Positions 1 to 64,000 of a DNA stretch of 64,000 nucleotides are shown piece after piece. The DNA is taken from the NCBI GenBank assembly GCA_945890485.1, contig CAMDCN010000008.1, forward strand, positions 124,001 through 188,000. Reading direction: 5' to 3'. Position numbers and translations under genes: made by a program. Under the pieces are notes generated by a model. That model saw only the letters and a list, made by a program, of their open reading frames with translations. It did no database searches and was not told the DNA's origin. The stretch is from Candidatus Sulfopaludibacter sp. SbA3 (GTDB lineage Bacteria > Acidobacteriota > Terriglobia > Bryobacterales > Bryobacteraceae). Position 1 is the first letter of the stretch, and every line of letters starts with the position of its first letter.

Positions 1-888
1 CAGTTCTTCCAAATCGGTGCCGAAGCCATCGGCCTTGAATCGCCCGTGCTCGACGCCGAAATCATCGAACTCGTTTCGACCCTGCTCGGCTCCTGCGGCA
101 TCCACGATTCCCGCCTTCTCATCAACTCCGTCGGCGACCCCGAATCCCGCGCCCGCTACGTCGCGAAGTTGAAAGAGGAGCTCGCCGGTCATATCAATGA
201 GCTTTCGGCGGACTCCCAACGCCGCGCTGTCACCAACCCCCTCCGCGTCCTCGATTCCAAGGACCCGCAGGATCAGCCCATCGTCGAAAAGCTCCCCAGC
301 ATCCACGACTTTCTGAACGACGGTTGCCGCGACCACTTCGCCGCCGTCTGCCGCTATCTCACGGACCGGGGCATCGTCTACGAAGTCAACCCGCGCCTCG
401 TCCGCGGACTCGACTACTACACCCACACGACGTTCGAATTCCTCCACGGTGCGCTCGGCGCGCAGAACGCCATCTGCGGAGGTGGCCGCTACAACGGCCT
501 CGCCGAATCCCTCGGCTCCAAAGTCCCCGCGCCCGGCATCGGCTTCTCCATCGGCCAGGACCGTCTGCTGATGGCGGTGGAAGATGCCAAACCCGCCGGC
601 TTCGATCCGAAGCCTCTCGATCTGTTCATCGCTCCCATGACGGAAGACGCGTTCCAACTAGGCGCCCGGCAAGCCAAGCAGCTCCGCGATGCCGGCTTCA
701 GTGTGGAAGTCGCTCCGGCCGGCAAGTTTAAGAAGCTCCTCGAACTCGCGAGCAAGTCCGGTGCCCGCTTTGCGCTGCTCATTGGCGACGACGAAATCGC
801 CAACGGCCGTTTCGGGCTCAAGAACCTCGCCACCGGCGAACAACAGGCCGTCGCCGCGTTTGACCTCGCGGCGCATCTATTAGGATGA
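1..888 (+). CDS. hisS: Histidyl-tRNA synthetase, 3' part (5' end outside window)
   Basis: Class II synthetase that charges tRNA-His in the cytoplasm. Frame 1 is open from base 1 and begins QFFQIGAEAIG, which matches the motif-2 region of HisRS, so the gene started before the window; the GTG at 46 is internal. The HisA region (LVRGLDYYTHTTFE), GGGRYNGL and motif 3 (GIGFSIGQDRL) follow. The last roughly 90 residues (PLDLFIAPM onward) form the anticodon-binding domain. The stop overlaps the ATG of the next gene by ATGA, so the two are probably translationally coupled. Confidence 0.96.
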   Translation, partial: QFFQIGAEAIGLESPVLDAEIIELVSTLLGSCGIHDSRLLINSVGDPESRARYVAKLKEELAGHINELSADSQRRAVTNPLRVLDSKDPQDQPIVEKLPSIHDFLNDGCRDHFAAVCRYLTDRGIVYEVNPRLVRGLDYYTHTTFEFLHGALGAQNAICGGGRYNGLAESLGSKVPAPGIGFSIGQDRLLMAVEDAKPAGFDPKPLDLFIAPMTEDAFQLGARQAKQLRDAGFSVEVAPAGKFKKLLELASKSGARFALLIGDDEIANGRFGLKNLATGEQQAVAAFDLAAHLLG

Positions 889-1352
889 GCGAACACACAG
901 CGGTAGTGGCGTGGCAGCGGTTAGACGGCGAAGTGTTCGTCGACAACCGCTATTCCCGCCGCCACAACGTGACTTTTGATGGCGGCGCATCCGTCGCCAT
1001 TTCCGCCTCCCCCCACGTGGTGCCTGTCCCTTTTTCCGACCCCGCCGCCGTCGACCCGGAGGAGCTCTTCGTCACATCGCTCGCCAGTTGCCACATGCTC
1101 TGGTTTCTCTCGCTAGCCGCCAAGGCCGGGTACGTCGTCGATCGCTACTGTGACGCCGCCAGCGGCATCCTCGGCCGCAACGCCGAAGGCCGGGAGGCGA
1201 TCACGGTAGTTACCCTCCGGCCCCACTGTCATTTTTCCGGCGCCAAGCTCCCCAACCCTGCCGACCTCGCCGCGCTCCACGATCGCGCCCATCACGCCTG
1301 CTTCCTCGCCAATTCCGTTCGCTCGGAGATCCGCATCGAACCGATTTTCTAA
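885..1352 (+). CDS. OsmC/Ohr family protein
   Basis: 155-residue OsmC-like protein. This family reduces organic hydroperoxides with two cysteines or has unassigned thiol chemistry. C69 lies in SLASCHMLWFL, the first conserved OsmC cysteine helix, and the second cysteine, C139, lies in HHACFLANS. EELFVTSLASCH is a typical OsmC segment. The ATGA overlap with hisS suggests co-transcription. I cannot tell Ohr from OsmC or YhfA-type proteins. The 3' end of the gene is duplicated just downstream. Confidence 0.85.
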   Translation: MSEHTAVVAWQRLDGEVFVDNRYSRRHNVTFDGGASVAISASPHVVPVPFSDPAAVDPEELFVTSLASCHMLWFLSLAAKAGYVVDRYCDAASGILGRNAEGREAITVVTLRPHCHFSGAKLPNPADLAALHDRAHHACFLANSVRSEIRIEPIF

Positions 1353-1530
1353 CGCGAAGGAAGACCCGTAGCCAGAGCGAATCCTCCCCAAACTCCCCGG
1401 CCCTGCCGACCTCGCCGCGCCCCACCTTCGCTCCCGCCACGCCTGCATCTTCGCCAATTCCGTTCGATCAGAGATCCGTCCCAATCCAATCGTCTGACGC
1501 GAAGGAAGACTCGCTGCCGGAGCGAATCGG
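1249..1530 (+). repeat. Degenerate tandem duplication (145-bp period) of the OsmC gene 3' end
   Basis: The last ~100 bases of the OsmC-like gene plus its first ~30 downstream bases recur once, shifted by exactly 145 bases. CCCTGCCGACCTCGCCGCGC occurs from 1256 (first copy, one mismatch near its end) and from 1401. AATTCCGTTCG occurs at 1311 and 1456, and GAAGGAAGAC at 1356 and 1501. No indel is needed, only substitutions. The second copy has no start and is not expressed as a protein. The rest of the 350-base gap (about 1531-1702) holds C-rich sequence and the aspS upstream region; I see no gene there. Confidence 0.85.
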
Positions 1531-1702
1531 CCCCGCCTCCCAGCCCAAACACCGGCAAGACCCGCCTACTTCCTCCCCCAACCCCGCCCAGCCCGAACAA
1601 TCGGCTTTCCATTGCTCAGGGACGTGCACCGCCGGAACCAATCTGCGAAACTAAGAAGATTGCCATTTTTCGGGGCACTTCGCTTCGTTTTCTCATTTTT
1701 CC

Positions 1703-3496
1703 ATGCCTGAACAAGTACCTTTGGATTTCCTCGGAGACCTGCGCCGCACCCATTCGTGCGGCCAACTGCGCGCCTCGGACGCCGGCTCCCGTTCGCTCTT
1801 GATGGGGTGGGTGCATCGCCGCCGCGACCTTGGTGGGATCATCTTCATCCACCTGCGCGATCGCGATGGTGTCACCCAGATCGTTTTCGAGGCCGACGAA
1901 AAGTTCGCCGCCGTCCACGCCAAAGCCGGCTTACTGCGTAGCGAGTACGTGGTTGCCGTCGAAGGCAAGGTAGTGCTGCGCGACCAGGACACCATCAATC
2001 CGGAAATCCCCACCGGCGAAGTGGAACTCGTCGCCGATCAGATCTGGATCCTCAACGAAAGCAAAACGCCGCCCTTCCCCATGGAAGAGAACGTCGACGT
2101 CAGCGAGGATGCCCGGCTCAAATATCGCTACGTCGATCTCCGCCGTCCTCGCATGCAGCGCAACATCATGCTGCGCTCGAAGCTCAGCTTCGCCATCCGC
2201 GAAGAGCTCTACCGCCAGGGCTTCCTCGAAATCGAAACGCCGTACCTCACCAAGTCGACTCCCGAAGGCGCTCGCGACTTCCTCGTCCCCTCCCGGATCA
2301 GTCCGGGCGAGTTCTACGCCCTCCCGCAGTCGCCGCAGATCTTCAAGCAACTGCTCATGATCAGCGGTTTCGAAAAGTACTTCCAAATCGTCCGCTGCTT
2401 CCGCGACGAAGACCTCCGCGCCGATCGTCAACCCGAGTTCACCCAGATCGACCTTGAGATGAGCTTCCCGCAGCAGGAAACCATCTTCTCGACGATCGAG
2501 CCGCTGCTCGAGAAGGTGTGCGCCGTCGCCGGCTTTACTGGCGTCAAGGCCCCGTTCCCGCGGCTGACTTACGCCCAGGCGATGCGCAGCTACGGCATCG
2601 ATAAGCCAGACCTCCGCCTTCCCCCGTTCCATTGCGTCGAAGACCTCTTCCCCGTGGACGAGAACTTCGCCACCCCTGGCCTGCCCATCGCGGCTATCGT
2701 CATCCCCAATGTAGGCCCCATCGCCCGGCGCGAACGCGACGAGATCAAGGCGTTCGGCGTCGAACGCGGCCTCCGCGTCTTCGACGACGTGAAGCGCCTT
2801 GAGCGCGATTTCCCCGAAGTGATGGAGAAGGTGCGAGAGCGCGCCGGCGTCGGCGAAAACGATCTTCTCATCCTCGCCGGCTGGGTAGGGGAAGGGAAGG
2901 GACCGATTCCGGAGTACACCGTGCTTCAGGGTGCGGGCCAACTCCGCCTCTATTGCGGCCAGAAGTTCAATGATCGGCACAAGTTGCTTGACCCGACCGA
3001 CTTCCGCTTCCTCTGGGTACTCGATTTCCCGATGTTCGAATGGGACGAAGAGGACCAGCGCTGGATGGCCGCCCATCATCCGTTCACCTCGGTACACGAC
3101 GAGGACATCGACAAGTTGACGGCGGACCCGGCCCGCTGCCGCGCCAAATCGTACGACATCGTCTTGAACGGCACCGAGCTCGGCTCCGGCTCCATCCGTA
3201 TCCATCGCCGTGACGTCCAGTCGGCTGTCTTCAGCTCGCTCGGCCTTTCGATGGAAGAAGCCCAGACCAAGTTTGGCTTCCTGCTCGAAGCGCTGGAGCA
3301 CGGCGCTCCGCCCCACGGCGGCATCGCCCTGGGTCTCGACCGCTTAGTGATGATCCTCGCCGGCGAGAAGTCTCTCCGTGACGTCATCCCGTTCCCCAAG
3401 ACCGCCAAAGGGACGGACCTGATGTGTGAAGCGCCAAGCGAAGTTCCCGAAAAGAGCCTGCGCGATCTCCACATCCGTCTCGCTACCAAGAAGTAA
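1703..3496 (+). CDS. aspS: Aspartyl-tRNA synthetase
   Basis: 597 residues, the usual bacterial length. An N-terminal OB-fold anticodon domain ([22 protein letters not shown]) is followed by class II motifs: [13 protein letters not shown] near motif 1, [23 protein letters not shown] (motif 2), and [15 protein letters not shown] (motif 3). A bacterial GAD insert lies between. The ATG at 1703 has no clear Shine-Dalgarno sequence, but the N-terminus fits the family. Whether it is discriminating or also charges tRNA-Asn cannot be read from the sequence; asnS is present further on (55354), which favours a discriminating role. Confidence 0.97.
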
Positions 3497-3514
3497 TCAG
3501 CCCCCAACGAAAAA

Positions 3515-3543
3515 GGGCGCTGGCCGAAGCCAGCGCCCTTTTT
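3515..3543 (+). terminator. Strong intrinsic terminator, likely bidirectional
   Basis: A perfect 10-bp stem GGGCGCTGGC/GCCAGCGCCC closes a CGAA tetraloop and is followed by TTTTT. The complementary A-run on the 5' side gives a T-run on the other strand. It sits 18 bases after the aspS stop and just before the convergent Gfo/Idh stop, so it can end both transcripts. Confidence 0.93.
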
Positions 3544-3561
3544 GCGTTTTGGGAGGGCGAA

Positions 3562-4899
3562 TTACGCCTTCGGGTTCTTGTCGACGATCTTAAACTTCTG
3601 CTCGTCGAAGTAGAGCACCTTGCCTTGCCGGTAGCTCTGCACGGCCATCGTGATCAGCACCTGCGCATGGGCCGCGGTTTCCACGTCGAGCGTTGGCTTG
3701 TTCCGGCTCACCATGCAATCCAGGAAGTTGCCCACGTGGGTGTCCATCGTGTTCAGGTCCTTCACCGGGATCTTCACGTCCTCGACGCCGAACTTGTACT
3801 TGTCGCCGCCAATCGGCTTCCGGGTCTCGCCCCGGCCCGCCACTTCCGGCTTCAACGTGATGAACGGAGAGAAGCCTTCAAACCGGCCGTGCTCCACCAT
3901 GATGATCGTGCCTTCGTGGCCGCGGATCAAGCCTGGAATGTGCTGCGAGTTCGCCATCGACGAGCTCAGCACCAGCGAGTGGCCCTCTTCGTAGTCGGCC
4001 AGCAAGTTGAACGTGTCCGGCACTTCCCGATCTTTGAATTCGTAGATGCCGCCGCCGGCCATCACGCGGGTCGGATACTGCGGTTTCGTCCAGCAGATAT
4101 TCATCGGCGCCACAACGTGGAAGAACAGGTCGGTCGCAATGCCGCCCGAGTAGTCCCAATACTTCCGGAAGCGGAAGAAACGGTCGGCGTCAAAAGGCCG
4201 CTTGGTCGCGCTACCCAGCCACATCTTCCAGTCGATGAAATTGTCGCCTTTGCCATCGGGGCCAGCTTCTTTATCGATCGGCCAGTTCCATTCGCCCTCA
4301 ATCGAATTGCGGTGGTAGGAGCCTTGGCTCAGCAACATCTTGCCGATTGCGCCGTCGGCAATGTACTTTTTCGCTTGGTGCCACTGGTTGCCGGAAGTCG
4401 TCTGCGAGCCCACCTGCAGAACGCGCTTGGTCTCCTTCACGGTGTCCATCAACTGCTTCACTTCTTCCACCGTATGGCACATCGGCTTTTCGACGTAAAC
4501 GTCCTTGCCGTTGTCCATCGCGGCCAAAGCCACCTTGGCATGCCAATGGTCCGGGGTCGCCACGATCACTGCATCGATTTCCGGATTGTTCACGACCTCG
4601 CGCCAGTCGAGCGTGCCCTTGCACTTGAACCGCGCGGCGGCTTCCGTCACGCGCTTCTGATAGACGTCGCAAACCTGAGCAATCTGGCACTTGCCGGTCT
4701 GCTCGCCCAGTTTCGCAAAGACGTTGGCCACGTAGCGGCCACGGCCGCCCACACCCACCACTCCAACGTTTATCTTGTCATTGGCGCCGATTACCCGGCC
4801 ACCTTTGGCGGCGGCCGGCTTCGCTGCTAAGGCGGAACCTGCTGCGGAGAGTGCGGCACCAGCGCTCCCGGCGTTAATCAGAAAATCTCGACGTTCCAT
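3562..4899 (-). CDS. Gfo/Idh/MocA family oxidoreductase, Tat-exported
   Basis: 445 residues. The N-terminus [17 protein letters not shown] carries a twin-arginine motif and a hydrophobic stretch, so a folded, cofactor-loaded enzyme is probably exported. The Rossmann segment [15 protein letters not shown] and the family signature VYVEKPMCH (catalytic-lysine region) are present. These enzymes oxidise sugars or inositols, but the substrate is unknown here. The gene stands alone, convergent to aspS. An inverted repeat (TCAGCGTC/GACGCTGA, 4917-4940) lies 17 bases upstream of the start codon. Confidence 0.9.
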
Positions 4900-4916
4900 T
4901 CAGGGGACTCCTTCGG

Positions 4917-4940
4917 TCAGCGTCACAACCCGGACGCTGA
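4917..4940. promoter_or_regulatory. Inverted repeat upstream of the Gfo/Idh gene
   Basis: TCAGCGTC, 8-base spacer, GACGCTGA: 8-base perfect arms placed 17-41 bases before the start codon at 4899. It could be an operator or a leader hairpin. There is no direct evidence for either. Confidence 0.4.
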
Positions 4941-5010
4941 GCACACTTATCAATTCGGGGCATAGACCCTTTATCTGAGTCTACACCTGCGGGCCCACTG
5001 ATCAAAGAAC

Positions 5011-5697
5011 TTACGGCGCCGTCCGCATGTCCCCGGCGGAGCGGATGGCAACCGGCTGAAATATCCTATACCAGACATAGCTCGTCAAAATGCTGCCGGC
5101 TGAAATCACTAAGTTGCCAACATCCCGCACCTCATTCGGAAAGAACCGAAGCGCGTGACCCATCGCGTCAATTGTGCATTGCAGCCCTAATCCAGCACTG
5201 ATCAGGAGGATCGTTTGGTCCCGCTTGCGGTTCGATAACAGAAACGACCACAAAACCAAATTCATGCCAGCGGAAACAAAGGCAACATCGCGACTGACGA
5301 ACGTCATCCATCGGTTTGGCAACCCCGACGCAAAAACATCGTAGTGCCATGCGCCCGATCCGAAAAGTGCCACTACGAATCCAAGTGACATTAAAGTTAC
5401 CGTCCGTCCGATACCAGGTCGCAACTCTCCAGCCTTTCGAGTGAGCACCAAAAGTAGGATCACCCCGCACAATTGCATCGAGAGAGAGAGAATCCAGTAG
5501 GCGGAGCGGCTAACCCCCGTCCAGGTAGCGCCCGAACCCAAAAACGCAATGCTCATCGGAGCCGACAGGCTAAAGGTGAGGCAGAGGTAGGCGAACAGTA
5601 CCGGAAATCGACGCCAAGCGCCCCCCAGCATCGCCTGCAAGGCTCCAACTATAAATAGTGTGGTGAGGCCCGTAGAGAGATAGTAAAAAGCAGTCAC
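5011..5697 (-). CDS. Hypothetical polytopic membrane protein
   Basis: 228 residues with about seven hydrophobic segments, starting with MTAFYYLSTGLTTLFIVGALQAML. No enzymatic motif seen. The start is GTG at 5697, preceded by GAGGAG seven bases upstream. That Shine-Dalgarno sequence lies inside the 3' arm of a long hairpin (5697-5743). The gene lies 69 bases downstream of the exported repeat peptide (5767-6069) on the same strand, so the two probably form a cassette. Function unknown; a sensor, immunity or transport role would be a guess. Confidence 0.75.
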   Translation of the reverse strand: MTAFYYLSTGLTTLFIVGALQAMLGGAWRRFPVLFAYLCLTFSLSAPMSIAFLGSGATWTGVSRSAYWILSLSMQLCGVILLLVLTRKAGELRPGIGRTVTLMSLGFVVALFGSGAWHYDVFASGLPNRWMTFVSRDVAFVSAGMNLVLWSFLLSNRKRDQTILLISAGLGLQCTIDAMGHALRFFPNEVRDVGNLVISAGSILTSYVWYRIFQPVAIRSAGDMRTAP

Positions 5698-5743
5698 CGC
5701 AAAACTCCTCGGCTAAAGCTGGGCTCGCCAAGAGGTTTTGCGG
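5697..5743 (-). promoter_or_regulatory. Long hairpin sequestering the Shine-Dalgarno and start of the membrane protein gene
   Basis: The arms are CCGCAAAACCTCTTGGC and GCCGAGGAGTTTTGCGG on the minus strand, 17 bases each, with a 13-base loop. Nine outer pairs are perfect (CCGCAAAAC/GTTTTGCGG), there is a two-base mismatch, then the inner pairs close. The 3' arm contains GAGGAG and ends on the first base of the GTG start codon. Folding would hide the ribosome-binding site, suggesting translational control or coupling to the upstream repeat-peptide gene. Confidence 0.7.
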
Positions 5744-5766
5744 TGGAGAAAGGTAAAAATAGAAGA

Positions 5767-6069
5767 CTAGCCGACGAACGTGCCGTTGTCGTCCGGAGGA
5801 GGAATCGGTCCACCATGGAGGGCAAACGTGCCGTTGTCATCGGGAGGAGGAATCGGTCCGCCTTTAAGGGCGAATGTTCCATTATCGTCAGGGGGAGGAA
5901 TCGGGCCGCCTTTAAGCGCAAACGTGCCATTGTCATCCGGAGGGGGGATGGGACCGCCCTTGACGAAATGGGAAACGTTCGTTCCACGACTCTCCGAAAC
6001 ACCAGCGCTCATAGGGAGCACTAGCGCAAAGCATGTTGCAATTCCTAGTATAAGGTTTAGCTTCTTCAT
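5767..6069 (-). CDS. Exported small protein made of four 16-residue tandem repeats
   Basis: About 100 residues. I choose the ATG at 6069 (MKKLNLILGIATCFALVLP), which gives a clean Sec signal peptide; an upstream in-frame ATG at 6099 would add ten residues before it. The mature part is a short linker and four copies of KGGPIPPPDDNGTFAL (5770-5961; the last copy starts with H and ends VG). DNA copies are similar but not identical, so the protein sequence appears to be maintained. No cysteines in the repeats. I do not recognise the family; possibilities are a secreted peptide precursor, a surface-binding repeat or a signal. Confidence 0.75.
   Translation of the reverse strand: MKKLNLILGIATCFALVLPMSAGVSESRGTNVSHFVKGGPIPPPDDNGTFALKGGPIPPPDDNGTFALKGGPIPPPDDNGTFALHGGPIPPPDDNGTFVG
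5770..5961 (-). repeat. Four 48-bp coding tandem repeats
   Basis: Each 48-bp unit encodes KGGPIPPPDDNGTFAL or a close variant. Units differ at synonymous positions, which fits selection on the peptide rather than recent DNA slippage. These are not CRISPR repeats: there are no spacers. Confidence 0.9.
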
Positions 6070-6086
6070 TGGTATCCGCTCACCCG

Positions 6087-6150
6087 GTGCTTTTCGCACT
6101 CAAATTAACCTAGAGGCTACCGGGCTTCCTGCCCTAGACCACCTCAGGTC
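6087..6150 (-). promoter_or_regulatory. Structured 5' leader of the repeat-peptide gene, class unknown
   Basis: On the minus strand GACCTGAGG (6150-6142) pairs with CCTCTAGGTT (6116-6107, one bulge). Inside it GGGC/GCCC closes an AGGAA loop (6134-6122). Downstream is a separate hairpin GTGC-GAAAA-GCAC (6099-6087), 18 bases before the start codon at 6069. The layered stems suggest a cis-regulatory RNA, but I could not match it to a known riboswitch class by eye. Confidence 0.45.
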
Positions 6151-6187
6151 TTCAACTTATTCTAAGCGGAGGGATACTATTTGTATG

Positions 6188-6205
6188 CCTAGGATTTGTC
6201 CTAGG
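6188..6205. promoter_or_regulatory. Perfect palindrome, possible operator
   Basis: CCTAGGATTTGTCCTAGG: 7-base perfect arms (CCTAGGA/TCCTAGG) and a 4-base spacer, in the intergenic stretch between the ExeA-like gene and the repeat-peptide gene. A dimeric repressor could bind here. The rest of the 237-base gap (6100-6336) holds the structured leader and the ExeA-gene terminator. Confidence 0.4.
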
Positions 6206-6247
6206 ATCCGGTCAGGTCATCCCTTGCCGGAGGTTCCAGAACCAAAA

Positions 6248-6289
6248 CAAAAAGCAGGGCTTATCTGAATTTCATCAGACGAGCCCTGC
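6248..6289 (-). terminator. Intrinsic terminator of the ExeA-like ATPase gene
   Basis: On the minus strand GCAGGGCT (6289-6282) pairs with AGCCCTGC (6261-6254), with an inner TCTGA/TCAGA helix, followed by TTTTTGTTTT. It lies about 50 bases after the stop of the ATPase gene. Confidence 0.8.
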
Positions 6290-6336
6290 CTAGTGAGTTT
6301 TAATGTAGAACGCTACCCCCCCTGAAGGGTGGTGCT

Positions 6337-7227
6337 CTAGTCGCCGCGGTCGCGCATCGACGGGGCCTCAAAGGAGTCCTCGTAGATGCTGCGGATCGGC
6401 CGCAGCCTGCGCCCTGGCCATTCCAGACGCATATCGTCCGCCACCTCGTCCAACATCTTCTGCGTACACACCTTCGATTCCATCGCGAAAGCGGTGAGCA
6501 GCAGGTTGTCGCAAATGCCGTTGATCACACGGGGAATGCCACGCGACCGGATGTGAATCTCTTTGATCAGGTCGTCCGGAAACACCGCTTGATCCGTCAG
6601 CCCGACTTTGGCCAATCGGCTGTCGATGTATTCGGCCGTCTCTTCAATCGAAAACGGCTTCAGGTTGTAGCGCAGTACAATCCGCTGCTTCAATTGACGC
6701 AGATTGGGCGCATCCAGCTTTCGATCAAATTCGGGCTGGCCGGCCAGAACGATCTGCAATAGCTTTCCCTTCCGGTTCTCCAAATTTCCCAGCAGTCGGA
6801 TCTCTTCGAGCACTTCCCAGTCCAGGTTGTGGGCCTCGTCGACGATCAACACCGTGGTGCGGCCTTCGTTCGCCTGCTGAATCAACAAGTTGTTGAGCGC
6901 GAAAAGAACCTCAGTCTTCGATGTACGCTCACACCGAAGATCCAGGTCGTAAGCAATCATCTCAAAGAACTGCTGCGGATTAATCCGCGAGTTGAACAGA
7001 AACGCAAACTCGATGTACTGGGATTCCAGATACTCGCGTAGACACTCGAGCATCGTCGTTTTGCCGGTGCCGACTTCGCCCGTCAAAACGATAAAGCCCT
7101 TACGGCTCTGCACGCCGTAAATAAGATTTGCCAGTGCCTCTTCGTGTTGAGAACTTCGGTACAGGAACGCCGGGTCCGGAGACAGATTGAAGGGGTTATC
7201 CGTTATCCCAAAGAAAGCGTTATACAT
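6337..7227 (-). CDS. ExeA/GspA-like AAA ATPase
   Basis: 296 residues. MYNAFFGITDNPFNLSPDPAFLYRS is the typical N-terminus of the ExeA/XrtA-associated ATPase family. Walker A is GEVGTGKTT (50-58), Walker B is VLIVDEAH (126-133), and an AAA lid follows. Relatives drive secretin assembly or exosortase/polysaccharide loci. No secretin, GspB or exosortase gene is adjacent, and the peptidoglycan-binding tail of true ExeA is absent. It is the first gene after the csm operon on the same strand, separated by 106 bases; I see no evidence of a functional link. Confidence 0.85.
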   Translation of the reverse strand: MYNAFFGITDNPFNLSPDPAFLYRSSQHEEALANLIYGVQSRKGFIVLTGEVGTGKTTMLECLREYLESQYIEFAFLFNSRINPQQFFEMIAYDLDLRCERTSKTEVLFALNNLLIQQANEGRTTVLIVDEAHNLDWEVLEEIRLLGNLENRKGKLLQIVLAGQPEFDRKLDAPNLRQLKQRIVLRYNLKPFSIEETAEYIDSRLAKVGLTDQAVFPDDLIKEIHIRSRGIPRVINGICDNLLLTAFAMESKVCTQKMLDEVADDMRLEWPGRRLRPIRSIYEDSFEAPSMRDRGD

Positions 7228-7333
7228 AGGGGCAGCCGCGAACTATTTCATCCTACCATGCTAGACAGCAGATATTTCCTGAGCAATTTATCGGCCAGTA
7301 CTGGCACTTTCGTGAGGCTTCCGCATCCAAGGA

Positions 7334-8320
7334 TTAACTGAGCTTCTGATATTCCAACCGCACCCACCCCGGAACTGTCCCCGGTTCGCCACCGACATAC
7401 AGCACCCTTTGGGACTTCGGGAACGCAAATGCCGTCGCCAACGCTTCCCGATAGCCAGGAACGGAATCCAATACTGCCCGCGCTGCCGCCAGTCTGGGCC
7501 CCGTGGCGATTGACTTCGACAAGAAACCGCCGCCCCAGCCCACACTCAATAAACAACCGGCACCCGCCTCCACTCCCGCCAGATTCTGTTGCAGTTTCCC
7601 CAGCCGGTGTACTGACGCAAACTCCCGCTGCCGGGCCAACATCGCTTCGGCCTGCTGCGAAGCCGCTGCAAAATCCTCCGCCCACTCGCCGGTCACCGTG
7701 CCCCGGCCGCTGAATACCGTCCCCGGCGCGGCGCATTCCACAAACGTCGGTGATGCTTTCCAACGCAATTCAGCTCCCCCCGGCTTTACCGGCGCCGCGA
7801 TGCGGGAGTAGTAAACCCGGTAGCTGTCGCCCGTCTCCGGCGTCCCGTCCCCCAGTCGCCATCCGCGTAACAGCTTCGCCGCGCTCTGATTACGAAACGA
7901 ACCCATTTGTTCTGGAGTCGTTCGTGCACTCAACAACGCAGTTTTCAACGCGCCCTTCAGGGCGGTAGCCGGCATCATCTTGCCGCTTGGTCCGGCGCAG
8001 AACGTCGGAATAAAAATCTCCTCGTCCTTGGCCTGCTCCCAAAGCGCCACCAGCCCCGGATCCTCGAGCGGGATGCGCCGTACGGCATAGGACTGCGCAT
8101 ACCCTCCCCAGCTTTTGAACTCCAACCGCCGGGCCCGGCCCAACTCCGCCAGATAGCCTTCCATACGGGGCGTCCCCGCCAACCGCCGAAAGATCAAGCT
8201 CTGATCCAGGACGTTCACCTGGTCTTTCCACACCATATAGTCGATCGGCGCCAACCGCTTCCCGTCGCCCACCAGCGTCGGCGTCAGCACCGTCAACCGC
8301 CATCGGATCGGAACGCTCAC
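7334..8320 (-). CDS. csm5: Type III-A CRISPR effector subunit Csm5 (Cas7 family)
   Basis: 328 residues from the GTG at 8320, which overlaps the csm4 stop as GTGA. The open frame runs further upstream, but that part is only the shadow of csm4. The N-terminus WRLTVLTPTLVGDGKRLAPIDYMVWKDQVNVLDQ matches the Csm5 start (LTP.HIG.G..L.PIDY), and KMMPATALKGALKTAL is the G-rich RAMP helix region. Csm5 caps the 3' end of crRNA on the Csm filament. It is the last gene of a five-gene operon. Confidence 0.85.
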   Translation of the reverse strand: MSVPIRWRLTVLTPTLVGDGKRLAPIDYMVWKDQVNVLDQSLIFRRLAGTPRMEGYLAELGRARRLEFKSWGGYAQSYAVRRIPLEDPGLVALWEQAKDEEIFIPTFCAGPSGKMMPATALKGALKTALLSARTTPEQMGSFRNQSAAKLLRGWRLGDGTPETGDSYRVYYSRIAAPVKPGGAELRWKASPTFVECAAPGTVFSGRGTVTGEWAEDFAAASQQAEAMLARQREFASVHRLGKLQQNLAGVEAGAGCLLSVGWGGGFLSKSIATGPRLAAARAVLDSVPGYREALATAFAFPKSQRVLYVGGEPGTVPGWVRLEYQKLS

Positions 8321-9228
8321 AGCGCCACCGCCACGGCATACCCATTCCGGTACACCGGATGCTCCCAACCCTCCGGCGCCACATCCTGCAAGCTCCCCGC
8401 CGGAGCCGCCGGCGCAAACACCACCGACCCTTCCGCCACCACCCGTTGCGGACGCTTCTTCGCCCTTGTCCCTTCCACCCAGCCGGAACGGACCGCCAAC
8501 CGGTACGCGCCCTGCTCCCAAAACACCTCTTCCTCCGCCGCCGGCGCGAAGAGGCTCAACAGCCACCAGCCCTTTGATCCGTCGCCCCCGGCGCCCCGCC
8601 GTAGCAAACCCGCCGCGTCTGCCGCGCTCTCGAACCGCACCCCGGCGCTGCCGCCCCACCCAAGCGCCCGATTCCCACCTACACCGGAATCGGCCAGCCA
8701 CCGCAGGGCCGCTTCCATCCGTCCGCGCCACCGCTCGTCGTCGCACACGGCCAAGCCCCAAACCCCCGAGCCCTCGGAAAACTGAATCCCCGATTTCCGC
8801 CCCGCGGCCTTCTCCACCCGGACCGGCCGGAAGGGACCGCCCGCACCCGCCCGGTCAGCAGGCAGCAGACAGCCGGAGCCCGGATCCAGCACCCACCGCG
8901 ACTCCGATAGCCCGCCTTCGCTGAGCAGGTCCCGGATCGCGGCCAACGGCAGAAAACGAACCAGCTTCGGCCGCAGCCGCTGCAGCCCATTCGCCGGCGG
9001 CCATGCCGAAGCTGGCGGCGGCGCATATAGCGTCCCCTGCTGCCACGGAAACAGCGAACTCAACCGAACCGCACTGCCGGCGGCTAACCACTCTTCGAGC
9101 CATCCGAACCGGTCCATCGCCGCGCACACGGCGCCGTAAAACGTGTCGCTCGCCACCAGCGACGGACCCGACTCCGCCGCGCTCCACGCCCCGCGGGCTT
9201 CGAACCGAAACAGGATCGCCTGGGCCAT
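8317..9228 (-). CDS. csm4: Type III-A CRISPR effector subunit Csm4 (Cas5 family)
   Basis: 303 residues. SDTFYGAVCAAMDRFG near residue 27 is the Csm4 motif (SDTLFGALC in relatives), and GVGGNRALGWG is the glycine-rich loop expected of a RAMP fold. Csm4 binds the 5' handle of crRNA and contacts Cas10. It starts 4 bases after the csm3 stop and overlaps csm5. The sequence is GC- and alanine-rich. Confidence 0.85.
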   Translation of the reverse strand: MAQAILFRFEARGAWSAAESGPSLVASDTFYGAVCAAMDRFGWLEEWLAAGSAVRLSSLFPWQQGTLYAPPPASAWPPANGLQRLRPKLVRFLPLAAIRDLLSEGGLSESRWVLDPGSGCLLPADRAGAGGPFRPVRVEKAAGRKSGIQFSEGSGVWGLAVCDDERWRGRMEAALRWLADSGVGGNRALGWGGSAGVRFESAADAAGLLRRGAGGDGSKGWWLLSLFAPAAEEEVFWEQGAYRLAVRSGWVEGTRAKKRPQRVVAEGSVVFAPAAPAGSLQDVAPEGWEHPVYRNGYAVAVAL

Positions 9229-9232
9229 GCCG

Positions 9233-10063
9233 CTACTCCGCCAGCGTCGCAGCGAACCCTTCGCCGCGCACTAACTCCTGCAGCGCCGCCAAGTCTCCGC
9301 TCGCCAACAGCTCAGCCTCGGCGCTCTCTCCCAAGTAGAAGCCTTTGCCGCGCCAAGTCAGCCGGCAGTCCGAAAAACGAACCCGGCCGCTGCCGCGAGA
9401 TCCGCCGCCACCCAGCGCATCGTCTTCGAGTAGCCGCATACCCTGCACCAACAGCCCGGCCAACGCTTCATCGCCGTCGGCCAACTGATCCAGCACAAAA
9501 CGAACCCGGAACCGCGCCCCCGCCGGCACCCGTTCGAGCGTCCGCGGATTCGCCTGCGCTGTAATGCGGTCAATCGCGTTCTCGCTCTTCACTTCCGTGA
9601 GTTCATCGTCGAGAAACTCGCGCATCGGCGCCGTGATCGAGTCAAGATCGAGCGGGGCATCGTAAATCGTCAACCGCGCTGGCGTCGCCGAACGGCCATC
9701 GAGGGCGTCGCCCCGTACCCGCTCCATGCGGCTCGGGCTACGGCCAAACAACAAACAGATCGCATCGTCGGGCCGGTCGCTCTGATGAATCCGGACCTCC
9801 TGCCCCCGCCGCCGTGACAGGTAGATCAACTCCTCGGGAGATGTTAACCCATGCGCATGTTCGAGCAGGCTCCGCAGCCGCCCCCGCAGCGAGGAGCCCG
9901 GCACAATCGGCCGTCCGAAGGCATCTTTCACCACCGGATTATCCGCGCCGCCAATTTCCAGCGACCCCTTGCCCGCGCCAATGTGCAGGCCGGTCTCGCA
10001 GTGCAGCACCGCTTCGAGAATCAATTTGCCGCGCAGGCGCAGCGTTGGTTTCGGTTCGCTCAT
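9233..10063 (-). CDS. csm3: Type III-A backbone subunit Csm3 with target-RNA cleavage aspartate
   Basis: 276 residues, Cas7 fold. HIGAGKGSLEIGGADNPVVKD followed by PIVPGSSLRGRLRSLLE is diagnostic of Csm3. D41 in GGADNPV corresponds to the aspartate that cuts target RNA every six nucleotides in characterised Csm3 (D33 in Streptococcus thermophilus). A thumb and a G-rich loop (LGGGGSRGSGRVRF) follow. The backbone nuclease therefore looks intact. Confidence 0.93.
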   Translation of the reverse strand: MSEPKPTLRLRGKLILEAVLHCETGLHIGAGKGSLEIGGADNPVVKDAFGRPIVPGSSLRGRLRSLLEHAHGLTSPEELIYLSRRRGQEVRIHQSDRPDDAICLLFGRSPSRMERVRGDALDGRSATPARLTIYDAPLDLDSITAPMREFLDDELTEVKSENAIDRITAQANPRTLERVPAGARFRVRFVLDQLADGDEALAGLLVQGMRLLEDDALGGGGSRGSGRVRFSDCRLTWRGKGFYLGESAEAELLASGDLAALQELVRGEGFAATLAE

Positions 10064-10069
10064 GGCTGG

Positions 10070-10525
10070 TTACTCGTTGTAGGCAATGATGGCTTCAAAC
10101 AGATCGCGGAACCGCTCGTAAGCGGCCAATTCATTCTTGCGGGTCACCTGGAGCAGCAACTTTTCGAGTGGGTCCAGACTGCGCAACGAATGGCGGGCAA
10201 TCGTATAGGCAAGGCGCGCGCGGAACATCACGAACTGGTGCTGGCGTTCTGCTTCCGGCGCCCGGCACGCCCGCCGTACGGCACTGTAGAGGCGCCGCAA
10301 CTGGCTCCGCGTTCCCGAGTCCATATCGTGCAGACGGGTCACCAGGACGTGCGCCTGGTTGTCCAGATACAAGCTGTCAGAACAGAGCTTGGCGAGGTCG
10401 ATTTCGACGTTCAGTTCCTGGCGCGGACGGTCGCGATCGCGATCCCGGTCGTCGCGTCGCGGGGGGCGTCCGCCGTCCCGTTTGGGGCGGTCGTCGCGGC
10501 GTGGCTGTTGTCTCTCTTCGGCCAT
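10070..10525 (-). CDS. csm2: Type III-A small subunit Csm2 (Cas11) with charged N-terminal tail
   Basis: 151 residues. The C-terminal ~110 residues (LSRSL-type helices: QLRRLYSAVRRACR, FVMFRARLAYTIAR, FRDLFEAIIAYNE) match the all-helical Csm2/Cas11 subunit, which lines the target-strand groove. Residues 5-37 are an Arg/Asp-rich tail (RRDDRPKRDGGRPPRRDDRD) that Csm2 proteins usually lack. It lies between csm1 and csm3, the standard position. Confidence 0.85.
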   Translation of the reverse strand: MAEERQQPRRDDRPKRDGGRPPRRDDRDRDRDRPRQELNVEIDLAKLCSDSLYLDNQAHVLVTRLHDMDSGTRSQLRRLYSAVRRACRAPEAERQHQFVMFRARLAYTIARHSLRSLDPLEKLLLQVTRKNELAAYERFRDLFEAIIAYNE

Positions 10526-10546
10526 AATCGCTCCTTGCAGATTCCG

Positions 10547-11899
10547 TTACGAGGATGTCCCTTCGAGCCGCGCCCACGCGAGCGCCACGTAGCCGGTGGG
10601 GCGCAATTGGCGCCGCCCGGCCGCTTCGGCCGTCAATTGGCCGAGCAGGGTATCCCATTGCTTCTCGAATGCTTCGCTTTCCCGGACGTCAACCACCCGC
10701 CGCAGGCGGCGATGCAACTGCCACGGCTTGTCGAGGGTGCGCCCGCGTCGGCGGGCCCGCGCGGAAGCCAGATCGCTCCCCGCCGCCGGGTCCACATAAA
10801 AACTCTCCAATTCGTCGAGGAACTCGGGCGAAGCGTGAAAGCGGCTGAGCAGCTTTCGCATCTGCCCTTTGATTTCGGCGGCCTCTTTCAATTGGGCCCA
10901 GTCGAGCGTCCGCCCAAAAAGCGAAATGGCGTTCTTGCCCGAGGCTTTCACCGTTTCGAGCGCTTCGGCCGAGCGCGCAAACACGCTGGCCACGCCCTCG
11001 CCCCGCTCGGCATGGACGATCGCCATCGAAACACTCCGCGATGCCCCCTCCCGCTGTTCATCCAACTGCCGCAGCATCAGGCCCGCTACCCGCCGCATCT
11101 CTTTCGCGAAATCGAGCAATGCGTCCCAAGGCGCCGCGACGGCAAAGTCATCACCGCCGCTGAACAGCACCGTCACCCGGGAAGCGAACTCCTCGGTCGC
11201 GGCCACGCGCGCCAACTCCCCCGCCACAAAGTTCTTAAACGTCAGCGAGAGTTGCAAATACTCCTCCGCCGTTGTCGCTGCCTGCAAGCGCGGACCCACG
11301 TTGTCGAGGTCCGCCGTCAATACGCCCCAACGCCGCGCCTGTGGCAGCGGCCGGCTGACGGCAATCGGTAGCGGCCACTGGTGTGTGCCCGAATCGACCA
11401 GAATTCCCGTAGGGTCTTCGGCTGACCAACCCACGTTCGCGGCTGCGCGAAGCGACACCACCAGATTGTCGTAAGGAAAGCCGGTTTCGCCGCCGGACAA
11501 AAGACCCAGGGGCAACCGTGGAGTATCCCGGCGCTGCCGCAGACCGAGATCGAGGCGCTTCCGGATGTCCGGCCACAACCCCAGATTCTCCGTGCTGCTC
11601 CAAGCCAAGCCCACGCGCCCGTTGGTCACCACCGCCAAGCGCTCTGCGAGCGTGGCAAGGAATGCATCGGCGGCCGGTACGGATGCTTCAGGCAGCACGA
11701 GGAGGAAGCGTCCGCCCGTCACTGCCCCTAGAAGGAGCGGCGATAGCCCCAGTTCCGCCAGGAGCGCCCGGGGCGCCATCTCGCCAAGCAGCGCAAACCA
11801 TTGGCAGCGGCTCAAAAAGGCTTCGCCACCCAAGCCGTCTTCTGCCAGCAGGGTGTTGATTCCGAAAAATTTGGCTTGAAGGAAGACCTGGAGCGACAT
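10547..11899 (-). CDS. csm1: HD-less Cas10/Csm1 with intact GGDD palm
   Basis: 450 residues, well below the usual ~750-850. The protein begins directly in the first palm-like domain (SLQVFLQAKFFGINTLL; TGGRFLLVLPE), so the N-terminal HD nuclease is missing. The cysteine zinc knuckle between palms is also absent (a single Cys, C32). The second palm keeps TADLDN (D197, D199) and FSGGDDFAVA (GGDD at 248-251), the site that makes cyclic oligoadenylate. A C-terminal helical domain follows. Only 46 bases separate the ATG from the divergent rluA start, so no HD domain is hidden upstream. No clear ribosome-binding site was seen. Confidence 0.88.
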   Translation of the reverse strand: MSLQVFLQAKFFGINTLLAEDGLGGEAFLSRCQWFALLGEMAPRALLAELGLSPLLLGAVTGGRFLLVLPEASVPAADAFLATLAERLAVVTNGRVGLAWSSTENLGLWPDIRKRLDLGLRQRRDTPRLPLGLLSGGETGFPYDNLVVSLRAAANVGWSAEDPTGILVDSGTHQWPLPIAVSRPLPQARRWGVLTADLDNVGPRLQAATTAEEYLQLSLTFKNFVAGELARVAATEEFASRVTVLFSGGDDFAVAAPWDALLDFAKEMRRVAGLMLRQLDEQREGASRSVSMAIVHAERGEGVASVFARSAEALETVKASGKNAISLFGRTLDWAQLKEAAEIKGQMRKLLSRFHASPEFLDELESFYVDPAAGSDLASARARRRGRTLDKPWQLHRRLRRVVDVRESEAFEKQWDTLLGQLTAEAAGRRQLRPTGYVALAWARLEGTSS

Positions 11900-11945
11900 C
11901 GGCTTGGCGGCGCTGCAAAAACTTCAATGTAGCATGGAGGAGGGA

Positions 11946-12797
11946 ATGACCTATCAGTTTGTGGTCACCGCAGCGGCGCAAGCTTCGGTGAAGCAGTTTC
12001 TTTTTCGCCATCTGCCGGCATTTTCCCGGTTCGCCCTGCGGCAAGCGGCGGCCGACGGGGCCTGCCGCGTGGACGGCGAGGCGGTACCGGCCAGCTACCG
12101 TCTCAAGGCGGGCCAGGTCGTCGAATTCTCACTCGATCCGGAGCCCCAACGCACCATCCTCGCCGAGGATTTGCCCCTAGAGATACTTTATGAGGACGAC
12201 TCGCTGATTGCCCTCAACAAGCAACCGGGCATGCTGGTCCACCCGACCTCCCGGGAACGCCACGGCACGGTCGCCAACGCGCTTCTCGGTCACTGGCGCG
12301 GCGAAAATCGGCGCCCAACCTTTCCGCACCGCCTCGATCGCGACACCTCCGGCGTACTTCTCGTAGCGAAAGATCCCGCCGCTGCCACCTCGCTGGCGCT
12401 CCAATTTGAGAATCGCGAAGTCAGCAAAGAGTACCTGGCTTTGCTCGAAGGCCAAGTGACCGAACCGCGTGAAATCGACGCGCCCATCGGACGTGTTGGC
12501 GGCGAGAATCCACCGTGGCAGGTCCGACCCGAAGGACGTCCCTCTCTCTCCCGCCTCCGGCCGGTGGAGGTTCGGGCCACGACTACTCTTGCCGCCCTCG
12601 AACCGGTAACGGGTCGCACCAACCAACTCCGCATACACTGCGAGTCCATCGGTCATCCCATCGTCGGCGATCGACTATACGGTGGTCCCGCGGCTCCCCG
12701 GCTTTGCCTGCATGCTAGCCGCATCCAATTCCGGCATCCCGCATCTGGGGCCGAGATGACGATAGTCAGCCCGGCGATGCATTTTAAGATTCAGTAA
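11946..12797 (+). CDS. RluA-family 23S/tRNA pseudouridine synthase
   Basis: 283 residues from the ATG at 11946, chosen because GGAGGAGGGA lies directly upstream; an earlier in-frame ATG at 11904 would add 14 non-homologous residues. An N-terminal S4 RNA-binding domain (about 16-63) is followed by the catalytic domain with HRLDRDTSG (128-136), nucleophile D131. TGRTNQLRIH is the conserved RluA C-terminal motif. It isomerises uridines in rRNA or tRNA; whether it is RluC- or RluD-like is not decidable. Divergent from csm1. Confidence 0.93.
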   Translation: MTYQFVVTAAAQASVKQFLFRHLPAFSRFALRQAAADGACRVDGEAVPASYRLKAGQVVEFSLDPEPQRTILAEDLPLEILYEDDSLIALNKQPGMLVHPTSRERHGTVANALLGHWRGENRRPTFPHRLDRDTSGVLLVAKDPAAATSLALQFENREVSKEYLALLEGQVTEPREIDAPIGRVGGENPPWQVRPEGRPSLSRLRPVEVRATTTLAALEPVTGRTNQLRIHCESIGHPIVGDRLYGGPAAPRLCLHASRIQFRHPASGAEMTIVSPAMHFKIQ

Positions 12798-12877
12798 AAA
12801 TAAAAACATTTTCAATCTCAGTTGATTCTCGTGCCATCTCTCCTGGCAGAGCGAACGATCGCTAAGGAGATCTGAGA

Positions 12878-13363
12878 ATGAAAAAATTTGCACTGCGCGC
12901 GGCCGCCCTGGCCCTTCCCCTCTTTTTGACGGTTGGCCAAGCGGCCGCCGCCGATATCGTTGACACGGCCGTAGCGGCTGGATCTTTCAAAACCCTGGTT
13001 GCCGCTGTGAAGGCTGCCGGCCTGGTCGAAACCCTGAAGGGAGCAGGTCCGTTCACGGTCTTCGCCCCGACCGACGAAGCGTTTGCCAAGCTGCCGGCCG
13101 GCACCGTGGAATCCCTGTTGAAGCCGGAAAACAAGGCGAAGTTGGCGGCCATCTTGACCTACCATGTGGTTTCGGGCAAGGTAATGGCGGCTGATGTTGT
13201 TAAGATCACGTCGGCCAAGTCTGTCCAGGGCGGCGCGATCGCGGTGAAGGTTGCGGGCGGGAAGGTGATGTTGAACGGCAATAGCCAGGTCGTCAAAACC
13301 GACATCGGCACCGACAACGGCGTCATCCACGTGATCGACACCGTCATCATGCCCCCCATGTAA
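12878..13363 (+). CDS. Exported fasciclin (FAS1) domain protein
   Basis: 161 residues. A Sec signal peptide ([25 protein letters not shown]) is followed by one FAS1 domain with both hallmark segments: [17 protein letters not shown] (H1 region) and [11 protein letters not shown] (YH motif), then [16 protein letters not shown]1 domains mediate adhesion or matrix contacts. A strong Shine-Dalgarno sequence AAGGAG precedes the ATG. Monocistronic, ended by the terminator at 13396. Confidence 0.93.
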
Positions 13364-13395
13364 CTCCGCCTGTTTTCCTTGTGGTGAAGTTTCTG

Positions 13396-13425
13396 GCCGG
13401 AGCCCTAATGGGCTCCGGCTTTTTT
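13396..13425 (+). terminator. Intrinsic terminator of the fasciclin gene
   Basis: A perfect 10-bp stem GCCGGAGCCC/GGGCTCCGGC with a TAAT loop, followed by TTTTTT. Confidence 0.93.
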
Positions 13426-13471
13426 ATCGATAGACTGTCAGGAGGTCGTTCGCGCGGGAGAACGCACATTC

Positions 13472-16400
13472 TTGAAAAAGCTTTCCGCTTTGTTGGCGTG
13501 GATTTTCTTCATTGGGGCGCCGTTATCCGCCCAGCGCTACGCCTTGGAGCATTTTGGCTTCGAGTCTGGTTTGCGCAGCCTGTCGATCCGGACACTTTCC
13601 CAGGACGCTGAGGGATTCCTTTGGGTGGGCACTACCAGCGGGCTTTTTCGCTATGATGGCCACCGGTTCGTCAACTTCCGCACCAACGAAGGGTTAACCG
13701 ACGCCAGCGTTACGTGTCAGATCAACACCCCGGCAGGCGACCTGATTGTCGCGACCAGCCGGGGATTGGTGACCTATCAGGACGGCCATTTTGAACCGGC
13801 GCGGCTGCCGCAGGGCCAGTTTCAATTTCCTGGGCCGAACTGTTTAACGTCCGCCAAGTCCGGCTTCGTGTTTGTGAATTCGCTCAGTGGGCCGCTGCGC
13901 GGCAGCAAAGAAGCCGATGGCCGGTGGCGATTTGTTTCCCTGTCGACGGTGGAGCTCGGCGGTGGCCGCAGTATCCATGAGGACCAGGCAGGCACCATCT
14001 GGTACTCTTGCCGGAATACGGTCTGCCGGCAGAAACCCGGGGAGCCTAACGAAAGTAGTGGCGCGCAACTGGGGCTTCCCCCGGGCGAGTATTCCGGCTT
14101 TGCTGAAGATTCCGCAGGCCGGCTCTGGACCCGCAGTCGCACCGCCGCCTACTTCCTTGCCAAGGGTGCCGACCGGTTCGTTTCCGCCGGGCTTTCGATT
14201 GCTCCCATTGGCAAGGGCAATTCCATCCATATCGGGCCCGATGGAAAAGTATGGCTCCCCACCTACCATGGGATGTTCGCGCGGGGCAGCGGGGATAACG
14301 ATTCCTGGCAGCGGTATGGCCGCAATCATGGAATGCCCGCTGATGCCGCCACCGCGATCTTCTGGGATCGATACGGAGTGCCGTGGGTCGGATTGGAATC
14401 GAGGGGCCTGGTCCGGTGGCACGGTTTTCCACGCAGCCGGAGCTATCAGAAATCGGATGGCCTCAGCGACGATGCGGTCAGCTCATTCACCCGGGACTCC
14501 CAAGGCTCTCTGTGGGTCGGTACAAAGGCGGGATTGAACAGGCTGAGTCCCGACGGTACCCGATTTGAGGTCTGGAGGAGCGGCCAGGGAATCCCAGCCG
14601 ACGAGGTCCGCGAACTGCAACCGGCGGCCGACGGCGGCATCTGGGTCGCAACGAAGGAAGACGGACTTTTCCATTTTGACGGCATTCGGCGGGTGGCGCG
14701 CCGGTTCGGCCCGGCGGATGGTCTGCGGGATGGGCGCATTACAAACATCCGGATAGACGAGCGGAAACGTCTCTGGGTCAGCACTCGGAGCGGCCTGTAC
14801 TTCAGCGAAACGATCAAGCAGCCCATCCGCTTTGAAAATTTACCGGTTCCTTTCGCGGTGGGCACCTCCAAGACCATCTATCGCGTTGCTCCCGGCAAGG
14901 ACGGCGCGCTCTGGGTGGCGGGAACTGGTGGACTCGGCCGCTGGGATGGCCAGCAATGGCTGCTCTATGGCACGAAGAGCGGCCTCCGCATGGAGAGTTT
15001 TGTCTTTTTAGCGGAAAGGAGCCCGCACGAGATTTGGGTCGGCTACGCCGGCGTCGAAGGTGTCTCGCGGATGCTGCTTCACCCGGATCTGACCGTGGAC
15101 AAGGTGGAACACTTCAATCAGGCTGGTGCGCTCCATAGCGACAACATCAGTTTTCTCGATCGGGATAGCCGGGGGCGGATCTGGGTGGGAACCAATGCCG
15201 GAATCGATATTTTTGACGGGGAGCGGTGGCGCTACCTGGGCATCCGGAATGGACTGATCTGGCACGACTGCCTGTTGGGGGCGTTCTGGGAAGACGCCAA
15301 TGGCGATGTCTTTGTCGGCACCGAGAACGGGTTATCCTGGCTGTCGAACGAGCCGCTCCGGCCTCCGTCCATTCCCACGCGCGTCAAGATCATCGGTTTA
15401 TGGCGCGATGAGGAGCCGCTGAGTTTATCGTCGCCGCGACTGGCTCCTGGCGACCTCCGCATTGAATTCGCGAATCTTCGCCTGAATGGAGAGTCCAATT
15501 TTCGTTACCGGCTCGTCAGAGAAGAGGAATCTTCCGAAGGCGTGTGGCGAACCACCTCGGAGCCGGCGCTGCACCTATCGCAACCCTCGCCCGGGCGATA
15601 CCGCCTCGATGTGCAGGCACGGGAAACCGACGGGACTTGGGCTTCTCAGCACGCCACGCTCAACTTTGAAATACTGCCGCAGTTCTGGCAGCGGTCCTGG
15701 TTCACGATGTCGACCTCGCTGGGAGTCGTGGTTCTTCTGGCGCTATTCTTCCGTTTCCGCCGGCGGCGGGAGATGGAAACGCGCCGGGCTCTCGAGGAGG
15801 CCGTCCGGGAACGAACCCAACATATCGAATCCCAAAAAGAACAGATCGAACGGCTGCTCGAACAGGCCCAACATAGCAACGAGTTAAAGAGCGAATTTCT
15901 CGCCAACATGAGCCACGAGATTCGGACCCCGATGAACGGGGTATTGGGCATGACGGCGCTGGCGCTGGCCACTGAACTGTCCGAGGAGCAGCGGGGCTAC
16001 CTCGAAACAGTGCATCATTCGGCCGATAGTCTGCTGCAAGTTCTGAACGACATTCTCGATTTCTCGAAGATTGAGGCCGGCAGGCTTGATATTGAGTGTG
16101 TCGGGTTTGCTGTGCGGACAATTGTCGAAGAGGCCGTGAAGCCGTTTCGCTTCGCCGCCGAGCAGAAGGGGTTGGACCTGCGGGTCGATTGCGATGACGA
16201 CATACCGGTGCAAGCCGGCGGCGATCCGGGACGTCTCCGGCAGATTCTGACGAATCTCGTGGGAAATGCCATCAAGTTCACTCAGCAGGGAGAGGTCCGG
16301 GTGACGGTACAACTGCTTGACTCCGGAGCCACCGGCCCGCTCGTGGCGTTCCGGGTGCGGGATACGGGCATCGGCATCGCCGGCGAGAGCCTGCCAATTA

Positions 16401-17029
16401 TTTTTGACCAGTTCCGGCAAGCGGATGGTTCGATGACGAGAAAATATGGCGGAACCGGCCTGGGCCTTGCGATTTGCCGCCGCCTTGCGGAGCTGATGGG
16501 TGGCTCCCTCACCGTCACGAGCGAACTCGGCTTGGGAAGTGAGTTCACCTGCACGCTACGCCTGGCGAACTCCTGGCCGGCAGTTGAGGCACGGGAGCCC
16601 CTCGCGCTCACCCCCGCCGTACCTTCGCTGCGGATTTTGGTGGCTGAGGACAACGAAGTCAGTCGCCGTCTCGTCCAGCGCCTGCTGAGCCGGCAGGGTC
16701 ACCTCGTCAGCACTGCCGTCGACGGACGCGAGGCGATCGACCGCTACACCGCCGGAGGCCTCGACCTGATTTTCATGGATATGCAGATGCCCGAACTCGA
16801 CGGACTCGAAGCAGTGCAGGCGATCCGGCAGGCGGAGAAGGGCTCGGTCCGCCGGACCCCGATTATCATGCTGACGGCGAATGCCATGCTCGGCGACCGG
16901 GAACGGTGCATCGAGAGTGGCGCGGACGGCTACCTGACGAAACCGGTCAGCGCCGCGCAGTTGCAGGCCGCCATCGTCCAATTCGTGGGACTCCGGCCGA
17001 ACGGGTTAACTTTAACCGGATCGGCCTAG
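13472..17029 (+). CDS. Hybrid two-component sensor histidine kinase with periplasmic propeller
   Basis: 1185 residues from a TTG start (GGGAG 11 bases upstream), with a signal-like N-terminus. A periplasmic sensor of reg_prop repeats ([39 protein letters not shown]) forms two likely seven-bladed propellers and ends in a Y_Y_Y domain near residue 650-735. One transmembrane helix (about 745-765), a coiled coil, HisKA with H815 ([11 protein letters not shown]), HATPase ([15 protein letters not shown]) and a C-terminal receiver with D1103 ([12 protein letters not shown]) follow. It resembles HTCS-type sensors that detect glycans outside the cell. No DNA-binding output domain; the partner regulator is not adjacent. 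Confidence 0.93.
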
Positions 17030-17124
17030 CCGTCAAGGAATGTAAAGAACTTCCCGTATTTGCAGGATTACGCAGAAAGCCGCTGTAAGTTGAGAAAGTA
17101 AGCAACCGCTACTGGAGACCTACT

Positions 17125-18513
17125 TTGCCCACTTTCTCGCTACCTTCCCGGCGTTCCCTGCTCGGCGGGGCCAGTCTCGCACCTTTCTTTTGGACCGCGA
17201 AGGGCGCTTTCGCCCAGGCGCTAACGGCGACCCCGGCGCTGACGATCGGACCCTACTACCCGAACCGGCTCCCCCTCGACCTTGACAACGACCTGCTGCT
17301 CATCAACGACTCGCTGACCCCCAGCGTTGGCGACATCCTGTGGGTCACTGGACGCATCCTCGATCGCTCCGGCAACCCCGTCCGCGGCGCGGTGGTCGAG
17401 ATATGGCAGGCCGACAACAACGGCGCCTATATCCACACTGGCAGCCCGCTCACCAACCGTGAACCAAACTTCCAGGGTTACGGGAAGTTCGAAACCGCCT
17501 CCGACGGCCGGTACCTATTCCGTACCGTGAAGCCTGGGATCTACCCCGGAAGAACCCGCCACATCCACTATCAGATCAAAACGCCCAGCCGCGGCGATCT
17601 CATCACGCAGCTTCACTTTGACGGCGAAGCCCTGAACGCAAACGATGGCGTTCTGAACGGTGTTCGAGACGCCGCCCAGAAGGCTTCGATTATCCGCCCC
17701 ATCGAATCCGTCGAAACCTCCTCGCTTAACGAGAAGCGCGTGAACTTCGATATCGTTATGGGCTTCACCCCGGAAGACGCGCCAGCCGGAACGGGGCCGG
17801 TGATCTCCACCCGCAGCGGCGTGGTCAATGCGGCCGGCTTCGATGCCGGTGTCGCCCCCGGCGCCTGGATCAGTATCCATGGCTTCCGCCTCGCTTTGAG
17901 CACACGCACGTGGACCGCCGCCGATATCGTGAACGGCAAGCTGCCGACGGCTCTCGACGGAGTGAGTGTCACGATCAATGGCCGGGAGGCCGCCGTTTAT
18001 TACGTCAGTCCCAATCAGCTCAACGTCCTCGCGCCGGCGGACACGCTGAGCGGAACCTCGACGGTGGTCGTCAAGAACACGAACGGAACCTCCGCCGCCA
18101 CCTCCGTTCAGATGGGAGCTGCCCTACCGGGTTTCTTCCGTTTCGCGCAGGAGTATGTTGTAGCCACCGATTCGACCGGTGGCTACATCGCTCCCACCAA
18201 CTTAGTCGACGGTCTATTGACCATTCCGGCTAAGCCATTGCAGACGATCACCCTTTGGGGTACCGGCTTTGGGCCCACCAACCCGGAGTTGCCTTCGGGG
18301 GAAGTCGTCACCAACGCGAGCCCGCTGCAGAACATGCCGGTGATCCGCTTTGGCAACGCCAGTGCCCAAGTCGTCTACGCCGGCGTGACAGCGGCTGGGT
18401 TGTGCCAGTTCAACGTGGTTGTGCCCGATGTCGCCAACGGCGACTACCCGGTGGTGGCGCAAGTCAACGGGGTCCGCACCAGTAGCGCCGCGCGCATTCG
18501 CGTGCAGCGGTAA
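17125..18513 (+). CDS. Exported intradiol dioxygenase-like domain fused to a TIGR03437 (Solibacter C-terminal) domain
   Basis: 462 residues from TTG at 17125. A Tat-like signal (SRRSLLGGASLAPFFW) is followed by an intradiol ring-cleavage dioxygenase domain (about 40-217). All four iron ligands are identifiable: Y102 (WQADNNGAY), Y140 (PGIYPG), H146 and H148 (RHIHYQI). From about 228 the protein changes to VVNAAGFDAGVAPGAWISIHG, the start of the TIGR03437/IPT-like domain found in large numbers in Solibacter. The enzyme family opens catechols, but the exported form and its fused domain make the substrate uncertain. It lies behind the hybrid kinase gene, 95 bases apart. Confidence 0.85.
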   Translation: MPTFSLPSRRSLLGGASLAPFFWTAKGAFAQALTATPALTIGPYYPNRLPLDLDNDLLLINDSLTPSVGDILWVTGRILDRSGNPVRGAVVEIWQADNNGAYIHTGSPLTNREPNFQGYGKFETASDGRYLFRTVKPGIYPGRTRHIHYQIKTPSRGDLITQLHFDGEALNANDGVLNGVRDAAQKASIIRPIESVETSSLNEKRVNFDIVMGFTPEDAPAGTGPVISTRSGVVNAAGFDAGVAPGAWISIHGFRLALSTRTWTAADIVNGKLPTALDGVSVTINGREAAVYYVSPNQLNVLAPADTLSGTSTVVVKNTNGTSAATSVQMGAALPGFFRFAQEYVVATDSTGGYIAPTNLVDGLLTIPAKPLQTITLWGTGFGPTNPELPSGEVVTNASPLQNMPVIRFGNASAQVVYAGVTAAGLCQFNVVVPDVANGDYPVVAQVNGVRTSSAARIRVQR

Positions 18514-18516
18514 GGA

Positions 18517-18555
18517 CCAGGGAGCCGTGCGGGCGACTCCCTGGAGCTCGCACGG
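18517..18555. other. Interleaved inverted repeats between convergent genes
   Basis: CCAGGGAG (18517-18524) can pair with CTCCCTGG (18537-18544), and CCGTGCG (18525-18531) with CGCACGG (18549-18555). The stems overlap, so they are mutually exclusive or pseudoknotted. It may end one or both convergent transcripts, but there is no T-run. Confidence 0.45.
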
Positions 18556-18556
18556 T

Positions 18557-19084
18557 CTACTTCTTTTTGAGCCGGGCGCAAACCGCGGCCGTTGCTTCGT
18601 TATGCGCGGCAGGCTTGTTATCAGCGACGATTTCGATGATCTTGCCCTCCTTGTCAATCACGAAGGTGGTACGGCTGGCGATGCCTCGTTCTTCCATCAA
18701 GACGCCGTAGGCCTTGGCCGTAGCGCGATTGGGGAAATCGCTCAATAGGGGGAACGCCAAGCCCAAGTCATCCGAGAACCGCTTTAGGGATGGGGCAGCG
18801 TCAACACTGATGCCAAACAACTGAGTCTCTGACTCGTTGATCGTTTGGATTCCAGCCTGGAATCCTTTCATTTCCGCCGTTCAACCACCGGTAAACGCGA
18901 GCGGGAAAAAGGCGAGCACAACATTTTGTTTGCCTTTGAAATCCGCGAGCGAGAACGATTTGCCGGGAACGGAGGAGGGCAGTTTCTCGAAGCCAGGCGC
19001 AACATCGCCGACTTTGAGATGGGTCTTTCCGCCCTGGGCAAGAAGCGCAGTGGCGGCGACCAGGCTCAAAAATAGAGTTTTCAT
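18557..19084 (-). CDS. Candidate selenocysteine-containing exported peroxiredoxin (in-frame UGA at the peroxidatic site)
   Basis: 175 residues if the TGA at 18881-18883 is read as Sec (U68). It starts MKTLFLSLVAATALLAQG (signal peptide), then the AhpC/TSA fold (KVGDVAPGFEKLPSS; VVLAFFPLAFTGG-U-TAEMKGFQ). The family motif PxxxTxxC is met exactly as P61, T65, U68, and the catalytic Arg is R138 (SRTTFVID). The reading frame continues intact after the TGA to the stop. A perfect 8-bp hairpin with a GGC loop starts 15 bases after the UGA, as expected for a bacterial SECIS. Alternative: a nonsense-mutated Cys enzyme; this is less likely given the hairpin. C169 near the end might act as resolving residue. 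It is first in a row with a decayed paralogue upstream. Confidence 0.82.
18847..18865 (-). promoter_or_regulatory. SECIS-like hairpin downstream of the UGA
   Basis: On the minus strand GGATTCCA-GGC-TGGAATCC: 8 perfect base pairs and a 3-base loop beginning with G. The stem begins 15 bases and the loop 23 bases after the UGA, inside the 16-37 base window and with a loop G as described for bacterial SECIS elements. The decayed paralogue has unpaired sequence at the same place. Confidence 0.75.
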
Positions 19085-19152
19085 AGTGGACCTCTCCGCC
19101 TTCCAGTGTAGGGTAGGCGGACAGGTCCGTGGGAGGTGCTTGCGACTTGCCT

Positions 19153-19542
19153 TTACCCCGGGCGCAAGCGGCCCAAGGATGCCTCGTTGTGCGGGGCGGC
19201 CTCGGGGTCGAAGATGATCTCGGCAATCTTGCCGTTGCCGTCAATTACGAAGGTTGTCCGAGAAGTGTTTCACCGACGGCGCGGCATCGACTCTGATGCC
19301 GAAGTTCTGCGCGCCAGCGGCCGTCTACTTCTCGAGACCCTCTTGAAAGTCCTTCATCTCCGTCGTGCGGCCGCCAGTAAACGCCAGCGGGAAGAAGGCA
19401 AAAACGACACTCTTCTGGCTCTTAAAATCGGCCAGCGAGAAGGCCCTCCCAGGAACGGACGATGGCCGCTTCTCAAACTCCGGTGCGGTGTCTCCCACTT
19501 TGAGCGTGGTCTTGCCCGCTTGCGCGAACTGCTGGGCCGATT
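19153..19542 (-). pseudogene. Decayed paralogue of the peroxiredoxin
   Basis: Translating the minus strand gives GKTTLKVGDTAPEFEKRPSS and AFFPLAFTGG-R-TTEMKDFQ, clearly a tandem copy of the gene at 18557-19084. The peroxidatic residue is CGC (Arg). An in-frame TAG follows EGLEK, and a deletion/frameshift joins KHFSDN to SRTTFVIDGNGKIAEI, removing about 30 residues. The signal peptide and start are lost at the border with the GH31-like gene. It cannot give an active enzyme. Confidence 0.88.
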
Positions 19543-19543
19543 C

Positions 19544-20893
19544 TCACCAGGGCAAAGGAATATTCACAATCTCGTTGCCCCCAGCCTTCGATTCCACCGT
19601 CCGCCGGATGGTCTTGCCGTCGCCGAGGAAGACGACCCACTCGTACGTCCGGTCTAGCTTCGATTCGATTTCCAACCGGAGGAAGTCCGCCGACGGGCCA
19701 GCATGCACTTGCGAGATATCTTCGACGTCCGACTCCCACAGGAAGAACTCGGCGCCCAGTTTCGGGGTGTAGTGCAGCCGCATCGTGTTTCCTTCCGCCA
19801 CCGGCAGAATGGCTCCGTTCCGTAAAAAGAAGATCGGGTTCGTTTCGTCGCCTGTCACTTCAATCGTTTGGCGGCCCTTGTGGGTGATGCCGCTACGCAG
19901 GTCGGTCCAGTTGCCGCGCGGCAGATACACCGTGCGTTTGCTTGCACCGCAGAGGGGGGCGACGAGCAGCTCATCACCAAGCAGATACTCGTCGGCGCGT
20001 TCGCGGGCCTCTGGCTCGGACGGATATTGAAAGGGCAGCGGGTGGATCATCGGGTAGCCGCGATCGCGTACCTCTTGCAGATAGGTCACGAGGAAAATGC
20101 GCAGCCGTTCCCGCCATGCTGGATTCGCCACGGGTTGATCGCGGTAGACCATGGGGATGCCGGCGGCGAAGGCTTCGGAGTTGGGGTAGTGGTCCAGATT
20201 CACGGCGGGAACCGTCGTGCCGGAGAGCGAAGCGTGAACCATGGAATGGATCAGGGCGCAGGCGTCGGCCTGCTTATCCATTTTGCGGGCGTAGCGAGGT
20301 ACGTTGCGGGCAGGCAGGAGCTCGACATCACTGGACGCGTAGTCGATCGAGCCGCCGATCTTAAAACGCTCGTCATAGATCTCCTTCGGCGAAGGTCCGT
20401 AGTGGAAGAGATACTCCAATCGATCCGCGCCGGCGATGTAGACGCGGGCGAGCGCCTTGTTCGTCGCCGCGAGGTCAAAACGATACCGGCCGTAGTTCTT
20501 GTGGTCGAGCGCATAGCCGGCCGTTGAAAGCAGGAACGGCGATTGTGTCGCGATCTGGCGGCCGCGGGTGGCAAGCCGGGCGTCGGTCCGCGGGCCGAAC
20601 CCGAGGAACTCTTCGGTGGCGGGCGAGTTCCGGCTGAGAACAATCTCGCCGTTCACGCGCCGGGCTGGCGCAGCCTCGGTTAGCAGCGCCTTGCCGGTGG
20701 AGACAGCGAGCACCGTCAACTGGCCGGTGTGGCTGATACGGACGATGAGGTGCTCGGACTTGAGCTCCTGATCCATGGCCGGCCCCGGCGAAGCGCCCCA
20801 GGTCCGGATGAACTTGAACGTCGACGGCGTGAGGAAGTCAAAGTCGATTTTGCCGTCGGTGAGAGGAAGGGTGAGGAGAAGTGCGAGCCACAT
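19544..20893 (-). CDS. GH31-like protein lacking most of the catalytic barrel
   Basis: 449 residues. It has a short signal-like start (MWLALLLTLPL). The N-terminal beta-sandwich is of GH31 type (EEFLGFGPRTDARL; LEYLFHYGPSPKEIYDERF). The C-terminal part also matches GH31 (YLLGDELLVAPLCG, RTVYLPRGNWTDLRSG, PIFFLRNGAILPV). Between them only ~130 residues remain where GH31 enzymes carry a ~350-residue barrel, and neither the nucleophile motif (D in WxDMxE) nor the acid/base region is recognisable. A binding protein or an inactive relative is likelier than a glucosidase. The ATG directly follows the peptidase stop. Confidence 0.6.
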   Translation of the reverse strand: MWLALLLTLPLTDGKIDFDFLTPSTFKFIRTWGASPGPAMDQELKSEHLIVRISHTGQLTVLAVSTGKALLTEAAPARRVNGEIVLSRNSPATEEFLGFGPRTDARLATRGRQIATQSPFLLSTAGYALDHKNYGRYRFDLAATNKALARVYIAGADRLEYLFHYGPSPKEIYDERFKIGGSIDYASSDVELLPARNVPRYARKMDKQADACALIHSMVHASLSGTTVPAVNLDHYPNSEAFAAGIPMVYRDQPVANPAWRERLRIFLVTYLQEVRDRGYPMIHPLPFQYPSEPEARERADEYLLGDELLVAPLCGASKRTVYLPRGNWTDLRSGITHKGRQTIEVTGDETNPIFFLRNGAILPVAEGNTMRLHYTPKLGAEFFLWESDVEDISQVHAGPSADFLRLEIESKLDRTYEWVVFLGDGKTIRRTVESKAGGNEIVNIPLPW

Positions 20894-22066
20894 TTAAATC
20901 AGGAGCATCTTTTCTTGCTTTTCGCCGGTCACGCGGGCTTCCGTGTCGCCGATGAACATATTGATTTCCGAACGAATGCCGAACTCCGGCAGGTAGACGC
21001 CGGGTTCAACCGAGAAACAGGTCCACGGAATCACGCGGCGTTCGTCGTGGGTTTCGAGATTGTCCATGTTGGCGCCGGAGCCGTGGACCTCCTCGCCGAT
21101 GGAGTGCCCGGTGCGATGGACAAAGTACTCGGCCAAGCCGTGTTCGCGGATGTGGCCGCGGCAGGCGTCGTCGACCTCCCAGCCGTGCAAGGGTTGGCCG
21201 TTGGCGATCGCCGTCTGCACCTTGGCGATGGCCGCGTCGCGGGCGCCGGTGACGACATTGAATACGTTTTGGACTTCGGAAGGGATTTCGTGATCGGTGT
21301 AGCCGGTCCAGGTGATGTCGTAATAGACGGAGCCGGGGCGCGCGAGTTTGGCCCACATGTCGATCAGCACGACGTCGCCCTGCTGGATCAGTGCGCTGTC
21401 TTCGGCCAAGGGTTCGTAGTGCGGGTTCGAGCAGTTTGCGTTCACCGCGACGATGGGGCCGTGGTCCGTGAACAAGCCCGCGCGTTCGAACGCCTGCCGG
21501 ATAAAGGCGGCGATGATCCATTCGTTGACCAATTCGCGGCCGCGGAGCCGGTCGCCGATCTCTTCGAAGGCCTTGCGGCGGATTTCGTCGACCAGTTTGC
21601 CGGCGGCGAGATGGGAGTCGAGCTTGTCCTGGTTCCAGCGGGCTTCGAAGTATTGAACGAGATTGGCGGAAGTGGCGACTTCGACGCCGCGGCCGCGCAC
21701 GAGTTCGACGGTGCCGGCGTCGACCATCGCGACGTACGGGATGGCGCACTCCGGCGAATACTGCATGGCGACGCGACCGCAGCCGGCGAGCAGCGTGGCG
21801 AGGCCGTCCACTTGGGTCGACCAACTCGAATAGACATGGGTCACGCCGGGTAGGGCACCGAGCATATTGCGCTCGATCCGGTGTTCGAGTTTGCGCGGCT
21901 CCCCTTCGGCGGGGATGAGGTAGTACCAGCGGCGGCTAGGCGTCCGGGGCGGGTCGAAGTTCAGAATCCGGTAGGCGAGCGGGTCGCGAAGGTGATGGTC
22001 AAAGAAGAGCCAGCCATCGAGTCTTTCTTCGCGGAGCGCGGCTTGAATTGCGGAGAGATTGGTCAT
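20894..22066 (-). CDS. M24 family metallopeptidase (Xaa-Pro aminopeptidase-like)
   Basis: 390 residues, no signal, cytosolic. Creatinase-like N-terminal domain, then the pita-bread catalytic domain: VLIDMWAK and YYDITWTGY supply the two metal aspartates, GHSIGEEVHGSG the histidine, and WTCFSVEPGVYL the glutamate. It overlaps the upstream peptide transporter gene by ATGA, implying that imported oligopeptides are trimmed by this enzyme. Confidence 0.88.
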   Translation of the reverse strand: MTNLSAIQAALREERLDGWLFFDHHLRDPLAYRILNFDPPRTPSRRWYYLIPAEGEPRKLEHRIERNMLGALPGVTHVYSSWSTQVDGLATLLAGCGRVAMQYSPECAIPYVAMVDAGTVELVRGRGVEVATSANLVQYFEARWNQDKLDSHLAAGKLVDEIRRKAFEEIGDRLRGRELVNEWIIAAFIRQAFERAGLFTDHGPIVAVNANCSNPHYEPLAEDSALIQQGDVVLIDMWAKLARPGSVYYDITWTGYTDHEIPSEVQNVFNVVTGARDAAIAKVQTAIANGQPLHGWEVDDACRGHIREHGLAEYFVHRTGHSIGEEVHGSGANMDNLETHDERRVIPWTCFSVEPGVYLPEFGIRSEINMFIGDTEARVTGEKQEKMLLI

Positions 22067-23517
22067 TTAACGCCACCCATCATAGTGCGGAGAGGTTTGA
22101 TGAAAAGAGCGAGCAGAAGTCCGGAGCCGATTGCGAAGGCGCCGACGTAGCCGAAGAGCGTATCGAGGGGCATGCTTTCATAGAAGCCGGCCAGGCGGCC
22201 GCCGATGTAATTGCCGACGCTGGTTGCCAGGAACCAAACGCCCATGATGACACCGACAACCTGAGCAGGCGCCAGTTTGGTCATCGCGCTCAACCCGACC
22301 GGGCTGAGGCAGAGCTCGCCAATCGTATGGAGCAAGTAGGTCAACGTCAGCCACATTGGCGAAACCTTTACGCCGGTGATGGTCAGGCTGGCGGCGGGGA
22401 CGAGCGTCAAGAATCCAGCGCCGACGAAGACGAGTCCGAGTACGAACTTCGCTGGAACGGACGGTTCTCGCGAACCGAGGCGAAGCCAGATCCAGCCGAA
22501 CACCGGGGCGAGCGCGATCAGGAAGACCGAGTTCAGCGATTGGAACCAAGTCGAAGGGAAGGGCAGTCCGAACATTTGATTATCGGTCTTCTCGTCGGCA
22601 AAGAGATTCAGCGTCGAGCCCGCCTGCTCGAAGGAAGACCAGAAGATGGATGCCACCAGAAACAAGACGAAGATGACGAGAATCCGTTTGCGTTCGGCGG
22701 AGGTCCAAGGCCCGAAGTAGACGCCGGCGAAGACGGCAACGATGACTACCAGAAGGAGCACGCCAAGCGCATCGGCCAGTTGCGTGACAGTCGCAGGGAC
22801 GATGCCGGTGGCCAGCAGAACGGGAACGCCGACCAGGAACGCCATCCCCAGCCAGAGATAGCGCTTCTGCTTGGCTGCATCGGCGGCGGAGGCGAACGGC
22901 GCCGGGTGTAGGCCCGCTTCGCCGAGGTGCTTGCTATCGAGCAGGAACTGGATGATTCCCAGCGTCATGCCGATGCCGACGGCGATGAAGGCGTAGCGCC
23001 ACTCGATCATCTGGCCGATATATCCGCAGACCAGCGGAGCGACGAAGGCTCCAAGGTTTATGCCCATGTAGTAAATGGAGAATCCCGCATCCCGGCGTGA
23101 GTCGCCTGGCGCATAGAGCGAGCCGACCAGCGTTGAGACGTTCGGCTTCAGCAGGCCGGTGCCGAGGCTGATGAGACTCAAGCCGAAATAGAACATCTCT
23201 ACCGACGGCACGACCAGGCAGAAGTTACCGGCGGCGATCCCGATTCCGCCGTAGAGCACCGCTTTGCGTTGGCCGAGAAACCGGTCTGCCAGCCAGCCGC
23301 CGGGGATGCTCATCAGATAGACAAGAGAGACGACCATGCCGTAGACCGCCGCGCCCTTGCTCTTGTCGAACTGCAAGCCGGTGGGCGAGATCATGTAGAG
23401 CAGCAGCAGCGCCCGCATGCCGTAGTAGCTGAACCGCTCCCACATTTCGGTGAAGAAGAGGGTCGCCAAGCCGCGGGGGTGGCCGAAGAATCGGGTGTCT
23501 AAGTTTGCCGTCGCCAT
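22063..23517 (-). CDS. POT/PTR family proton-oligopeptide transporter
   Basis: 484 residues, about 14 membrane segments. The POT signatures are present: FFTEMWERFSYYGMRALLLLYM at the N-terminus (ExxERFxYYG) and YYMGINLGAFVAPLVCG in TM4-5 (the FYxxINxG motif). It imports di- and tripeptides with protons. It overlaps the M24 peptidase downstream (ATGA) and the ABC gene upstream by 19 bases. Confidence 0.93.
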   Translation of the reverse strand: MATANLDTRFFGHPRGLATLFFTEMWERFSYYGMRALLLLYMISPTGLQFDKSKGAAVYGMVVSLVYLMSIPGGWLADRFLGQRKAVLYGGIGIAAGNFCLVVPSVEMFYFGLSLISLGTGLLKPNVSTLVGSLYAPGDSRRDAGFSIYYMGINLGAFVAPLVCGYIGQMIEWRYAFIAVGIGMTLGIIQFLLDSKHLGEAGLHPAPFASAADAAKQKRYLWLGMAFLVGVPVLLATGIVPATVTQLADALGVLLLVVIVAVFAGVYFGPWTSAERKRILVIFVLFLVASIFWSSFEQAGSTLNLFADEKTDNQMFGLPFPSTWFQSLNSVFLIALAPVFGWIWLRLGSREPSVPAKFVLGLVFVGAGFLTLVPAASLTITGVKVSPMWLTLTYLLHTIGELCLSPVGLSAMTKLAPAQVVGVIMGVWFLATSVGNYIGGRLAGFYESMPLDTLFGYVGAFAIGSGLLLALFIKPLRTMMGGVK

Positions 23518-24689
23518 TCAATCTCCGTTCGCAATTGCAACATGCCGGCCGTTTCTTTGGGGTCGATGACGGCAAAAGACAATACATCGTCAATCCAGTC
23601 CTGGCTGGCCCCATCCCAGTGCTGCGTGGCAACCGTCAGTGTATATTCCTGGCGGCTGAGGAGGCAATCAAATCGAAAATCGAGTTCGATTGTCTCGCCG
23701 GCTTTGATGAGGCCGAGCTTGTTCTGCTCCACGCGGGTGTTGGTTCCGTAGACGTCGAGGCCCATGCGGTTGCGGATGAGCATGCCGAAGATGGGGTTGT
23801 CACAATCCTGGAAAAACTTTGCGGTGATGCGGATGGTAGCTGGCTGGCCGGAGTCGAGCGCGGTGGCGGGTTCGCCGAGATGGTTCAGCAGCACGACCGA
23901 TTCGATCTTGCTGTGTTCGTCGCCATGGCGATAGCTGCCGAGGGGTGTCGCGGCGTCGCGAAGTTGCAGTTCGTGGACCAGGCCGACGTATCGGTTGACG
24001 ACATCGTTCGGGGTGCCGACGACGACCACCTCGCCGTGCAGCATGAGTGCGGCGCGGGTGGCCAACCGCTTCACCATGCCGAGGTCGTGCGAAACGAAGA
24101 GGATCGTGATGCCGCGTTCCTTTAGCTCTTCGAGTTTGTGGATGCATCGGTTGGCGAATATGGCGTCGCCGACGGCGAGGGCTTCGTCGACAATCAGAAT
24201 CTCGGGGTCGACATGGATGGCCGTCGCGAAGGCCAGACGCACGTACATGCCGCTCGAATACTCTTTCACGGGCCGGTCCATGAAGTCGCCGATTTCGGCG
24301 AAGGCGGCGATGGCGGGGAAGGCGGCCTCGATTTCGGCGCGGGAGAGGCCCATGATCTCGCCGTTCAGGATGACGTTCTCGCGGCCAGTGAACTCCGGGT
24401 TAAAGCCGGCGCCGAGTTCGAGAAGGGCGGCGACCCGTCCGGCGGCGACCACGCGGCCACGCGTCGGCTGCATGATGCCTGCGACAATCTGCAGCAAGGT
24501 GCTCTTGCCAGAACCGTTCGGTCCGACGAGGGCGAAGACTTCTCCGGGCTCGACGGTCAAATTGATGTCGCGAAGGGCCCAAAAGTCCTTAGGGCGCTTC
24601 TCGTCGAGGAAGGGAAGCGCGGCCAAGAGGCGGTCGGCGGGTTTGGCGAAGAGCGGATAGATCTTCGAAACGTGCTGGATCGATACCAA
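23499..24689 (-). CDS. ABC transporter ATP-binding protein, Wzt-like with C-terminal substrate domain
   Basis: 396 residues from a TTG start. Walker A GPNGSGKST, signature YSSGMYVRLAFA and Walker B ILIVDEALAVGD define an ABC ATPase of the polysaccharide/O-antigen exporter subfamily (KpsT/TagH/Wzt). After residue ~245 a beta-sandwich domain (TIRITAKFFQDCDNPIFGMLIRN) resembles the Wzt carbohydrate-binding domain. The permease partner (Wzm) normally lies directly upstream, but here a divergent unrelated gene occupies that place, so the partner must be elsewhere. Confidence 0.88.
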   Translation of the reverse strand: MVSIQHVSKIYPLFAKPADRLLAALPFLDEKRPKDFWALRDINLTVEPGEVFALVGPNGSGKSTLLQIVAGIMQPTRGRVVAAGRVAALLELGAGFNPEFTGRENVILNGEIMGLSRAEIEAAFPAIAAFAEIGDFMDRPVKEYSSGMYVRLAFATAIHVDPEILIVDEALAVGDAIFANRCIHKLEELKERGITILFVSHDLGMVKRLATRAALMLHGEVVVVGTPNDVVNRYVGLVHELQLRDAATPLGSYRHGDEHSKIESVVLLNHLGEPATALDSGQPATIRITAKFFQDCDNPIFGMLIRNRMGLDVYGTNTRVEQNKLGLIKAGETIELDFRFDCLLSRQEYTLTVATQHWDGASQDWIDDVLSFAVIDPKETAGMLQLRTEIEWRRQT

Positions 24690-24719
24690 CCTTCAATTAT
24701 CAGCGATATCCTGCAAGGG

Positions 24720-25175
24720 ATGGGTACTGAGGCGGTGATTCCCCGGCGCGCGGCGCAAGCTTTGTTGCGGGCGGTGGATTGGTTAACAGAGAGCGAGGTG
24801 GACTTTCAGGTCACCGGCGACGCGGCCGCGCGATTCTATGGCGCGAAGTTGGCGATCCGCGAGATTGAACTCACCGTGGCGGGGAGCGTGATTGAACGCC
24901 TCGGCGACGGCGTAGAGTGGCAGCAGGACGAACGGTGGGAGCGGTTGACGCTGGTGCGGCACGGGGTGCGGCTGGTGGCGAGCTCGGCGCGGTGCTTTGA
25001 AGCGCGGCGCGGCAAGTGGATCTCCGTGCGGGCCGACCTGCGGCACAACACCTGGATCGACTTTCAGGGCCGCCACATTCCTTTCGAAACGCGCGGCCCC
25101 CTGATGCGGCGCTATGAACGCCTCGGCGAGGATGAGCCGGTGAGGCAGATGCTCGCCGGCAGCCACTGCAGCTAG
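24720..25175 (+). CDS. Small nucleotidyltransferase-like hypothetical protein
   Basis: 151 residues from the ATG at 24720, after AAGGG; the longer open frame upstream is antisense to the ABC gene and is ignored. VDFQVTGDAAARFYGAKLAIREIELTV resembles the VGGxAAxxxG...DxDLxV core of minimal nucleotidyltransferases, but both metal-binding aspartates appear as glutamates (REIEL). The family assignment is a pattern guess. The stop overlaps the convergent DUF481 stop by four bases (CTAG). Confidence 0.55.
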   Translation: MGTEAVIPRRAAQALLRAVDWLTESEVDFQVTGDAAARFYGAKLAIREIELTVAGSVIERLGDGVEWQQDERWERLTLVRHGVRLVASSARCFEARRGKWISVRADLRHNTWIDFQGRHIPFETRGPLMRRYERLGEDEPVRQMLAGSHCS

Positions 25176-26251
25176 TCGACCGGCTTGGCGAACGTGAGAC
25201 GGATACCCGTCGTGAAGAGCACGTCGTTGGTCTTCAATCCCGGAACGGGGTTGCTCAGATAGCGGTTGCTGAAGCCGACGTTCCAGGCCAACCATTTGTT
25301 GATGTTGGTGGAGAGCCCAGTATCAAAGTTCAAGCGGTAGTTGCCTGAGTTGGACATATTCGGGTAGAACACCAGGCGCTCCGTGAACACCATGTTGCTG
25401 GCGATCTTGTGGTTCAACTCGTTGCCGAGGATCAGTTCGGTGGAGGTCCGCCGAAGGCCGGTCGAGAAGAATTCCTTGTTTAAGTTGGCGCCGGCGAACA
25501 GGTCGAAAAGGGTCCGCTTGTTTTGGATGACATGGTAGCCGCCGCCGCCGCCGAGGACAAAGCGGAGATCCAAACGCTGGAACTCGTCGAATTCGAGGTC
25601 GGAGAGCGCGAAGACGAACGACTTCTTGCTCAGGTTTAGGTCGTAGCGGCCGCCGCCGCGAATGGCGTTGGCGGTCTGCTGGGTCTGGCCCTGCAGGCGG
25701 GCGTTGGTATTGATGCTCGTGAAGTAGAGGGTGATCTTGTCGCGGGAGGTGGCGCGGGCCAGGTAGGCGCCGATGTTAATGGTGTTGGTCTCGGCGTTGC
25801 CACGGGTGGCGGCGTAGCCGGCGTCGAAATGGCCGGTCCAAAGGTCGAGGAGCCGAGGGTTGGTCAGGCGATCGAGCCGGGCAAGATATCGGGTCTGCTC
25901 CTCTTCCGAGCGGATGGTGGCGATCTTTTCCTTGGTGGTCTCGACGCGTCCGGCTGCGGCGGTGGTCACGGTGTACTTTTCCGCGTCCGCCTTCAGGGAG
26001 CCGACAATGGTCTGGCCGTCCTTCAGCACCAGGCTCAGTGGAGCGCCGGAGTCGATACTTGTAATGGAGGCGAAGGGAATCTTGACTTCGCCCGCCAGCT
26101 CGGACTTCAAGGTGAGGGAATCGCCCTCGACTCGAATTACGGTGCCGGTAAGCCGGTCGCCGTTTTTCATGGTGACGGAATCGGCGAGCAGGGAACTCGT
26201 CAGGAAGAAGACGGACAGGAGTCCATGCAGAAATTGTCTGGGAACGCGCAT
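25172..26251 (-). CDS. DUF481 (YdiY-like) outer-membrane protein
   Basis: 359 residues with a signal peptide (VPRQFLHGLLSVFFLTSSLLA). The N-terminal ~120 residues are beta repeats (VTMKNGDRLTGTVIRVEGDSLTLKS; LVLKDGQTIVGSL). A DUF481 beta-barrel follows, with alternating strands (DLWTGHFDAGYAATRGNAETNT) and a terminal aromatic-rich strand, LFTTGIRLTFAKPVD. Probably an outer-membrane protein of unknown role. Confidence 0.85.
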   Translation of the reverse strand: MRVPRQFLHGLLSVFFLTSSLLADSVTMKNGDRLTGTVIRVEGDSLTLKSELAGEVKIPFASITSIDSGAPLSLVLKDGQTIVGSLKADAEKYTVTTAAAGRVETTKEKIATIRSEEEQTRYLARLDRLTNPRLLDLWTGHFDAGYAATRGNAETNTINIGAYLARATSRDKITLYFTSINTNARLQGQTQQTANAIRGGGRYDLNLSKKSFVFALSDLEFDEFQRLDLRFVLGGGGGYHVIQNKRTLFDLFAGANLNKEFFSTGLRRTSTELILGNELNHKIASNMVFTERLVFYPNMSNSGNYRLNFDTGLSTNINKWLAWNVGFSNRYLSNPVPGLKTNDVLFTTGIRLTFAKPVD

Positions 26252-26532
26252 CAGAAGAAGTCCTCGAAAATAATCATCCCAGAAAGAGCTTGGGAGGGCA
26301 GGCAGGGGCTAACGGAGCCGCCCGTACGAGTTGGCTGGAGGAGCCAACTCCTGAGAAGGAGGCCTCACCCAACCTTTTCCGGCTCTCACCGGGCTCAGTT
26401 ACAGCACGGACCCACCACTCCAAACAATAAGGATGGCAAGCAAAACACTGGGATGCAAACTTTTCCTCTAGATTTCCCAGGGGTGCATGACGTTTCACGG
26501 AGACGAAAAAAAGTCGTGACATAATCTGTCGT
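26252..26532. other. Divergent intergenic region with a GGAGG-loop hairpin
   Basis: The gap holds promoters for both flanking genes. At 26328-26350 GAGTTGGCT/AGCCAACTC forms a perfect 9-bp stem whose loop is GGAGG. No ORF, tRNA or known riboswitch was recognised. Confidence 0.5.
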
Positions 26533-27651
26533 ATGAACTCTGAATCCAGGCGCAATTTCGTGAAAGCCGCGGCCGCTTTCACCATCGTCAGCCCGCAGGC
26601 GGTGCGTGGGTCGCAGGCAAACTCGGCGATGACTCTCGGTCTGATCGGTTGCGGGAACCGGGGAATGTACGTCAGCGGCATTTTCGCGAAGAACGAAAAC
26701 GCCCGTGTGGCTGGCTTCAATGACATCTACGAAGACCGCTTCCAGGCGGCGGCGCAGAAATATTCCGGGGCCAAGCGCTACAACTCCTACGATGAGATGC
26801 TGGCCGACAAGAGCATTGATGCGGTGCTGATTGCAACGCCCGCCTTTCTGCATCCGGAACATTTTGAACGGGCCGTGAAGGCCAAGAAGCACATTTTTTG
26901 TGAAAAGCCGGCGGGTGTCGACGCGCCGGGCGTGCTGCGGTTCCTGAAGGCGGCACGCAGCGCGGATCCCACCAAGCGGATCTCGATGGACTACCAACAG
27001 CGCTACGGCACGGAATACCGGAAGGGGCATGCTCTTGTGAAGTCGGGGGAGCTTGGCCGCATCAGCCAGATTCGGGCGGCGTGGATGGGCGGTGGTCCGC
27101 CGATTAAGAAAGGCCACGATCCGAAAGAAGAGCGGATCCGCAACTGGTTCTTCTACCGGGAGCTTTCGGGCGACATGCTGATTGAACAGGATTGTCACAA
27201 TATCGATGTCGTGAACTGGTTCATGGGAACGCATCCGGTGCGGGTTTCCGGTTTCGGGTCGCGGATGCAGCGGACGCAGATCGGCGATATCTACGACAAT
27301 CTTTCGCTGAGCTATCAGTACGAGGATGGGACCATCTTCAGCTTCACGGCCAATCAGTTCGGGAACCCCGGCTGGCAGGATGTTTCAGAGACGTTCGTCT
27401 GTGAGAAGGGCGTGGTGAACGTGTCGCGGAAGGGCATCAAGATCTATCGCCCCGGCAAGCCGGTTGAGGAGATGGAAACCAAGTACGACATCACCCAGGA
27501 CGGCGTGAACCAGTTCGTGGCGGGCGTGCGCGCCGGCCAAGTGGAGAACGCGGGCCTGTGGGGCGGTGAGAGCACGCTCTCAGCGGTGATGGGTCTGATG
27601 GCCTGTACTTCGGGCCAGCCGATGACCTGGGAGAAAGTGAACCAGGCTTAG
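26533..27651 (+). CDS. Gfo/Idh/MocA family oxidoreductase, Tat-type signal
   Basis: 372 residues. MNSESRRNFVKAAAAFTIVSPQAV is a Tat signal (SRRNFVK). Rossmann fold TLGLIGCGNRGMYV and catalytic segment HIFCEKPAGVDAPG are followed by the C-terminal alpha/beta domain with the DMLIEQDCHNIDVVNWF helix. This is the second exported Gfo/Idh enzyme in the window and is only distantly similar to the first. Substrate unknown. Confidence 0.92.
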   Translation: MNSESRRNFVKAAAAFTIVSPQAVRGSQANSAMTLGLIGCGNRGMYVSGIFAKNENARVAGFNDIYEDRFQAAAQKYSGAKRYNSYDEMLADKSIDAVLIATPAFLHPEHFERAVKAKKHIFCEKPAGVDAPGVLRFLKAARSADPTKRISMDYQQRYGTEYRKGHALVKSGELGRISQIRAAWMGGGPPIKKGHDPKEERIRNWFFYRELSGDMLIEQDCHNIDVVNWFMGTHPVRVSGFGSRMQRTQIGDIYDNLSLSYQYEDGTIFSFTANQFGNPGWQDVSETFVCEKGVVNVSRKGIKIYRPGKPVEEMETKYDITQDGVNQFVAGVRAGQVENAGLWGGESTLSAVMGLMACTSGQPMTWEKVNQA

Positions 27652-28439
27652 AGCAAGCACAGCAGGTAGTACAACAGGGGCGCGGAGAGGCAGATCGAGT
27701 CCGCTCGATCGAGGACGCCTCCGTGCCCCTGAATCATTTGGCCCCAGTCTTTGATGCCGCGGCGGCGCTTCATCGCGGAGAGGATCAGGCCGCCCGCAGT
27801 GCCGACCGCGGCGATGGCGACGGCGAGCGCCGCGGCGGTTGGCCACGGGAACGGTGTGAGCCAGTGGACCAAGGCGCCGAGGGCTCCGGCGCCGAGGAGA
27901 CCGCCGAGGAGGCCTTCGACGGTCTTGTTCGGGGAAATGGCCGGCGCGAGTTTGTGGCGGCCCAACGCTTTGCCGGCGAGGAACTGGAAGACGTCGCTGG
28001 CTTGGGCGATCAGTACGAGGAAGACCATCAGCAACGGATGCAGGGCCGGGATATGAGCCAGGCCGGCGACGGCGAGCAGCAGGGCCCATCGCTGGCGCGG
28101 AGCGAGCAGGGCGGGCAGGACGACGGCTGGCGGCAGGCCCGCGATGACCACTCCGTACTGGGCTGCGACGAGAAGGGCGGTAAGCGGGGTGAGGGCGCCG
28201 AACTCGCGGAGACCTTGCAGCGAGAGCAGAATGAAGAAGGCAAAGATGGCGACGGGCCCGGCGAGCAGGCCGAGACCCATCAGGGTGATCATGATCCACC
28301 AGCCGCGGATGCGGGCGTTGATGTGGTCGATGCTCGGGCCCGGAGACCGTTTTTGCGAAACGAAGCCAATGAGGGAGGCGAGGAGGAGCGTGGCGTAGAG
28401 CCCGCCGAAGATCCAGCCGGCGGCCGGCCAGAGGCTCAT
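27648..28439 (-). CDS. cdsA: Phosphatidate cytidylyltransferase
   Basis: 263 residues from the ATG at 28439 (ATGA overlap with the acyltransferase stop; the longer upstream frame is a shadow). Polytopic, ending with the CTP-transferase signature KRRRGIKDWGQMIQGHGGVLDRADS. It makes CDP-diacylglycerol from phosphatidate and CTP in the inner membrane. Last gene of the lipid operon. It supplies CDP-lipid to the CDP-alcohol transferase encoded first in the same operon. Confidence 0.93.
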   Translation of the reverse strand: MSLWPAAGWIFGGLYATLLLASLIGFVSQKRSPGPSIDHINARIRGWWIMITLMGLGLLAGPVAIFAFFILLSLQGLREFGALTPLTALLVAAQYGVVIAGLPPAVVLPALLAPRQRWALLLAVAGLAHIPALHPLLMVFLVLIAQASDVFQFLAGKALGRHKLAPAISPNKTVEGLLGGLLGAGALGALVHWLTPFPWPTAAALAVAIAAVGTAGGLILSAMKRRRGIKDWGQMIQGHGGVLDRADSICLSAPLLYYLLCLL

Positions 28440-28975
28440 GCGACCAACTCCCGCAGCCGGGCCAGGAATTCGGGTTTGGCTTCGTTTCGTAATATGCGGG
28501 TTGGCGGCCGGAAGGTCACCGTCCAACCGCTCCAGTGATGGTCGATGCGAATCGGATAGATCTCGCACTCCGGGCGCTGGGCGGCGAGGTGGTAGATGCC
28601 GCTGCGGAAGGGGAGCAGGCGGCGGCCGTCGCCGCGGGTTCCTTCGGGGAACAAGAGGAGCGAGTGGCCGCGGTCGAGGGCGGCGAGCATGGGGGCGAGC
28701 GGGTCGTGGGAGCGGTCGACGACGGTGCGGTCGACGAGGACGGCGTCGAAGATTTGGCGGGAGAGGAAGCGGCGGAGCGGGTTGGCCTGCCAGTAGTCGG
28801 CGGCGGCGACGGGATGGGTGGGGCGGGGGAGGCTGAGGCGGAGGACGGCGAAATCGAAGTGGCTGGCGTGGTTGGCGAAGAAGATGTGCGGGCCGGGAGG
28901 CGGGGCGGGGCACTCGCGGCGGACGCGGGTGAGCGTGAGAATGCGGGCTCCGAGGGCGATGCCGTCTGCGATCAT
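28436..28975 (-). CDS. 1-acyl-glycerol-3-phosphate acyltransferase (PlsC-like)
   Basis: 179 residues. ATG at 28975 overlaps the upstream stop as ATGA. NHASHFDF is the HX4D catalytic motif and LLFPEGTRGDG the substrate-binding motif. A short form: it lacks extra membrane segments beyond the N-terminal one. Acylates lysophosphatidate or a related head-group lipid; the context points to a dedicated lipid pathway. Confidence 0.9.
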   Translation of the reverse strand: MIADGIALGARILTLTRVRRECPAPPPGPHIFFANHASHFDFAVLRLSLPRPTHPVAAADYWQANPLRRFLSRQIFDAVLVDRTVVDRSHDPLAPMLAALDRGHSLLLFPEGTRGDGRRLLPFRSGIYHLAAQRPECEIYPIRIDHHWSGWTVTFRPPTRILRNEAKPEFLARLRELVA

Positions 28976-29331
28976 AACCAGGCTGACGCCAACAGGATAG
29001 CTTGCAGGGCAAAAGCGGCGAGTTGGAACTTCCAGAGGCGGAGACTGGCTCGGGTGCGTTCGTCGAGGGAGCGGGGGGAGAGTTGACGGCGGAGGCCGAA
29101 GCGGAGGAGCCAGGCGTCGAGTTCGGCCTCGTGGCCGGGGAGGTTCTCGAAGAGGCGGGCGTCGATCGCGACGCGGAGTGCTATATAGCAATGAAGTAGC
29201 CACGCCAACAGGCTGCCGGTGAGGGCCCAGCGGCCGGTGTGGAACCAGCCGAAGCCGGCGATGAGGGCGAGAACGTGGCCGGCCTGCGCGATGACGGCGC
29301 CGGAGCGGAGGATGCTGGCTGCGGGATTCAT
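28972..29331 (-). CDS. Small membrane protein of the lipid operon
   Basis: 119 residues with two or three hydrophobic segments (AVIAQAGHVLALIAGFGWF; ALTGSLLAWLLHCYIALRVAIDARLFENL; LAAFALQAILLASAWL). ATGA overlaps at both ends tie it to the operon. No family recognised; it could be an accessory or chaperone for the acyltransferase. Confidence 0.75.
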   Translation of the reverse strand: MNPAASILRSGAVIAQAGHVLALIAGFGWFHTGRWALTGSLLAWLLHCYIALRVAIDARLFENLPGHEAELDAWLLRFGLRRQLSPRSLDERTRASLRLWKFQLAAFALQAILLASAWL

Positions 29332-29603
29332 GGGCGCGGTTCCCGGACTTCGAGGCAGTTGCGGGGGAGTTCGAGATTGGGGCGGTGACTAGCGCCGTTG
29401 GCAGGGACGACGCCCCACGCTGGTGATGGGTTCTCGAGGAGTTCGCCCTTGGAATGGTGTGCGGCGTGGGTTGCGCAGCGGGCGACACGGCCTTCGAAGT
29501 TGAGGCGGAGGTTGCGATCGAGGTGGAGCGGGGGGCGGCGGGAAGTCCCCGTCAGGTTTCGAGGCGCTCGCGGAGGGCCCACTCCACTGGCGGTGGGATT
29601 CAT
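29328..29603 (-). CDS. Possible 91-residue protein in the lipid operon
   Basis: A Pro/Arg-rich ORF starting MNPTASGVGPPRAP, joined by exact ATGA overlaps to the genes before and after. It has no recognisable domain, and its composition resembles translated GC-rich spacer. The start and the next gene's start share a near-direct repeat (TGAATCCC with flanks), so it could be a filled-in insertion. Coding status uncertain. Confidence 0.4.
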   Translation of the reverse strand: MNPTASGVGPPRAPRNLTGTSRRPPLHLDRNLRLNFEGRVARCATHAAHHSKGELLENPSPAWGVVPANGASHRPNLELPRNCLEVREPRP

Positions 29604-30787
29604 TGGAGTTCGGCCCACTCTTCGAGGCGTTCGCGGTGGCCACGGTGGAGATAGACCTGCGGCCGGCAGGAGCGGATATGTTCGAGCGCATCGTCGACGG
29701 AACTGGCGCGATGGGTGGCGAGGAGCCAGGCGGCGACCGAGATGGCGCTGCGCGAGCGGCCCAAGGCGCAAAAGACAAGCGTGGGGCGGGGCATGGCCTC
29801 GATGGCGTTGACGGCGCGGCGGAGCTGGTCGACGGACGGCACGACGAGGTCGAGCATCGGGATGTTGCGGTACTCCGACTCGCGGGGGGTGACGGGGAGT
29901 TCGGCGGTGACGTCCACCATGGCTCCGGGCCACTGGCCGCGGCGGGGGGCACGGCCGAGCCAGACTCCATCGGCGATCTCTTGCGCCATGGCTTCCCGGC
30001 GGGTGAAGGCCCAGGAGTTCATTTTGGCGAACCACCGATGGGGGGCGAGGAGCCAGAAGGCGATGGGGTTGCCCTTGCGGAACAGGTGAGGGTCGCCGAC
30101 GGCATAGATGGCGGCGACAAGCAGCCAAGCGCCGGCGGCCCACCAAGCCCACCAGCCGGCAAAGACGAAGATGCCGGCGCCAAAGAGATAGAGCAGCGCG
30201 AGCTTGTCGCTGGGGGTGCGGACGGTGGAGACGGGCCTGGGGATGAGCCAGAGGCAGAACAGGCCGACCCAGAGGCCGGCGGGCAGATCGATGAAGTGGT
30301 GTTGGTAGGTGGTGAGGGTCGACAGCGCCGCCAGAGTAAGCCAGGCAGTGACCCAGGGGGATCCGTAGCGGGCGGCGAGGATGACGGCCAGACTGACGTG
30401 GAGGGAGGGGGCTTGATTGTAGGGGAGGTCGAAGGAGAGCAGGCTATCGAAGAGCCAGCCGGGGAGGCCGTCGATCGGGGGGCGGACAAAGGTGACTTTC
30501 AGCGGGAAAAGCAGGAATCCGGCAAGGGAGACGAGTTGCGCGGTGAGCAGGCGGAGGCCATGTTGATCCAGTTCTTCCTTGGTGCCGGGGAGGAAGAACG
30601 AGGCGGCATAGAAGAGGTCCGTGGACCAGTAGGGAATGATGGTCCAGGCGAGGAAGGGGATGTGGTGTTCCCAGGAAAAAACAAAGCTGCCGACGGGTTC
30701 CCGGAAGCTGGTGAGCCAGTTGGTGAGCCCATAGCTGAGGAAAAAGAAGGGACCGAGAAAGACAAGCCAGAGGAACGGACGAATCAA
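29600..30787 (-). CDS. PAP2 phosphatase fused to a dual-specificity-type phosphatase
   Basis: 395 residues. The N-terminal half is a polytopic PAP2 lipid phosphatase (KVTFVRPP, NQAPSLHVS, YQHHFIDLPAG give the three motifs). The C-terminal ~140 residues are a cysteine phosphatase with LVFCALGRSRSA (CX5R). In an operon with CdsA and a CDP-alcohol transferase, it may dephosphorylate a phospholipid head group or PGP-like intermediate. Both catalytic sets look intact. Confidence 0.9.
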   Translation of the reverse strand: MIRPFLWLVFLGPFFFLSYGLTNWLTSFREPVGSFVFSWEHHIPFLAWTIIPYWSTDLFYAASFFLPGTKEELDQHGLRLLTAQLVSLAGFLLFPLKVTFVRPPIDGLPGWLFDSLLSFDLPYNQAPSLHVSLAVILAARYGSPWVTAWLTLAALSTLTTYQHHFIDLPAGLWVGLFCLWLIPRPVSTVRTPSDKLALLYLFGAGIFVFAGWWAWWAAGAWLLVAAIYAVGDPHLFRKGNPIAFWLLAPHRWFAKMNSWAFTRREAMAQEIADGVWLGRAPRRGQWPGAMVDVTAELPVTPRESEYRNIPMLDLVVPSVDQLRRAVNAIEAMPRPTLVFCALGRSRSAISVAAWLLATHRASSVDDALEHIRSCRPQVYLHRGHRERLEEWAELQ

Positions 30788-32481
30788 GCTGGGTTCCTTT
30801 TGGCGAGCGACACGGTGAAGATCCCGAAATCGTCGATGAGCTGATCGACTTTGGTGAAGCCGGCGGACTCGACGAGTTGATCGAGTTCGGCTTGGGTGCG
30901 GCGCCGCATGACCCAGGCGCCGCCGCCGCGATGGCTGGGCAGCGTGCGGGCGATCATTTCGAGTTGGGGGTGCCAGGGTTGGCCGGTATAGAGAAGGTAG
31001 CCGCCGGTTTCGACGGCCGCGGCGACGCCGGCGAGGGCCTTGCGCACGGGTTCGTTATCCGGGAAGAGTTCGAAGAGGCCGGAGACGATGGCGGCGTTGT
31101 GATGGAGGCCTTGGTAGCTAGCGGGGTCGAAGGCGTCGGCCTGTTCAAAACGAACCCGATGGGATAGGCTGCGGGAGGCGATGAGGGCCCGGCCGGCTTC
31201 GACGTTGGCGGGGTCGAAATCGCGGAGCAGGGCGGAGGCGTTGGCGGGTAGAGCGTCGAGGACGTAGCGGCCGTGGCCGGCGGCGATGTCGAGCAGGTTG
31301 AGTGGACGTTCGGCGCCGATGCGAGCGAGCAGCTTTTCGATATGCGTTTTGCGGATGCGGATGCCGCGCCAGCCGATGGCGTTGAGATAGCCGTAGTCGA
31401 CGATTTTGCCGATGGGCGTGATGCCAGAGGGCTGGTTGCGATAGACGTAGTCGAGCGAGGCGCCGGAATCGAAGCCGGTGCGGAGACCGAGGCGGATGCC
31501 ATCGGAGAGGCGGCCACCGGTGCGCATGCTCCATTTGGTGCCGGCGAAGCGGAGGGGCTTGCGCTCGGAGAAGGCATCGAATTCGGCCTTGGTGAAACCG
31601 CGCTTGTCGGCGCTGAGGAGGGAGGGCTGTTCCGGGGCCGAGGCGAAGACGCGATTGAGAAAGATGCGGACTTTGGTGAGGGCCTGGGCGCGGTCCTTTT
31701 CGCCGAGGGTGTCGTGGAAGAACTCGGGGAAGGTGTGGAGCTCTTTGGTGCGGGCGCCGAGGTTGTTGAAGAACTCTTGTTGGGGGCCGGAGCAGACGAC
31801 CCAGTCCTTGCCGGAGACCAGGATCTGAGTGGGGGTTTGGATGGCGGCGGCGTCGGCGACGATGCGGTCTGCTGTGTCGTAGAGGCCGAGGAGAACGCGG
31901 ACGGAGATGGCGCGGGTGATGAGGGGGTCGGACTCGTAGGAGGCGATGCGGACGGGGTCGTGGGTGAGGAGCTTCGCCTTGACGTAGGACTGGACGAAGA
32001 AATTGCCGCGGATGCCGAGCATCATGGACAGACCGAGGCGGGCGAAGGGTACGTAAAGATTGACGCTGAAGGCGGGCGCGACGAGAACCATGGCACGGAT
32101 CTTCGGCGCGTAGTCGTGGACCCAGGCGGTGGCGATGACACTGGCGAGGCTTTGCGCGATGACGGCCAGGTTTTCGAGGGCGATGCCGTGAGTGGCCGAA
32201 ACATGGCGAGCGAAATCGTCGAGATCGCGGATGGAGCGGGCGAGGCTGGGGCTATCGCCGCGTTCGCCTGGAGAGCGGCCGTGGCCGCGGGCGTCCCAGG
32301 CGAAAATGGCGTGGTTCGGCAGGTTCACTTCGTCGACGATGTGCTGCAGGCGGCCGGAGTGTTCGTGGCCGCGGTGGAGAAGCAGGATTCCATTGGTCCC
32401 AGCGCCGGGCCAATAGCGATAAAACAGGCGCACTCCGTCGGTGGTATCAAACCAAAGTTCTTCGGCAACTCTCGGGTTCAT
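30784..32481 (-). CDS. Alpha/beta hydrolase-class I SAM methyltransferase fusion
   Basis: 565 residues. Residues ~1-300 form a lysophospholipase/monoglyceride-lipase-like hydrolase (GILLLHRGHEHSGR; FAWDARGHGRSPGERGD), with a nucleophile elbow AQSLAS that has Ala in place of the usual first Gly. Residues ~330-565 carry a methyltransferase (LLDIAAGHGRYVLDAL). Such fusions recur in bacterial lipid clusters. The hydrolase may deacylate and the methylase modify the same lipid, but this is untested. Confidence 0.85.
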   Translation of the reverse strand: MNPRVAEELWFDTTDGVRLFYRYWPGAGTNGILLLHRGHEHSGRLQHIVDEVNLPNHAIFAWDARGHGRSPGERGDSPSLARSIRDLDDFARHVSATHGIALENLAVIAQSLASVIATAWVHDYAPKIRAMVLVAPAFSVNLYVPFARLGLSMMLGIRGNFFVQSYVKAKLLTHDPVRIASYESDPLITRAISVRVLLGLYDTADRIVADAAAIQTPTQILVSGKDWVVCSGPQQEFFNNLGARTKELHTFPEFFHDTLGEKDRAQALTKVRIFLNRVFASAPEQPSLLSADKRGFTKAEFDAFSERKPLRFAGTKWSMRTGGRLSDGIRLGLRTGFDSGASLDYVYRNQPSGITPIGKIVDYGYLNAIGWRGIRIRKTHIEKLLARIGAERPLNLLDIAAGHGRYVLDALPANASALLRDFDPANVEAGRALIASRSLSHRVRFEQADAFDPASYQGLHHNAAIVSGLFELFPDNEPVRKALAGVAAAVETGGYLLYTGQPWHPQLEMIARTLPSHRGGGAWVMRRRTQAELDQLVESAGFTKVDQLIDDFGIFTVSLAKRNPA

Positions 32482-33068
32482 GCGGCGAGACCTTGGCGGA
32501 CGCGGTTATAGATCGTAAGAGTAAGCAGAGCCACTATTATCCACGGGACCCAGCCCGGAATGCTGAAGCCGAGGGCGAGGGCGAGGGCCATGGCTCCGAA
32601 AAGCAGGGCCCGGTCGCTCTTGCCGAGGGGGCCATCGTTGCGGCGGCCGGTGGGGCAGAGGATGCCGGCGGCTTCGCTGACACCGGCGAGAACGATGGCG
32701 GCGCCCATTACCCACGGGTTCAAAAACACGAAAGGGGCGGCGAGAGCGGCATCGGCGAGGAGGTCGCCGAGTTCGTTGAGATAGGTGCCGAGGCGCGTGG
32801 GTTGGCTGAACTCGCGGGCGAGCATGCCGTCGATGGCGTTGAGGGCCATGCGGACGAAAAGGAACCCGGGCAGCAGGAGATAGGAATTGCTATAGAGCAC
32901 ATAGGCGCCGACAGCGCAGGAGGAGGCGGCGGCAAAGACTGTAACTTGGTTGGCGGTTACCCCGGCGCGGGAGAGAGAACGGGCGATGGGCCGCAGCAGT
33001 TGCTGAAACCGCGGCTTCAGGGCGTAAAGACTCGGCAATCCATCCGATTCTACAATGGGAAGTTGCAA
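32478..33068 (-). CDS. CDP-alcohol phosphatidyltransferase with a non-canonical motif
   Basis: 196 residues if it starts at TTG 33068; the open frame extends further upstream into the divergent gene, so the true start is uncertain. A polytopic CDP-AP transferase: N77-A-I-D80-G...A84-R85...G94-TYL-N98-ELG-D102. The canonical motif is DxxDGxxARx8GxxxDxxxD, so the first and third aspartates appear as Asn. It would exchange CMP of CDP-DAG (made by CdsA here) for an alcohol. First gene of the seven-gene operon. Confidence 0.8.
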   Translation of the reverse strand: MQLPIVESDGLPSLYALKPRFQQLLRPIARSLSRAGVTANQVTVFAAASSCAVGAYVLYSNSYLLLPGFLFVRMALNAIDGMLAREFSQPTRLGTYLNELGDLLADAALAAPFVFLNPWVMGAAIVLAGVSEAAGILCPTGRRNDGPLGKSDRALLFGAMALALALGFSIPGWVPWIIVALLTLTIYNRVRQGLAA

Positions 33069-34097
33069 AATCGGCTGGTTTCTCTCGACGCGTTCCGCGG
33101 ATTGATTATGGCGTTCATGGTGCTGGTGAATACGCCGGGCACGGGCATGTATGTTTATCCGCCGTTGCGACATGCGGAATGGCATGGGTGGACGCCGACG
33201 GATGTGGTGTTTCCGTCGTTTGTCTGGATTGTGGGTGTGGCGATTACGCTGGCGCGGAAACCGACGATGGGTAAGGTGCTGCGGCGGGGGGCGGTGCTGT
33301 TCGGGTTGGGATTACTGGTTTATTTATATCCGTACTTTGATTTTTCGACGGCGCGGATATTGGGCGTGCTGCAGCGGATTGCGATTTGTTATGTCGTGAC
33401 TGTCGCCATTTACCTTTGGACCGGGGTGCGGGGGCAGATCCTGTGGACGGCGGGGTTGTTGCTCGGTTATTGGGTTTTGATGGTGGTGGGCGGGGACGGG
33501 CGGTTCGATGTGGAAGGGAACTTCGCCCATACGGTGGACCGCATGGTGTTGGGCGTGCATAACTACGCGAACACGAAGACGTGGGACCCGGAAGGAATTG
33601 TCAGCACAATTCCGGCGATTGCCACCTGTTTGTTAGGGGTGCTGGCCGGGCACTTGTTGGCGCGGAAGGAGGAGTTGGCGCGGCGATGTACGTGGTTGTT
33701 TCTGGCAGGCAACCTGATGCTGGCGGCGGCGTTTGTGCTGGACCACTGGCTGCCGATCAACAAACAGCTTTGGACGAGTTCGTTTACGCTGCTGATGGCG
33801 GGGCTGGACTTCGTGATGCTGGCGATGATGGTTTGGCTGGTGGATGAGTACAAGGTGCAGAAGCCGTTTGCGCCGTTCGTGATTCTGGGGCGGAATGCGA
33901 TTGCGGTTTACATGGCGTCGGAGTTGATCGATATTACGCTCCATGCGCTGAAGTGGCGGGTGCCGCTGTATGAGAGCGTGTTTGCGCCGCTGGCTTCGCC
34001 GATGAACGCGTCGCTGCTGTATGCGATTGCTTATGTGCTGGTGAATTTCCTGATTGCGCTGGGCCTGCATCGGCGCGGCTGGTACCTGAGGGCATAA
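33063..34097 (+). CDS. COG4299/DUF5009 family membrane acyltransferase-like protein (NagX/HGSNAT-like)
   Basis: 344 residues from TTG 33063, the only start near the family's usual N-terminus (QNRLVSLDAFRGLIMAFMVLVNTPG). About ten membrane segments, with TPTDVVFPSFVWIVGVAI typical of heparan-alpha-glucosaminide N-acetyltransferase relatives. These move an acyl group onto an amino sugar across the membrane. Its putative TTG overlaps the divergent gene's start region (TTGCAA). Confidence 0.85.
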   Translation: MQNRLVSLDAFRGLIMAFMVLVNTPGTGMYVYPPLRHAEWHGWTPTDVVFPSFVWIVGVAITLARKPTMGKVLRRGAVLFGLGLLVYLYPYFDFSTARILGVLQRIAICYVVTVAIYLWTGVRGQILWTAGLLLGYWVLMVVGGDGRFDVEGNFAHTVDRMVLGVHNYANTKTWDPEGIVSTIPAIATCLLGVLAGHLLARKEELARRCTWLFLAGNLMLAAAFVLDHWLPINKQLWTSSFTLLMAGLDFVMLAMMVWLVDEYKVQKPFAPFVILGRNAIAVYMASELIDITLHALKWRVPLYESVFAPLASPMNASLLYAIAYVLVNFLIALGLHRRGWYLRA

Positions 34098-34099
34098 CG

Positions 34100-35707
34100 A
34101 TGGGAAGCTGTGGCGCGACATTAGCGGGTGGACGGTCGGCGGCGATTGGCCGGGGCGAGAACATGGTCGAATTTTGCTTCGACCACTTCGAGATGCTTTC
34201 GAACTCGAACCGGGAAGCGGTGTTCGTGCTGCATTCAGTGGGGGTGGACGAGGAGGGGCGGACGGCGGCGTTTGCGTTGGTGCATGTGGACGGGGTGGCG
34301 CAGGATTTCACGGCGCGATGGGGGCGGAGCGGGGTGGGTTCGCTGCACTTCGGGCCGATTCCGGTGCCGGTGGAGGAAGACGACCGGCCGGGAATTATGG
34401 TCTACGGTTCGCGGGCTTGTACGTTCACTTGGCGCAGTCATCAATGGGAGATCACCGGGGTACAGTCGTCGCCGCAGTTCGAGTTTGCGGCATTGCACGG
34501 CGAGACGCTGGTGCAGCCGAGCAATCTGCGGAATGCTTGGGCGCTGCGGGATGGGCGGCCGGTCTGTGATGTGGATGAGTTGGCGGATGGTACGCACGGG
34601 GAGCTGACGAAGGACCCGGAGTCGGCGGAATCTTACCGGGTTCGATTTGGTGGGCGCATTTGGCGGCGGTGGCGGCATCAGCATACGGGGAAGCAGTCGG
34701 TGGAGGTGTTGGCGTTTGATATTGACGCCGCGGATATCGAGGCGTCGCTTGATGAGGTTTGGGGAGAGATCGGCGGGCAGGAGGAGGCCAAGCGGGAACT
34801 GGTTCGGGCGATTCAGTGGCCGGTGCTTTATCCGGAGTTGTTTCTGCTGTTTAAGCGGCGGCGGTCGCGCGGGGTGCTTCTGTATGGGCCGCCGGGATGT
34901 GGGAAGACGCTCCTAGGCAAAGCGGTGGTGAAGCTGCTGGCGGCGCTGTACCGGCGGAAGGCCGATGACGGCGGGTTTCAGTACGTGAAGGGCCACCAGC
35001 TATTGGACCAGTATGTGGGCAACTCGGAGAAGGGCGTGAAGGAGTTGTTCGACCGGGCGAGGCGCTGGAAGGAGGACAAGGGCTACCCGGCGGTGCTGTT
35101 CTTCGATGAGGCCGATGCGCTGTTCAAACGACGGCCGCAGGGTGATTCCAGCTTCACACTGGTGCCGGCGTTGCTGGCCGAGATGGATGGGATGGACGAG
35201 AGCGGGGCGTTTCTGATTCTGGCGACGAATCGACCAGACGCGTTGGACTTGGCCGTGACGCGGCCGGGCCGGGTGGACCGGAAGATTCGGATCACGCGGC
35301 CGGACGAGAGCGGGTGCCAGCGGATATTCGCGATTCACATGGATGGGGTGTTTCTGGCGGAGGGGTTGACGCTGGAGGCGATCAGCACGGCGGCGGCGCG
35401 GGAGTTGTTCTCGGAGGCGCATCGGCTATATGACGTGGAGTGGGAGGACGGATCGCAGGAGGGGTTCCTGCTGAAGGACTTGGCGAGTGGGGCGCTGGTG
35501 CAGAACATTGTGGACCGGGCGACGGCGAACAAGATGGAGCACTGTATTGAGAACGGCGTGAGAGAGGGTTTGGACGTGGCCGACGTGGCGCGGGCGATTG
35601 ACGAAGTGCAGGCGGAGCAGTTGCTTTCGAACCATCCGGAAGAGGTGGCGGAGTTTGCCGAGAGCCGGCGGCGGCGCATCACGGACGTTCGAAAGGCGGG
35701 CGTATGA
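34100..35707 (+). CDS. AAA family ATPase, CDC48/ARC-like single ring module
   Basis: 535 residues from ATG 34100; the ATG at 34163 (MVEFCFDHFE) is an equally plausible start. An unassigned beta-rich N-terminal region (~22-200) is followed by a classical AAA domain: Walker A GPPGCGKT (263-270), Walker B VLFFDEAD, sensor 1 ATNRPD, and arginine-finger region TRPGRVDRK. No protease or proteasome gene is adjacent, so the client is unknown. Three bases separate it from the upstream membrane-protein gene and 10 from glgA. Confidence 0.8.
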   Translation: MGSCGATLAGGRSAAIGRGENMVEFCFDHFEMLSNSNREAVFVLHSVGVDEEGRTAAFALVHVDGVAQDFTARWGRSGVGSLHFGPIPVPVEEDDRPGIMVYGSRACTFTWRSHQWEITGVQSSPQFEFAALHGETLVQPSNLRNAWALRDGRPVCDVDELADGTHGELTKDPESAESYRVRFGGRIWRRWRHQHTGKQSVEVLAFDIDAADIEASLDEVWGEIGGQEEAKRELVRAIQWPVLYPELFLLFKRRRSRGVLLYGPPGCGKTLLGKAVVKLLAALYRRKADDGGFQYVKGHQLLDQYVGNSEKGVKELFDRARRWKEDKGYPAVLFFDEADALFKRRPQGDSSFTLVPALLAEMDGMDESGAFLILATNRPDALDLAVTRPGRVDRKIRITRPDESGCQRIFAIHMDGVFLAEGLTLEAISTAAARELFSEAHRLYDVEWEDGSQEGFLLKDLASGALVQNIVDRATANKMEHCIENGVREGLDVADVARAIDEVQAEQLLSNHPEEVAEFAESRRRRITDVRKAGV

Positions 35708-35717
35708 TAGGAAATCC

Positions 35718-37139
35718 ATGTCAAAGATCATGATGGTGGCGAGCGAGGTGGCTCCGTTCATAAAGACCGGAGGCCTAGCCGATGTGATGGGCTCGCTGCC
35801 GGCGGCGCTGGTGCGCGCGGGCGAGAGTGTGACGGTGGTGATGCCACGGTACCGGGGCGTGGATGCGCCGGATTTCTACCGGCTGCGGGAAGACCTGCCG
35901 GTGTGGCTGAACGGCTTCCGGCATCGCGTGGACATTGATGCGTGTGACCGCGAGGGCGTGCGTTACCTCTTTGTCGATGCGCCTTGGTTTTATAACCGCG
36001 ATGGGGTGTATACCTCGGGCGGTAAGGATTGGGGCGACAACCACATCCGCTACGCCATTCTGTGCCTGGCTGCGCTGGCGATTGCGCGGGAGATTGATGC
36101 GCCGGAAATCTTCCACGTCCACGATTGGCAGACGGCGTTGCTGCCGGTTTATCAGAAAAGTTGGTTCGGTGGCGACCCTCGGCTGATCGGCGCGAAGACG
36201 ATGTTGACGATCCACAACCTGGGGTATCAGGGCCGGTTCGGCCCGTCGGCGATGGGGGAGTTGGGGCTTGACCAAGGCTTGTTCCATTCCGGGGTGATGG
36301 AGTATCACGGCGATGTGAATTTGCTAAAGGGCGGGCTGTTGGAGAGCGATTGGTTGACGACGGTGAGCCCGCGCTACGCGCAGGAGATTCAGACGGCGGA
36401 ATATGGGTTTGGCCTGGAAGGGCTGCTGCGGGAGCGGTCGCACAGCTTGACGGGGATTCTGAATGGCGTCGACTACCGGGACTGGGATCCGGCCACCGAC
36501 CGGTTCCTTCCGGCGAACTATTCCCCGGAAGACCTGAGCGGGAAGCAGGCTTGCAAGCGGGACCTGATCGAGTATTTCGGCCTGCCGCCGGAGGCGATGG
36601 ACCGGCCGCTGATCGGCATCGTGTCGCGATTCGCGGAGCAGAAGGGCTTCGACCTGATTGAGCAGATCGCGGGCGCGCTGGCCGATGAGCCGATGTCGCT
36701 GGTGGTGCTGGGGTCGGGAAACGCGCATTGGGAGAACATGTTCCGGCACCTTACAAGTTGGCGGCCGGACAAGTTCGCCAACTGGATTGGCTTCTCAAAT
36801 GAGATGGCCCATAAGATTGAGGCGGGCTCCGACATCTTCCTGATGCCGAGCCGGTACGAGCCGTGTGGGCTGAACCAGATTTACAGTCTGAAGTACGGTA
36901 CGCCCCCGGTGGTACGCGCCACGGGTGGCTTGGATGATACGATCGATGGAGAAACCGGATTTAAGTTTTGGGAGTACCACCCCGATGCCCTGCTGAAAGG
37001 TGTGCGGTATGCGATCCAGAAATGGTTCGACCGTGACGGTTGGCAGGAGCGGATGCGGCGAGGAATGGCGAAGGACTATTCGTGGGATCGCTCGGCCGGG
37101 GAGTACCAGAGACTCTACGCGCAGTTATTGGGTCGCTGA
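35718..37139 (+). CDS. glgA: Glycogen synthase (ADP-glucose type)
   Basis: 473 residues from ATG 35718; the longer frame upstream lies in the ATPase gene. GT5 family with KTGGLADVMGSLPAAL (K16 binds ADP-glucose), VHDWQTALLP, MLTIHNLGYQG and the C-terminal PSRYEPCGLNQIYSLKYGTPPVVRATGGL. Elongates alpha-1,4-glucan. Confidence 0.97.
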   Translation: MSKIMMVASEVAPFIKTGGLADVMGSLPAALVRAGESVTVVMPRYRGVDAPDFYRLREDLPVWLNGFRHRVDIDACDREGVRYLFVDAPWFYNRDGVYTSGGKDWGDNHIRYAILCLAALAIAREIDAPEIFHVHDWQTALLPVYQKSWFGGDPRLIGAKTMLTIHNLGYQGRFGPSAMGELGLDQGLFHSGVMEYHGDVNLLKGGLLESDWLTTVSPRYAQEIQTAEYGFGLEGLLRERSHSLTGILNGVDYRDWDPATDRFLPANYSPEDLSGKQACKRDLIEYFGLPPEAMDRPLIGIVSRFAEQKGFDLIEQIAGALADEPMSLVVLGSGNAHWENMFRHLTSWRPDKFANWIGFSNEMAHKIEAGSDIFLMPSRYEPCGLNQIYSLKYGTPPVVRATGGLDDTIDGETGFKFWEYHPDALLKGVRYAIQKWFDRDGWQERMRRGMAKDYSWDRSAGEYQRLYAQLLGR

Positions 37140-37181
37140 ATCTTTTTCCGGGACGAGACATCCAAGCAAGTGGAGATTTAA

Positions 37182-37511
37182 ATGGCAGGACAAAACACAC
37201 TTACGTTCACCGACGGTGCATGGGACACCGAGGTGCTGAAATCCGAGACACCGGTCCTTGTGGACTTTTGGGCTGAATGGTGCGGCCCTTGCCGGATGCT
37301 CGCTCCGACCATCGATTCGGTGGCTGCGGACTATGACGGTCGCGTCAAGGTCGGCAAGCTGAACGTCGATGAGAATGGGAACGCGACGATGCGTTATGGC
37401 ATCCGCGGGATTCCCGCGCTGATCCTGTTTAAGGACGGCCAAGTGGTCGCGCAGAAAGTGGGCGCCGTCTCAAAGACGGAGATCGCCTCGATGCTGGACG
37501 CGGCTCTCTAA
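37182..37511 (+). CDS. trxA: Thioredoxin
   Basis: 109 residues with the active site WCGPC (C34/C37), FWAEWCGPCRMLAP, and cis-Pro loop RGIPALILFKDG. Cytosolic disulfide reductase. It ends at a strong terminator. Confidence 0.97.
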   Translation: MAGQNTLTFTDGAWDTEVLKSETPVLVDFWAEWCGPCRMLAPTIDSVAADYDGRVKVGKLNVDENGNATMRYGIRGIPALILFKDGQVVAQKVGAVSKTEIASMLDAAL

Positions 37512-37530
37512 GATTTCTCCCGCAAGCAAA

Positions 37531-37564
37531 AAAGGCCCCGGCTGAGTGATCAGCCGGGGCCTTT
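37531..37564. terminator. Bidirectional intrinsic terminator
   Basis: A 15-bp perfect stem AAAGGCCCCGGCTGA/TCAGCCGGGGCCTTT with a GTGA loop lies between the trxA and ilvD stops, so it serves both convergent transcripts. Confidence 0.92.
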
Positions 37565-37574
37565 GCGCGTTTGG

Positions 37575-39248
37575 CTATTCTTCGAAGTGGCTGGTGACGG
37601 CGCCCTTGGCGGCGGAACCAACCAAGGCGATGTACTTGGCAAACACGCCGTTGATGTACTTCCACGGCGGTTTGGTCCAATTGGCGAAGCGGGCTTCGAT
37701 CGTCTCCGGCGCGACTTCCAGATCGATGGTCGATTTCTCGAGATCGATATGGATCATGTCGCCGTCTTCGACCACGGCGATGGGCCCGCGATCGACGGCT
37801 TCCGGGGCCACGTGGCCGATCATGAAGCCGCGGGTGGCGCCGCTGAAGCGGCCGTCCGTGAGCAGGACGACATCTTCGCCGAGGCCTGCGCCCATGATAG
37901 CGCCCGTGACGCCGAGCATTTCGCGCATGCCGGGGCCGCCCTTGGGGCCTTCATAGCGGATGACGACGACGTCGCCGGCTTGGATCTTGCCGGCCTGTAC
38001 GGCGGCCATGGCGTCTTCCTCGCGGTTGAAACAGCGGGCCGGGCCGCGATGGCTCTTCTTGGCGATGCCGGTGACTTTGAGGACCGAGCCTTCGGGGGCG
38101 AGCGAGCCTTTTAGGATGAGCAGGCCGCCGGTCTTCTTGATGGGTGCGTCGAGCGGCTTGATGACCTGCTGGCCGGGCGTTTCGACGACAGCGAGCAGCT
38201 CTTCGTTGATGGTCTTGCCGGTGACGGTCATCGCGGTGCCGTCGGCGTAGCCGCCATCGACGAGGCGCTTGGCGATGAGCGGAATGCCGCCCGCGGTGTC
38301 GACGTCGGCGGCGAAGTATTTGCCGGCTGGTTTGATATCGAGGTAGAGCGGGGTGCGCTGGCTGATGGTTTGGAAGTCGTCGATGTCGAGGGCGACACCG
38401 GCGTCCTTGGCCATGGCGAGGAGATGGAGGACGGCGTTGGTGGAACCGCCGCTGGCGGCGACCGAGGCGATGGCGTTTTCAAACGCGGTGCGGGTGCAGA
38501 TGTCGCGGGGCTTCAGGTCGTTCTTGACGGCCTCCATGATGACTTTGCCGCAGTAGCGGGAGACGTCGTCCTTGCGGGGGTCGACCTGCGGAACGCTGGC
38601 GGTGAACATCGGCGCGAGGCCGATGACCTCCATGACGGTGGCCATGGTGTTGGCGGTAAATTGGCCGCCGCAGGCGCCGGCGCCGGGGCAGGCGTGGTCT
38701 TCGATGGCGAGGAGTTCGGCGTCGGTGATCTTGCCGGCGGCGTTGGCGCCGACAGCCTCAAAGACGTCCTGAATGGAGAGGAGTTTGTCGCCGAGTTTGC
38801 CCGGCATGATGGATCCGCCGTAGAGGATGACGCTGGGGATGTTCAGGCGGAGCAGGCCCATGGCGGCGCCGGGGATGGTCTTATCGCAGGCGACGAGCGT
38901 GACGAGGCCGTCGAACATGTACCCGCGCGCAGTGAGTTCTATGGAGTCGGCGATGAGGTCGCGGCTGACGAGGGAGGCCTTCATGCCTTCTGTGCCCATG
39001 GTGACGCCGTCGCTGATGGCGATGGTGTTGAATTCCATGGGGGTGCCGCCGGCGGCGCGGACGCCTTCTTTGACTTTTTCGGCCAGCGCGCGCAGGTTGT
39101 AGTTGCACGGCATGGTTTCGATCCAGGTGTTGGCGATCCCGATGATCGGCTTCCGGAGGTCTTCGTCGGTGAAGCCGATGGCCTTGAGCATGGAACGCGC
39201 CGGCGCGCGATCGCGGCCTTGGGTGATGGTATAGCTACGGAGTGGCAT
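37575..39248 (-). CDS. ilvD: Dihydroxy-acid dehydratase
   Basis: 557 residues. [47 protein letters not shown] and [18 protein letters not shown] are IlvD landmarks, including the Fe-S cysteines. Third step of isoleucine and valine synthesis. Single gene with its own promoter region (39249-39283). Confidence 0.97.
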
Positions 39249-39283
39249 AGAGCCCCACTATTCTATCGGTTTCATGCGATACA

Positions 39284-40297
39284 ATGCCCGCCATGAAGCG
39301 ATCCTTGTTGTTGCTGTTCGCATGCGCGGCTCTAGTGCCAGCCCAGACGAAGAAGATTTTGGTGGTGGGGGACGCTGAAGTCGCCAAGGAGTTGCAGAGC
39401 GTCTCAGACAAGGTGCGCGTGGTGACGGTCACCCGGGCCACCATGGCCAATGAGATTGCGGATGCTGATGCTGTTGTGGGCGAGGTGAGCCCGGCGGACG
39501 TACGCGCCGGCAAGAAATTGAAGTGGGTGCAGACGATGAGCGCCGGCGTTGAAAAGGTGCTGCACATTTCTGGTGGGACGGATCTGCGCGATTCGAACAT
39601 CATCCTGACGAATAACCAGATTGTGCAGGGGCCGGAGATCGCCGACCATGCGTTGGCGATGTTGCTGGCGCTTTCGCGGGGCATCTATAAGTTCGTCGGC
39701 GACCGGACGACGGAGACCTGGCAGCCGCGGCCTTACCCCGGCATCGAACTGAACGGGCGGAACGCCGTGGTGATCGGCTGTGGCGGCATTGGCCAGCAGA
39801 TCGCACTGCGGAGTTGGGCGTTTGGTATGAACGTGGTTTGCGTGGATCCGGAGGATCTGCCGTTTTCGCCATTCATCAAGAAAGTGGTGAAGCCGGACCA
39901 GTTGGACGAAGTGGTGCCGGACGCCGACGTCGTTTTCATCTCCGCGCCGCACACCGAAAAGAGCCACAAAATGATGGGGCCGAAGCAGTTTGAACTGATG
40001 AAGAAGGATAGCTACTTTATCGCGGTGAGCCGGGGCGGCATTTACGATATGGGCGGGCTGGTGAAGGCGCTCGACAGCAAGCGTATCGCTGGGGCGGGCG
40101 TGGACGTGACGGATCCGGAGCCTTTGCCGCAGGGGCACGCGCTGTGGAAGTTCTCGAATGCGATCATTACGCCGCACATCGCGGGACGGAGCGACAAGGA
40201 CCGCGCGCGGATGATCGGAACGATCAAAGAGAACGTGAAGCGGTTTGTTGACGGCCGGCCGATGTTGAACGTAGTAGACAAGCAGAAGGGCTATTGA
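39284..40297 (+). CDS. D-2-hydroxyacid dehydrogenase-like protein with a Sec-type signal
   Basis: About 334-337 residues; the second Met (39293, MKRSLLLLFACAALVPAQ) is a good signal-peptide start. A Rossmann fold with AVVIGCGGIGQQIALRSWAFGM and the D-2HADH motifs (FISAPHTEKSHKMM; the usual catalytic His region ITPHIAG) is clear. Export of an NAD-dependent enzyme by Sec is unusual. Substrate unknown. Confidence 0.85.
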   Translation: MPAMKRSLLLLFACAALVPAQTKKILVVGDAEVAKELQSVSDKVRVVTVTRATMANEIADADAVVGEVSPADVRAGKKLKWVQTMSAGVEKVLHISGGTDLRDSNIILTNNQIVQGPEIADHALAMLLALSRGIYKFVGDRTTETWQPRPYPGIELNGRNAVVIGCGGIGQQIALRSWAFGMNVVCVDPEDLPFSPFIKKVVKPDQLDEVVPDADVVFISAPHTEKSHKMMGPKQFELMKKDSYFIAVSRGGIYDMGGLVKALDSKRIAGAGVDVTDPEPLPQGHALWKFSNAIITPHIAGRSDKDRARMIGTIKENVKRFVDGRPMLNVVDKQKGY

Positions 40298-40310
40298 CGA
40301 ATCTATAGGG

Positions 40311-41159
40311 ATGTCCTCCACACCTCGGGTAGCCGTTCTCGGCGCTGGCAACATGGGCGCCGCGCTTATCGGCGGAATGCTGAAAGCCGAGGTTGTGGAG
40401 GCCGCCCGTTGCACGGCGACGACTCGCACGGAGACCTCGGCCGCTGCGCTGGAGAAGCGATTCGGCATTCTGGCGACGGCCGGCGGGAACCGCGAAGCCG
40501 CGCAGTTGGCCGATATCGTGATTCTGGCCGTGAAGCCCGTGAATGTCCCGAAGGTGCTTCGCGAGATTGGCGATGTGTTGCGGGCGGACCAGATCCTGAT
40601 TTCGCTGGCGGCTTCGTTGCCGGTGGCCGTGATCGAATCCGAAGTGCCGTTGCCGATGCCGGTGTTTCGGGCGATGCCGAATATTCCCGTCATCCTCGAA
40701 GAAGGCGCGATCGGGATTTGCCATAACGCCGTGGCGACGCGGGCACAGCGGGAGATGGTGGAATGCCTTTTTCGCGCGGTCGGCGTGGTGGCGTGGGTGG
40801 ATGATGAGCAGATGGACGCCGTGACGGCGTTGTCGGGCTCTGGACCGGCCTACGTGTACATCTTCATCGAGGCGATGATCGCCGCAGGCCTGAAAATGGG
40901 GCTTTCGCGCGATATTTCGACGCGTTTGGCCGAACAGACCGTGCTGGGCGCGGCCAAGCACGTACGCGATTCCGGGCTGCACCCGGCCATTCTGCGGGAC
41001 CAGGTAATTACGCCGGGCGGCGTGACCATTGCCGCGATTCACGAACTGGAACGGCACGGTCTGCGCAGCATGTTGATTTCGGCCATCGAGACGGCCACCC
41101 AGCACAGCAAGAAACGAACTAAGGCATTGCTCGAACAGCTCGATACTTCAAATTCATGA
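40311..41159 (+). CDS. proC: Pyrroline-5-carboxylate reductase
   Basis: 282 residues with the NAD(P) motif VLGAGNMGAALIGGML and the family motif TALSGSGPAYVYIFIEAMIAAGLKMGL. Final step of proline synthesis. The stop overlaps the next gene as ATGA. Confidence 0.95.
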   Translation: MSSTPRVAVLGAGNMGAALIGGMLKAEVVEAARCTATTRTETSAAALEKRFGILATAGGNREAAQLADIVILAVKPVNVPKVLREIGDVLRADQILISLAASLPVAVIESEVPLPMPVFRAMPNIPVILEEGAIGICHNAVATRAQREMVECLFRAVGVVAWVDDEQMDAVTALSGSGPAYVYIFIEAMIAAGLKMGLSRDISTRLAEQTVLGAAKHVRDSGLHPAILRDQVITPGGVTIAAIHELERHGLRSMLISAIETATQHSKKRTKALLEQLDTSNS

Positions 41160-41908
41160 TCCATCACATTCTTTCGATTCATGCCCATCCGGATGATGCC
41201 GAGATTCTGGCCGCCGGCACGCTGACGCTGCTGGCGCAGGCGGGCCATCAGGTGACGATCGTCTCGATGACGCCGGGCGACTGCGGCTCCATGGAATGGG
41301 GGCCGGAGGAGACATCCGCCAAGCGCCGGGCCGAAGGCGCTGCCGCGGCCGAATTGATCGGCGCCCGCTACGAATGCGCCGAATTTCGGGACTTGGCGAT
41401 CTTCAACGACGACACCAGCCGGCGGCGGGTGACCGAACTGCTCCGCCGTCTGCGGCCGACCGTTATCCTGACCTCTTCGCCGACCGATTACCACTGCGAC
41501 CATGAAGCGACGAGCATTCTCGTCCGCGATGCTTGCTTCGCTGTCTCCTGTCCGAACTATCAATGCGGGGAGGCGCCGCCGCTTCCGGCGATTCCGCACC
41601 TCTACTACATGGATTCGATTGAAGGGCGCGATCGGGATGGCCGTCCGGTGCATGCCGACTTCGCCGTTGACATCGGGACGACGTTCACGATGAAGCGCGA
41701 CATGCTGGCGGCGCACGCGAGCCAGCGGGAGTGGCTGCAGAAGCAGCATGGGATGGACGATTACCTGAAGTCGATGGAGGAGTGGACGCGGGCGCGTGGC
41801 AAGTCGGTTTCCGTGCCCTACGCGGAGGGGTTCCGGCAGTATAAGCACCATCCGTATCCAGTGACGCCGTTGTTGCAGGAGTTGGTGGGCGACCGGTTAC
41901 GGCGCTAG
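41156..41908 (+). CDS. PIG-L family deacetylase
   Basis: 250 residues. HAHPDDAEILAAGTL carries the metal-binding H-x-D-D, and YHCDHEATSI the second histidine (HxxH). Such enzymes deacetylate N-acetylglucosaminyl lipids or thiol sugars such as those of bacillithiol. No biosynthetic partner seen nearby; it overlaps proC by ATGA. The 3' end overlaps the convergent M20 gene by 12 bases. Confidence 0.88.
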   Translation: MIHHILSIHAHPDDAEILAAGTLTLLAQAGHQVTIVSMTPGDCGSMEWGPEETSAKRRAEGAAAAELIGARYECAEFRDLAIFNDDTSRRRVTELLRRLRPTVILTSSPTDYHCDHEATSILVRDACFAVSCPNYQCGEAPPLPAIPHLYYMDSIEGRDRDGRPVHADFAVDIGTTFTMKRDMLAAHASQREWLQKQHGMDDYLKSMEEWTRARGKSVSVPYAEGFRQYKHHPYPVTPLLQELVGDRLRR

Positions 41909-43267
41909 GGCCACGGCCTCGATGACCTTTTTGAGAAGTGCCGTGCCCTCGTGCAACGTGGTGAGCAGGATGCGCTCATCGTTGCCGTGGGCGCGGCTTT
42001 CGGCGCCGTTGCGGAGGAATACGGGGACGCCGTAGACCGCCATGCCTTTGGCACGGAGGAAGGCTCCGTCGGTGGCGCCGCGGGACATGTAGGGAATGGT
42101 GACGGACTTGCCGCCTTCGCGGGCGAAGACGCTTTCCATGGCTTTATACAGGTCGGTGGTCAGGGAGCTCGGTTCGGTGGCCGGCATCTCCTGGCCGGGG
42201 TCGGGGAGAACTTCGATGGCGGGATCATTGATGATCTGGCGGAAGCGGGCGTAGACCCCTTCCTTGGTTTCGTTGGGTAGACGGCGGACGTCGATCTGGG
42301 CTTCGGCCTGGTTGGGGATGACGTTCACTTTCATGCCGGCGCGGAGCATGGTGGGGGAGACGGTGGTGCGGAGGGCGGCGTCGAGTTCCATGTCGCGGTC
42401 GCCGATCTCGTTGGCGGTTTGCTGGCGGGTCTTGGGATCTTCGAGGGCGGCGAGGTGGGGTTGGAGCCAAGCGTATTCGCTGAGCTTGGCCATTTCGCGG
42501 AAGTAGCGGCGGGTGGTGGTATTCAGGCTGACCGGTTGATAGGCGCGGACGAGTTTCGAGATGGCATCGGCGAGGTGCGCGACGGCGTTGTCCTTGCGGG
42601 GCAGGGAACCGTGGCCGGCGGCGCCGCGGGCGGTGAGGATCATGCGGGTGGGGATCTTCTCGGAGGTTTGCACCTGATACACGCGGGTGCCGTCGGCGGT
42701 GGCCGTCTGGGCGCCGCCTTCGTTGAGGGCGTATTCGGCGTCGATTTTGTCCCAGGCGTTGCGGATGAGCCATTGAATGCCGGTGGAGCCGGCCTCTTCG
42801 TCGGCCTCGCTGAGCAGGATGATGTCGCGGTTGAGTTTAGCGCCGGAGCGCTTCAGCTCGACGAGGATGGCCATCTGGGCGGCGAGCAGGTTTTTCGTGT
42901 CGACGGCGCCGCGGCCGTAAATGAATCCATCCTTGCGGACCGCTTCAAAGGCGGGTACGGTCCAGAGCTTGGGTTCGATGGGCACGACGTCGCTATGCGC
43001 CATGATCAGGAGCGGACGTTTCTCCTTGCCGCCGGCCAGGCGGCAGATGATGTTCATGCGTTGCGGGTCGCCGCCGAGCAGTTCGCAGGGGATGCTGTGC
43101 TGCTGCATTTCGCGGGCGATGTACTGGGCGACGATGGTTTCGTTGCCCGGCAGGTTCGAGGTATCGAGCCGGAGCAGGTCGACGAGATACCGTTCGGCGC
43201 GGGCGGCGAGCGTCTCCTGCGCCGGGAGGGTGAAGGGTAGAAGAAGTACCAGCAGAAGAGATCGCAT
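41897..43267 (-). CDS. Exported M20 family metallopeptidase
   Basis: 456 residues from ATG 43267 (signal MRSLLLVLLLPFTLPAQ). Metal ligands are recognisable: MAHSDVVP, GRGAVDTKN, EADEEAGSTG; the dimerisation domain follows. Probably a periplasmic carboxypeptidase or aminoacylase. Specificity unknown. Confidence 0.9.
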   Translation of the reverse strand: MRSLLLVLLLPFTLPAQETLAARAERYLVDLLRLDTSNLPGNETIVAQYIAREMQQHSIPCELLGGDPQRMNIICRLAGGKEKRPLLIMAHSDVVPIEPKLWTVPAFEAVRKDGFIYGRGAVDTKNLLAAQMAILVELKRSGAKLNRDIILLSEADEEAGSTGIQWLIRNAWDKIDAEYALNEGGAQTATADGTRVYQVQTSEKIPTRMILTARGAAGHGSLPRKDNAVAHLADAISKLVRAYQPVSLNTTTRRYFREMAKLSEYAWLQPHLAALEDPKTRQQTANEIGDRDMELDAALRTTVSPTMLRAGMKVNVIPNQAEAQIDVRRLPNETKEGVYARFRQIINDPAIEVLPDPGQEMPATEPSSLTTDLYKAMESVFAREGGKSVTIPYMSRGATDGAFLRAKGMAVYGVPVFLRNGAESRAHGNDERILLTTLHEGTALLKKVIEAVALAP

Positions 43268-43289
43268 CCCAGTTATCCTAGAGGATTCC

Positions 43290-45050
43290 ATGCGTCTTGT
43301 TGTTGCGCTTAGTTGCTGCGCCTTGTTGGCCCAGGAGCCAGAAAAAAAAACCATCGTGGTGACGGGCTCCTACCAGCCTATTCCTCTCGAAGAGGCTGAT
43401 CGTTCCGTGAAGGCGATTCCGGCGCGGGAACTGGCGCCGTTGGCCGGATCCGTGAGCGATTTGCTGAATCTGGATGCCTCCGTCGATTTGCGGGAACGGG
43501 CGCCGGGGGCGGTGAATAGTGGTCTTTCGATTCGCGGCGGCAGCTTCGGCCAATCGTTGATTTTGTGGAACGGACTGCGGCTGAACAGTGCGCACACGTC
43601 GAACTTGAGTATGGACCTGCCGATTCCGCTCGAGTCGATAGCGCAGGTGGAGATTCTAAAGGGGTCGGGGTCGACCTTGTACGGTTCGGACGCGACGGCC
43701 GGCGTGATGAACGTGATTTCGAAGCCTCCGGCGCTGAGCGAGGTCCGGTTCCGCAGCGGCTTTGGCAACTGGGGCACGCAGCAGCAGCATGCTTCGGTGG
43801 CTTACGTCGGTAAGGGGCTGTCGCAGCACTTCACCATGGCCCGGGACTTTTCTCGTGGCTTCATGGAGAACCGGGACTATCGCAATCTGTCGATCGCTTC
43901 GCAGACGCAATACCGGCAGACGGAAGTGACGCTGGCGATGAACGATCGGCCCTATGGCGCTGAGCAGTTTTACGGGAACTTTAACTCTTGGGAGCGAACG
44001 AAGAGCTGGTTTGCGGGGATCCGGCAGGGAATTGGCGAGAAGACCGATGTGCTCCTTGCGTATCGGCGGAATACTGACCTTTTTGTGTTGTATCGCGATC
44101 GACCGCAGGTTTTCACGAATCGCCACATCGTCGAGACCTGGCAGGGAAGCATCCGCCGCGCGGAAACGCTGCCTCGGAATGCCCGGCTGCACTACGGGGC
44201 CGAGTTCCTGGGCGACCGCATCGAGTCGAATAATCTCGGGCAGCATTCGCGGGCGCGGTCGGCGGTGTATGCCGCTTACGACATTCGCGCGTTGCAACGC
44301 TTCTCGTTGACGATTGGCCTGCGCGATGAGATCTACCGGAATTTTCAGCATCAATGGAACCCGTCGGCTGGCATGGGATTCTGGCTCAACTCCCGGGCGA
44401 AGCTGCGGGCTTCGGCGAGCCGGGCGTTCCGGCTGCCGACCTACACGGATCTCTACTATCGCGACCCGGCCAACGTTGGCGATCCGCTGCTGCGTCCGGA
44501 GCGGGCTTGGACGTTCGAGGGCGGACTCGATTTCTCGCTGCCTCGCGAGGCGAAGCTGGCGGTGACGGTTTTCCAGCGGCGTGAGAAGGACGGCATCGAC
44601 TTTGTGCGTAGCTCGGCGGCGGACATCTGGCGGGCGACGAATTTTCAGGCGCTGAATTTTACTGGGTTCGAATCGCAATTGACGATGGTCGCCGCGCGGA
44701 AGCACCGGATTGAGCTTTCCTACACCGGGTTGAACGGGGCGCAGACCGTGTTGACGGGGCTGCAATCGAAGTACGTTTTCAACTATCCGCGCCATGCGGG
44801 CATTGCTACTTGGCAGGCCGCGTGGAGCAGCGGGATGATGGCGCGGACGCGGCTGGGGGCGATTGAACGCTTCGGCCGGTCGCCCTATGCGGTTTGGGAT
44901 ACCTTTCTGGCGTATCAAAAAGGCCGGGTGCGTCCGTACCTGCAACTAGCCAATATTACGTCCACCCGCTATGAAGAGTTGATCGGGGTTCGTATGCCGG
45001 GCCGCAGTTTTGTGGGCGGGCTCGAACTCGTGCTCTATCGGCCGCGATAA
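43290..45050 (+). CDS. TonB-dependent outer-membrane receptor
   Basis: 586 residues from ATG 43290 (signal MRLVVALSCCALLAQ). The plug domain shows SIRGGSFGQSLILWNGLRLNSAHT and VEILKGSGSTLYGSDATAGVMNVISK. A 22-strand barrel follows and ends GRSFVGGLELVLYRPR, close to the usual terminal aromatic. BtuB-like size; ligand not evident. No TonB or siderophore genes are adjacent. Confidence 0.92.
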   Translation: MRLVVALSCCALLAQEPEKKTIVVTGSYQPIPLEEADRSVKAIPARELAPLAGSVSDLLNLDASVDLRERAPGAVNSGLSIRGGSFGQSLILWNGLRLNSAHTSNLSMDLPIPLESIAQVEILKGSGSTLYGSDATAGVMNVISKPPALSEVRFRSGFGNWGTQQQHASVAYVGKGLSQHFTMARDFSRGFMENRDYRNLSIASQTQYRQTEVTLAMNDRPYGAEQFYGNFNSWERTKSWFAGIRQGIGEKTDVLLAYRRNTDLFVLYRDRPQVFTNRHIVETWQGSIRRAETLPRNARLHYGAEFLGDRIESNNLGQHSRARSAVYAAYDIRALQRFSLTIGLRDEIYRNFQHQWNPSAGMGFWLNSRAKLRASASRAFRLPTYTDLYYRDPANVGDPLLRPERAWTFEGGLDFSLPREAKLAVTVFQRREKDGIDFVRSSAADIWRATNFQALNFTGFESQLTMVAARKHRIELSYTGLNGAQTVLTGLQSKYVFNYPRHAGIATWQAAWSSGMMARTRLGAIERFGRSPYAVWDTFLAYQKGRVRPYLQLANITSTRYEELIGVRMPGRSFVGGLELVLYRPR

Positions 45051-45070
45051 ACTATCGAAGGACACCTTTT

Positions 45071-46546
45071 TTGCTTCGACACTTCCGCACCTTTGCCCTG
45101 CTGGGGAGCCTCTCTCTGGTTCGCGCCGCCGAACCGGGACAGTTAGATGCAAATCTGTCCTTGTTTACGGTGATGTGCGCGCTGCACGCGGCGGGCTACG
45201 ACACGGAGATTGACTCGCCGAACAACCATCCGATTCGGGCGGCGGCGGTCCGGAATCTGGCGAGTCGCAATCTGAAAACGACCGGTGAACTGCGCGAGTG
45301 GCTCGAAAATCGCAAGTTGGGGCCGAAGCGGCTGGACCTGAACCGGTTCATCTCGTTTGCTCTGTCTGTCGACGGGCCGCCGAATTTCAACTACAAGTTC
45401 CAATCGCACGAGATGCCGCCGGACGTGGTTCCGCTGGCCGGTTTTGAACGGCTGGTGAGCCGGTTCTATGCCGAAGCGCAGGTGGAAGAGCTTTACAAGC
45501 AGGCCCAACCGGCTATTGAGAAGATGCTTGAAAGCTACCAGGCGCCGGTGGTGAATACGCTTGGTCAGGTGAACGGATATCTGCGCAATCCGACCAGCGG
45601 GTACGCGGGGCGCCGCTTCTACGTCATTCTCGAGCTCCTCGGTCCGCCGAATCATATTCAGACGCGGGCGTACAAAGACGACTACTATCTGGTCCTGACC
45701 CCGTCGCCGGAGATTCAGACCGACTACATCCGGTACGCCTATTTGCAGTACCTGCTCGATCCGCTGACTTTCAAATTTGCGGCCAAGCTCGAAAAGAAGA
45801 AGCCGCTGATCGATTTGGCGCAGGCTGCCCCGGCTTTGGACGAGCACTACAAGGCCGACTTTTCGTTGTTGGCGACGGCCAGCCTGATTCGTGCGATTGA
45901 GGCCCGGATTGATAAGCGGCGGGATCCGGAACAGGCACTTCGTGAGGGCTTCATTCTGACGCCGTACTTCACGGAAGCCTTGGCCAAGTATGAAACGCAG
46001 GAGGCGTCGATGCGCCTCTATTATCCAGAGATGATCGACGCGATCGACCTGAAGAAAGAGGATAAGCGGCTGGCTGCGGTTGACTTCTTGAAAGAGCGCC
46101 CGGTGAAGGCCGTGAAGGTCGCTCCCAAGGAAGAGAAGATCGAGTTGACTGGCGTGTTCAAGACGATGGAGGATGCGGAAAATCTCTATCGGACCGCCAA
46201 ATTGGAACCTGCCCGCGAGTTGTTCCTTCGTGCGTTGCAGGAGACCGCTGACCAACCATTGCATGCAAAGGCATATTATGGTTTGGGCCGCGTTGCCGCA
46301 CGTCAGGCTAATCTCGAGTTGGCCGAGAAGTTGTTCACCAAAGTGCTGGAGCTTTCGCCCGATCCGCAGACCAAAGCCTGGACCCACGTCTACCTCGGCA
46401 ACCTCGCCGAGCGGGCGCAGGAACCCCAACAAGCCGTGGCTCAGTTCGAAGCAGCCCTGGCCGTTCCCGGCGCTACCGCCGCGGCTCGTCAGACCGCTCA
46501 GCAGGCGCTCACCAAGTTAGCTAATACCCCGAAGGAGAAGGAATGA
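45071..46546 (+). CDS. Exported TPR-containing protein
   Basis: 491 residues. A signal peptide (start TTG at 45071) and ~350 residues without a known domain precede C-terminal TPR repeats (ENLYRTAKLEPARELFLRAL, AYYGLGRVAARQANLELAEKLF, AWTHVYLGNLAERAQEPQQAVAQFEAAL). A four-base overlap with the next TPR gene suggests a shared complex. Function unknown. Confidence 0.85.
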   Translation: MLRHFRTFALLGSLSLVRAAEPGQLDANLSLFTVMCALHAAGYDTEIDSPNNHPIRAAAVRNLASRNLKTTGELREWLENRKLGPKRLDLNRFISFALSVDGPPNFNYKFQSHEMPPDVVPLAGFERLVSRFYAEAQVEELYKQAQPAIEKMLESYQAPVVNTLGQVNGYLRNPTSGYAGRRFYVILELLGPPNHIQTRAYKDDYYLVLTPSPEIQTDYIRYAYLQYLLDPLTFKFAAKLEKKKPLIDLAQAAPALDEHYKADFSLLATASLIRAIEARIDKRRDPEQALREGFILTPYFTEALAKYETQEASMRLYYPEMIDAIDLKKEDKRLAAVDFLKERPVKAVKVAPKEEKIELTGVFKTMEDAENLYRTAKLEPARELFLRALQETADQPLHAKAYYGLGRVAARQANLELAEKLFTKVLELSPDPQTKAWTHVYLGNLAERAQEPQQAVAQFEAALAVPGATAAARQTAQQALTKLANTPKEKE

Positions 46547-47298
46547 TCATGTCCCGTTTTGTCCGCCTCGCATTCAGTGTGGGCCTCGCCGCCGCTATTG
46601 CGCTGGCCCAGCCCAAGCCCAAGTCGCAGAAAGAAGTTGATGCCATCATGGCGATGCAGAATGCGCAGGATCCGGACTCCCGCATCAAGGCTGCCCAGAC
46701 GCTGATCACGAAGTTTGCGGATACAGAGTTTAAGCCGTTCGCGCTTTACGTGATGGCTTCTTCCTATCAGCAGAAAGGGGATGTCGAGAACACGATCGTG
46801 TGGGCCGAGAAGACCCTGGAGGTCGACAAGACCAACTTCATGTGCATGAACATGATCGCCTCCGGTTTGGCGCAGAAGACCCGTGAGTTCGACCTCGACA
46901 AGGAAGACAAGCTCGGCCGGGCCGAGAAGATGGCCAATTCCGCCATGGAGGCGATCAAGACCGCTGCCAAGCCGAATCCGCAGATTCCGGACGATCAGTG
47001 GGAATTGATCAAGAAGGATTACACGGCCGAGGCGCATCAGGCGCTTGGGCTGGTCGCGATGGTTCGCAAGAAGTATCCGGAAGCGATTGCTTCGTTCAAG
47101 ACCGCGGCAGAGACGACGCCGCAGCCGGATCCCGCGACGCTGGTCCGTCTTGCGAGTGCCTACAATCTGGCCAACCAGCCTGACAACGCCATTGCGGCGG
47201 CTGACAAGGCGATGGCAGTGCCCGATGTGAATCCCGCTATCAAGCAGGTTGCCGCCGCCGAGAAGGAACGGGCGACCAAGGCTAAGGCTGGCAAGTAG
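46543..47298 (+). CDS. Exported TPR protein
   Basis: 251 residues. A signal peptide (MSRFVRLAFSVGLAAAIALAQ) and helical repeats (KPFALYVMASSYQQKGDVENTIVWAEKTLEVDKTN; AEAHQALGLVAMVRKKYPEAIASFKTA) make it a periplasmic TPR protein. The start could be the Met at 46543 or the third-codon Met. Paired with the preceding TPR gene. Confidence 0.85.
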   Translation: MIMSRFVRLAFSVGLAAAIALAQPKPKSQKEVDAIMAMQNAQDPDSRIKAAQTLITKFADTEFKPFALYVMASSYQQKGDVENTIVWAEKTLEVDKTNFMCMNMIASGLAQKTREFDLDKEDKLGRAEKMANSAMEAIKTAAKPNPQIPDDQWELIKKDYTAEAHQALGLVAMVRKKYPEAIASFKTAAETTPQPDPATLVRLASAYNLANQPDNAIAAADKAMAVPDVNPAIKQVAAAEKERATKAKAGK

Positions 47299-47303
47299 AC
47301 CGG

Positions 47304-48005
47304 ATGGGCGCGGCATGGGAGGCTTTGGCCGAAAAAATCGGCTATCAGTTTAGTCGTCCGGAACTCCTGGTCCGCGCCCTCACTCATAAATCTCGTATCG
47401 CCGAGAAGTCCGAGGCTGATCCCACCCGGGATAATGAACAGCTCGAATTTCTCGGCGATTCTATTTTGGGGTTCCTGGTCAGCGAGGCGCTGATCGCCCG
47501 GTTTCCCCATTATCCGGAAGGGAAGCTTTCGAAGTTGAAGGCATGGCTGGTTTCGGCGGCGCATTTGCTGGTGATCGCCGAGTCGCTTGGTTTGGGGGAG
47601 CATCTCCTGTTGGGTCGCGGGGAGGAGATGAGCGGTGGGCGTGGGAAGCGGGCGTTGCTCGCAAATGCCGTGGAGGCGATCCTGGCGGCGCTGTACCTGG
47701 ACGGGGGCATGCCTGCGGCGCGAGCCTTTGTGGAAGCCCGAGTGCTGCAGGATGCGGGTGATCTGGAGGCGGGTGTGCCCGCCGGTGTAACCGATCACAA
47801 GTCGTTGCTCCAGGAGAAGGCGCAGGCGTTAAAGTACCCTCCGCCGAAGTACGTTACGATCGCCGAACGCGGCCCGGAACACGCTAAGACCTTCACGGTG
47901 GAAGTGCGCGTGGGTAAGGGGTTGTGCGCGGTGGCCGAGGGCATTTCAAAGAAAGAGGCCAGCCAGCGGGCGGCTGAACTGCTGTTGGCCCAATTGGCCG
48001 GTTAA
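47304..48005 (+). CDS. rnc: Ribonuclease III
   Basis: 233 residues. NEQLEFLGDSILGFLVSEAL is the RNase III signature (catalytic E48 and D52). A C-terminal dsRNA-binding domain (about 160-230; KTFTVEVRVGKGLCAVAEGISKKEASQRAAELLL) is present. Processes rRNA precursors. Confidence 0.97.
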   Translation: MGAAWEALAEKIGYQFSRPELLVRALTHKSRIAEKSEADPTRDNEQLEFLGDSILGFLVSEALIARFPHYPEGKLSKLKAWLVSAAHLLVIAESLGLGEHLLLGRGEEMSGGRGKRALLANAVEAILAALYLDGGMPAARAFVEARVLQDAGDLEAGVPAGVTDHKSLLQEKAQALKYPPPKYVTIAERGPEHAKTFTVEVRVGKGLCAVAEGISKKEASQRAAELLLAQLAG

Positions 48006-48040
48006 AATCCGGGCCGAAGTGGTCGATAACGCCGATAGTT

Positions 48041-48895
48041 ATGTTTGTAATTATTGGTGCGCTTGTCGTTATTGGCTCCGTTTTGGGAGGCTACCTGCTC
48101 TCCCATGGGAAACTGCCGATTCTTTTTCAGCCCTTTGAACTGCTGATCATCCTTGGCGCGGCTATCGGCACATTGCTGATTGGCAATCCGCTGGCGGTGG
48201 TGATCGGCATTGTCAAGGCTGCGCTGGGCACTCTGAAGGGGAGCCCGTACAACAAAGCCTTCTATACCGAGCAGTTGAAGATGTTGAACGACGTCTTTAC
48301 GTATGCGCGGAAGAACGGGCTCGTCAAGCTGGAAGCGGACGTCGAAGAGCCGGACAAGAGTCAGCTCTTCAGCAAGTACAAGACGCTGACCAGCAACCAC
48401 CACGCGCTGCACTTTGTTTGCGACACGCTTCGCATGTCGATTAGTGGCGGCGTCGGCCACTTTGAAATTGACCAGATGATGGAGCTCGACATGGAGGTGC
48501 ATCACCACGAGGCCGAGGAGCCGGTGCATGCGCTGAACACGATGTCGGACGCGCTGCCGGGTCTGGGCATTGTGGCGGCAGTGCTTGGCATCGTGATCAC
48601 GATGGGCTCGCTGGGCGGACCGCCGGAGGAGATTGGGCACCATGTGGCGGCCGCGCTGGTGGGGACGTTCCTTGGCATTCTGATGTGCTACGGCTTCTTT
48701 GGTCCGTTGGCGGCCAATATGGGCAAGATTGCGGCGGCGGAGAAGGAGTACTACAACTTTCTGCGCGTTGGCCTGATTAGCTTCATCAAGGGCTCGGCGC
48801 CGATTCTCGCCACCGAGTTCGCTCGCCGGTCCATCCCGGCCCACTTCCGCCCGTCATTCAAAGAGATGGAGAAAGCCGTCAAGGGAGGCGCATAG
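48041..48895 (+). CDS. motA: Flagellar motor stator protein MotA (first set)
   Basis: 284 residues, four membrane helices. Cytoplasmic loop and PGLGIVAAVLGIVITMGSLGG (TM3) are typical of MotA. Pairs with the motB gene 3 bases downstream to form a proton- or sodium-driven stator. Confidence 0.95.
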   Translation: MFVIIGALVVIGSVLGGYLLSHGKLPILFQPFELLIILGAAIGTLLIGNPLAVVIGIVKAALGTLKGSPYNKAFYTEQLKMLNDVFTYARKNGLVKLEADVEEPDKSQLFSKYKTLTSNHHALHFVCDTLRMSISGGVGHFEIDQMMELDMEVHHHEAEEPVHALNTMSDALPGLGIVAAVLGIVITMGSLGGPPEEIGHHVAAALVGTFLGILMCYGFFGPLAANMGKIAAAEKEYYNFLRVGLISFIKGSAPILATEFARRSIPAHFRPSFKEMEKAVKGGA

Positions 48896-48897
48896 CC

Positions 48898-49755
48898 ATG
48901 GCCGAAGAGCAGCCGATTTATATCATCAAGAAAATCGTAAAGGGTGGCGGCCACCATGGAGGCGCCTGGAAGGTGGCGTACGCCGACTTCGTGACGGCGA
49001 TGATGGCCTTCTTCATGGTGCTGTGGTTGTTGAGCTCCTCCGAACAGGTGCAGAAGGCGGTGGGGGGATACTTCTCTGACCCGGAAGGAAACGGCAAACA
49101 GGTTGGCACCCAGCAGGCGGGAGCGGGCGGGGAATCGATCAGCCTGGCGGCGAACGATATGGAAAAGCTTAAGGACAAGCTGGAAGAGGCGATGCGGGAC
49201 ACGCCGCAGTTCCAGAAAATCAAGGAGCAGGTGAAGATGATCGTGACCGGCGAAGGACTCCGGGTGGAGCTATTGGAGAGCGATGTCGGCACGTTCTTTG
49301 AATCTGGCAGCCCGGCGCCTACGGAACGCGCGACGGTACTGTTGGGCACTCTGGCGCAGGAGATTGGCAAGCTTCCGAACAAGGTCTTCATTGAGGGCCA
49401 CACCGACTCAAAGCCCTTTACTGGCGACTATACGAACTGGGAGCTTTCGGCTGATCGCGCCAACACGGCTCGCCGGGTGATGCAGATGTACGGCGTTCGT
49501 GCCGATCAGGTCGCGCAAGTTCGGGGTTTCTCGGACCAGGCGCTGCGGGTGGCCGACAATCCGGCGGACCCGTCCAACCGGCGGATCTCAATCATCATCA
49601 AGTATTTGGATGCCCCTCCTGCGCCGCTAAAGGCTGACAAGAAGGGCGGTGATGCGCATGGCGGTGAGGCGGCGAAAGACGGGCATGGCAACGACGGGCA
49701 TGCCAAAGACGAGCATGCCAAGGATGAACAGGCAAAACCGGCGGCCGCTCACTAG
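48898..49755 (+). CDS. motB: Flagellar motor protein MotB (first set) with His/Lys/Asp tail
   Basis: 285 residues. GGAWKVAYADFVTAMMAFFMVLWLL supplies the single helix with the ion-binding D30. The C-terminal OmpA-like domain (IEGHTDSKPFTGDYTNWELSADRA) binds peptidoglycan. After residue ~245 there is an odd low-complexity tail of DGHGNDGHAKDEHAKDEQ type. Confidence 0.95.
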   Translation: MAEEQPIYIIKKIVKGGGHHGGAWKVAYADFVTAMMAFFMVLWLLSSSEQVQKAVGGYFSDPEGNGKQVGTQQAGAGGESISLAANDMEKLKDKLEEAMRDTPQFQKIKEQVKMIVTGEGLRVELLESDVGTFFESGSPAPTERATVLLGTLAQEIGKLPNKVFIEGHTDSKPFTGDYTNWELSADRANTARRVMQMYGVRADQVAQVRGFSDQALRVADNPADPSNRRISIIIKYLDAPPAPLKADKKGGDAHGGEAAKDGHGNDGHAKDEHAKDEQAKPAAAH

Positions 49756-49765
49756 AGCGGCCGTC

Positions 49766-50515
49766 TTATCTCTTCGGCTCGAGTTGCGCCGCTGTCGCGT
49801 TCAAGATCACGATATCGACCCGCCGGTTCTTCGCTCTGCCTTCCTCGGTCTCGTTATCGGCCAGCGGGACCGTATCGCCGTAGCCCATCACCGCCATTCT
49901 TCCTCGCTCAATTCCGTACCGTTCCTCGAACAAAGCCATGACCGAGATCGCTCTTGCCGCAGACAGGTCCCAATTGCTGCGGAACCGCTCGGTTTGGATT
50001 GGAATCGCATCCGTGTGCCCTTCGAGACGGATAGGGTTGGACAGGTTCTGTAGGCTCTTCGCTACCTTCTCGATACTCGGTAGCGCAGTCTCGTACACGC
50101 CGTCATCGCCGGACGGAAAGAAGCCCGCTTGCCGCAGGCTAACGACCAATCCTCGCTGCGTCATCTGCACCTGCATGGACCCGTCGTTCACCTCTTTCTT
50201 TAGTTCGGTGAGTAACTTCTCGAGAGTTGGTTTCAAATCTGGCTGGCTACCGCCTGGGCCGCGCCATTGCGCATTGCCCTTTCCTTTGTCGTCCACCGTG
50301 CCGCCCAGAATTCCCGCGATTTTCGCCACCAGCCGGTCGTTTTCGAGCGCTCGCTTCACCGAGTCGGAGATCATCTGCTGTTTGCCTTTGTCCGCCTGAG
50401 AGCTGGCGAAGAGAACGACGAAGAAAGCAAACAGGAGCGTGATGAAGTCGGCATACGAGACAAGCCACCGTTCGTGGTTCTCCGGCTCCTCCGGCCGCCG
50501 CCGTCCGCTCCTCAC
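49766..50515 (-). CDS. MotB-like stator protein (second set)
   Basis: 249 residues. HERWLVSYADFITLLFAFFVVLF gives a membrane helix with D23; the OmpA domain has LEGHTDAIPIQTERFRSNWDLSAARA. It forms a pair with the MotA-like gene upstream. It is convergent with the first motB, only ten bases away. Confidence 0.93.
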   Translation of the reverse strand: MRSGRRRPEEPENHERWLVSYADFITLLFAFFVVLFASSQADKGKQQMISDSVKRALENDRLVAKIAGILGGTVDDKGKGNAQWRGPGGSQPDLKPTLEKLLTELKKEVNDGSMQVQMTQRGLVVSLRQAGFFPSGDDGVYETALPSIEKVAKSLQNLSNPIRLEGHTDAIPIQTERFRSNWDLSAARAISVMALFEERYGIERGRMAVMGYGDTVPLADNETEEGRAKNRRVDIVILNATAAQLEPKR

Positions 50516-51321
50516 GCCACCCTCTGTCGGGAAGACCGCGTAGCGACCGCCGGCTCAACGTCCAAATAGGTCTCCAGCTTGTCCTTGATCAACTTGGGGT
50601 TTAGCCCGTCCACAATCGCCAGCACCCCTTCGATCATCATTTCGCGTACCTCACTCTCCAAACGCGCTCGCGCCTTGATCTTGTTGCCCGCTGGAAGGAA
50701 AAGCAGGTTTGCCAGCGCCACTCCGTACACTGTCGCCACAAACGAGACAGCGATACCGTGTCCTACCCGGTCGATATCCGCCAAATTCTTCATGACTTGG
50801 ATGAGCCCCATCACAGCACCGATGATCCCGACCGTCGGTGAGTAGCTGCCGGCGCTCTCCCATATCTTGGCCTCCTGCTCGGCGCGTGCCTCGCGGACCA
50901 TGATCTCGAGCTCCATCATCCGGCGCAGTTCGTTGGTATCGACACCGTCCACGGCAAGCTTCAGCGCCTTTAAGAGAAATGGATCCTGGATGTTGTCAAA
51001 TTCATCTTCGAGCGAGATCAGCCCCATCCGCCGGGCCCGCGTCGCCAAACTTACGATCTCTTCGACGATATCCGGCTTCGAACGCGGCGATTCAAACAGT
51101 ACATCCCGCAGCCGCAGGATGCCGCCGCGCAGGGTCCGCAACGGATAGTGGACCATTACCGCGCCCATCGTGCCGCCGAGTACGATCAGCAGCGCGGTGT
51201 GCTGCGCCACATCGTGCAGCGAACCGCCTTCGAGGAGCAGCCCGCCCACGATGGCCAAAAACGCCAGCAGTAACCCGCCGAGTGTGGCCAGGTCGGGCCG
51301 GAAGTTACCTTTACCTGCCAT
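50512..51321 (-). CDS. MotA-like stator protein (second set)
   Basis: 269 residues, PomA/MotC subtype: LATLGGLLLAFLAIVGGLLLEGG, GGTMGAVMVHYP, and YSPTVGIIGAVMGLIQVMKNL. The stop overlaps the MotB-like ATG region (GTGA-type overlap at 50512-50515). Behind flbD, the usual gene order of flagellar operons. Confidence 0.93.
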   Translation of the reverse strand: MAGKGNFRPDLATLGGLLLAFLAIVGGLLLEGGSLHDVAQHTALLIVLGGTMGAVMVHYPLRTLRGGILRLRDVLFESPRSKPDIVEEIVSLATRARRMGLISLEDEFDNIQDPFLLKALKLAVDGVDTNELRRMMELEIMVREARAEQEAKIWESAGSYSPTVGIIGAVMGLIQVMKNLADIDRVGHGIAVSFVATVYGVALANLLFLPAGNKIKARARLESEVREMMIEGVLAIVDGLNPKLIKDKLETYLDVEPAVATRSSRQRVA

Positions 51322-51526
51322 GGGCGACCGTCAACAGCGGAACAGTCTGGTTGACGCGCTGGCGGAAGGCAACAACCCGGTCGATGACCTCTGTCGGCGT
51401 TTCGCGCACGACCACCTTCTGACCGTTCGTCAAACGAACGATCGTGTCCGGTATCGATTCGATCTGCTCAATCAAATCGTCATTGAGCACCATCGGTAAA
51501 CCGTTGATGCGGGTCAAAGCAATCAT
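51311..51526 (-). CDS. flbD: FlbD family flagellar protein
   Basis: 71 residues from the ATG at 51526 (MIALTRINGLPMVLNDDLIEQIE). TDTIV-like and LTNGQKVVVRETP segments are the FlbD pattern. Encoded directly before the second stator pair and overlapping it by 11 bases, the arrangement known from other flagellar operons. Confidence 0.88.
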   Translation of the reverse strand: MIALTRINGLPMVLNDDLIEQIESIPDTIVRLTNGQKVVVRETPTEVIDRVVAFRQRVNQTVPLLTVAHGR

Positions 51527-51577
51527 TTGAGTTGGGGCCTCATCTTGCTTTTCGCCCCGCTCACTCAATTCTTGAGG

Positions 51578-52033
51578 CTATTTCATGAGCTTCAGGATGG
51601 CCCGCAATTCCGCCTGCACTTCGCCCCAGCTCTCGCGCGGAATCTCTTCTTCCATGGCGAACAGGGCCGCCTGTTGCTTTCGGGGCTTCACTGCCGGCTT
51701 GGCGGCTACGGCCACTTTTCCTCGTTGTTCGAGGGCTTTTCGCGCACCTTCAATCGTGAATCGTTTGTCGTAGAGCAGACGTTTGATCTCAAGGATCAGC
51801 TCCACTTCCTTTCGTGGATATAACCGTTGATTCGTGCCGCTTTTCTTGGGGCGCAGTTGCGAGAACTCGGTCTCCCAATACCGCAACACGTATGGCTTTA
51901 CTCCCGCCAGCTTACTTACGTCGCCGATGCGGAAGTAGAGCTTATTGGGGATCTCCTGGGTCTCCGGAAGGAGGTCGCCTTCGGGAGTCGATTCTGGCCG
52001 GTTGCGCGCAGACACCTTGTGCATAGTATGCAC
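51578..52033 (-). CDS. MerR-type transcriptional regulator
   Basis: 151 residues (start ATG at 52033; 52024 also possible). YFRIGDVSKLAGVKPYVLRYWETEFSQLRPKKSGTNQRLYPRKEVELI is a MerR winged helix-turn-helix with the YxxxE ILEIKRLL segment. The tail lacks an obvious effector domain. It may act on the flagellar genes beside it (inference only). Confidence 0.85.
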   Translation of the reverse strand: MHTMHKVSARNRPESTPEGDLLPETQEIPNKLYFRIGDVSKLAGVKPYVLRYWETEFSQLRPKKSGTNQRLYPRKEVELILEIKRLLYDKRFTIEGARKALEQRGKVAVAAKPAVKPRKQQAALFAMEEEIPRESWGEVQAELRAILKLMK

Positions 52034-52109
52034 CCGACGGCGATGCGCGCGCTACCCCGGATGCCTTCGACGGTGCCCCGGGGGCTTACGGCGTTACCAT
52101 AGTGTTTCC

Positions 52110-52829
52110 ATGCAAGTTCTCTCCGGAATCCATCCCGTCACGGAAGCCCTCCGCGCCGGCCAACCCATCGAGCGCATCCTGATCGCCAAAGGCGCGGGTG
52201 GTCCTAAGGTCCAACTCATCATTGACCTCGCCAAAAAGGCCAAAGTTCCTCTGCGTTATGAGCCTCGCGAGGCGCTCGACCGTTCGAGCAAGGCCGCTAC
52301 CCACCAGGGTGTCGTCGCCTTCACGACCGGCCAGCGCTATGCCCAGTTCGCGGAGATTCCAGAGAAAGCCCAACTGCTCGTCCTGCTTGATGGCATCGAA
52401 GATCCTCATAACCTGGGCGCCATCATCCGGTCGGCTCATGCCGCCGGCGCCGATGCCGTGTTGCTGCCGGACCGCCGTGCTGCTCCGGTTACCGAAGTAG
52501 CCGCCAAAGCTGCCGCGGGAGCTCTGGCTCATATGCCCATCGTCCGCATCGGCAACGTCGCGCAGACGCTCGAAAAGCTCAAACAGCAAGGGTATTGGAT
52601 CTACGGCCTCACCGAGCGCGGCACAGAGACTTACGACAAGGTCGCCTTTCACTTGCCGACGGTCCTGGTGGTGGGGGCGGAAGGCGCTGGACTGCACGAT
52701 CTGGTCTCGAAAAATTGCGATGTCTTGGTGAATATCCCGATGCATGGAAAGATTGGATCGCTCAATGTAAGTGTGGCCACGGGCATCGCTTTGTTTGAGT
52801 GGCGGCGGCGCGCTGCAACCACCCGGTAG
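52110..52829 (+). CDS. rlmB: 23S rRNA 2'-O-ribose methyltransferase, RlmB/SpoU family
   Basis: 239 residues from ATG 52110. An L30e-like N-terminal substrate domain (VLSGIHPVTEALRAGQPIERILIAKG) and SpoU motifs: LLDGIEDPHNLGAIIRSAHAAGADAVLLP, VLVVGAEGAGLHDLVSKNCD, IPMHGKIGSLNVSVATGIAL. Knotted methyltransferase fold. It methylates G2251 in the E. coli homologue. Confidence 0.93.
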   Translation: MQVLSGIHPVTEALRAGQPIERILIAKGAGGPKVQLIIDLAKKAKVPLRYEPREALDRSSKAATHQGVVAFTTGQRYAQFAEIPEKAQLLVLLDGIEDPHNLGAIIRSAHAAGADAVLLPDRRAAPVTEVAAKAAAGALAHMPIVRIGNVAQTLEKLKQQGYWIYGLTERGTETYDKVAFHLPTVLVVGAEGAGLHDLVSKNCDVLVNIPMHGKIGSLNVSVATGIALFEWRRRAATTR

Positions 52830-52847
52830 AGCGATACCATAGAAGGA

Positions 52848-54518
52848 ATGCGCCAACTCCTCGCGCTGTCCCTCGCGGTAGTTACTCTACTCGCTCCGCT
52901 CGAAGCTGCTGTTCCCGTTCGCGCCCGCAAGGCAATGGTGGTCTCTCGGGAGGCCCATGCCACGGACGCCGGTGTTTCTATTCTGCAAGCGGGCGGCAAC
53001 GCCGTCGACGCGGCAATCGCTGTCGGGCTGGCGCTGGCCGTGACGCATCCCTCGGCCGGAAATATCGGCGGCGGCGGCTTCATGCTGGTCCGATTCGCCG
53101 ATGGGCGCAGTACGTTTATCGACTTCCGGGAGCGTGCGCCGGAAAAGGCCACGCGGGATATGTACCTCGATACGGACGGCAATCCCACTCGCGACTCGCT
53201 TCTTGGCTGGCGGGCCGCCGGGATCCCCGGTACAGTGCGTGGCTTTGAACTGGCCCACAAAAAGTATGGCAAAGCGAAATGGGCCGACCTTGTCGCTCCC
53301 GCCGTCCAGCTGGCTAAGCGAGGCTTCCCGGTCAGCTACGGCCTGGCGAACACACTCAAAAACTCGAAGAACCTGCCGCAGTTCGCTGACTCGAAGCGGA
53401 TCTTCCAGCGCGACGGCAACTTTTATGAACCGGGTGACCGGTTGGTTCAGCCTGAGCTGGGGGCAGTTCTTGAGCGGATTCAGAAGGCAGGGCCGAAGGA
53501 TTTCTATGAAGGCCAAACCGCCCGCAAGATGGTGGCGGCGATGGAGAAGATGGGCGGCCTGTTCACCCTCAACGACCTGAAGAACTACGCTGCCGTCGAG
53601 CGCGCACCGCTCTCTGGCAACTATCGCGGCTATGAGATTCTTACTGCCCCGCCGCCCAGCTCCGGCGGCATCGGCATTCTGCAAATGCTGGGAGTGCTCG
53701 AGAAAACGAACTACGCCTCTTTCGGCGCGGGCTCGGCGCAGGCGATCCATTACACGGCGGAGGCGATGCGTCGCTATTATGCCGATCGATCGGAGCATTT
53801 GGGCGACCCGGACTTCTTTCGGGTACCTACAAAAAAGCTCCTCGATCCCCGGTATCTCACCAAATTGCGGGACTCGATCGATCCCAACGCGGCTACGAGC
53901 TCCGATCAGATCAAGCCGGGGAACTTAGCTCCTTATGAGTCCACCGAAACGACTCACTACTCCATTGTGGACGCGGCCGGAAACGCTGTCGCCGTGACCT
54001 ACACCCTGAACGGCGGCTACGGCTCCGGGGCCACCGTGCCCGGCCTGGGCTTCCTGCTGAACAACGAGATGGACGACTTTTCGGTCAAACCCGGCGCCCC
54101 GAATATGTATGGCGCCATTGGCGGCGAAGCGAACGCTATCCAGCCGGGCAAGCGTCCGCTCAGTTCCATGAGCCCCAGCATCGTGCTGAAGGACGGCAAA
54201 TTGGCATTGGTAGTCGGCACTCCTGGCGGCACTCGGATTCTGACGAGTGTTATGCAGGTCATCCAGAACGTCATCGACTTCCAGATGTCGATCCAAAACG
54301 CCGTCAACTTCCCTCGTTTCCACCATCAGTGGCGGCCCGATAAGCTCTATGTGGAGCCCGGCTTTTCGCCGGACACTCGGCGCCTGCTCGAACAAAAGGG
54401 CCACTCTCTCGAAACCGCGGCCAACATCTGCGAGATTTCCGCTATTCAGGTGGAGCCCAGCGGCTGGCTTGCCGGTGCAGCGGACCCACGCGTGGAAGGC
54501 AAGGCCGCCGGATATTAA
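52848..54518 (+). CDS. ggt: Gamma-glutamyltransferase
   Basis: 556 residues. A signal peptide, then the large subunit, with autocleavage at TTHYSIVDAAGNAVA; the nucleophile is T368. GAPPSSGGI-like PPPSSGGIGILQML and GSMSPSI-type segments support it. A periplasmic enzyme that hydrolyses gamma-glutamyl compounds such as glutathione. Confidence 0.95.
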   Translation: MRQLLALSLAVVTLLAPLEAAVPVRARKAMVVSREAHATDAGVSILQAGGNAVDAAIAVGLALAVTHPSAGNIGGGGFMLVRFADGRSTFIDFRERAPEKATRDMYLDTDGNPTRDSLLGWRAAGIPGTVRGFELAHKKYGKAKWADLVAPAVQLAKRGFPVSYGLANTLKNSKNLPQFADSKRIFQRDGNFYEPGDRLVQPELGAVLERIQKAGPKDFYEGQTARKMVAAMEKMGGLFTLNDLKNYAAVERAPLSGNYRGYEILTAPPPSSGGIGILQMLGVLEKTNYASFGAGSAQAIHYTAEAMRRYYADRSEHLGDPDFFRVPTKKLLDPRYLTKLRDSIDPNAATSSDQIKPGNLAPYESTETTHYSIVDAAGNAVAVTYTLNGGYGSGATVPGLGFLLNNEMDDFSVKPGAPNMYGAIGGEANAIQPGKRPLSSMSPSIVLKDGKLALVVGTPGGTRILTSVMQVIQNVIDFQMSIQNAVNFPRFHHQWRPDKLYVEPGFSPDTRRLLEQKGHSLETAANICEISAIQVEPSGWLAGAADPRVEGKAAGY

Positions 54519-54522
54519 TCAA

Positions 54523-55353
54523 ATGAATCACGCCGTCTCCACTCACTTCTTCGTCAACCACCGGTTGAATAACGTCTGGCTCGATAAGATCTATGAAGCT
54601 GGAATCCCCGCAGTGGAAATCTTCTGCGCCAAGCAGCACCTCGATTGGCATAACAAGGCGCAGATCAACGAATTGGCGCACTGGTTCTCCGATGCGCCGC
54701 TGAAGCTGCACTCGCTGCATTCTCCCATGTTCAATGATGAGGTCTGGGGCCGAACGGGCCCCACGTCGATCATCAATATCGCGGATCTCAATAAGCCGCG
54801 CCGCATCGCCGCGGTCGATGAAATCAAGCGGGCGTTGGAGATTGCGGACCGTATCCCTTGCCGCTATCTCGTCCAGCATCTTGGTGCTCCCGTTGATGAA
54901 TTCGACGAAGCCAAGCTCGAAGTCGCCTTCAGCTCGCTTGAGGAGATCAGCCTGTTCGCCCGGCACCGCGGCGTCGAAGTGCTGCTCGAAAACATCCCCA
55001 ATGGCCTCAGTTCGGCGGAGAAGCTCAACTACTTCCTCGGCATTACCCACCTCAACCTCGGCTACTGCCTCGACGTTGGCCATGCCAATCTCATGGATGG
55101 AGTTGCTCCAACGTTTGAGCTGATGAAGGGCCGGATTAAGTCCACGCACGTCCATGACAATAACGGGAAGGACGATAAGCACCTATTTCCGACTTTGGCG
55201 GAAGGTGGCACGGTGAACTGGTCTGAGACCATGGGTTTGCTTCGCTCCCGCGAGCATCAGTATCCGCTGCTGCTCGAACTCAAAGAGAGCCCGGACTTCC
55301 TGCAACCGCTCGAAGCCATTCAACGGATTTTTGAAAACCTGGAGAAATTGTAA
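54523..55353 (+). CDS. Sugar phosphate isomerase/epimerase family protein (AP endonuclease 2 fold)
   Basis: 276 residues from ATG 54523. TIM-barrel with metal-binding segments: LLENIPNG, GYCLDVGHANLMDG, KSTHVHDNNGKDDKHL and a final LLELKES glutamate. Probably isomerises a sugar or inositol derivative. It abuts asnS directly. Confidence 0.85.
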   Translation: MNHAVSTHFFVNHRLNNVWLDKIYEAGIPAVEIFCAKQHLDWHNKAQINELAHWFSDAPLKLHSLHSPMFNDEVWGRTGPTSIINIADLNKPRRIAAVDEIKRALEIADRIPCRYLVQHLGAPVDEFDEAKLEVAFSSLEEISLFARHRGVEVLLENIPNGLSSAEKLNYFLGITHLNLGYCLDVGHANLMDGVAPTFELMKGRIKSTHVHDNNGKDDKHLFPTLAEGGTVNWSETMGLLRSREHQYPLLLELKESPDFLQPLEAIQRIFENLEKL

Positions 55354-56664
55354 ATGTCCCTCGCTCACGTCCGGATCGCGGACATCGCGCAGCACGACGG
55401 TCAAACCGTGACCCTCGCTGGCTGGCTTTATAATCTACGCAAAAGCGGCAAAATCTGCTTTCCGATACTGCGGGATGGCTCCGGTATTATTCAGTGCGTC
55501 GCGGTGAAGGCCAATCTGCCGGAAGGGACGTTTGAGGCGCTGAAGAATCTGACGCAGGAATCTTCGGTCAAGATTACAGGTAAAGTCCGCGCGGAACAAC
55601 GCGCCACCGGCGGTTTCGAACTGGACGTCGAGTCCTGCGAGATCATTCAACGCGTCCCTGAGGACGTGCCCTATCCCATCACTCCCAAGGACCACGGCAT
55701 CGACTTCCTGATGGACCATCGGCATCTCTGGCTTCGCTCGCGCCGCCAGTTCGCCATCGGCAAGGTGCGTCACGAGGTCATCAAGGCGACGCGGGATTAC
55801 TTCGATTCGAACGGCTTCACGCTCGTCGACTGCCCGATTTTCACGCCCGCGGCCTGCGAAGGGACGACGACTCTTTTTGAGGTCGACTACTTCGAAGATG
55901 AGAAGGTGTATCTCACTCAGTCCGGCCAGCTTTACAACGAAGCGAATGCCATGGCGTTTGGGAATGTCTATTGCTTTGGTCCCACCTTCCGGGCGGAGAA
56001 GTCGAAGACGCGCCGTCACCTTACCGAGTTCTGGATGGTGGAGCCCGAGATGGCTTATGCCACGCTCGAAGATGTCAAGACGCTCGCCGAAGGGCTCGTC
56101 TGCTTCATCGCGCAGCGGGTGCTGGCGAACCGGCGCACGGAACTTGCGATCCTTGAACGCGATGTTACGAAGCTGGAAGCGATCACGGGCCCCTTCCCAC
56201 GTATCACCTACGATGAGGCCGTGACGATCCTCCAGCGCAAGGGCAGCGAAATCCAATGGGGTAGCGATTTTGGCGGTACCGATGAGACCCTGCTGGCGGA
56301 GGAGTTCGATAAGCCGGTGCTGGTTGAAAAGTATCCCGCGCAGGTAAAGGCCTTCTACTTCCAGCCGGATTCGGAACGGCCGGAACTCGCGCTGGGCGTC
56401 GATATGTTGGCCCCGGAAGGCTACGGCGAGATCATCGGCGGCGGCCAGCGCATTCACGATTACGACCTGCTGTTGAAACGCATCGAGGACCATCATCTGC
56501 CCAAGGAGGCCTTCGATTGGTACCTCGATCTTCGCCGCTATGGCAGCGTGCCGCATGCCGGCTTCGGCATGGGCATTGAACGCTGCGTGGCTTGGATGTG
56601 CGGCCTCGAGCACATTCGGGAAACGATTGCCTACCCCCGCATGCTCTATCGGACGAGGCCTTAG
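55354..56664 (+). CDS. asnS: Asparaginyl-tRNA synthetase
   Basis: 436 residues, class IIb. The OB anticodon domain is followed by motif 2 ([27 protein letters not shown]) and motif 3 ([28 protein letters not shown]). Its presence implies direct charging of tRNA-Asn, so AspRS need not misacylate. Confidence 0.97.
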
Positions 56665-57581
56665 TGCATTCGAAATCCACCATCGCGATCATTGGCGCGC
56701 CAATGGACTTGGGCGCCGGCCGCCGGGGTGTCGACATGGGCCCGTCGGCGATCCGCGTGGCAGGCCTTGGGAAGCGTCTTGCGGCTCTCGGCTACACGAT
56801 TGAAGATCGCGGCAACGTCGCGGTCGAACAGGCGGAAGCCATCCCGGCCGGGCCTACCAACTCCCACCATCTTCCGGAGATCGCGGCCTCCTGCGCCCGT
56901 ATAGCGGATCTGGTGGCGGCCGCGCTGGAGCAGGGAAAACTGCCGCTCATCCTGGGCGGCGATCATTCGATCTCTGCTGGTTCGGTGAGCGGCGTGGCCC
57001 AATATTACCAGCGACGAAACGAAGCCATTGGGATTATCTGGGTGGATGCGCACGCGGATATGAATACGCCGGCTACCACGCCCAGCGGCAATGTCCACGG
57101 CATGCCGCTGGCGTCATTGATCGGCGATGGCCCCTCCGAACTGGTCAACCTCTGCGGCTTCTCACCCAAGGTGGATCCTCGCAATGTTGCGCTCATCGGC
57201 CTGCGCGATGTCGATACGCTCGAAGCCCGGCATGTGAAAGAGTCCGGCGTCCGGACCTTCACCATGCGCGACATCGACGAACGCGGCATGCCCGCGGTGA
57301 TGCAGGAAGCCATTGCTCTCGCTAGCGCTGGAACCGCGGGCATTCATCTTAGCTTCGATATGGATTCGATTGACCCTGACGAAGCTCCCGGCGTCGGGAC
57401 GCCTGTGCGCGGCGGGCTTAGTTATCGCGAGACTCATCTGGCCATGGAGATCCTTGCCGACTCCGGCCAACTTGTCAGCCTCGAAGTCGTCGAGGTAAAT
57501 CCCGTGCTGGACGTGGCTAACCGAACGGCCGACTTGGCCGTCGAAGTAGTGACTTCGGCCTTAGGAAAGAAAATTCTGTGA
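56664..57581 (+). CDS. rocF: Arginase
   Basis: 305 residues from GTG 56664, overlapping the asnS stop by one base. All binuclear manganese motifs are present: LGGDHSIS, WVDAHADMNTP, and SFDMDSIDPDEAPGVGTPV. Converts arginine to ornithine and urea. A longer frame with an earlier ATG lies inside asnS. Confidence 0.95.
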   Translation: MHSKSTIAIIGAPMDLGAGRRGVDMGPSAIRVAGLGKRLAALGYTIEDRGNVAVEQAEAIPAGPTNSHHLPEIAASCARIADLVAAALEQGKLPLILGGDHSISAGSVSGVAQYYQRRNEAIGIIWVDAHADMNTPATTPSGNVHGMPLASLIGDGPSELVNLCGFSPKVDPRNVALIGLRDVDTLEARHVKESGVRTFTMRDIDERGMPAVMQEAIALASAGTAGIHLSFDMDSIDPDEAPGVGTPVRGGLSYRETHLAMEILADSGQLVSLEVVEVNPVLDVANRTADLAVEVVTSALGKKIL

Positions 57582-58558
57582 AAATGCGTGTTGCAGTTCT
57601 TCAAGGCGGTCGCAGCGGCGAGCATGATATTTCGCTTCGCTCCGCCAAATCCGTCTCCGCGGCTCTTGAGGCCAATGGCTACGAGGTCGTGCCGTACCGG
57701 ATCTCGCTCGAAGGCAAATGGAGTCCGGCCCCGCTGTTGCCGGAACCCGGTGCGAACCCGGGGATCGACGTCGTTTTCCCTGTCCTCCACGGCACATTTG
57801 GCGAGGACGGAACCGTGCAGGGCCTGCTGGAACTGGCTGATCTACCCTATGTCGGTCCTGGCGTGATGGCTTCGTCCTTGGCTATGGATAAGGAGCTGCT
57901 GAAGCGCGTCTGCGCGGAACGCGGATTGCCGGTGACGGAGTACCTGACGCAGTATCGTGGCGCGTTGGACCCCTACGCTGTCGAAGCCGTGTTTGCATAC
58001 CCTGTATTCGTCAAGCCGGCCAATCTTGGCAGTTCCGTCGGCATCTCGAAGGCGCATAACCATCCGGAATTGGTGGCGGCCCTCGATTTCGCCGCACGCT
58101 ACGACTGGAAGATTCTGATCGAACGAACCATCGTCGGCCGCGAACTGGAGTGCGCGGTTCTGGGGAATTACGATAGCGCCCGGGCTTCGGCGCCGTGCGA
58201 GATTCTGCCCTCCCGCGAGTTTTATGACTACGAGGACAAGTACCTGCTCGACGCGGCGAAGACGGAACTCCCCGCCGATCTCGATCCTGTCACCACCGCC
58301 GAACTCCAACGCCTTGCTGTCGAGGCCTATCTTGCTTGCAACTGCGAAGGGATGAGCCGCGTCGATTTTCTGATGGAAGCCTCCACCGGCCGACTCTACC
58401 TTAACGAGATCAACACGATTCCCGGCTTCACGTCGATCAGCATGTATCCGAAGATGTGGGAGCACAGCGGCGTGCCTCTCAATGCCCTGGTCGAAGAGCT
58501 CATTCAACTCGCGCTCGCCCGCCATGAGCGCAAAAAGGCAACGCAGTTCACCCGATGA
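57578..58558 (+). CDS. ddl: D-alanine-D-alanine ligase
   Basis: 326 residues from GTG 57578 (GTGA overlap with arginase). ATP-grasp enzyme: LQGGRSGEHDISLRSA, PVLHGTFGEDGTVQGLLEL, FVKPANLGSSVGISKA and LNEINTIPGFTSISMYPKMWE are diagnostic. Makes the peptidoglycan dipeptide. Confidence 0.97.
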   Translation: MKMRVAVLQGGRSGEHDISLRSAKSVSAALEANGYEVVPYRISLEGKWSPAPLLPEPGANPGIDVVFPVLHGTFGEDGTVQGLLELADLPYVGPGVMASSLAMDKELLKRVCAERGLPVTEYLTQYRGALDPYAVEAVFAYPVFVKPANLGSSVGISKAHNHPELVAALDFAARYDWKILIERTIVGRELECAVLGNYDSARASAPCEILPSREFYDYEDKYLLDAAKTELPADLDPVTTAELQRLAVEAYLACNCEGMSRVDFLMEASTGRLYLNEINTIPGFTSISMYPKMWEHSGVPLNALVEELIQLALARHERKKATQFTR

Positions 58559-60012
58559 AGTCTCGCTGCATTCTGGCCCTGTTCGCCACGAGCCTCCTGC
58601 CGGCCCAAGAGCCGGATGAATTGGCGTCCACAGTCAAGAAGATCCTGGATGTCTACGCGATCGCCCGCGAAAACCACGCTGATCCCACTGATTCGACCAA
58701 GCTCTTTTACGAAGGCATTATTCCTGGGCTGCTGCGAAAGCTGGATCCGCATTCGGTCTTTCTCGATCCGGGCCAGTTTGACCAGCTCAAGCGAATGCAG
58801 CGCAGCGAGTCGAAGGGCTTCGGCAGCGTGGTCAGTATCCTTCCGGGCCGCGTTCAGGTGCTTCAGGCGATTGCCGGCGCACCGCTAGCGAAAGCCGGTA
58901 TCTCGGCCGGGGACGAAATCCTGGCGATCAACAACATCGCTCTCGGGCCACTGACGACGGAGCAGTTGACGCAGGTTCTGAGCCAGGCTCGTCAGGCCCC
59001 GGCGGTCGTGCATGTTCGCAAGCCCGGCAATGCCCGGCCGATTCAGTTCACGTTGATCCCGGAGGAGATGCAGTCGAGCTCCGTTGAGCGGGCGTTCCTC
59101 CTCAAGCCCGGCTACGGCTACCTCCGCGTTACGAGCTTCGACGATAAGACGGCGAAGGACATTCAGGCGGGCATTGAGAAGATTGGCGGCCATAGCCTGC
59201 AGGGTCTCGTGCTCGACCTGCGCAATAACCCTGGTGGCGTGGTCGCCAGCGCGATCGATACGGCCTCGCTCTTTCTGCAACCCGGGCAGATCATCCTCAG
59301 CGCCAAAGGCCGCCGGATGAATGGGGAGGAGAAGGTACCCGCGACTGCCGCGCCATACAAGTTTCGGCTTGCCGTACTCGTCAACGCCAAAAGCGCCAGC
59401 GCTTCGGAGATTGTAGCCGGGGCCCTGCAGGATCATGACCGCGCGACGATCCTTGGTGAGCCGACGTTTGGCAAAGGCCTTGTGCAGAACGTGTTGCCGA
59501 TCTCGCAATCGACGGGCCTTGCGCTCACGATGGCGTTCTACTATACGCCCAGCGGCCGTAGCATCCAGAAGCCTCTGCTTGATATGCAACTCGAACATGT
59601 GACTGCCGCGCCCCGCCAGGAGTACAAGACTGACGCGGGGCGGGTGGTTCGGGGCGGCGGCGGTATCGACCCCGACCAGAACGTGGTTCCACCGCCCTAT
59701 AAGCGTCTCGAAATGGTGCTTGATGCGACTGGCGCTTATGCTGCGTTCGGCACTGAATATCTTCGCTCCGAACGCCCGGCCATTGCTCCCGGATGGCAGC
59801 TTCCGAAACCGCTGCTGGACCGCTTTCGCTCGTGGCTCAGCCAGAATAAGATTCAGCCGGGCATTTCCGAATGGTTTGCCAGCGCTGAATGGATTGAGTA
59901 TCGCCTACGCCAGGAGATTATCAATCTCAGCCTGGGGGTGGAGGAAGGCGACAAGGTGGAGGCGGAACGTGAGCCCTGGATCGTTGCCGCTCTCGGTAGC
60001 ATCGAACAGTAG
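58555..60012 (+). CDS. Exported S41 carboxyl-terminal processing protease
   Basis: 485 residues with signal MKSRCILALFATSLLPAQ, a PDZ domain (about 85-160) and the S41 core: VLDLRNNPGGVV, NAKSASASEIVAGALQDH (catalytic Ser), GEPTFGKGLVQ (catalytic Lys). Its long C-terminal region after ~370 has no known domain. ATGA overlap with ddl. Confidence 0.94.
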   Translation: MKSRCILALFATSLLPAQEPDELASTVKKILDVYAIARENHADPTDSTKLFYEGIIPGLLRKLDPHSVFLDPGQFDQLKRMQRSESKGFGSVVSILPGRVQVLQAIAGAPLAKAGISAGDEILAINNIALGPLTTEQLTQVLSQARQAPAVVHVRKPGNARPIQFTLIPEEMQSSSVERAFLLKPGYGYLRVTSFDDKTAKDIQAGIEKIGGHSLQGLVLDLRNNPGGVVASAIDTASLFLQPGQIILSAKGRRMNGEEKVPATAAPYKFRLAVLVNAKSASASEIVAGALQDHDRATILGEPTFGKGLVQNVLPISQSTGLALTMAFYYTPSGRSIQKPLLDMQLEHVTAAPRQEYKTDAGRVVRGGGGIDPDQNVVPPPYKRLEMVLDATGAYAAFGTEYLRSERPAIAPGWQLPKPLLDRFRSWLSQNKIQPGISEWFASAEWIEYRLRQEIINLSLGVEEGDKVEAEREPWIVAALGSIEQ

Positions 60013-61049
60013 TGAGTACTTCTCTCTTCTCCCCTCTCGTCCTCCGCGATATTACCTTTCCTAATCGCATCTTCGTATCGCCGATGTGCCAATATTCGGC
60101 GACAGACGGCGTCCCCAACGATTGGCACTTGGTTCATTTAGGCGCCCGGTCTCTTGGTGTCGGCGCCGTCATCGCCGAAGCTACCGCTGTCAGCCCGGAA
60201 GGCCGCATCACTCCCGGCTGCACCGGTATCTGGTCCGACGCTCATATCGCGCCTTGGGCGCGGATCGCGGAGTTCATCCGCTCTCAGGGCGCCGTTCCTG
60301 GCATTCAGATCGCCCATGCCGGCCGCAAAGCTTCCACCTCCGCTCCCTGGCTTGGTGACAAGTCGCTGGCCGAAGGGGCGTGGACTACGGTTGCCCCCAG
60401 CGCGATTCCGTTCGATGAAGGCTACTCGACGCCGCACGAATTGACGATCGAGGAGATCGCCGGTCTCGTCGATTCCTATGCCGCTGCCACGCGCCGAGTG
60501 AAGGCTGCTGGCTTTGGCCTCGTTGAAATCCACGCGGCACACGGCTATCTGCTCAACTCCTTTCTCTCGCCATTGACGAACCGCCGGACGGACCGCTACG
60601 CCGATGGCCGCGTTCTGCTTCTCGAAGTCATTGCCGCCGTTCGTTCGGAATGGTCTGGCCCGTTGTTCCTCCGCGTCTCGGCCACCGACTGGGTGGAGGG
60701 CGGCTGGACGATTGAGGATACTGTTGCGCTCGCAAAGCTGGTGAAAGAGCACGGGATCGATCTGCTCGATTGCTCCTCCGGCGGGAACAGCCCGCTGCAG
60801 AAGATCGTTGTCGGCTCCGGCTATCAAGTCGCTTTCGCGGACCGGGTCCGCCGCGAATCTGGCCTCGCCACGGGCGCAGTGGGTATGATCACGTCTCCCG
60901 AACAGGCCGAAACGATTATCCGCACCGGCCAAGCCGATGTCGTCCTGCTCGCTCGCGAACTGCTGCGCCATCCCACGTGGGCGCTTCATGCGGCAAAGGC
61001 ACTCCGCGCTACGCCGCGCACGCCGAATCAGTATTTGCGCGCGTTCTGA
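60012..61049 (+). CDS. Old Yellow Enzyme-like NADH:flavin oxidoreductase (YqjM type)
   Basis: 345 residues from GTG 60012. FMN-binding barrel: SPMCQYSATDGVPNDWHLVHLGARSLGV, GIQIAHAGRKAS, HAAHGYLLNSFLSPLTNRRTDRYAD (catalytic region). Reduces activated C=C bonds. The end overlaps the convergent symporter gene by 22 bases. Confidence 0.93.
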   Translation: MSTSLFSPLVLRDITFPNRIFVSPMCQYSATDGVPNDWHLVHLGARSLGVGAVIAEATAVSPEGRITPGCTGIWSDAHIAPWARIAEFIRSQGAVPGIQIAHAGRKASTSAPWLGDKSLAEGAWTTVAPSAIPFDEGYSTPHELTIEEIAGLVDSYAAATRRVKAAGFGLVEIHAAHGYLLNSFLSPLTNRRTDRYADGRVLLLEVIAAVRSEWSGPLFLRVSATDWVEGGWTIEDTVALAKLVKEHGIDLLDCSSGGNSPLQKIVVGSGYQVAFADRVRRESGLATGAVGMITSPEQAETIIRTGQADVVLLARELLRHPTWALHAAKALRATPRTPNQYLRAF

Positions 61050-62176
61050 ACATTCCCCAGTATCGCGGTGGCCGCGCAATTGCCAAGAACGTTGACGCCG
61101 GTTCGAATCATATCGATCACGGCGTCAACGCCCAATAACATTGCGAGCCCTTCGAGGGGCAACCCGAACCCGGCGAATAAACTCGACAGGATGACGAAGT
61201 TCGCCCGAGGAATGCCGGCCACGCCCTTGCTCGTCAGCTTCAGCGTGGCCAGGATCATCACCTGCTGGCCGAAGCTCAGTTCGATGCCTGCTGCTTGCGC
61301 CACAAACAGCGTCGCCATCGCCAAATGAATTGTGCTGCCGCAGAGGTTGAAGCTCAGCCCCAACGGCAACGCCAGACTCACGACTTCCCGCCGCACCCCA
61401 AAACCTTCCATCGCCTCCATCGCTTTCGGCAGCGCTGCGGCGCTGGACGTCGTCCCCAGAGCGATCAGAAACGGCTCCCGCACTGCTACGGCAAACTTTC
61501 CTAACGGCACCCGCGCCCACCAAAGACCCAGCGCAATCACCCCCACGAACAGCCCCTGTGCCGCCCAAGCCACCAGCGCGAAGTAGGAGAGCCCTTGGAT
61601 GACTGAAAAGCCGCCCGCTCCCACCGTGGCCGCCATCGATGCAGCCACGCCCGCCGGCGCCAACAGCATGACGTACCGGATGTACTCGTAGGAAACCGCC
61701 GCGACCGACTCCGCGAACCGCACGAAGCGCTCCTGCCCTTGTGCCGCCACCCCCACCATCACGCTGAAGATCACAATCTGCAGCACGTTTCCCTTAGCCA
61801 TTGCGTCGAAGATGCTCGACGGGACCAGGTTGACGAGCACCTGGCCGAATCCAACCGGTGCTGCCGCCGCCACCGGCTCGGCCCGCAGCGTTACCCCCGC
61901 GCCCGGCTCAAGCCACCACACCATACCCCAGCCCAGGAGCAGTGCGATGGACGTCGCAATCTCGAACAACACCACGGCCCCGCCCCCCAGCCGGCCAATT
62001 CCCGATCCCCGCGCGCACCCCGCCACCAGGGAGCCGAAGAGCACGGGCGCAATCACCGATTGGATCAGTTTCAGGAACGTGCGGCCCACCGGGGCGAGGC
62101 TCTGTCCGAACTCCGGCCAGGCCAGTCCCACCGCCGCGCCCACCGCCATACTGAGCAGAAGATAGGCGCTAAGCAA
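61028..62176 (-). CDS. Dicarboxylate/amino acid:cation symporter (DAACS)
   Basis: 382 residues from TTG 62176. Features FLKLIQSVIAPVLFGSLVAG, the serine-rich reentrant hairpin (ALGTTSSAAALPKAM) and GTLNLCGSTIHLAMAT-like LCGSTIHLAMATLFVAQA. Imports glutamate, aspartate or C4-dicarboxylates. The start overlaps the small gene upstream by eight bases. Confidence 0.9.
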   Translation of the reverse strand: MLSAYLLLSMAVGAAVGLAWPEFGQSLAPVGRTFLKLIQSVIAPVLFGSLVAGCARGSGIGRLGGGAVVLFEIATSIALLLGWGMVWWLEPGAGVTLRAEPVAAAAPVGFGQVLVNLVPSSIFDAMAKGNVLQIVIFSVMVGVAAQGQERFVRFAESVAAVSYEYIRYVMLLAPAGVAASMAATVGAGGFSVIQGLSYFALVAWAAQGLFVGVIALGLWWARVPLGKFAVAVREPFLIALGTTSSAAALPKAMEAMEGFGVRREVVSLALPLGLSFNLCGSTIHLAMATLFVAQAAGIELSFGQQVMILATLKLTSKGVAGIPRANFVILSSLFAGFGLPLEGLAMLLGVDAVIDMIRTGVNVLGNCAATAILGNVQNARKY

Positions 62177-62363
62177 TCTTCCTGACCAGGCGCGCGGGGA
62201 GACTGAAGAGCGACCAGATCAACTCCAGTACACCCGACACAGCCACGCCAACCAGGCGGAACGGCAGCAGAACCAGCCAAATCACCGGGTAGAGCAACAG
62301 CGCCAGGATGGCCAGCGGCCAGCACAGGAACAGCAGGATGCACCACAGCAGGAATTTGAACAT
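62169..62363 (-). CDS. Small hydrophobic membrane protein
   Basis: 64 residues with two membrane segments (LLWCILLFLCWPLAILALLLYPVIWLVLLPF and VGVAVSGVLELIWSLFSLPA). It directly precedes and overlaps the symporter gene. No family recognised. The length and overlap make it a plausible real gene. Confidence 0.65.
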   Translation of the reverse strand: MFKFLLWCILLFLCWPLAILALLLYPVIWLVLLPFRLVGVAVSGVLELIWSLFSLPARLVRKIA

Positions 62364-62429
62364 GAAAATACCCCCCTCGCTTGGAAGTACGCAGTTTACC
62401 AGTCTGAAGTTCGGCTAAACTCGAAAGCT

Positions 62430-63497
62430 ATGCGGTGGTCCGTCATTTTTTTGTTGGCCGCAATGCTCCGCGCCGAAGAGTGGTCCGCGGACAAGGCGCG
62501 GCGGTTGGAGCAGGCGATTGAAGCTGAGCGGCAGCGGCAGCAGGTGGTTGGCCTGAGTGTCGCGATCGCGGAAGGCGGTCTGCTCCGTTTTGCGGATGGT
62601 TTTGGCAAGGCCGACCTGGAGCATGATATCTCTGCCACGCCGGATACCGTGTATCGTCTGGCCTCGATTTCGAAACCCATCACGGCCGTTGCCGCGCTGC
62701 AACTCCACGAACGGGGCAAGCTCAATCTAAACGCACCGGTTCAAAACTATGTCCCGAGTTTTCCCCAGAAACAATGGGGGGTTTCCGTCCGTGATCTCCT
62801 TGGCCACCTGGCCGGGGTGCGCCACTACCGGGGCGGGGAACTCGCCTCTACCGTCCATTACGGCAACGTCACGGAGCCGCTGCGGATTTTTGCCGAAGAC
62901 CCGCTGCTCCACCAGCCTCGCACGAAGTACCTCTACACCACATATGGGTACAACCTCATCGGCGCCGCCATTGAGGCTGTGGCGGGCGTGCCGTTTCTCC
63001 AATACGTCCGGGAGAATATTTTCAAGCCAGCCGGAATGGTTACGATTCGCGCTGACCACCAGGCCGAGATCATCCGCCACCGCTCCCGTGGCTACGCGAA
63101 GAGCAAAGAGGGCCGCATCATCAATACTGGCTTGGCGGATACGAGCAACAAGATTCCCGGCGGGGGACTGGCCGCCACCGTGTTTGATCTGATTGCTTTC
63201 GCCAATGCCTTCGACTCCGGCCTGCTGCTTAAGCGCCCGACGATGCGCATGATGACCCAGCGCCAGCGCCTGCTTGATCGCCAACTCACCGGTTACGGGC
63301 TTGGCTGGAATGTGATGCCGCTCGCGGGCCGGCCGGCCATTTCCCATAGTGGCTCCCAACAGGGGGCGCGGACGATTCTCGTGCTGTACCCCGAGTCGAA
63401 GCTGACGATCGTGGTTCTAGCGAACTCGGATCACGCGGTCGTGAACGACTTCGTTTCGGCCATCTTGAAAGCGCTCGAAACGCCCTCATCGGCGTGA
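62430..63497 (+). CDS. Exported serine hydrolase, beta-lactamase class C-like
   Basis: 355 residues with signal MRWSVIFLLAAMLRA. Motifs: SISKPITAV (SxxK), YTTYGYN (YxN), and HSGSQQG (replacing KTG). A penicillin-binding or esterase-like role; beta-lactamase activity not implied. The 3' end overlaps lipA by 67 bases on the other strand. Confidence 0.92.
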   Translation: MRWSVIFLLAAMLRAEEWSADKARRLEQAIEAERQRQQVVGLSVAIAEGGLLRFADGFGKADLEHDISATPDTVYRLASISKPITAVAALQLHERGKLNLNAPVQNYVPSFPQKQWGVSVRDLLGHLAGVRHYRGGELASTVHYGNVTEPLRIFAEDPLLHQPRTKYLYTTYGYNLIGAAIEAVAGVPFLQYVRENIFKPAGMVTIRADHQAEIIRHRSRGYAKSKEGRIINTGLADTSNKIPGGGLAATVFDLIAFANAFDSGLLLKRPTMRMMTQRQRLLDRQLTGYGLGWNVMPLAGRPAISHSGSQQGARTILVLYPESKLTIVVLANSDHAVVNDFVSAILKALETPSSA

Positions 63498-64000
63498 TAG
63501 CTGCTCCGTACCAATGGCCCGGCTTCGACGTGGGCATAGCCCATCTCGTAGCCCAGCCTGCGGTACTCATTGAACTCTTCGACCGGGATGTATCGCAGGA
63601 TCGGCAGATGCTTCGGCGAAGGCCGCAGGTACTGCCCCAAGGTCAGGATGTCTACATGATGTGCCCGGAGGTCTTTCATTACCTGGATGACCTCTTCCGG
63701 CGTCTCGCCCAGGCCAAGCATGACGCCGGACTTGGTTGGTGTTTGCGGCCGAAGCTGTTTTGCGTAGGCCAGCATGTCGAGTGACCGCTCGTAGCGCGCG
63801 CCGAGCCGCACCATGCGATAGAGGCGGGGTACGGTTTCCGTGTTGTGGTTCAGCACGTCTGGGGCGGCGTCCATGACAATTTCCATGGCTTCGCGCTTTC
63901 CTTGGAAGTCCGGTACGAGCACTTCCACTTGGCAGCCGGGGACGCGCTCGCGAATGGCCTCGATGGTCATCTTGAACAGCAGAGCCCCGCCGTCTTTGCG
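63431..64000 (-). CDS. lipA: Lipoyl synthase, C-terminal part (5' end outside window)
   Basis: The minus frame is open to the window edge (RKDGGALLFKMTIEAIRE), so the ATG at 63970 is internal. VEVLVPDFQGKREAMEIVMDAAPDVLNHNTETVPRLYRMVR, GVMLGLGETPEEVIQVMKDL, TLGQYLRPSPKHLPILRYIPVEEFNEY and GPLVRSSYHADE are clear LipA segments. The iron-sulfur cysteine motifs lie upstream, outside the window. Inserts sulfur into octanoyl domains. Confidence 0.95.
   Translation of the reverse strand, partial: RKDGGALLFKMTIEAIRERVPGCQVEVLVPDFQGKREAMEIVMDAAPDVLNHNTETVPRLYRMVRLGARYERSLDMLAYAKQLRPQTPTKSGVMLGLGETPEEVIQVMKDLRAHHVDILTLGQYLRPSPKHLPILRYIPVEEFNEYRRLGYEMGYAHVEAGPLVRSSYHADEGVSSAFKMAETKSFTTA

Follow-up and report, generated by a model that had tools for sequence, protein, structure and literature searches.

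We analyzed a window of 64,000 nucleotides, which is the whole stretch of DNA from 124001 to 188000 on contig C8 of a genome (7.1 Mb) assembled into 35 contigs. On its minus strand, a frame of 176 codons, including the final stop, runs from the ATG at 19084 to the TAG ending at 18557, and its sole internal stop is the TGA at 18883-18881, which is codon 68 and falls exactly at the peroxidatic position of the active-site motif P61xxxT65xxU68. The first-pass annotation of this DNA had described a single frame broken only by this TGA, with P61, T65, and U68 in place and an intact second half, and all of this is borne out by the translation, which revealed no further damage. It had also anticipated that an ordinary ORF caller would split the gene, and the caller indeed reports two pieces, 18881-19084 (67 residues) and 18557-18871 (104 residues).

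The encoded protein scores 113.6 bits against the AhpC/TSA domain (PF00578), above the curated cut-off of 26. T65, position 68, and R138, which we take to be the catalytic Arg of the peroxiredoxin, are invariant in both of our alignments (16 and 34 rows); P61 is invariant in the 16-row alignment and varies in the 34-row alignment. The features of the locus are collected in Table 1.

Table 1. Features at the peroxiredoxin locus (positions in the window).
Feature	Position	Strand	Remark
Predicted selenoprotein gene, AhpE-like AhpC/TSA peroxiredoxin, probably exported, 175 residues with Sec68	18557..19084	-	
UGA codon for predicted Sec68, peroxidatic residue of PxxxTxxU	18881..18883	-	TGA in 103/136 aligned rows
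SECIS-like hairpin GGATTCCA-GGC-TGGAATCC, perfect 8-bp stem, 15 nt after the UGA	18847..18865	-	
Codon of C169, invariant C-terminal Cys, candidate resolving residue	18578..18580	-	conservation
Probable signal peptide, residues 1-17, hydrophobic	19034..19084	-	end placed by eye
GGAGAGG, likely ribosome-binding site, 6 nt upstream of the start codon	19091..19097	-	by eye
Decayed tandem copy of the peroxiredoxin gene, just upstream	19177..19528	-	CGC (Arg) at the active site

The tandem copy, which is absent from the first-pass annotation, contains an internal TAG and a frameshift, and its middle is missing. No comparable tandem copy was found in the available flanks of the other 16 same-genus loci or of L151-L154. 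At the loci L027, L029, L030, L031, L033, and L154 of sister species, a second peroxiredoxin-like gene (29-38% identity) adjoins the Sec gene; those of L027, L029, L030, and L154 carry TGC at the active site and look PrxQ-like by motif. Among the stop-to-stop frames of at least 250 codons in the window, 34 of 80 end in TGA, a count that we give little weight because many such frames are no genes.

The case for selenocysteine had been said to depend on a search of the genome for selA, selB, selC, and selD, and in particular on the presence of SelB and tRNA-Sec. All four are found: the tRNA-Sec at 70.6 bits (gathering score 47), with the anticodon tca (UCA) according to ARAGORN; SelB at 378.8 bits (cut-off 242); SelA at 455.9 bits (cut-off 268); and SelD at 354.9 bits (cut-off 125). 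The SelD match (L049, G000:C9:111412-112320) spans one in-frame TGA, and SelD is probably a selenoprotein as well. Within the order, tRNA-Sec was detected in 200 of 257 genomes. In the 122 genomes with typed peroxiredoxin genes, it accompanies the Sec form in 89 of 101 cases versus 14 of 21 genomes with the Cys form only (Fisher p 0.022). With stricter filters, it was not found in the other 12 Sec-form genomes, all of them assemblies in at least 70 contigs; these include G118 (100% complete, 400 contigs) and G090 (99%, 580 contigs), and misses in two assemblies that are 99-100% complete count against a perfect link between tRNA-Sec and the Sec form. In G054, a tRNA-Sec (C36:2411-2503) lies ~2.5 kb from a Cys-form peroxiredoxin (C36:5025-5534).

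Conservation of the UGA and distribution of the Sec and Cys forms

A relative is present at E <= 1e-25 in 189 of the 257 genomes of the order. In the same genus, 19 genomes were searched and 17 of them, the window's own included, contain the gene, always with TGA (17/17); G098 and G101 gave no match. We fetched 130 loci (30 + 100), which cover the majority of the top-scoring matches listed but not the complete set, and aligned them in 136 rows, following the suggestion that homologues be inspected for Cys or Sec at residue 68. Codon 68 is TGA in 103 rows, TGC in 30, TGT in 2, and CGC in 1, the sole CGC row being the decayed tandem copy in the window. The 136 rows show the pattern used as a criterion for selenoproteins, with an in-frame UGA where the redox position is conserved and homologues that have Cys there. 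Four Cys rows with 29-38% identity represent other peroxiredoxins and were removed, leaving 28 of the 32.

We measured dN/dS in two groups of close orthologues. Downstream of the UGA, the within-group values are 0.031 and 0.072 and the between-group value is 0.069; upstream, the corresponding values are 0.063, 0.144, and 0.134. The part after the UGA is under protein-level selection and is therefore, by implication, translated. Close Cys homologues together with random decay after the TGA had been named as the outcome that would overturn the annotation; what we find downstream is purifying selection.

In a scan of titled genomes, which overlaps the first genome set, the best 80 of 536 loci were kept. 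Because loci were sampled incompletely and the sets overlap, the frequencies of Sec and Cys, here TGA 39, TGC 31, TGT 13, and TAC 1 in the 84 rows obtained, are no census values. The closest records among these best 80 of 536 loci are acidobacterial MAGs with 97-98% identity, and the TGA forms among them include records titled Bryobacteraceae, Terriglobia, Blastocatellia, and Pyrinomonadaceae. A scan of the phylum gave a match at E <= 1e-30 in 212 of 396 genomes, not all of which represent the Sec form. The Sec form recurs across Acidobacteriota. At L183 (3133-3615), two peroxiredoxin domains lie in one frame, each with a TGA and a hairpin; we do not claim a fused double-Sec protein, since two N bases separate the domains and adjacent genes are possible.

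We built a quick single-gene tree from 122 Sec and 34 Cys proteins and used six Cys rows as outgroups. The CGC row, the partial L033, and duplicate proteins (173 reduced to 156 distinct ones) were left out. Sec and Cys switch at least 15 times on this tree, which is based on one gene and a quick method and has many weak branches. Rooting the tree with Cys yields, by parsimony, 2-4 Sec gains among 15 changes and thus 11-13 replacements by Cys; with a Sec root, there are 15-17 changes and 1-4 gains.

The hairpin downstream of the UGA

The 8-bp stem with a GGC loop that had been described 15 nt past the TGA is confirmed at 18865-18847. As proof, the hairpin of one sequence was rejected and amounts to modest evidence: over both strands of the window, 8 of 1597 TGA triplets are followed, 10-22 nt downstream, by a perfect 8-bp stem with a loop of 3-8 nt, and 3 of these 8 share the 18865-18847 stem. 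No Rfam family reached its cut-off within the window, and the hairpin was therefore tested by covariation instead.

As a null, synonymous codons were drawn at the family's own usage, with 200 draws for the pairs and 60 for the energy. In the TGA rows, 6.76 of the 8 stem positions are paired compared with a null mean of 4.54 (sd 0.08), which 0 of 200 draws reach, and the mean energy is -9.7 compared with -5.3 kcal/mol, which 0 of 60 draws reach. In the Cys rows, the pairing is 3.04 versus 2.88 in the null (reached by 42 of 200 draws) and the energy lies slightly below the null (reached by 1 of 60 draws). Cys homologues do occur, but taken together their stem pairing does not exceed the null. 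Because the TGA is conserved and the stem exceeds its null, the hairpin goes beyond chance.

One Cys row, L110 (TGC; G083:C18:141681-142363), alone keeps all 8 stem pairs, which are likely a fossil SECIS. A recent change from Sec to Cys was considered for L110 and is not claimed, as on the tree it groups with the Cys row L078 and the nearest Sec row is 1.19 substitutions/site away.

Two neighboring pairs of the stem covary in the 103 TGA rows, with TAC-GGT in 83, TTC-GGA in 19, TAT-GAT in 1, and zero mismatches at either pair. A further 29 loci from the phylum search, all with TGA, show TAT-GAT in 26 and TAC-GGT in 2; 28 of them pair at 4 or 5 of the 5 inner positions, the exception being L236. 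The TAT-GAT pair turns the encoded Gly into Asp, so base pairing in the RNA seems to have influenced the protein sequence. In 18 sequences picked by hand for variety, both sides have changed in 4 of the 8 pairs, a number that 9 of 500 shuffles reach, and the covariation score is reached by 0 of 500 shuffles; the further pair types in this set were not above chance (118 of 500 shuffles reach their count). Slid versions of the stem are 25-39% paired in the same 18 sequences versus 88% in register. Across the 122 Sec rows, a single mismatch occurs at the F/Y pair and none at its neighbor. On the tree, the F/Y state changes 3 times and the neighboring pair 4 times, so that the covariation reflects few events; the pair tests on these states include too few contrasts, and we rejected treating the two as independent events.

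A covariance model (R1) built from the 18 sequences, the window's own included, recovers this site in a search of its own genome at E 7.8e-12, the next best hit being at 0.51; no convincing other copy of the hairpin was found there with R1, which did not pick up SelD's own SECIS. In the tree set, 121 of 122 Sec rows have at least 4 of the 5 inner pairs, as do 4 of 34 Cys rows. The Sec/Cys state was compared with the hairpin in a test of independent pairs; only 5 such pairs lie on starred (well-supported) branches, and thus the test is not significant by itself (p 0.0625). The single Sec row of the tree set without the hairpin is L210, as L236 is among the 29 phylum loci. A TGA at the same active-site codon without the hairpin was seen in L193, L195, and L217 (Dehalococcoidia, by eye) and in L210 (Gemmataceae), where perhaps another SECIS shape is used or the Sec form arose independently.

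We consider it highly probable (roughly 0.93), judging from sequence comparison, that this is a working selenoprotein gene in which UGA68 is read as selenocysteine. Translation through the UGA, as proposed in the first-pass annotation, is supported by the machinery, the conserved TGA, the selection downstream, and the stem measured against its null. The same evidence weighs against a true stop, in which case the locus would hold a truncated or decaying peroxiredoxin or a sequencing error: the two ORFs of the caller and the clearly decayed tandem copy alongside would suit such a pseudogene, but the TGA is kept in every same-genus locus and in most aligned rows, dN/dS is lower after it than before, the frame is free of other damage, and the hairpin is upheld against the synonymous-codon null. 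The TGA conservation and dN/dS lead us to regard pseudogene and sequencing error as ruled out for practical purposes. Scarcely more probable is a readthrough of UGA68 in which a suppressor or variant tRNA inserts Cys, Trp, or Ser. One study (PMC7609411) reports allo-tRNA-type variants from Acidobacteria, and homologues do have Cys at position 68; against this, the genome contains a tRNA-Sec above its family cut-off along with SelA, SelB, and SelD, and the UGA is accompanied by a conserved hairpin, which suppression would presumably not require.

Proposed function and comparison with known peroxiredoxins

If UGA68 encodes selenocysteine, the ribosome would read it with the help of SelB and tRNA-Sec, which would recognize the downstream hairpin and deliver Sec. 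The product would cross the inner membrane via its N-terminal signal peptide and would fold like the AhpE/Bcp peroxiredoxins. Sec68 would then reduce peroxides, the resulting selenenic acid would probably be resolved by Cys169 as an Se-S bond, and a periplasmic thiol system may reduce this bond in turn. As for the export claimed in the first-pass annotation, a hydrophobic 12-mer lies within the first 35 residues in 97 of 103 Sec rows and 28 of 28 Cys rows; export is probable, as judged from this N-terminal hydrophobic stretch.

The resolving step can be framed in two ways, both of which accept the selenoprotein. All 34 aligned proteins share C169, and in 98 of 103 Sec rows and all 28 Cys rows the sequence after residue 68 contains no other Cys, which suggests a Sec68-Cys169 resolving step, and from the sequence we lean somewhat toward it. 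The competing proposal, an AhpE-like 1-Cys mechanism in which C169 has a structural role and the oxidized Sec is reduced by an external thiol, is appreciably less probable, though a serious contender: the nearest fold by VIA-align is AhpE, a 1-Cys peroxiredoxin by title in two entries, and C169 sits within a predicted C-terminal helix (158-174), but the invariance of C169 and the scarcity of any other Cys after residue 68 speak against it.

Combining the Sec68-Cys169 step with the tree and the hairpin, we tentatively propose, at somewhat less than even odds, that the exported Sec-peroxiredoxin is an old and mainly vertical trait of Acidobacteriota, with many replacements by Cys (11-13) and 2-4 gains, that its SECIS dictated the change from Gly to Asp, and that the enzyme acts as a 2-Cys-like Sec/Cys peroxidase of the envelope. 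If true, many Cys replacements with few Sec gains would be the reverse of the trend given in a 2006 survey (PMC1794560), in which changes are mainly from Cys to Sec. The data suggest that these Acidobacteriota use selenium against peroxides at the envelope. Ordinary ORF calling would split the gene, and lose the active site, of an antioxidant enzyme that is widespread in a major phylum. The 122 Sec and 34 Cys sequences of the tree set also form a natural series for testing SECIS rules and Sec/Cys exchange.

That Sec-peroxiredoxins exist in some bacteria, as the first-pass annotation stated, agrees with the literature: those with TxxU are an established family (PMC9312934, PMC13188914, PMC1088965), and another survey lists Sec-peroxiredoxins in 78 of more than 5200 organisms (PMC5029168). 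Its remark that an exported acidobacterial form is little described holds insofar as, among the records listed in our searches of open-access PMC, none dealt with a Sec-peroxiredoxin that is acidobacterial or exported; it is weakened in that Sec-peroxiredoxins as such are known and that acidobacterial selenoproteins were already counted in 2006 (3 families and 4 selenoproteins; PMC1794560).

A 1-Cys peroxiredoxin is one without a further conserved Cys. The predicted model has an AhpE-like fold, and since C169 is an invariant further Cys, the protein is filed as AhpE-like only. AhpE of Mycobacterium tuberculosis (1xvw, 1xxu, 4x0x, and 5id2) is the top match in the single-sequence search and in VIA-align; the profile search places 2ywn narrowly ahead of it, and in Foldseek both Bcp4 and Bcp1 rank higher. 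AhpE aligns with model residues 20-174 only and thus offers no counterpart of the N-terminal stretch; moreover, it is titled a 1-Cys peroxiredoxin, whereas the protein described here combines Sec with an invariant C-terminal Cys. The archaeal Bcp1 and Bcp4 (3drn and 3hjp), the top fold matches in Foldseek, share 34-37% identity, and their entry titles hint at neither Sec nor export. In the case of PrxU from Eubacterium acidaminophilum, a member of the TxxU family, the shared features are the AhpC/TSA domain, the PxxxTxxU motif, and the peroxidatic Sec (PMC9312934, PMC13188914). However, NCBI's current Sec-peroxiredoxin model, NF040737, misses this enzyme (49.3 bits; cut-off 270), so the AhpE-like Sec clade falls outside the PrxU model; all 12 NCBIfam families listed for the protein score below their own cut-offs. 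The clade is marked by an N-terminal signal that probably directs export, by a fold resembling AhpE, and by the invariant C-terminal Cys, and it seems to be a phylum-wide, previously undescribed group within an established class of selenoproteins.
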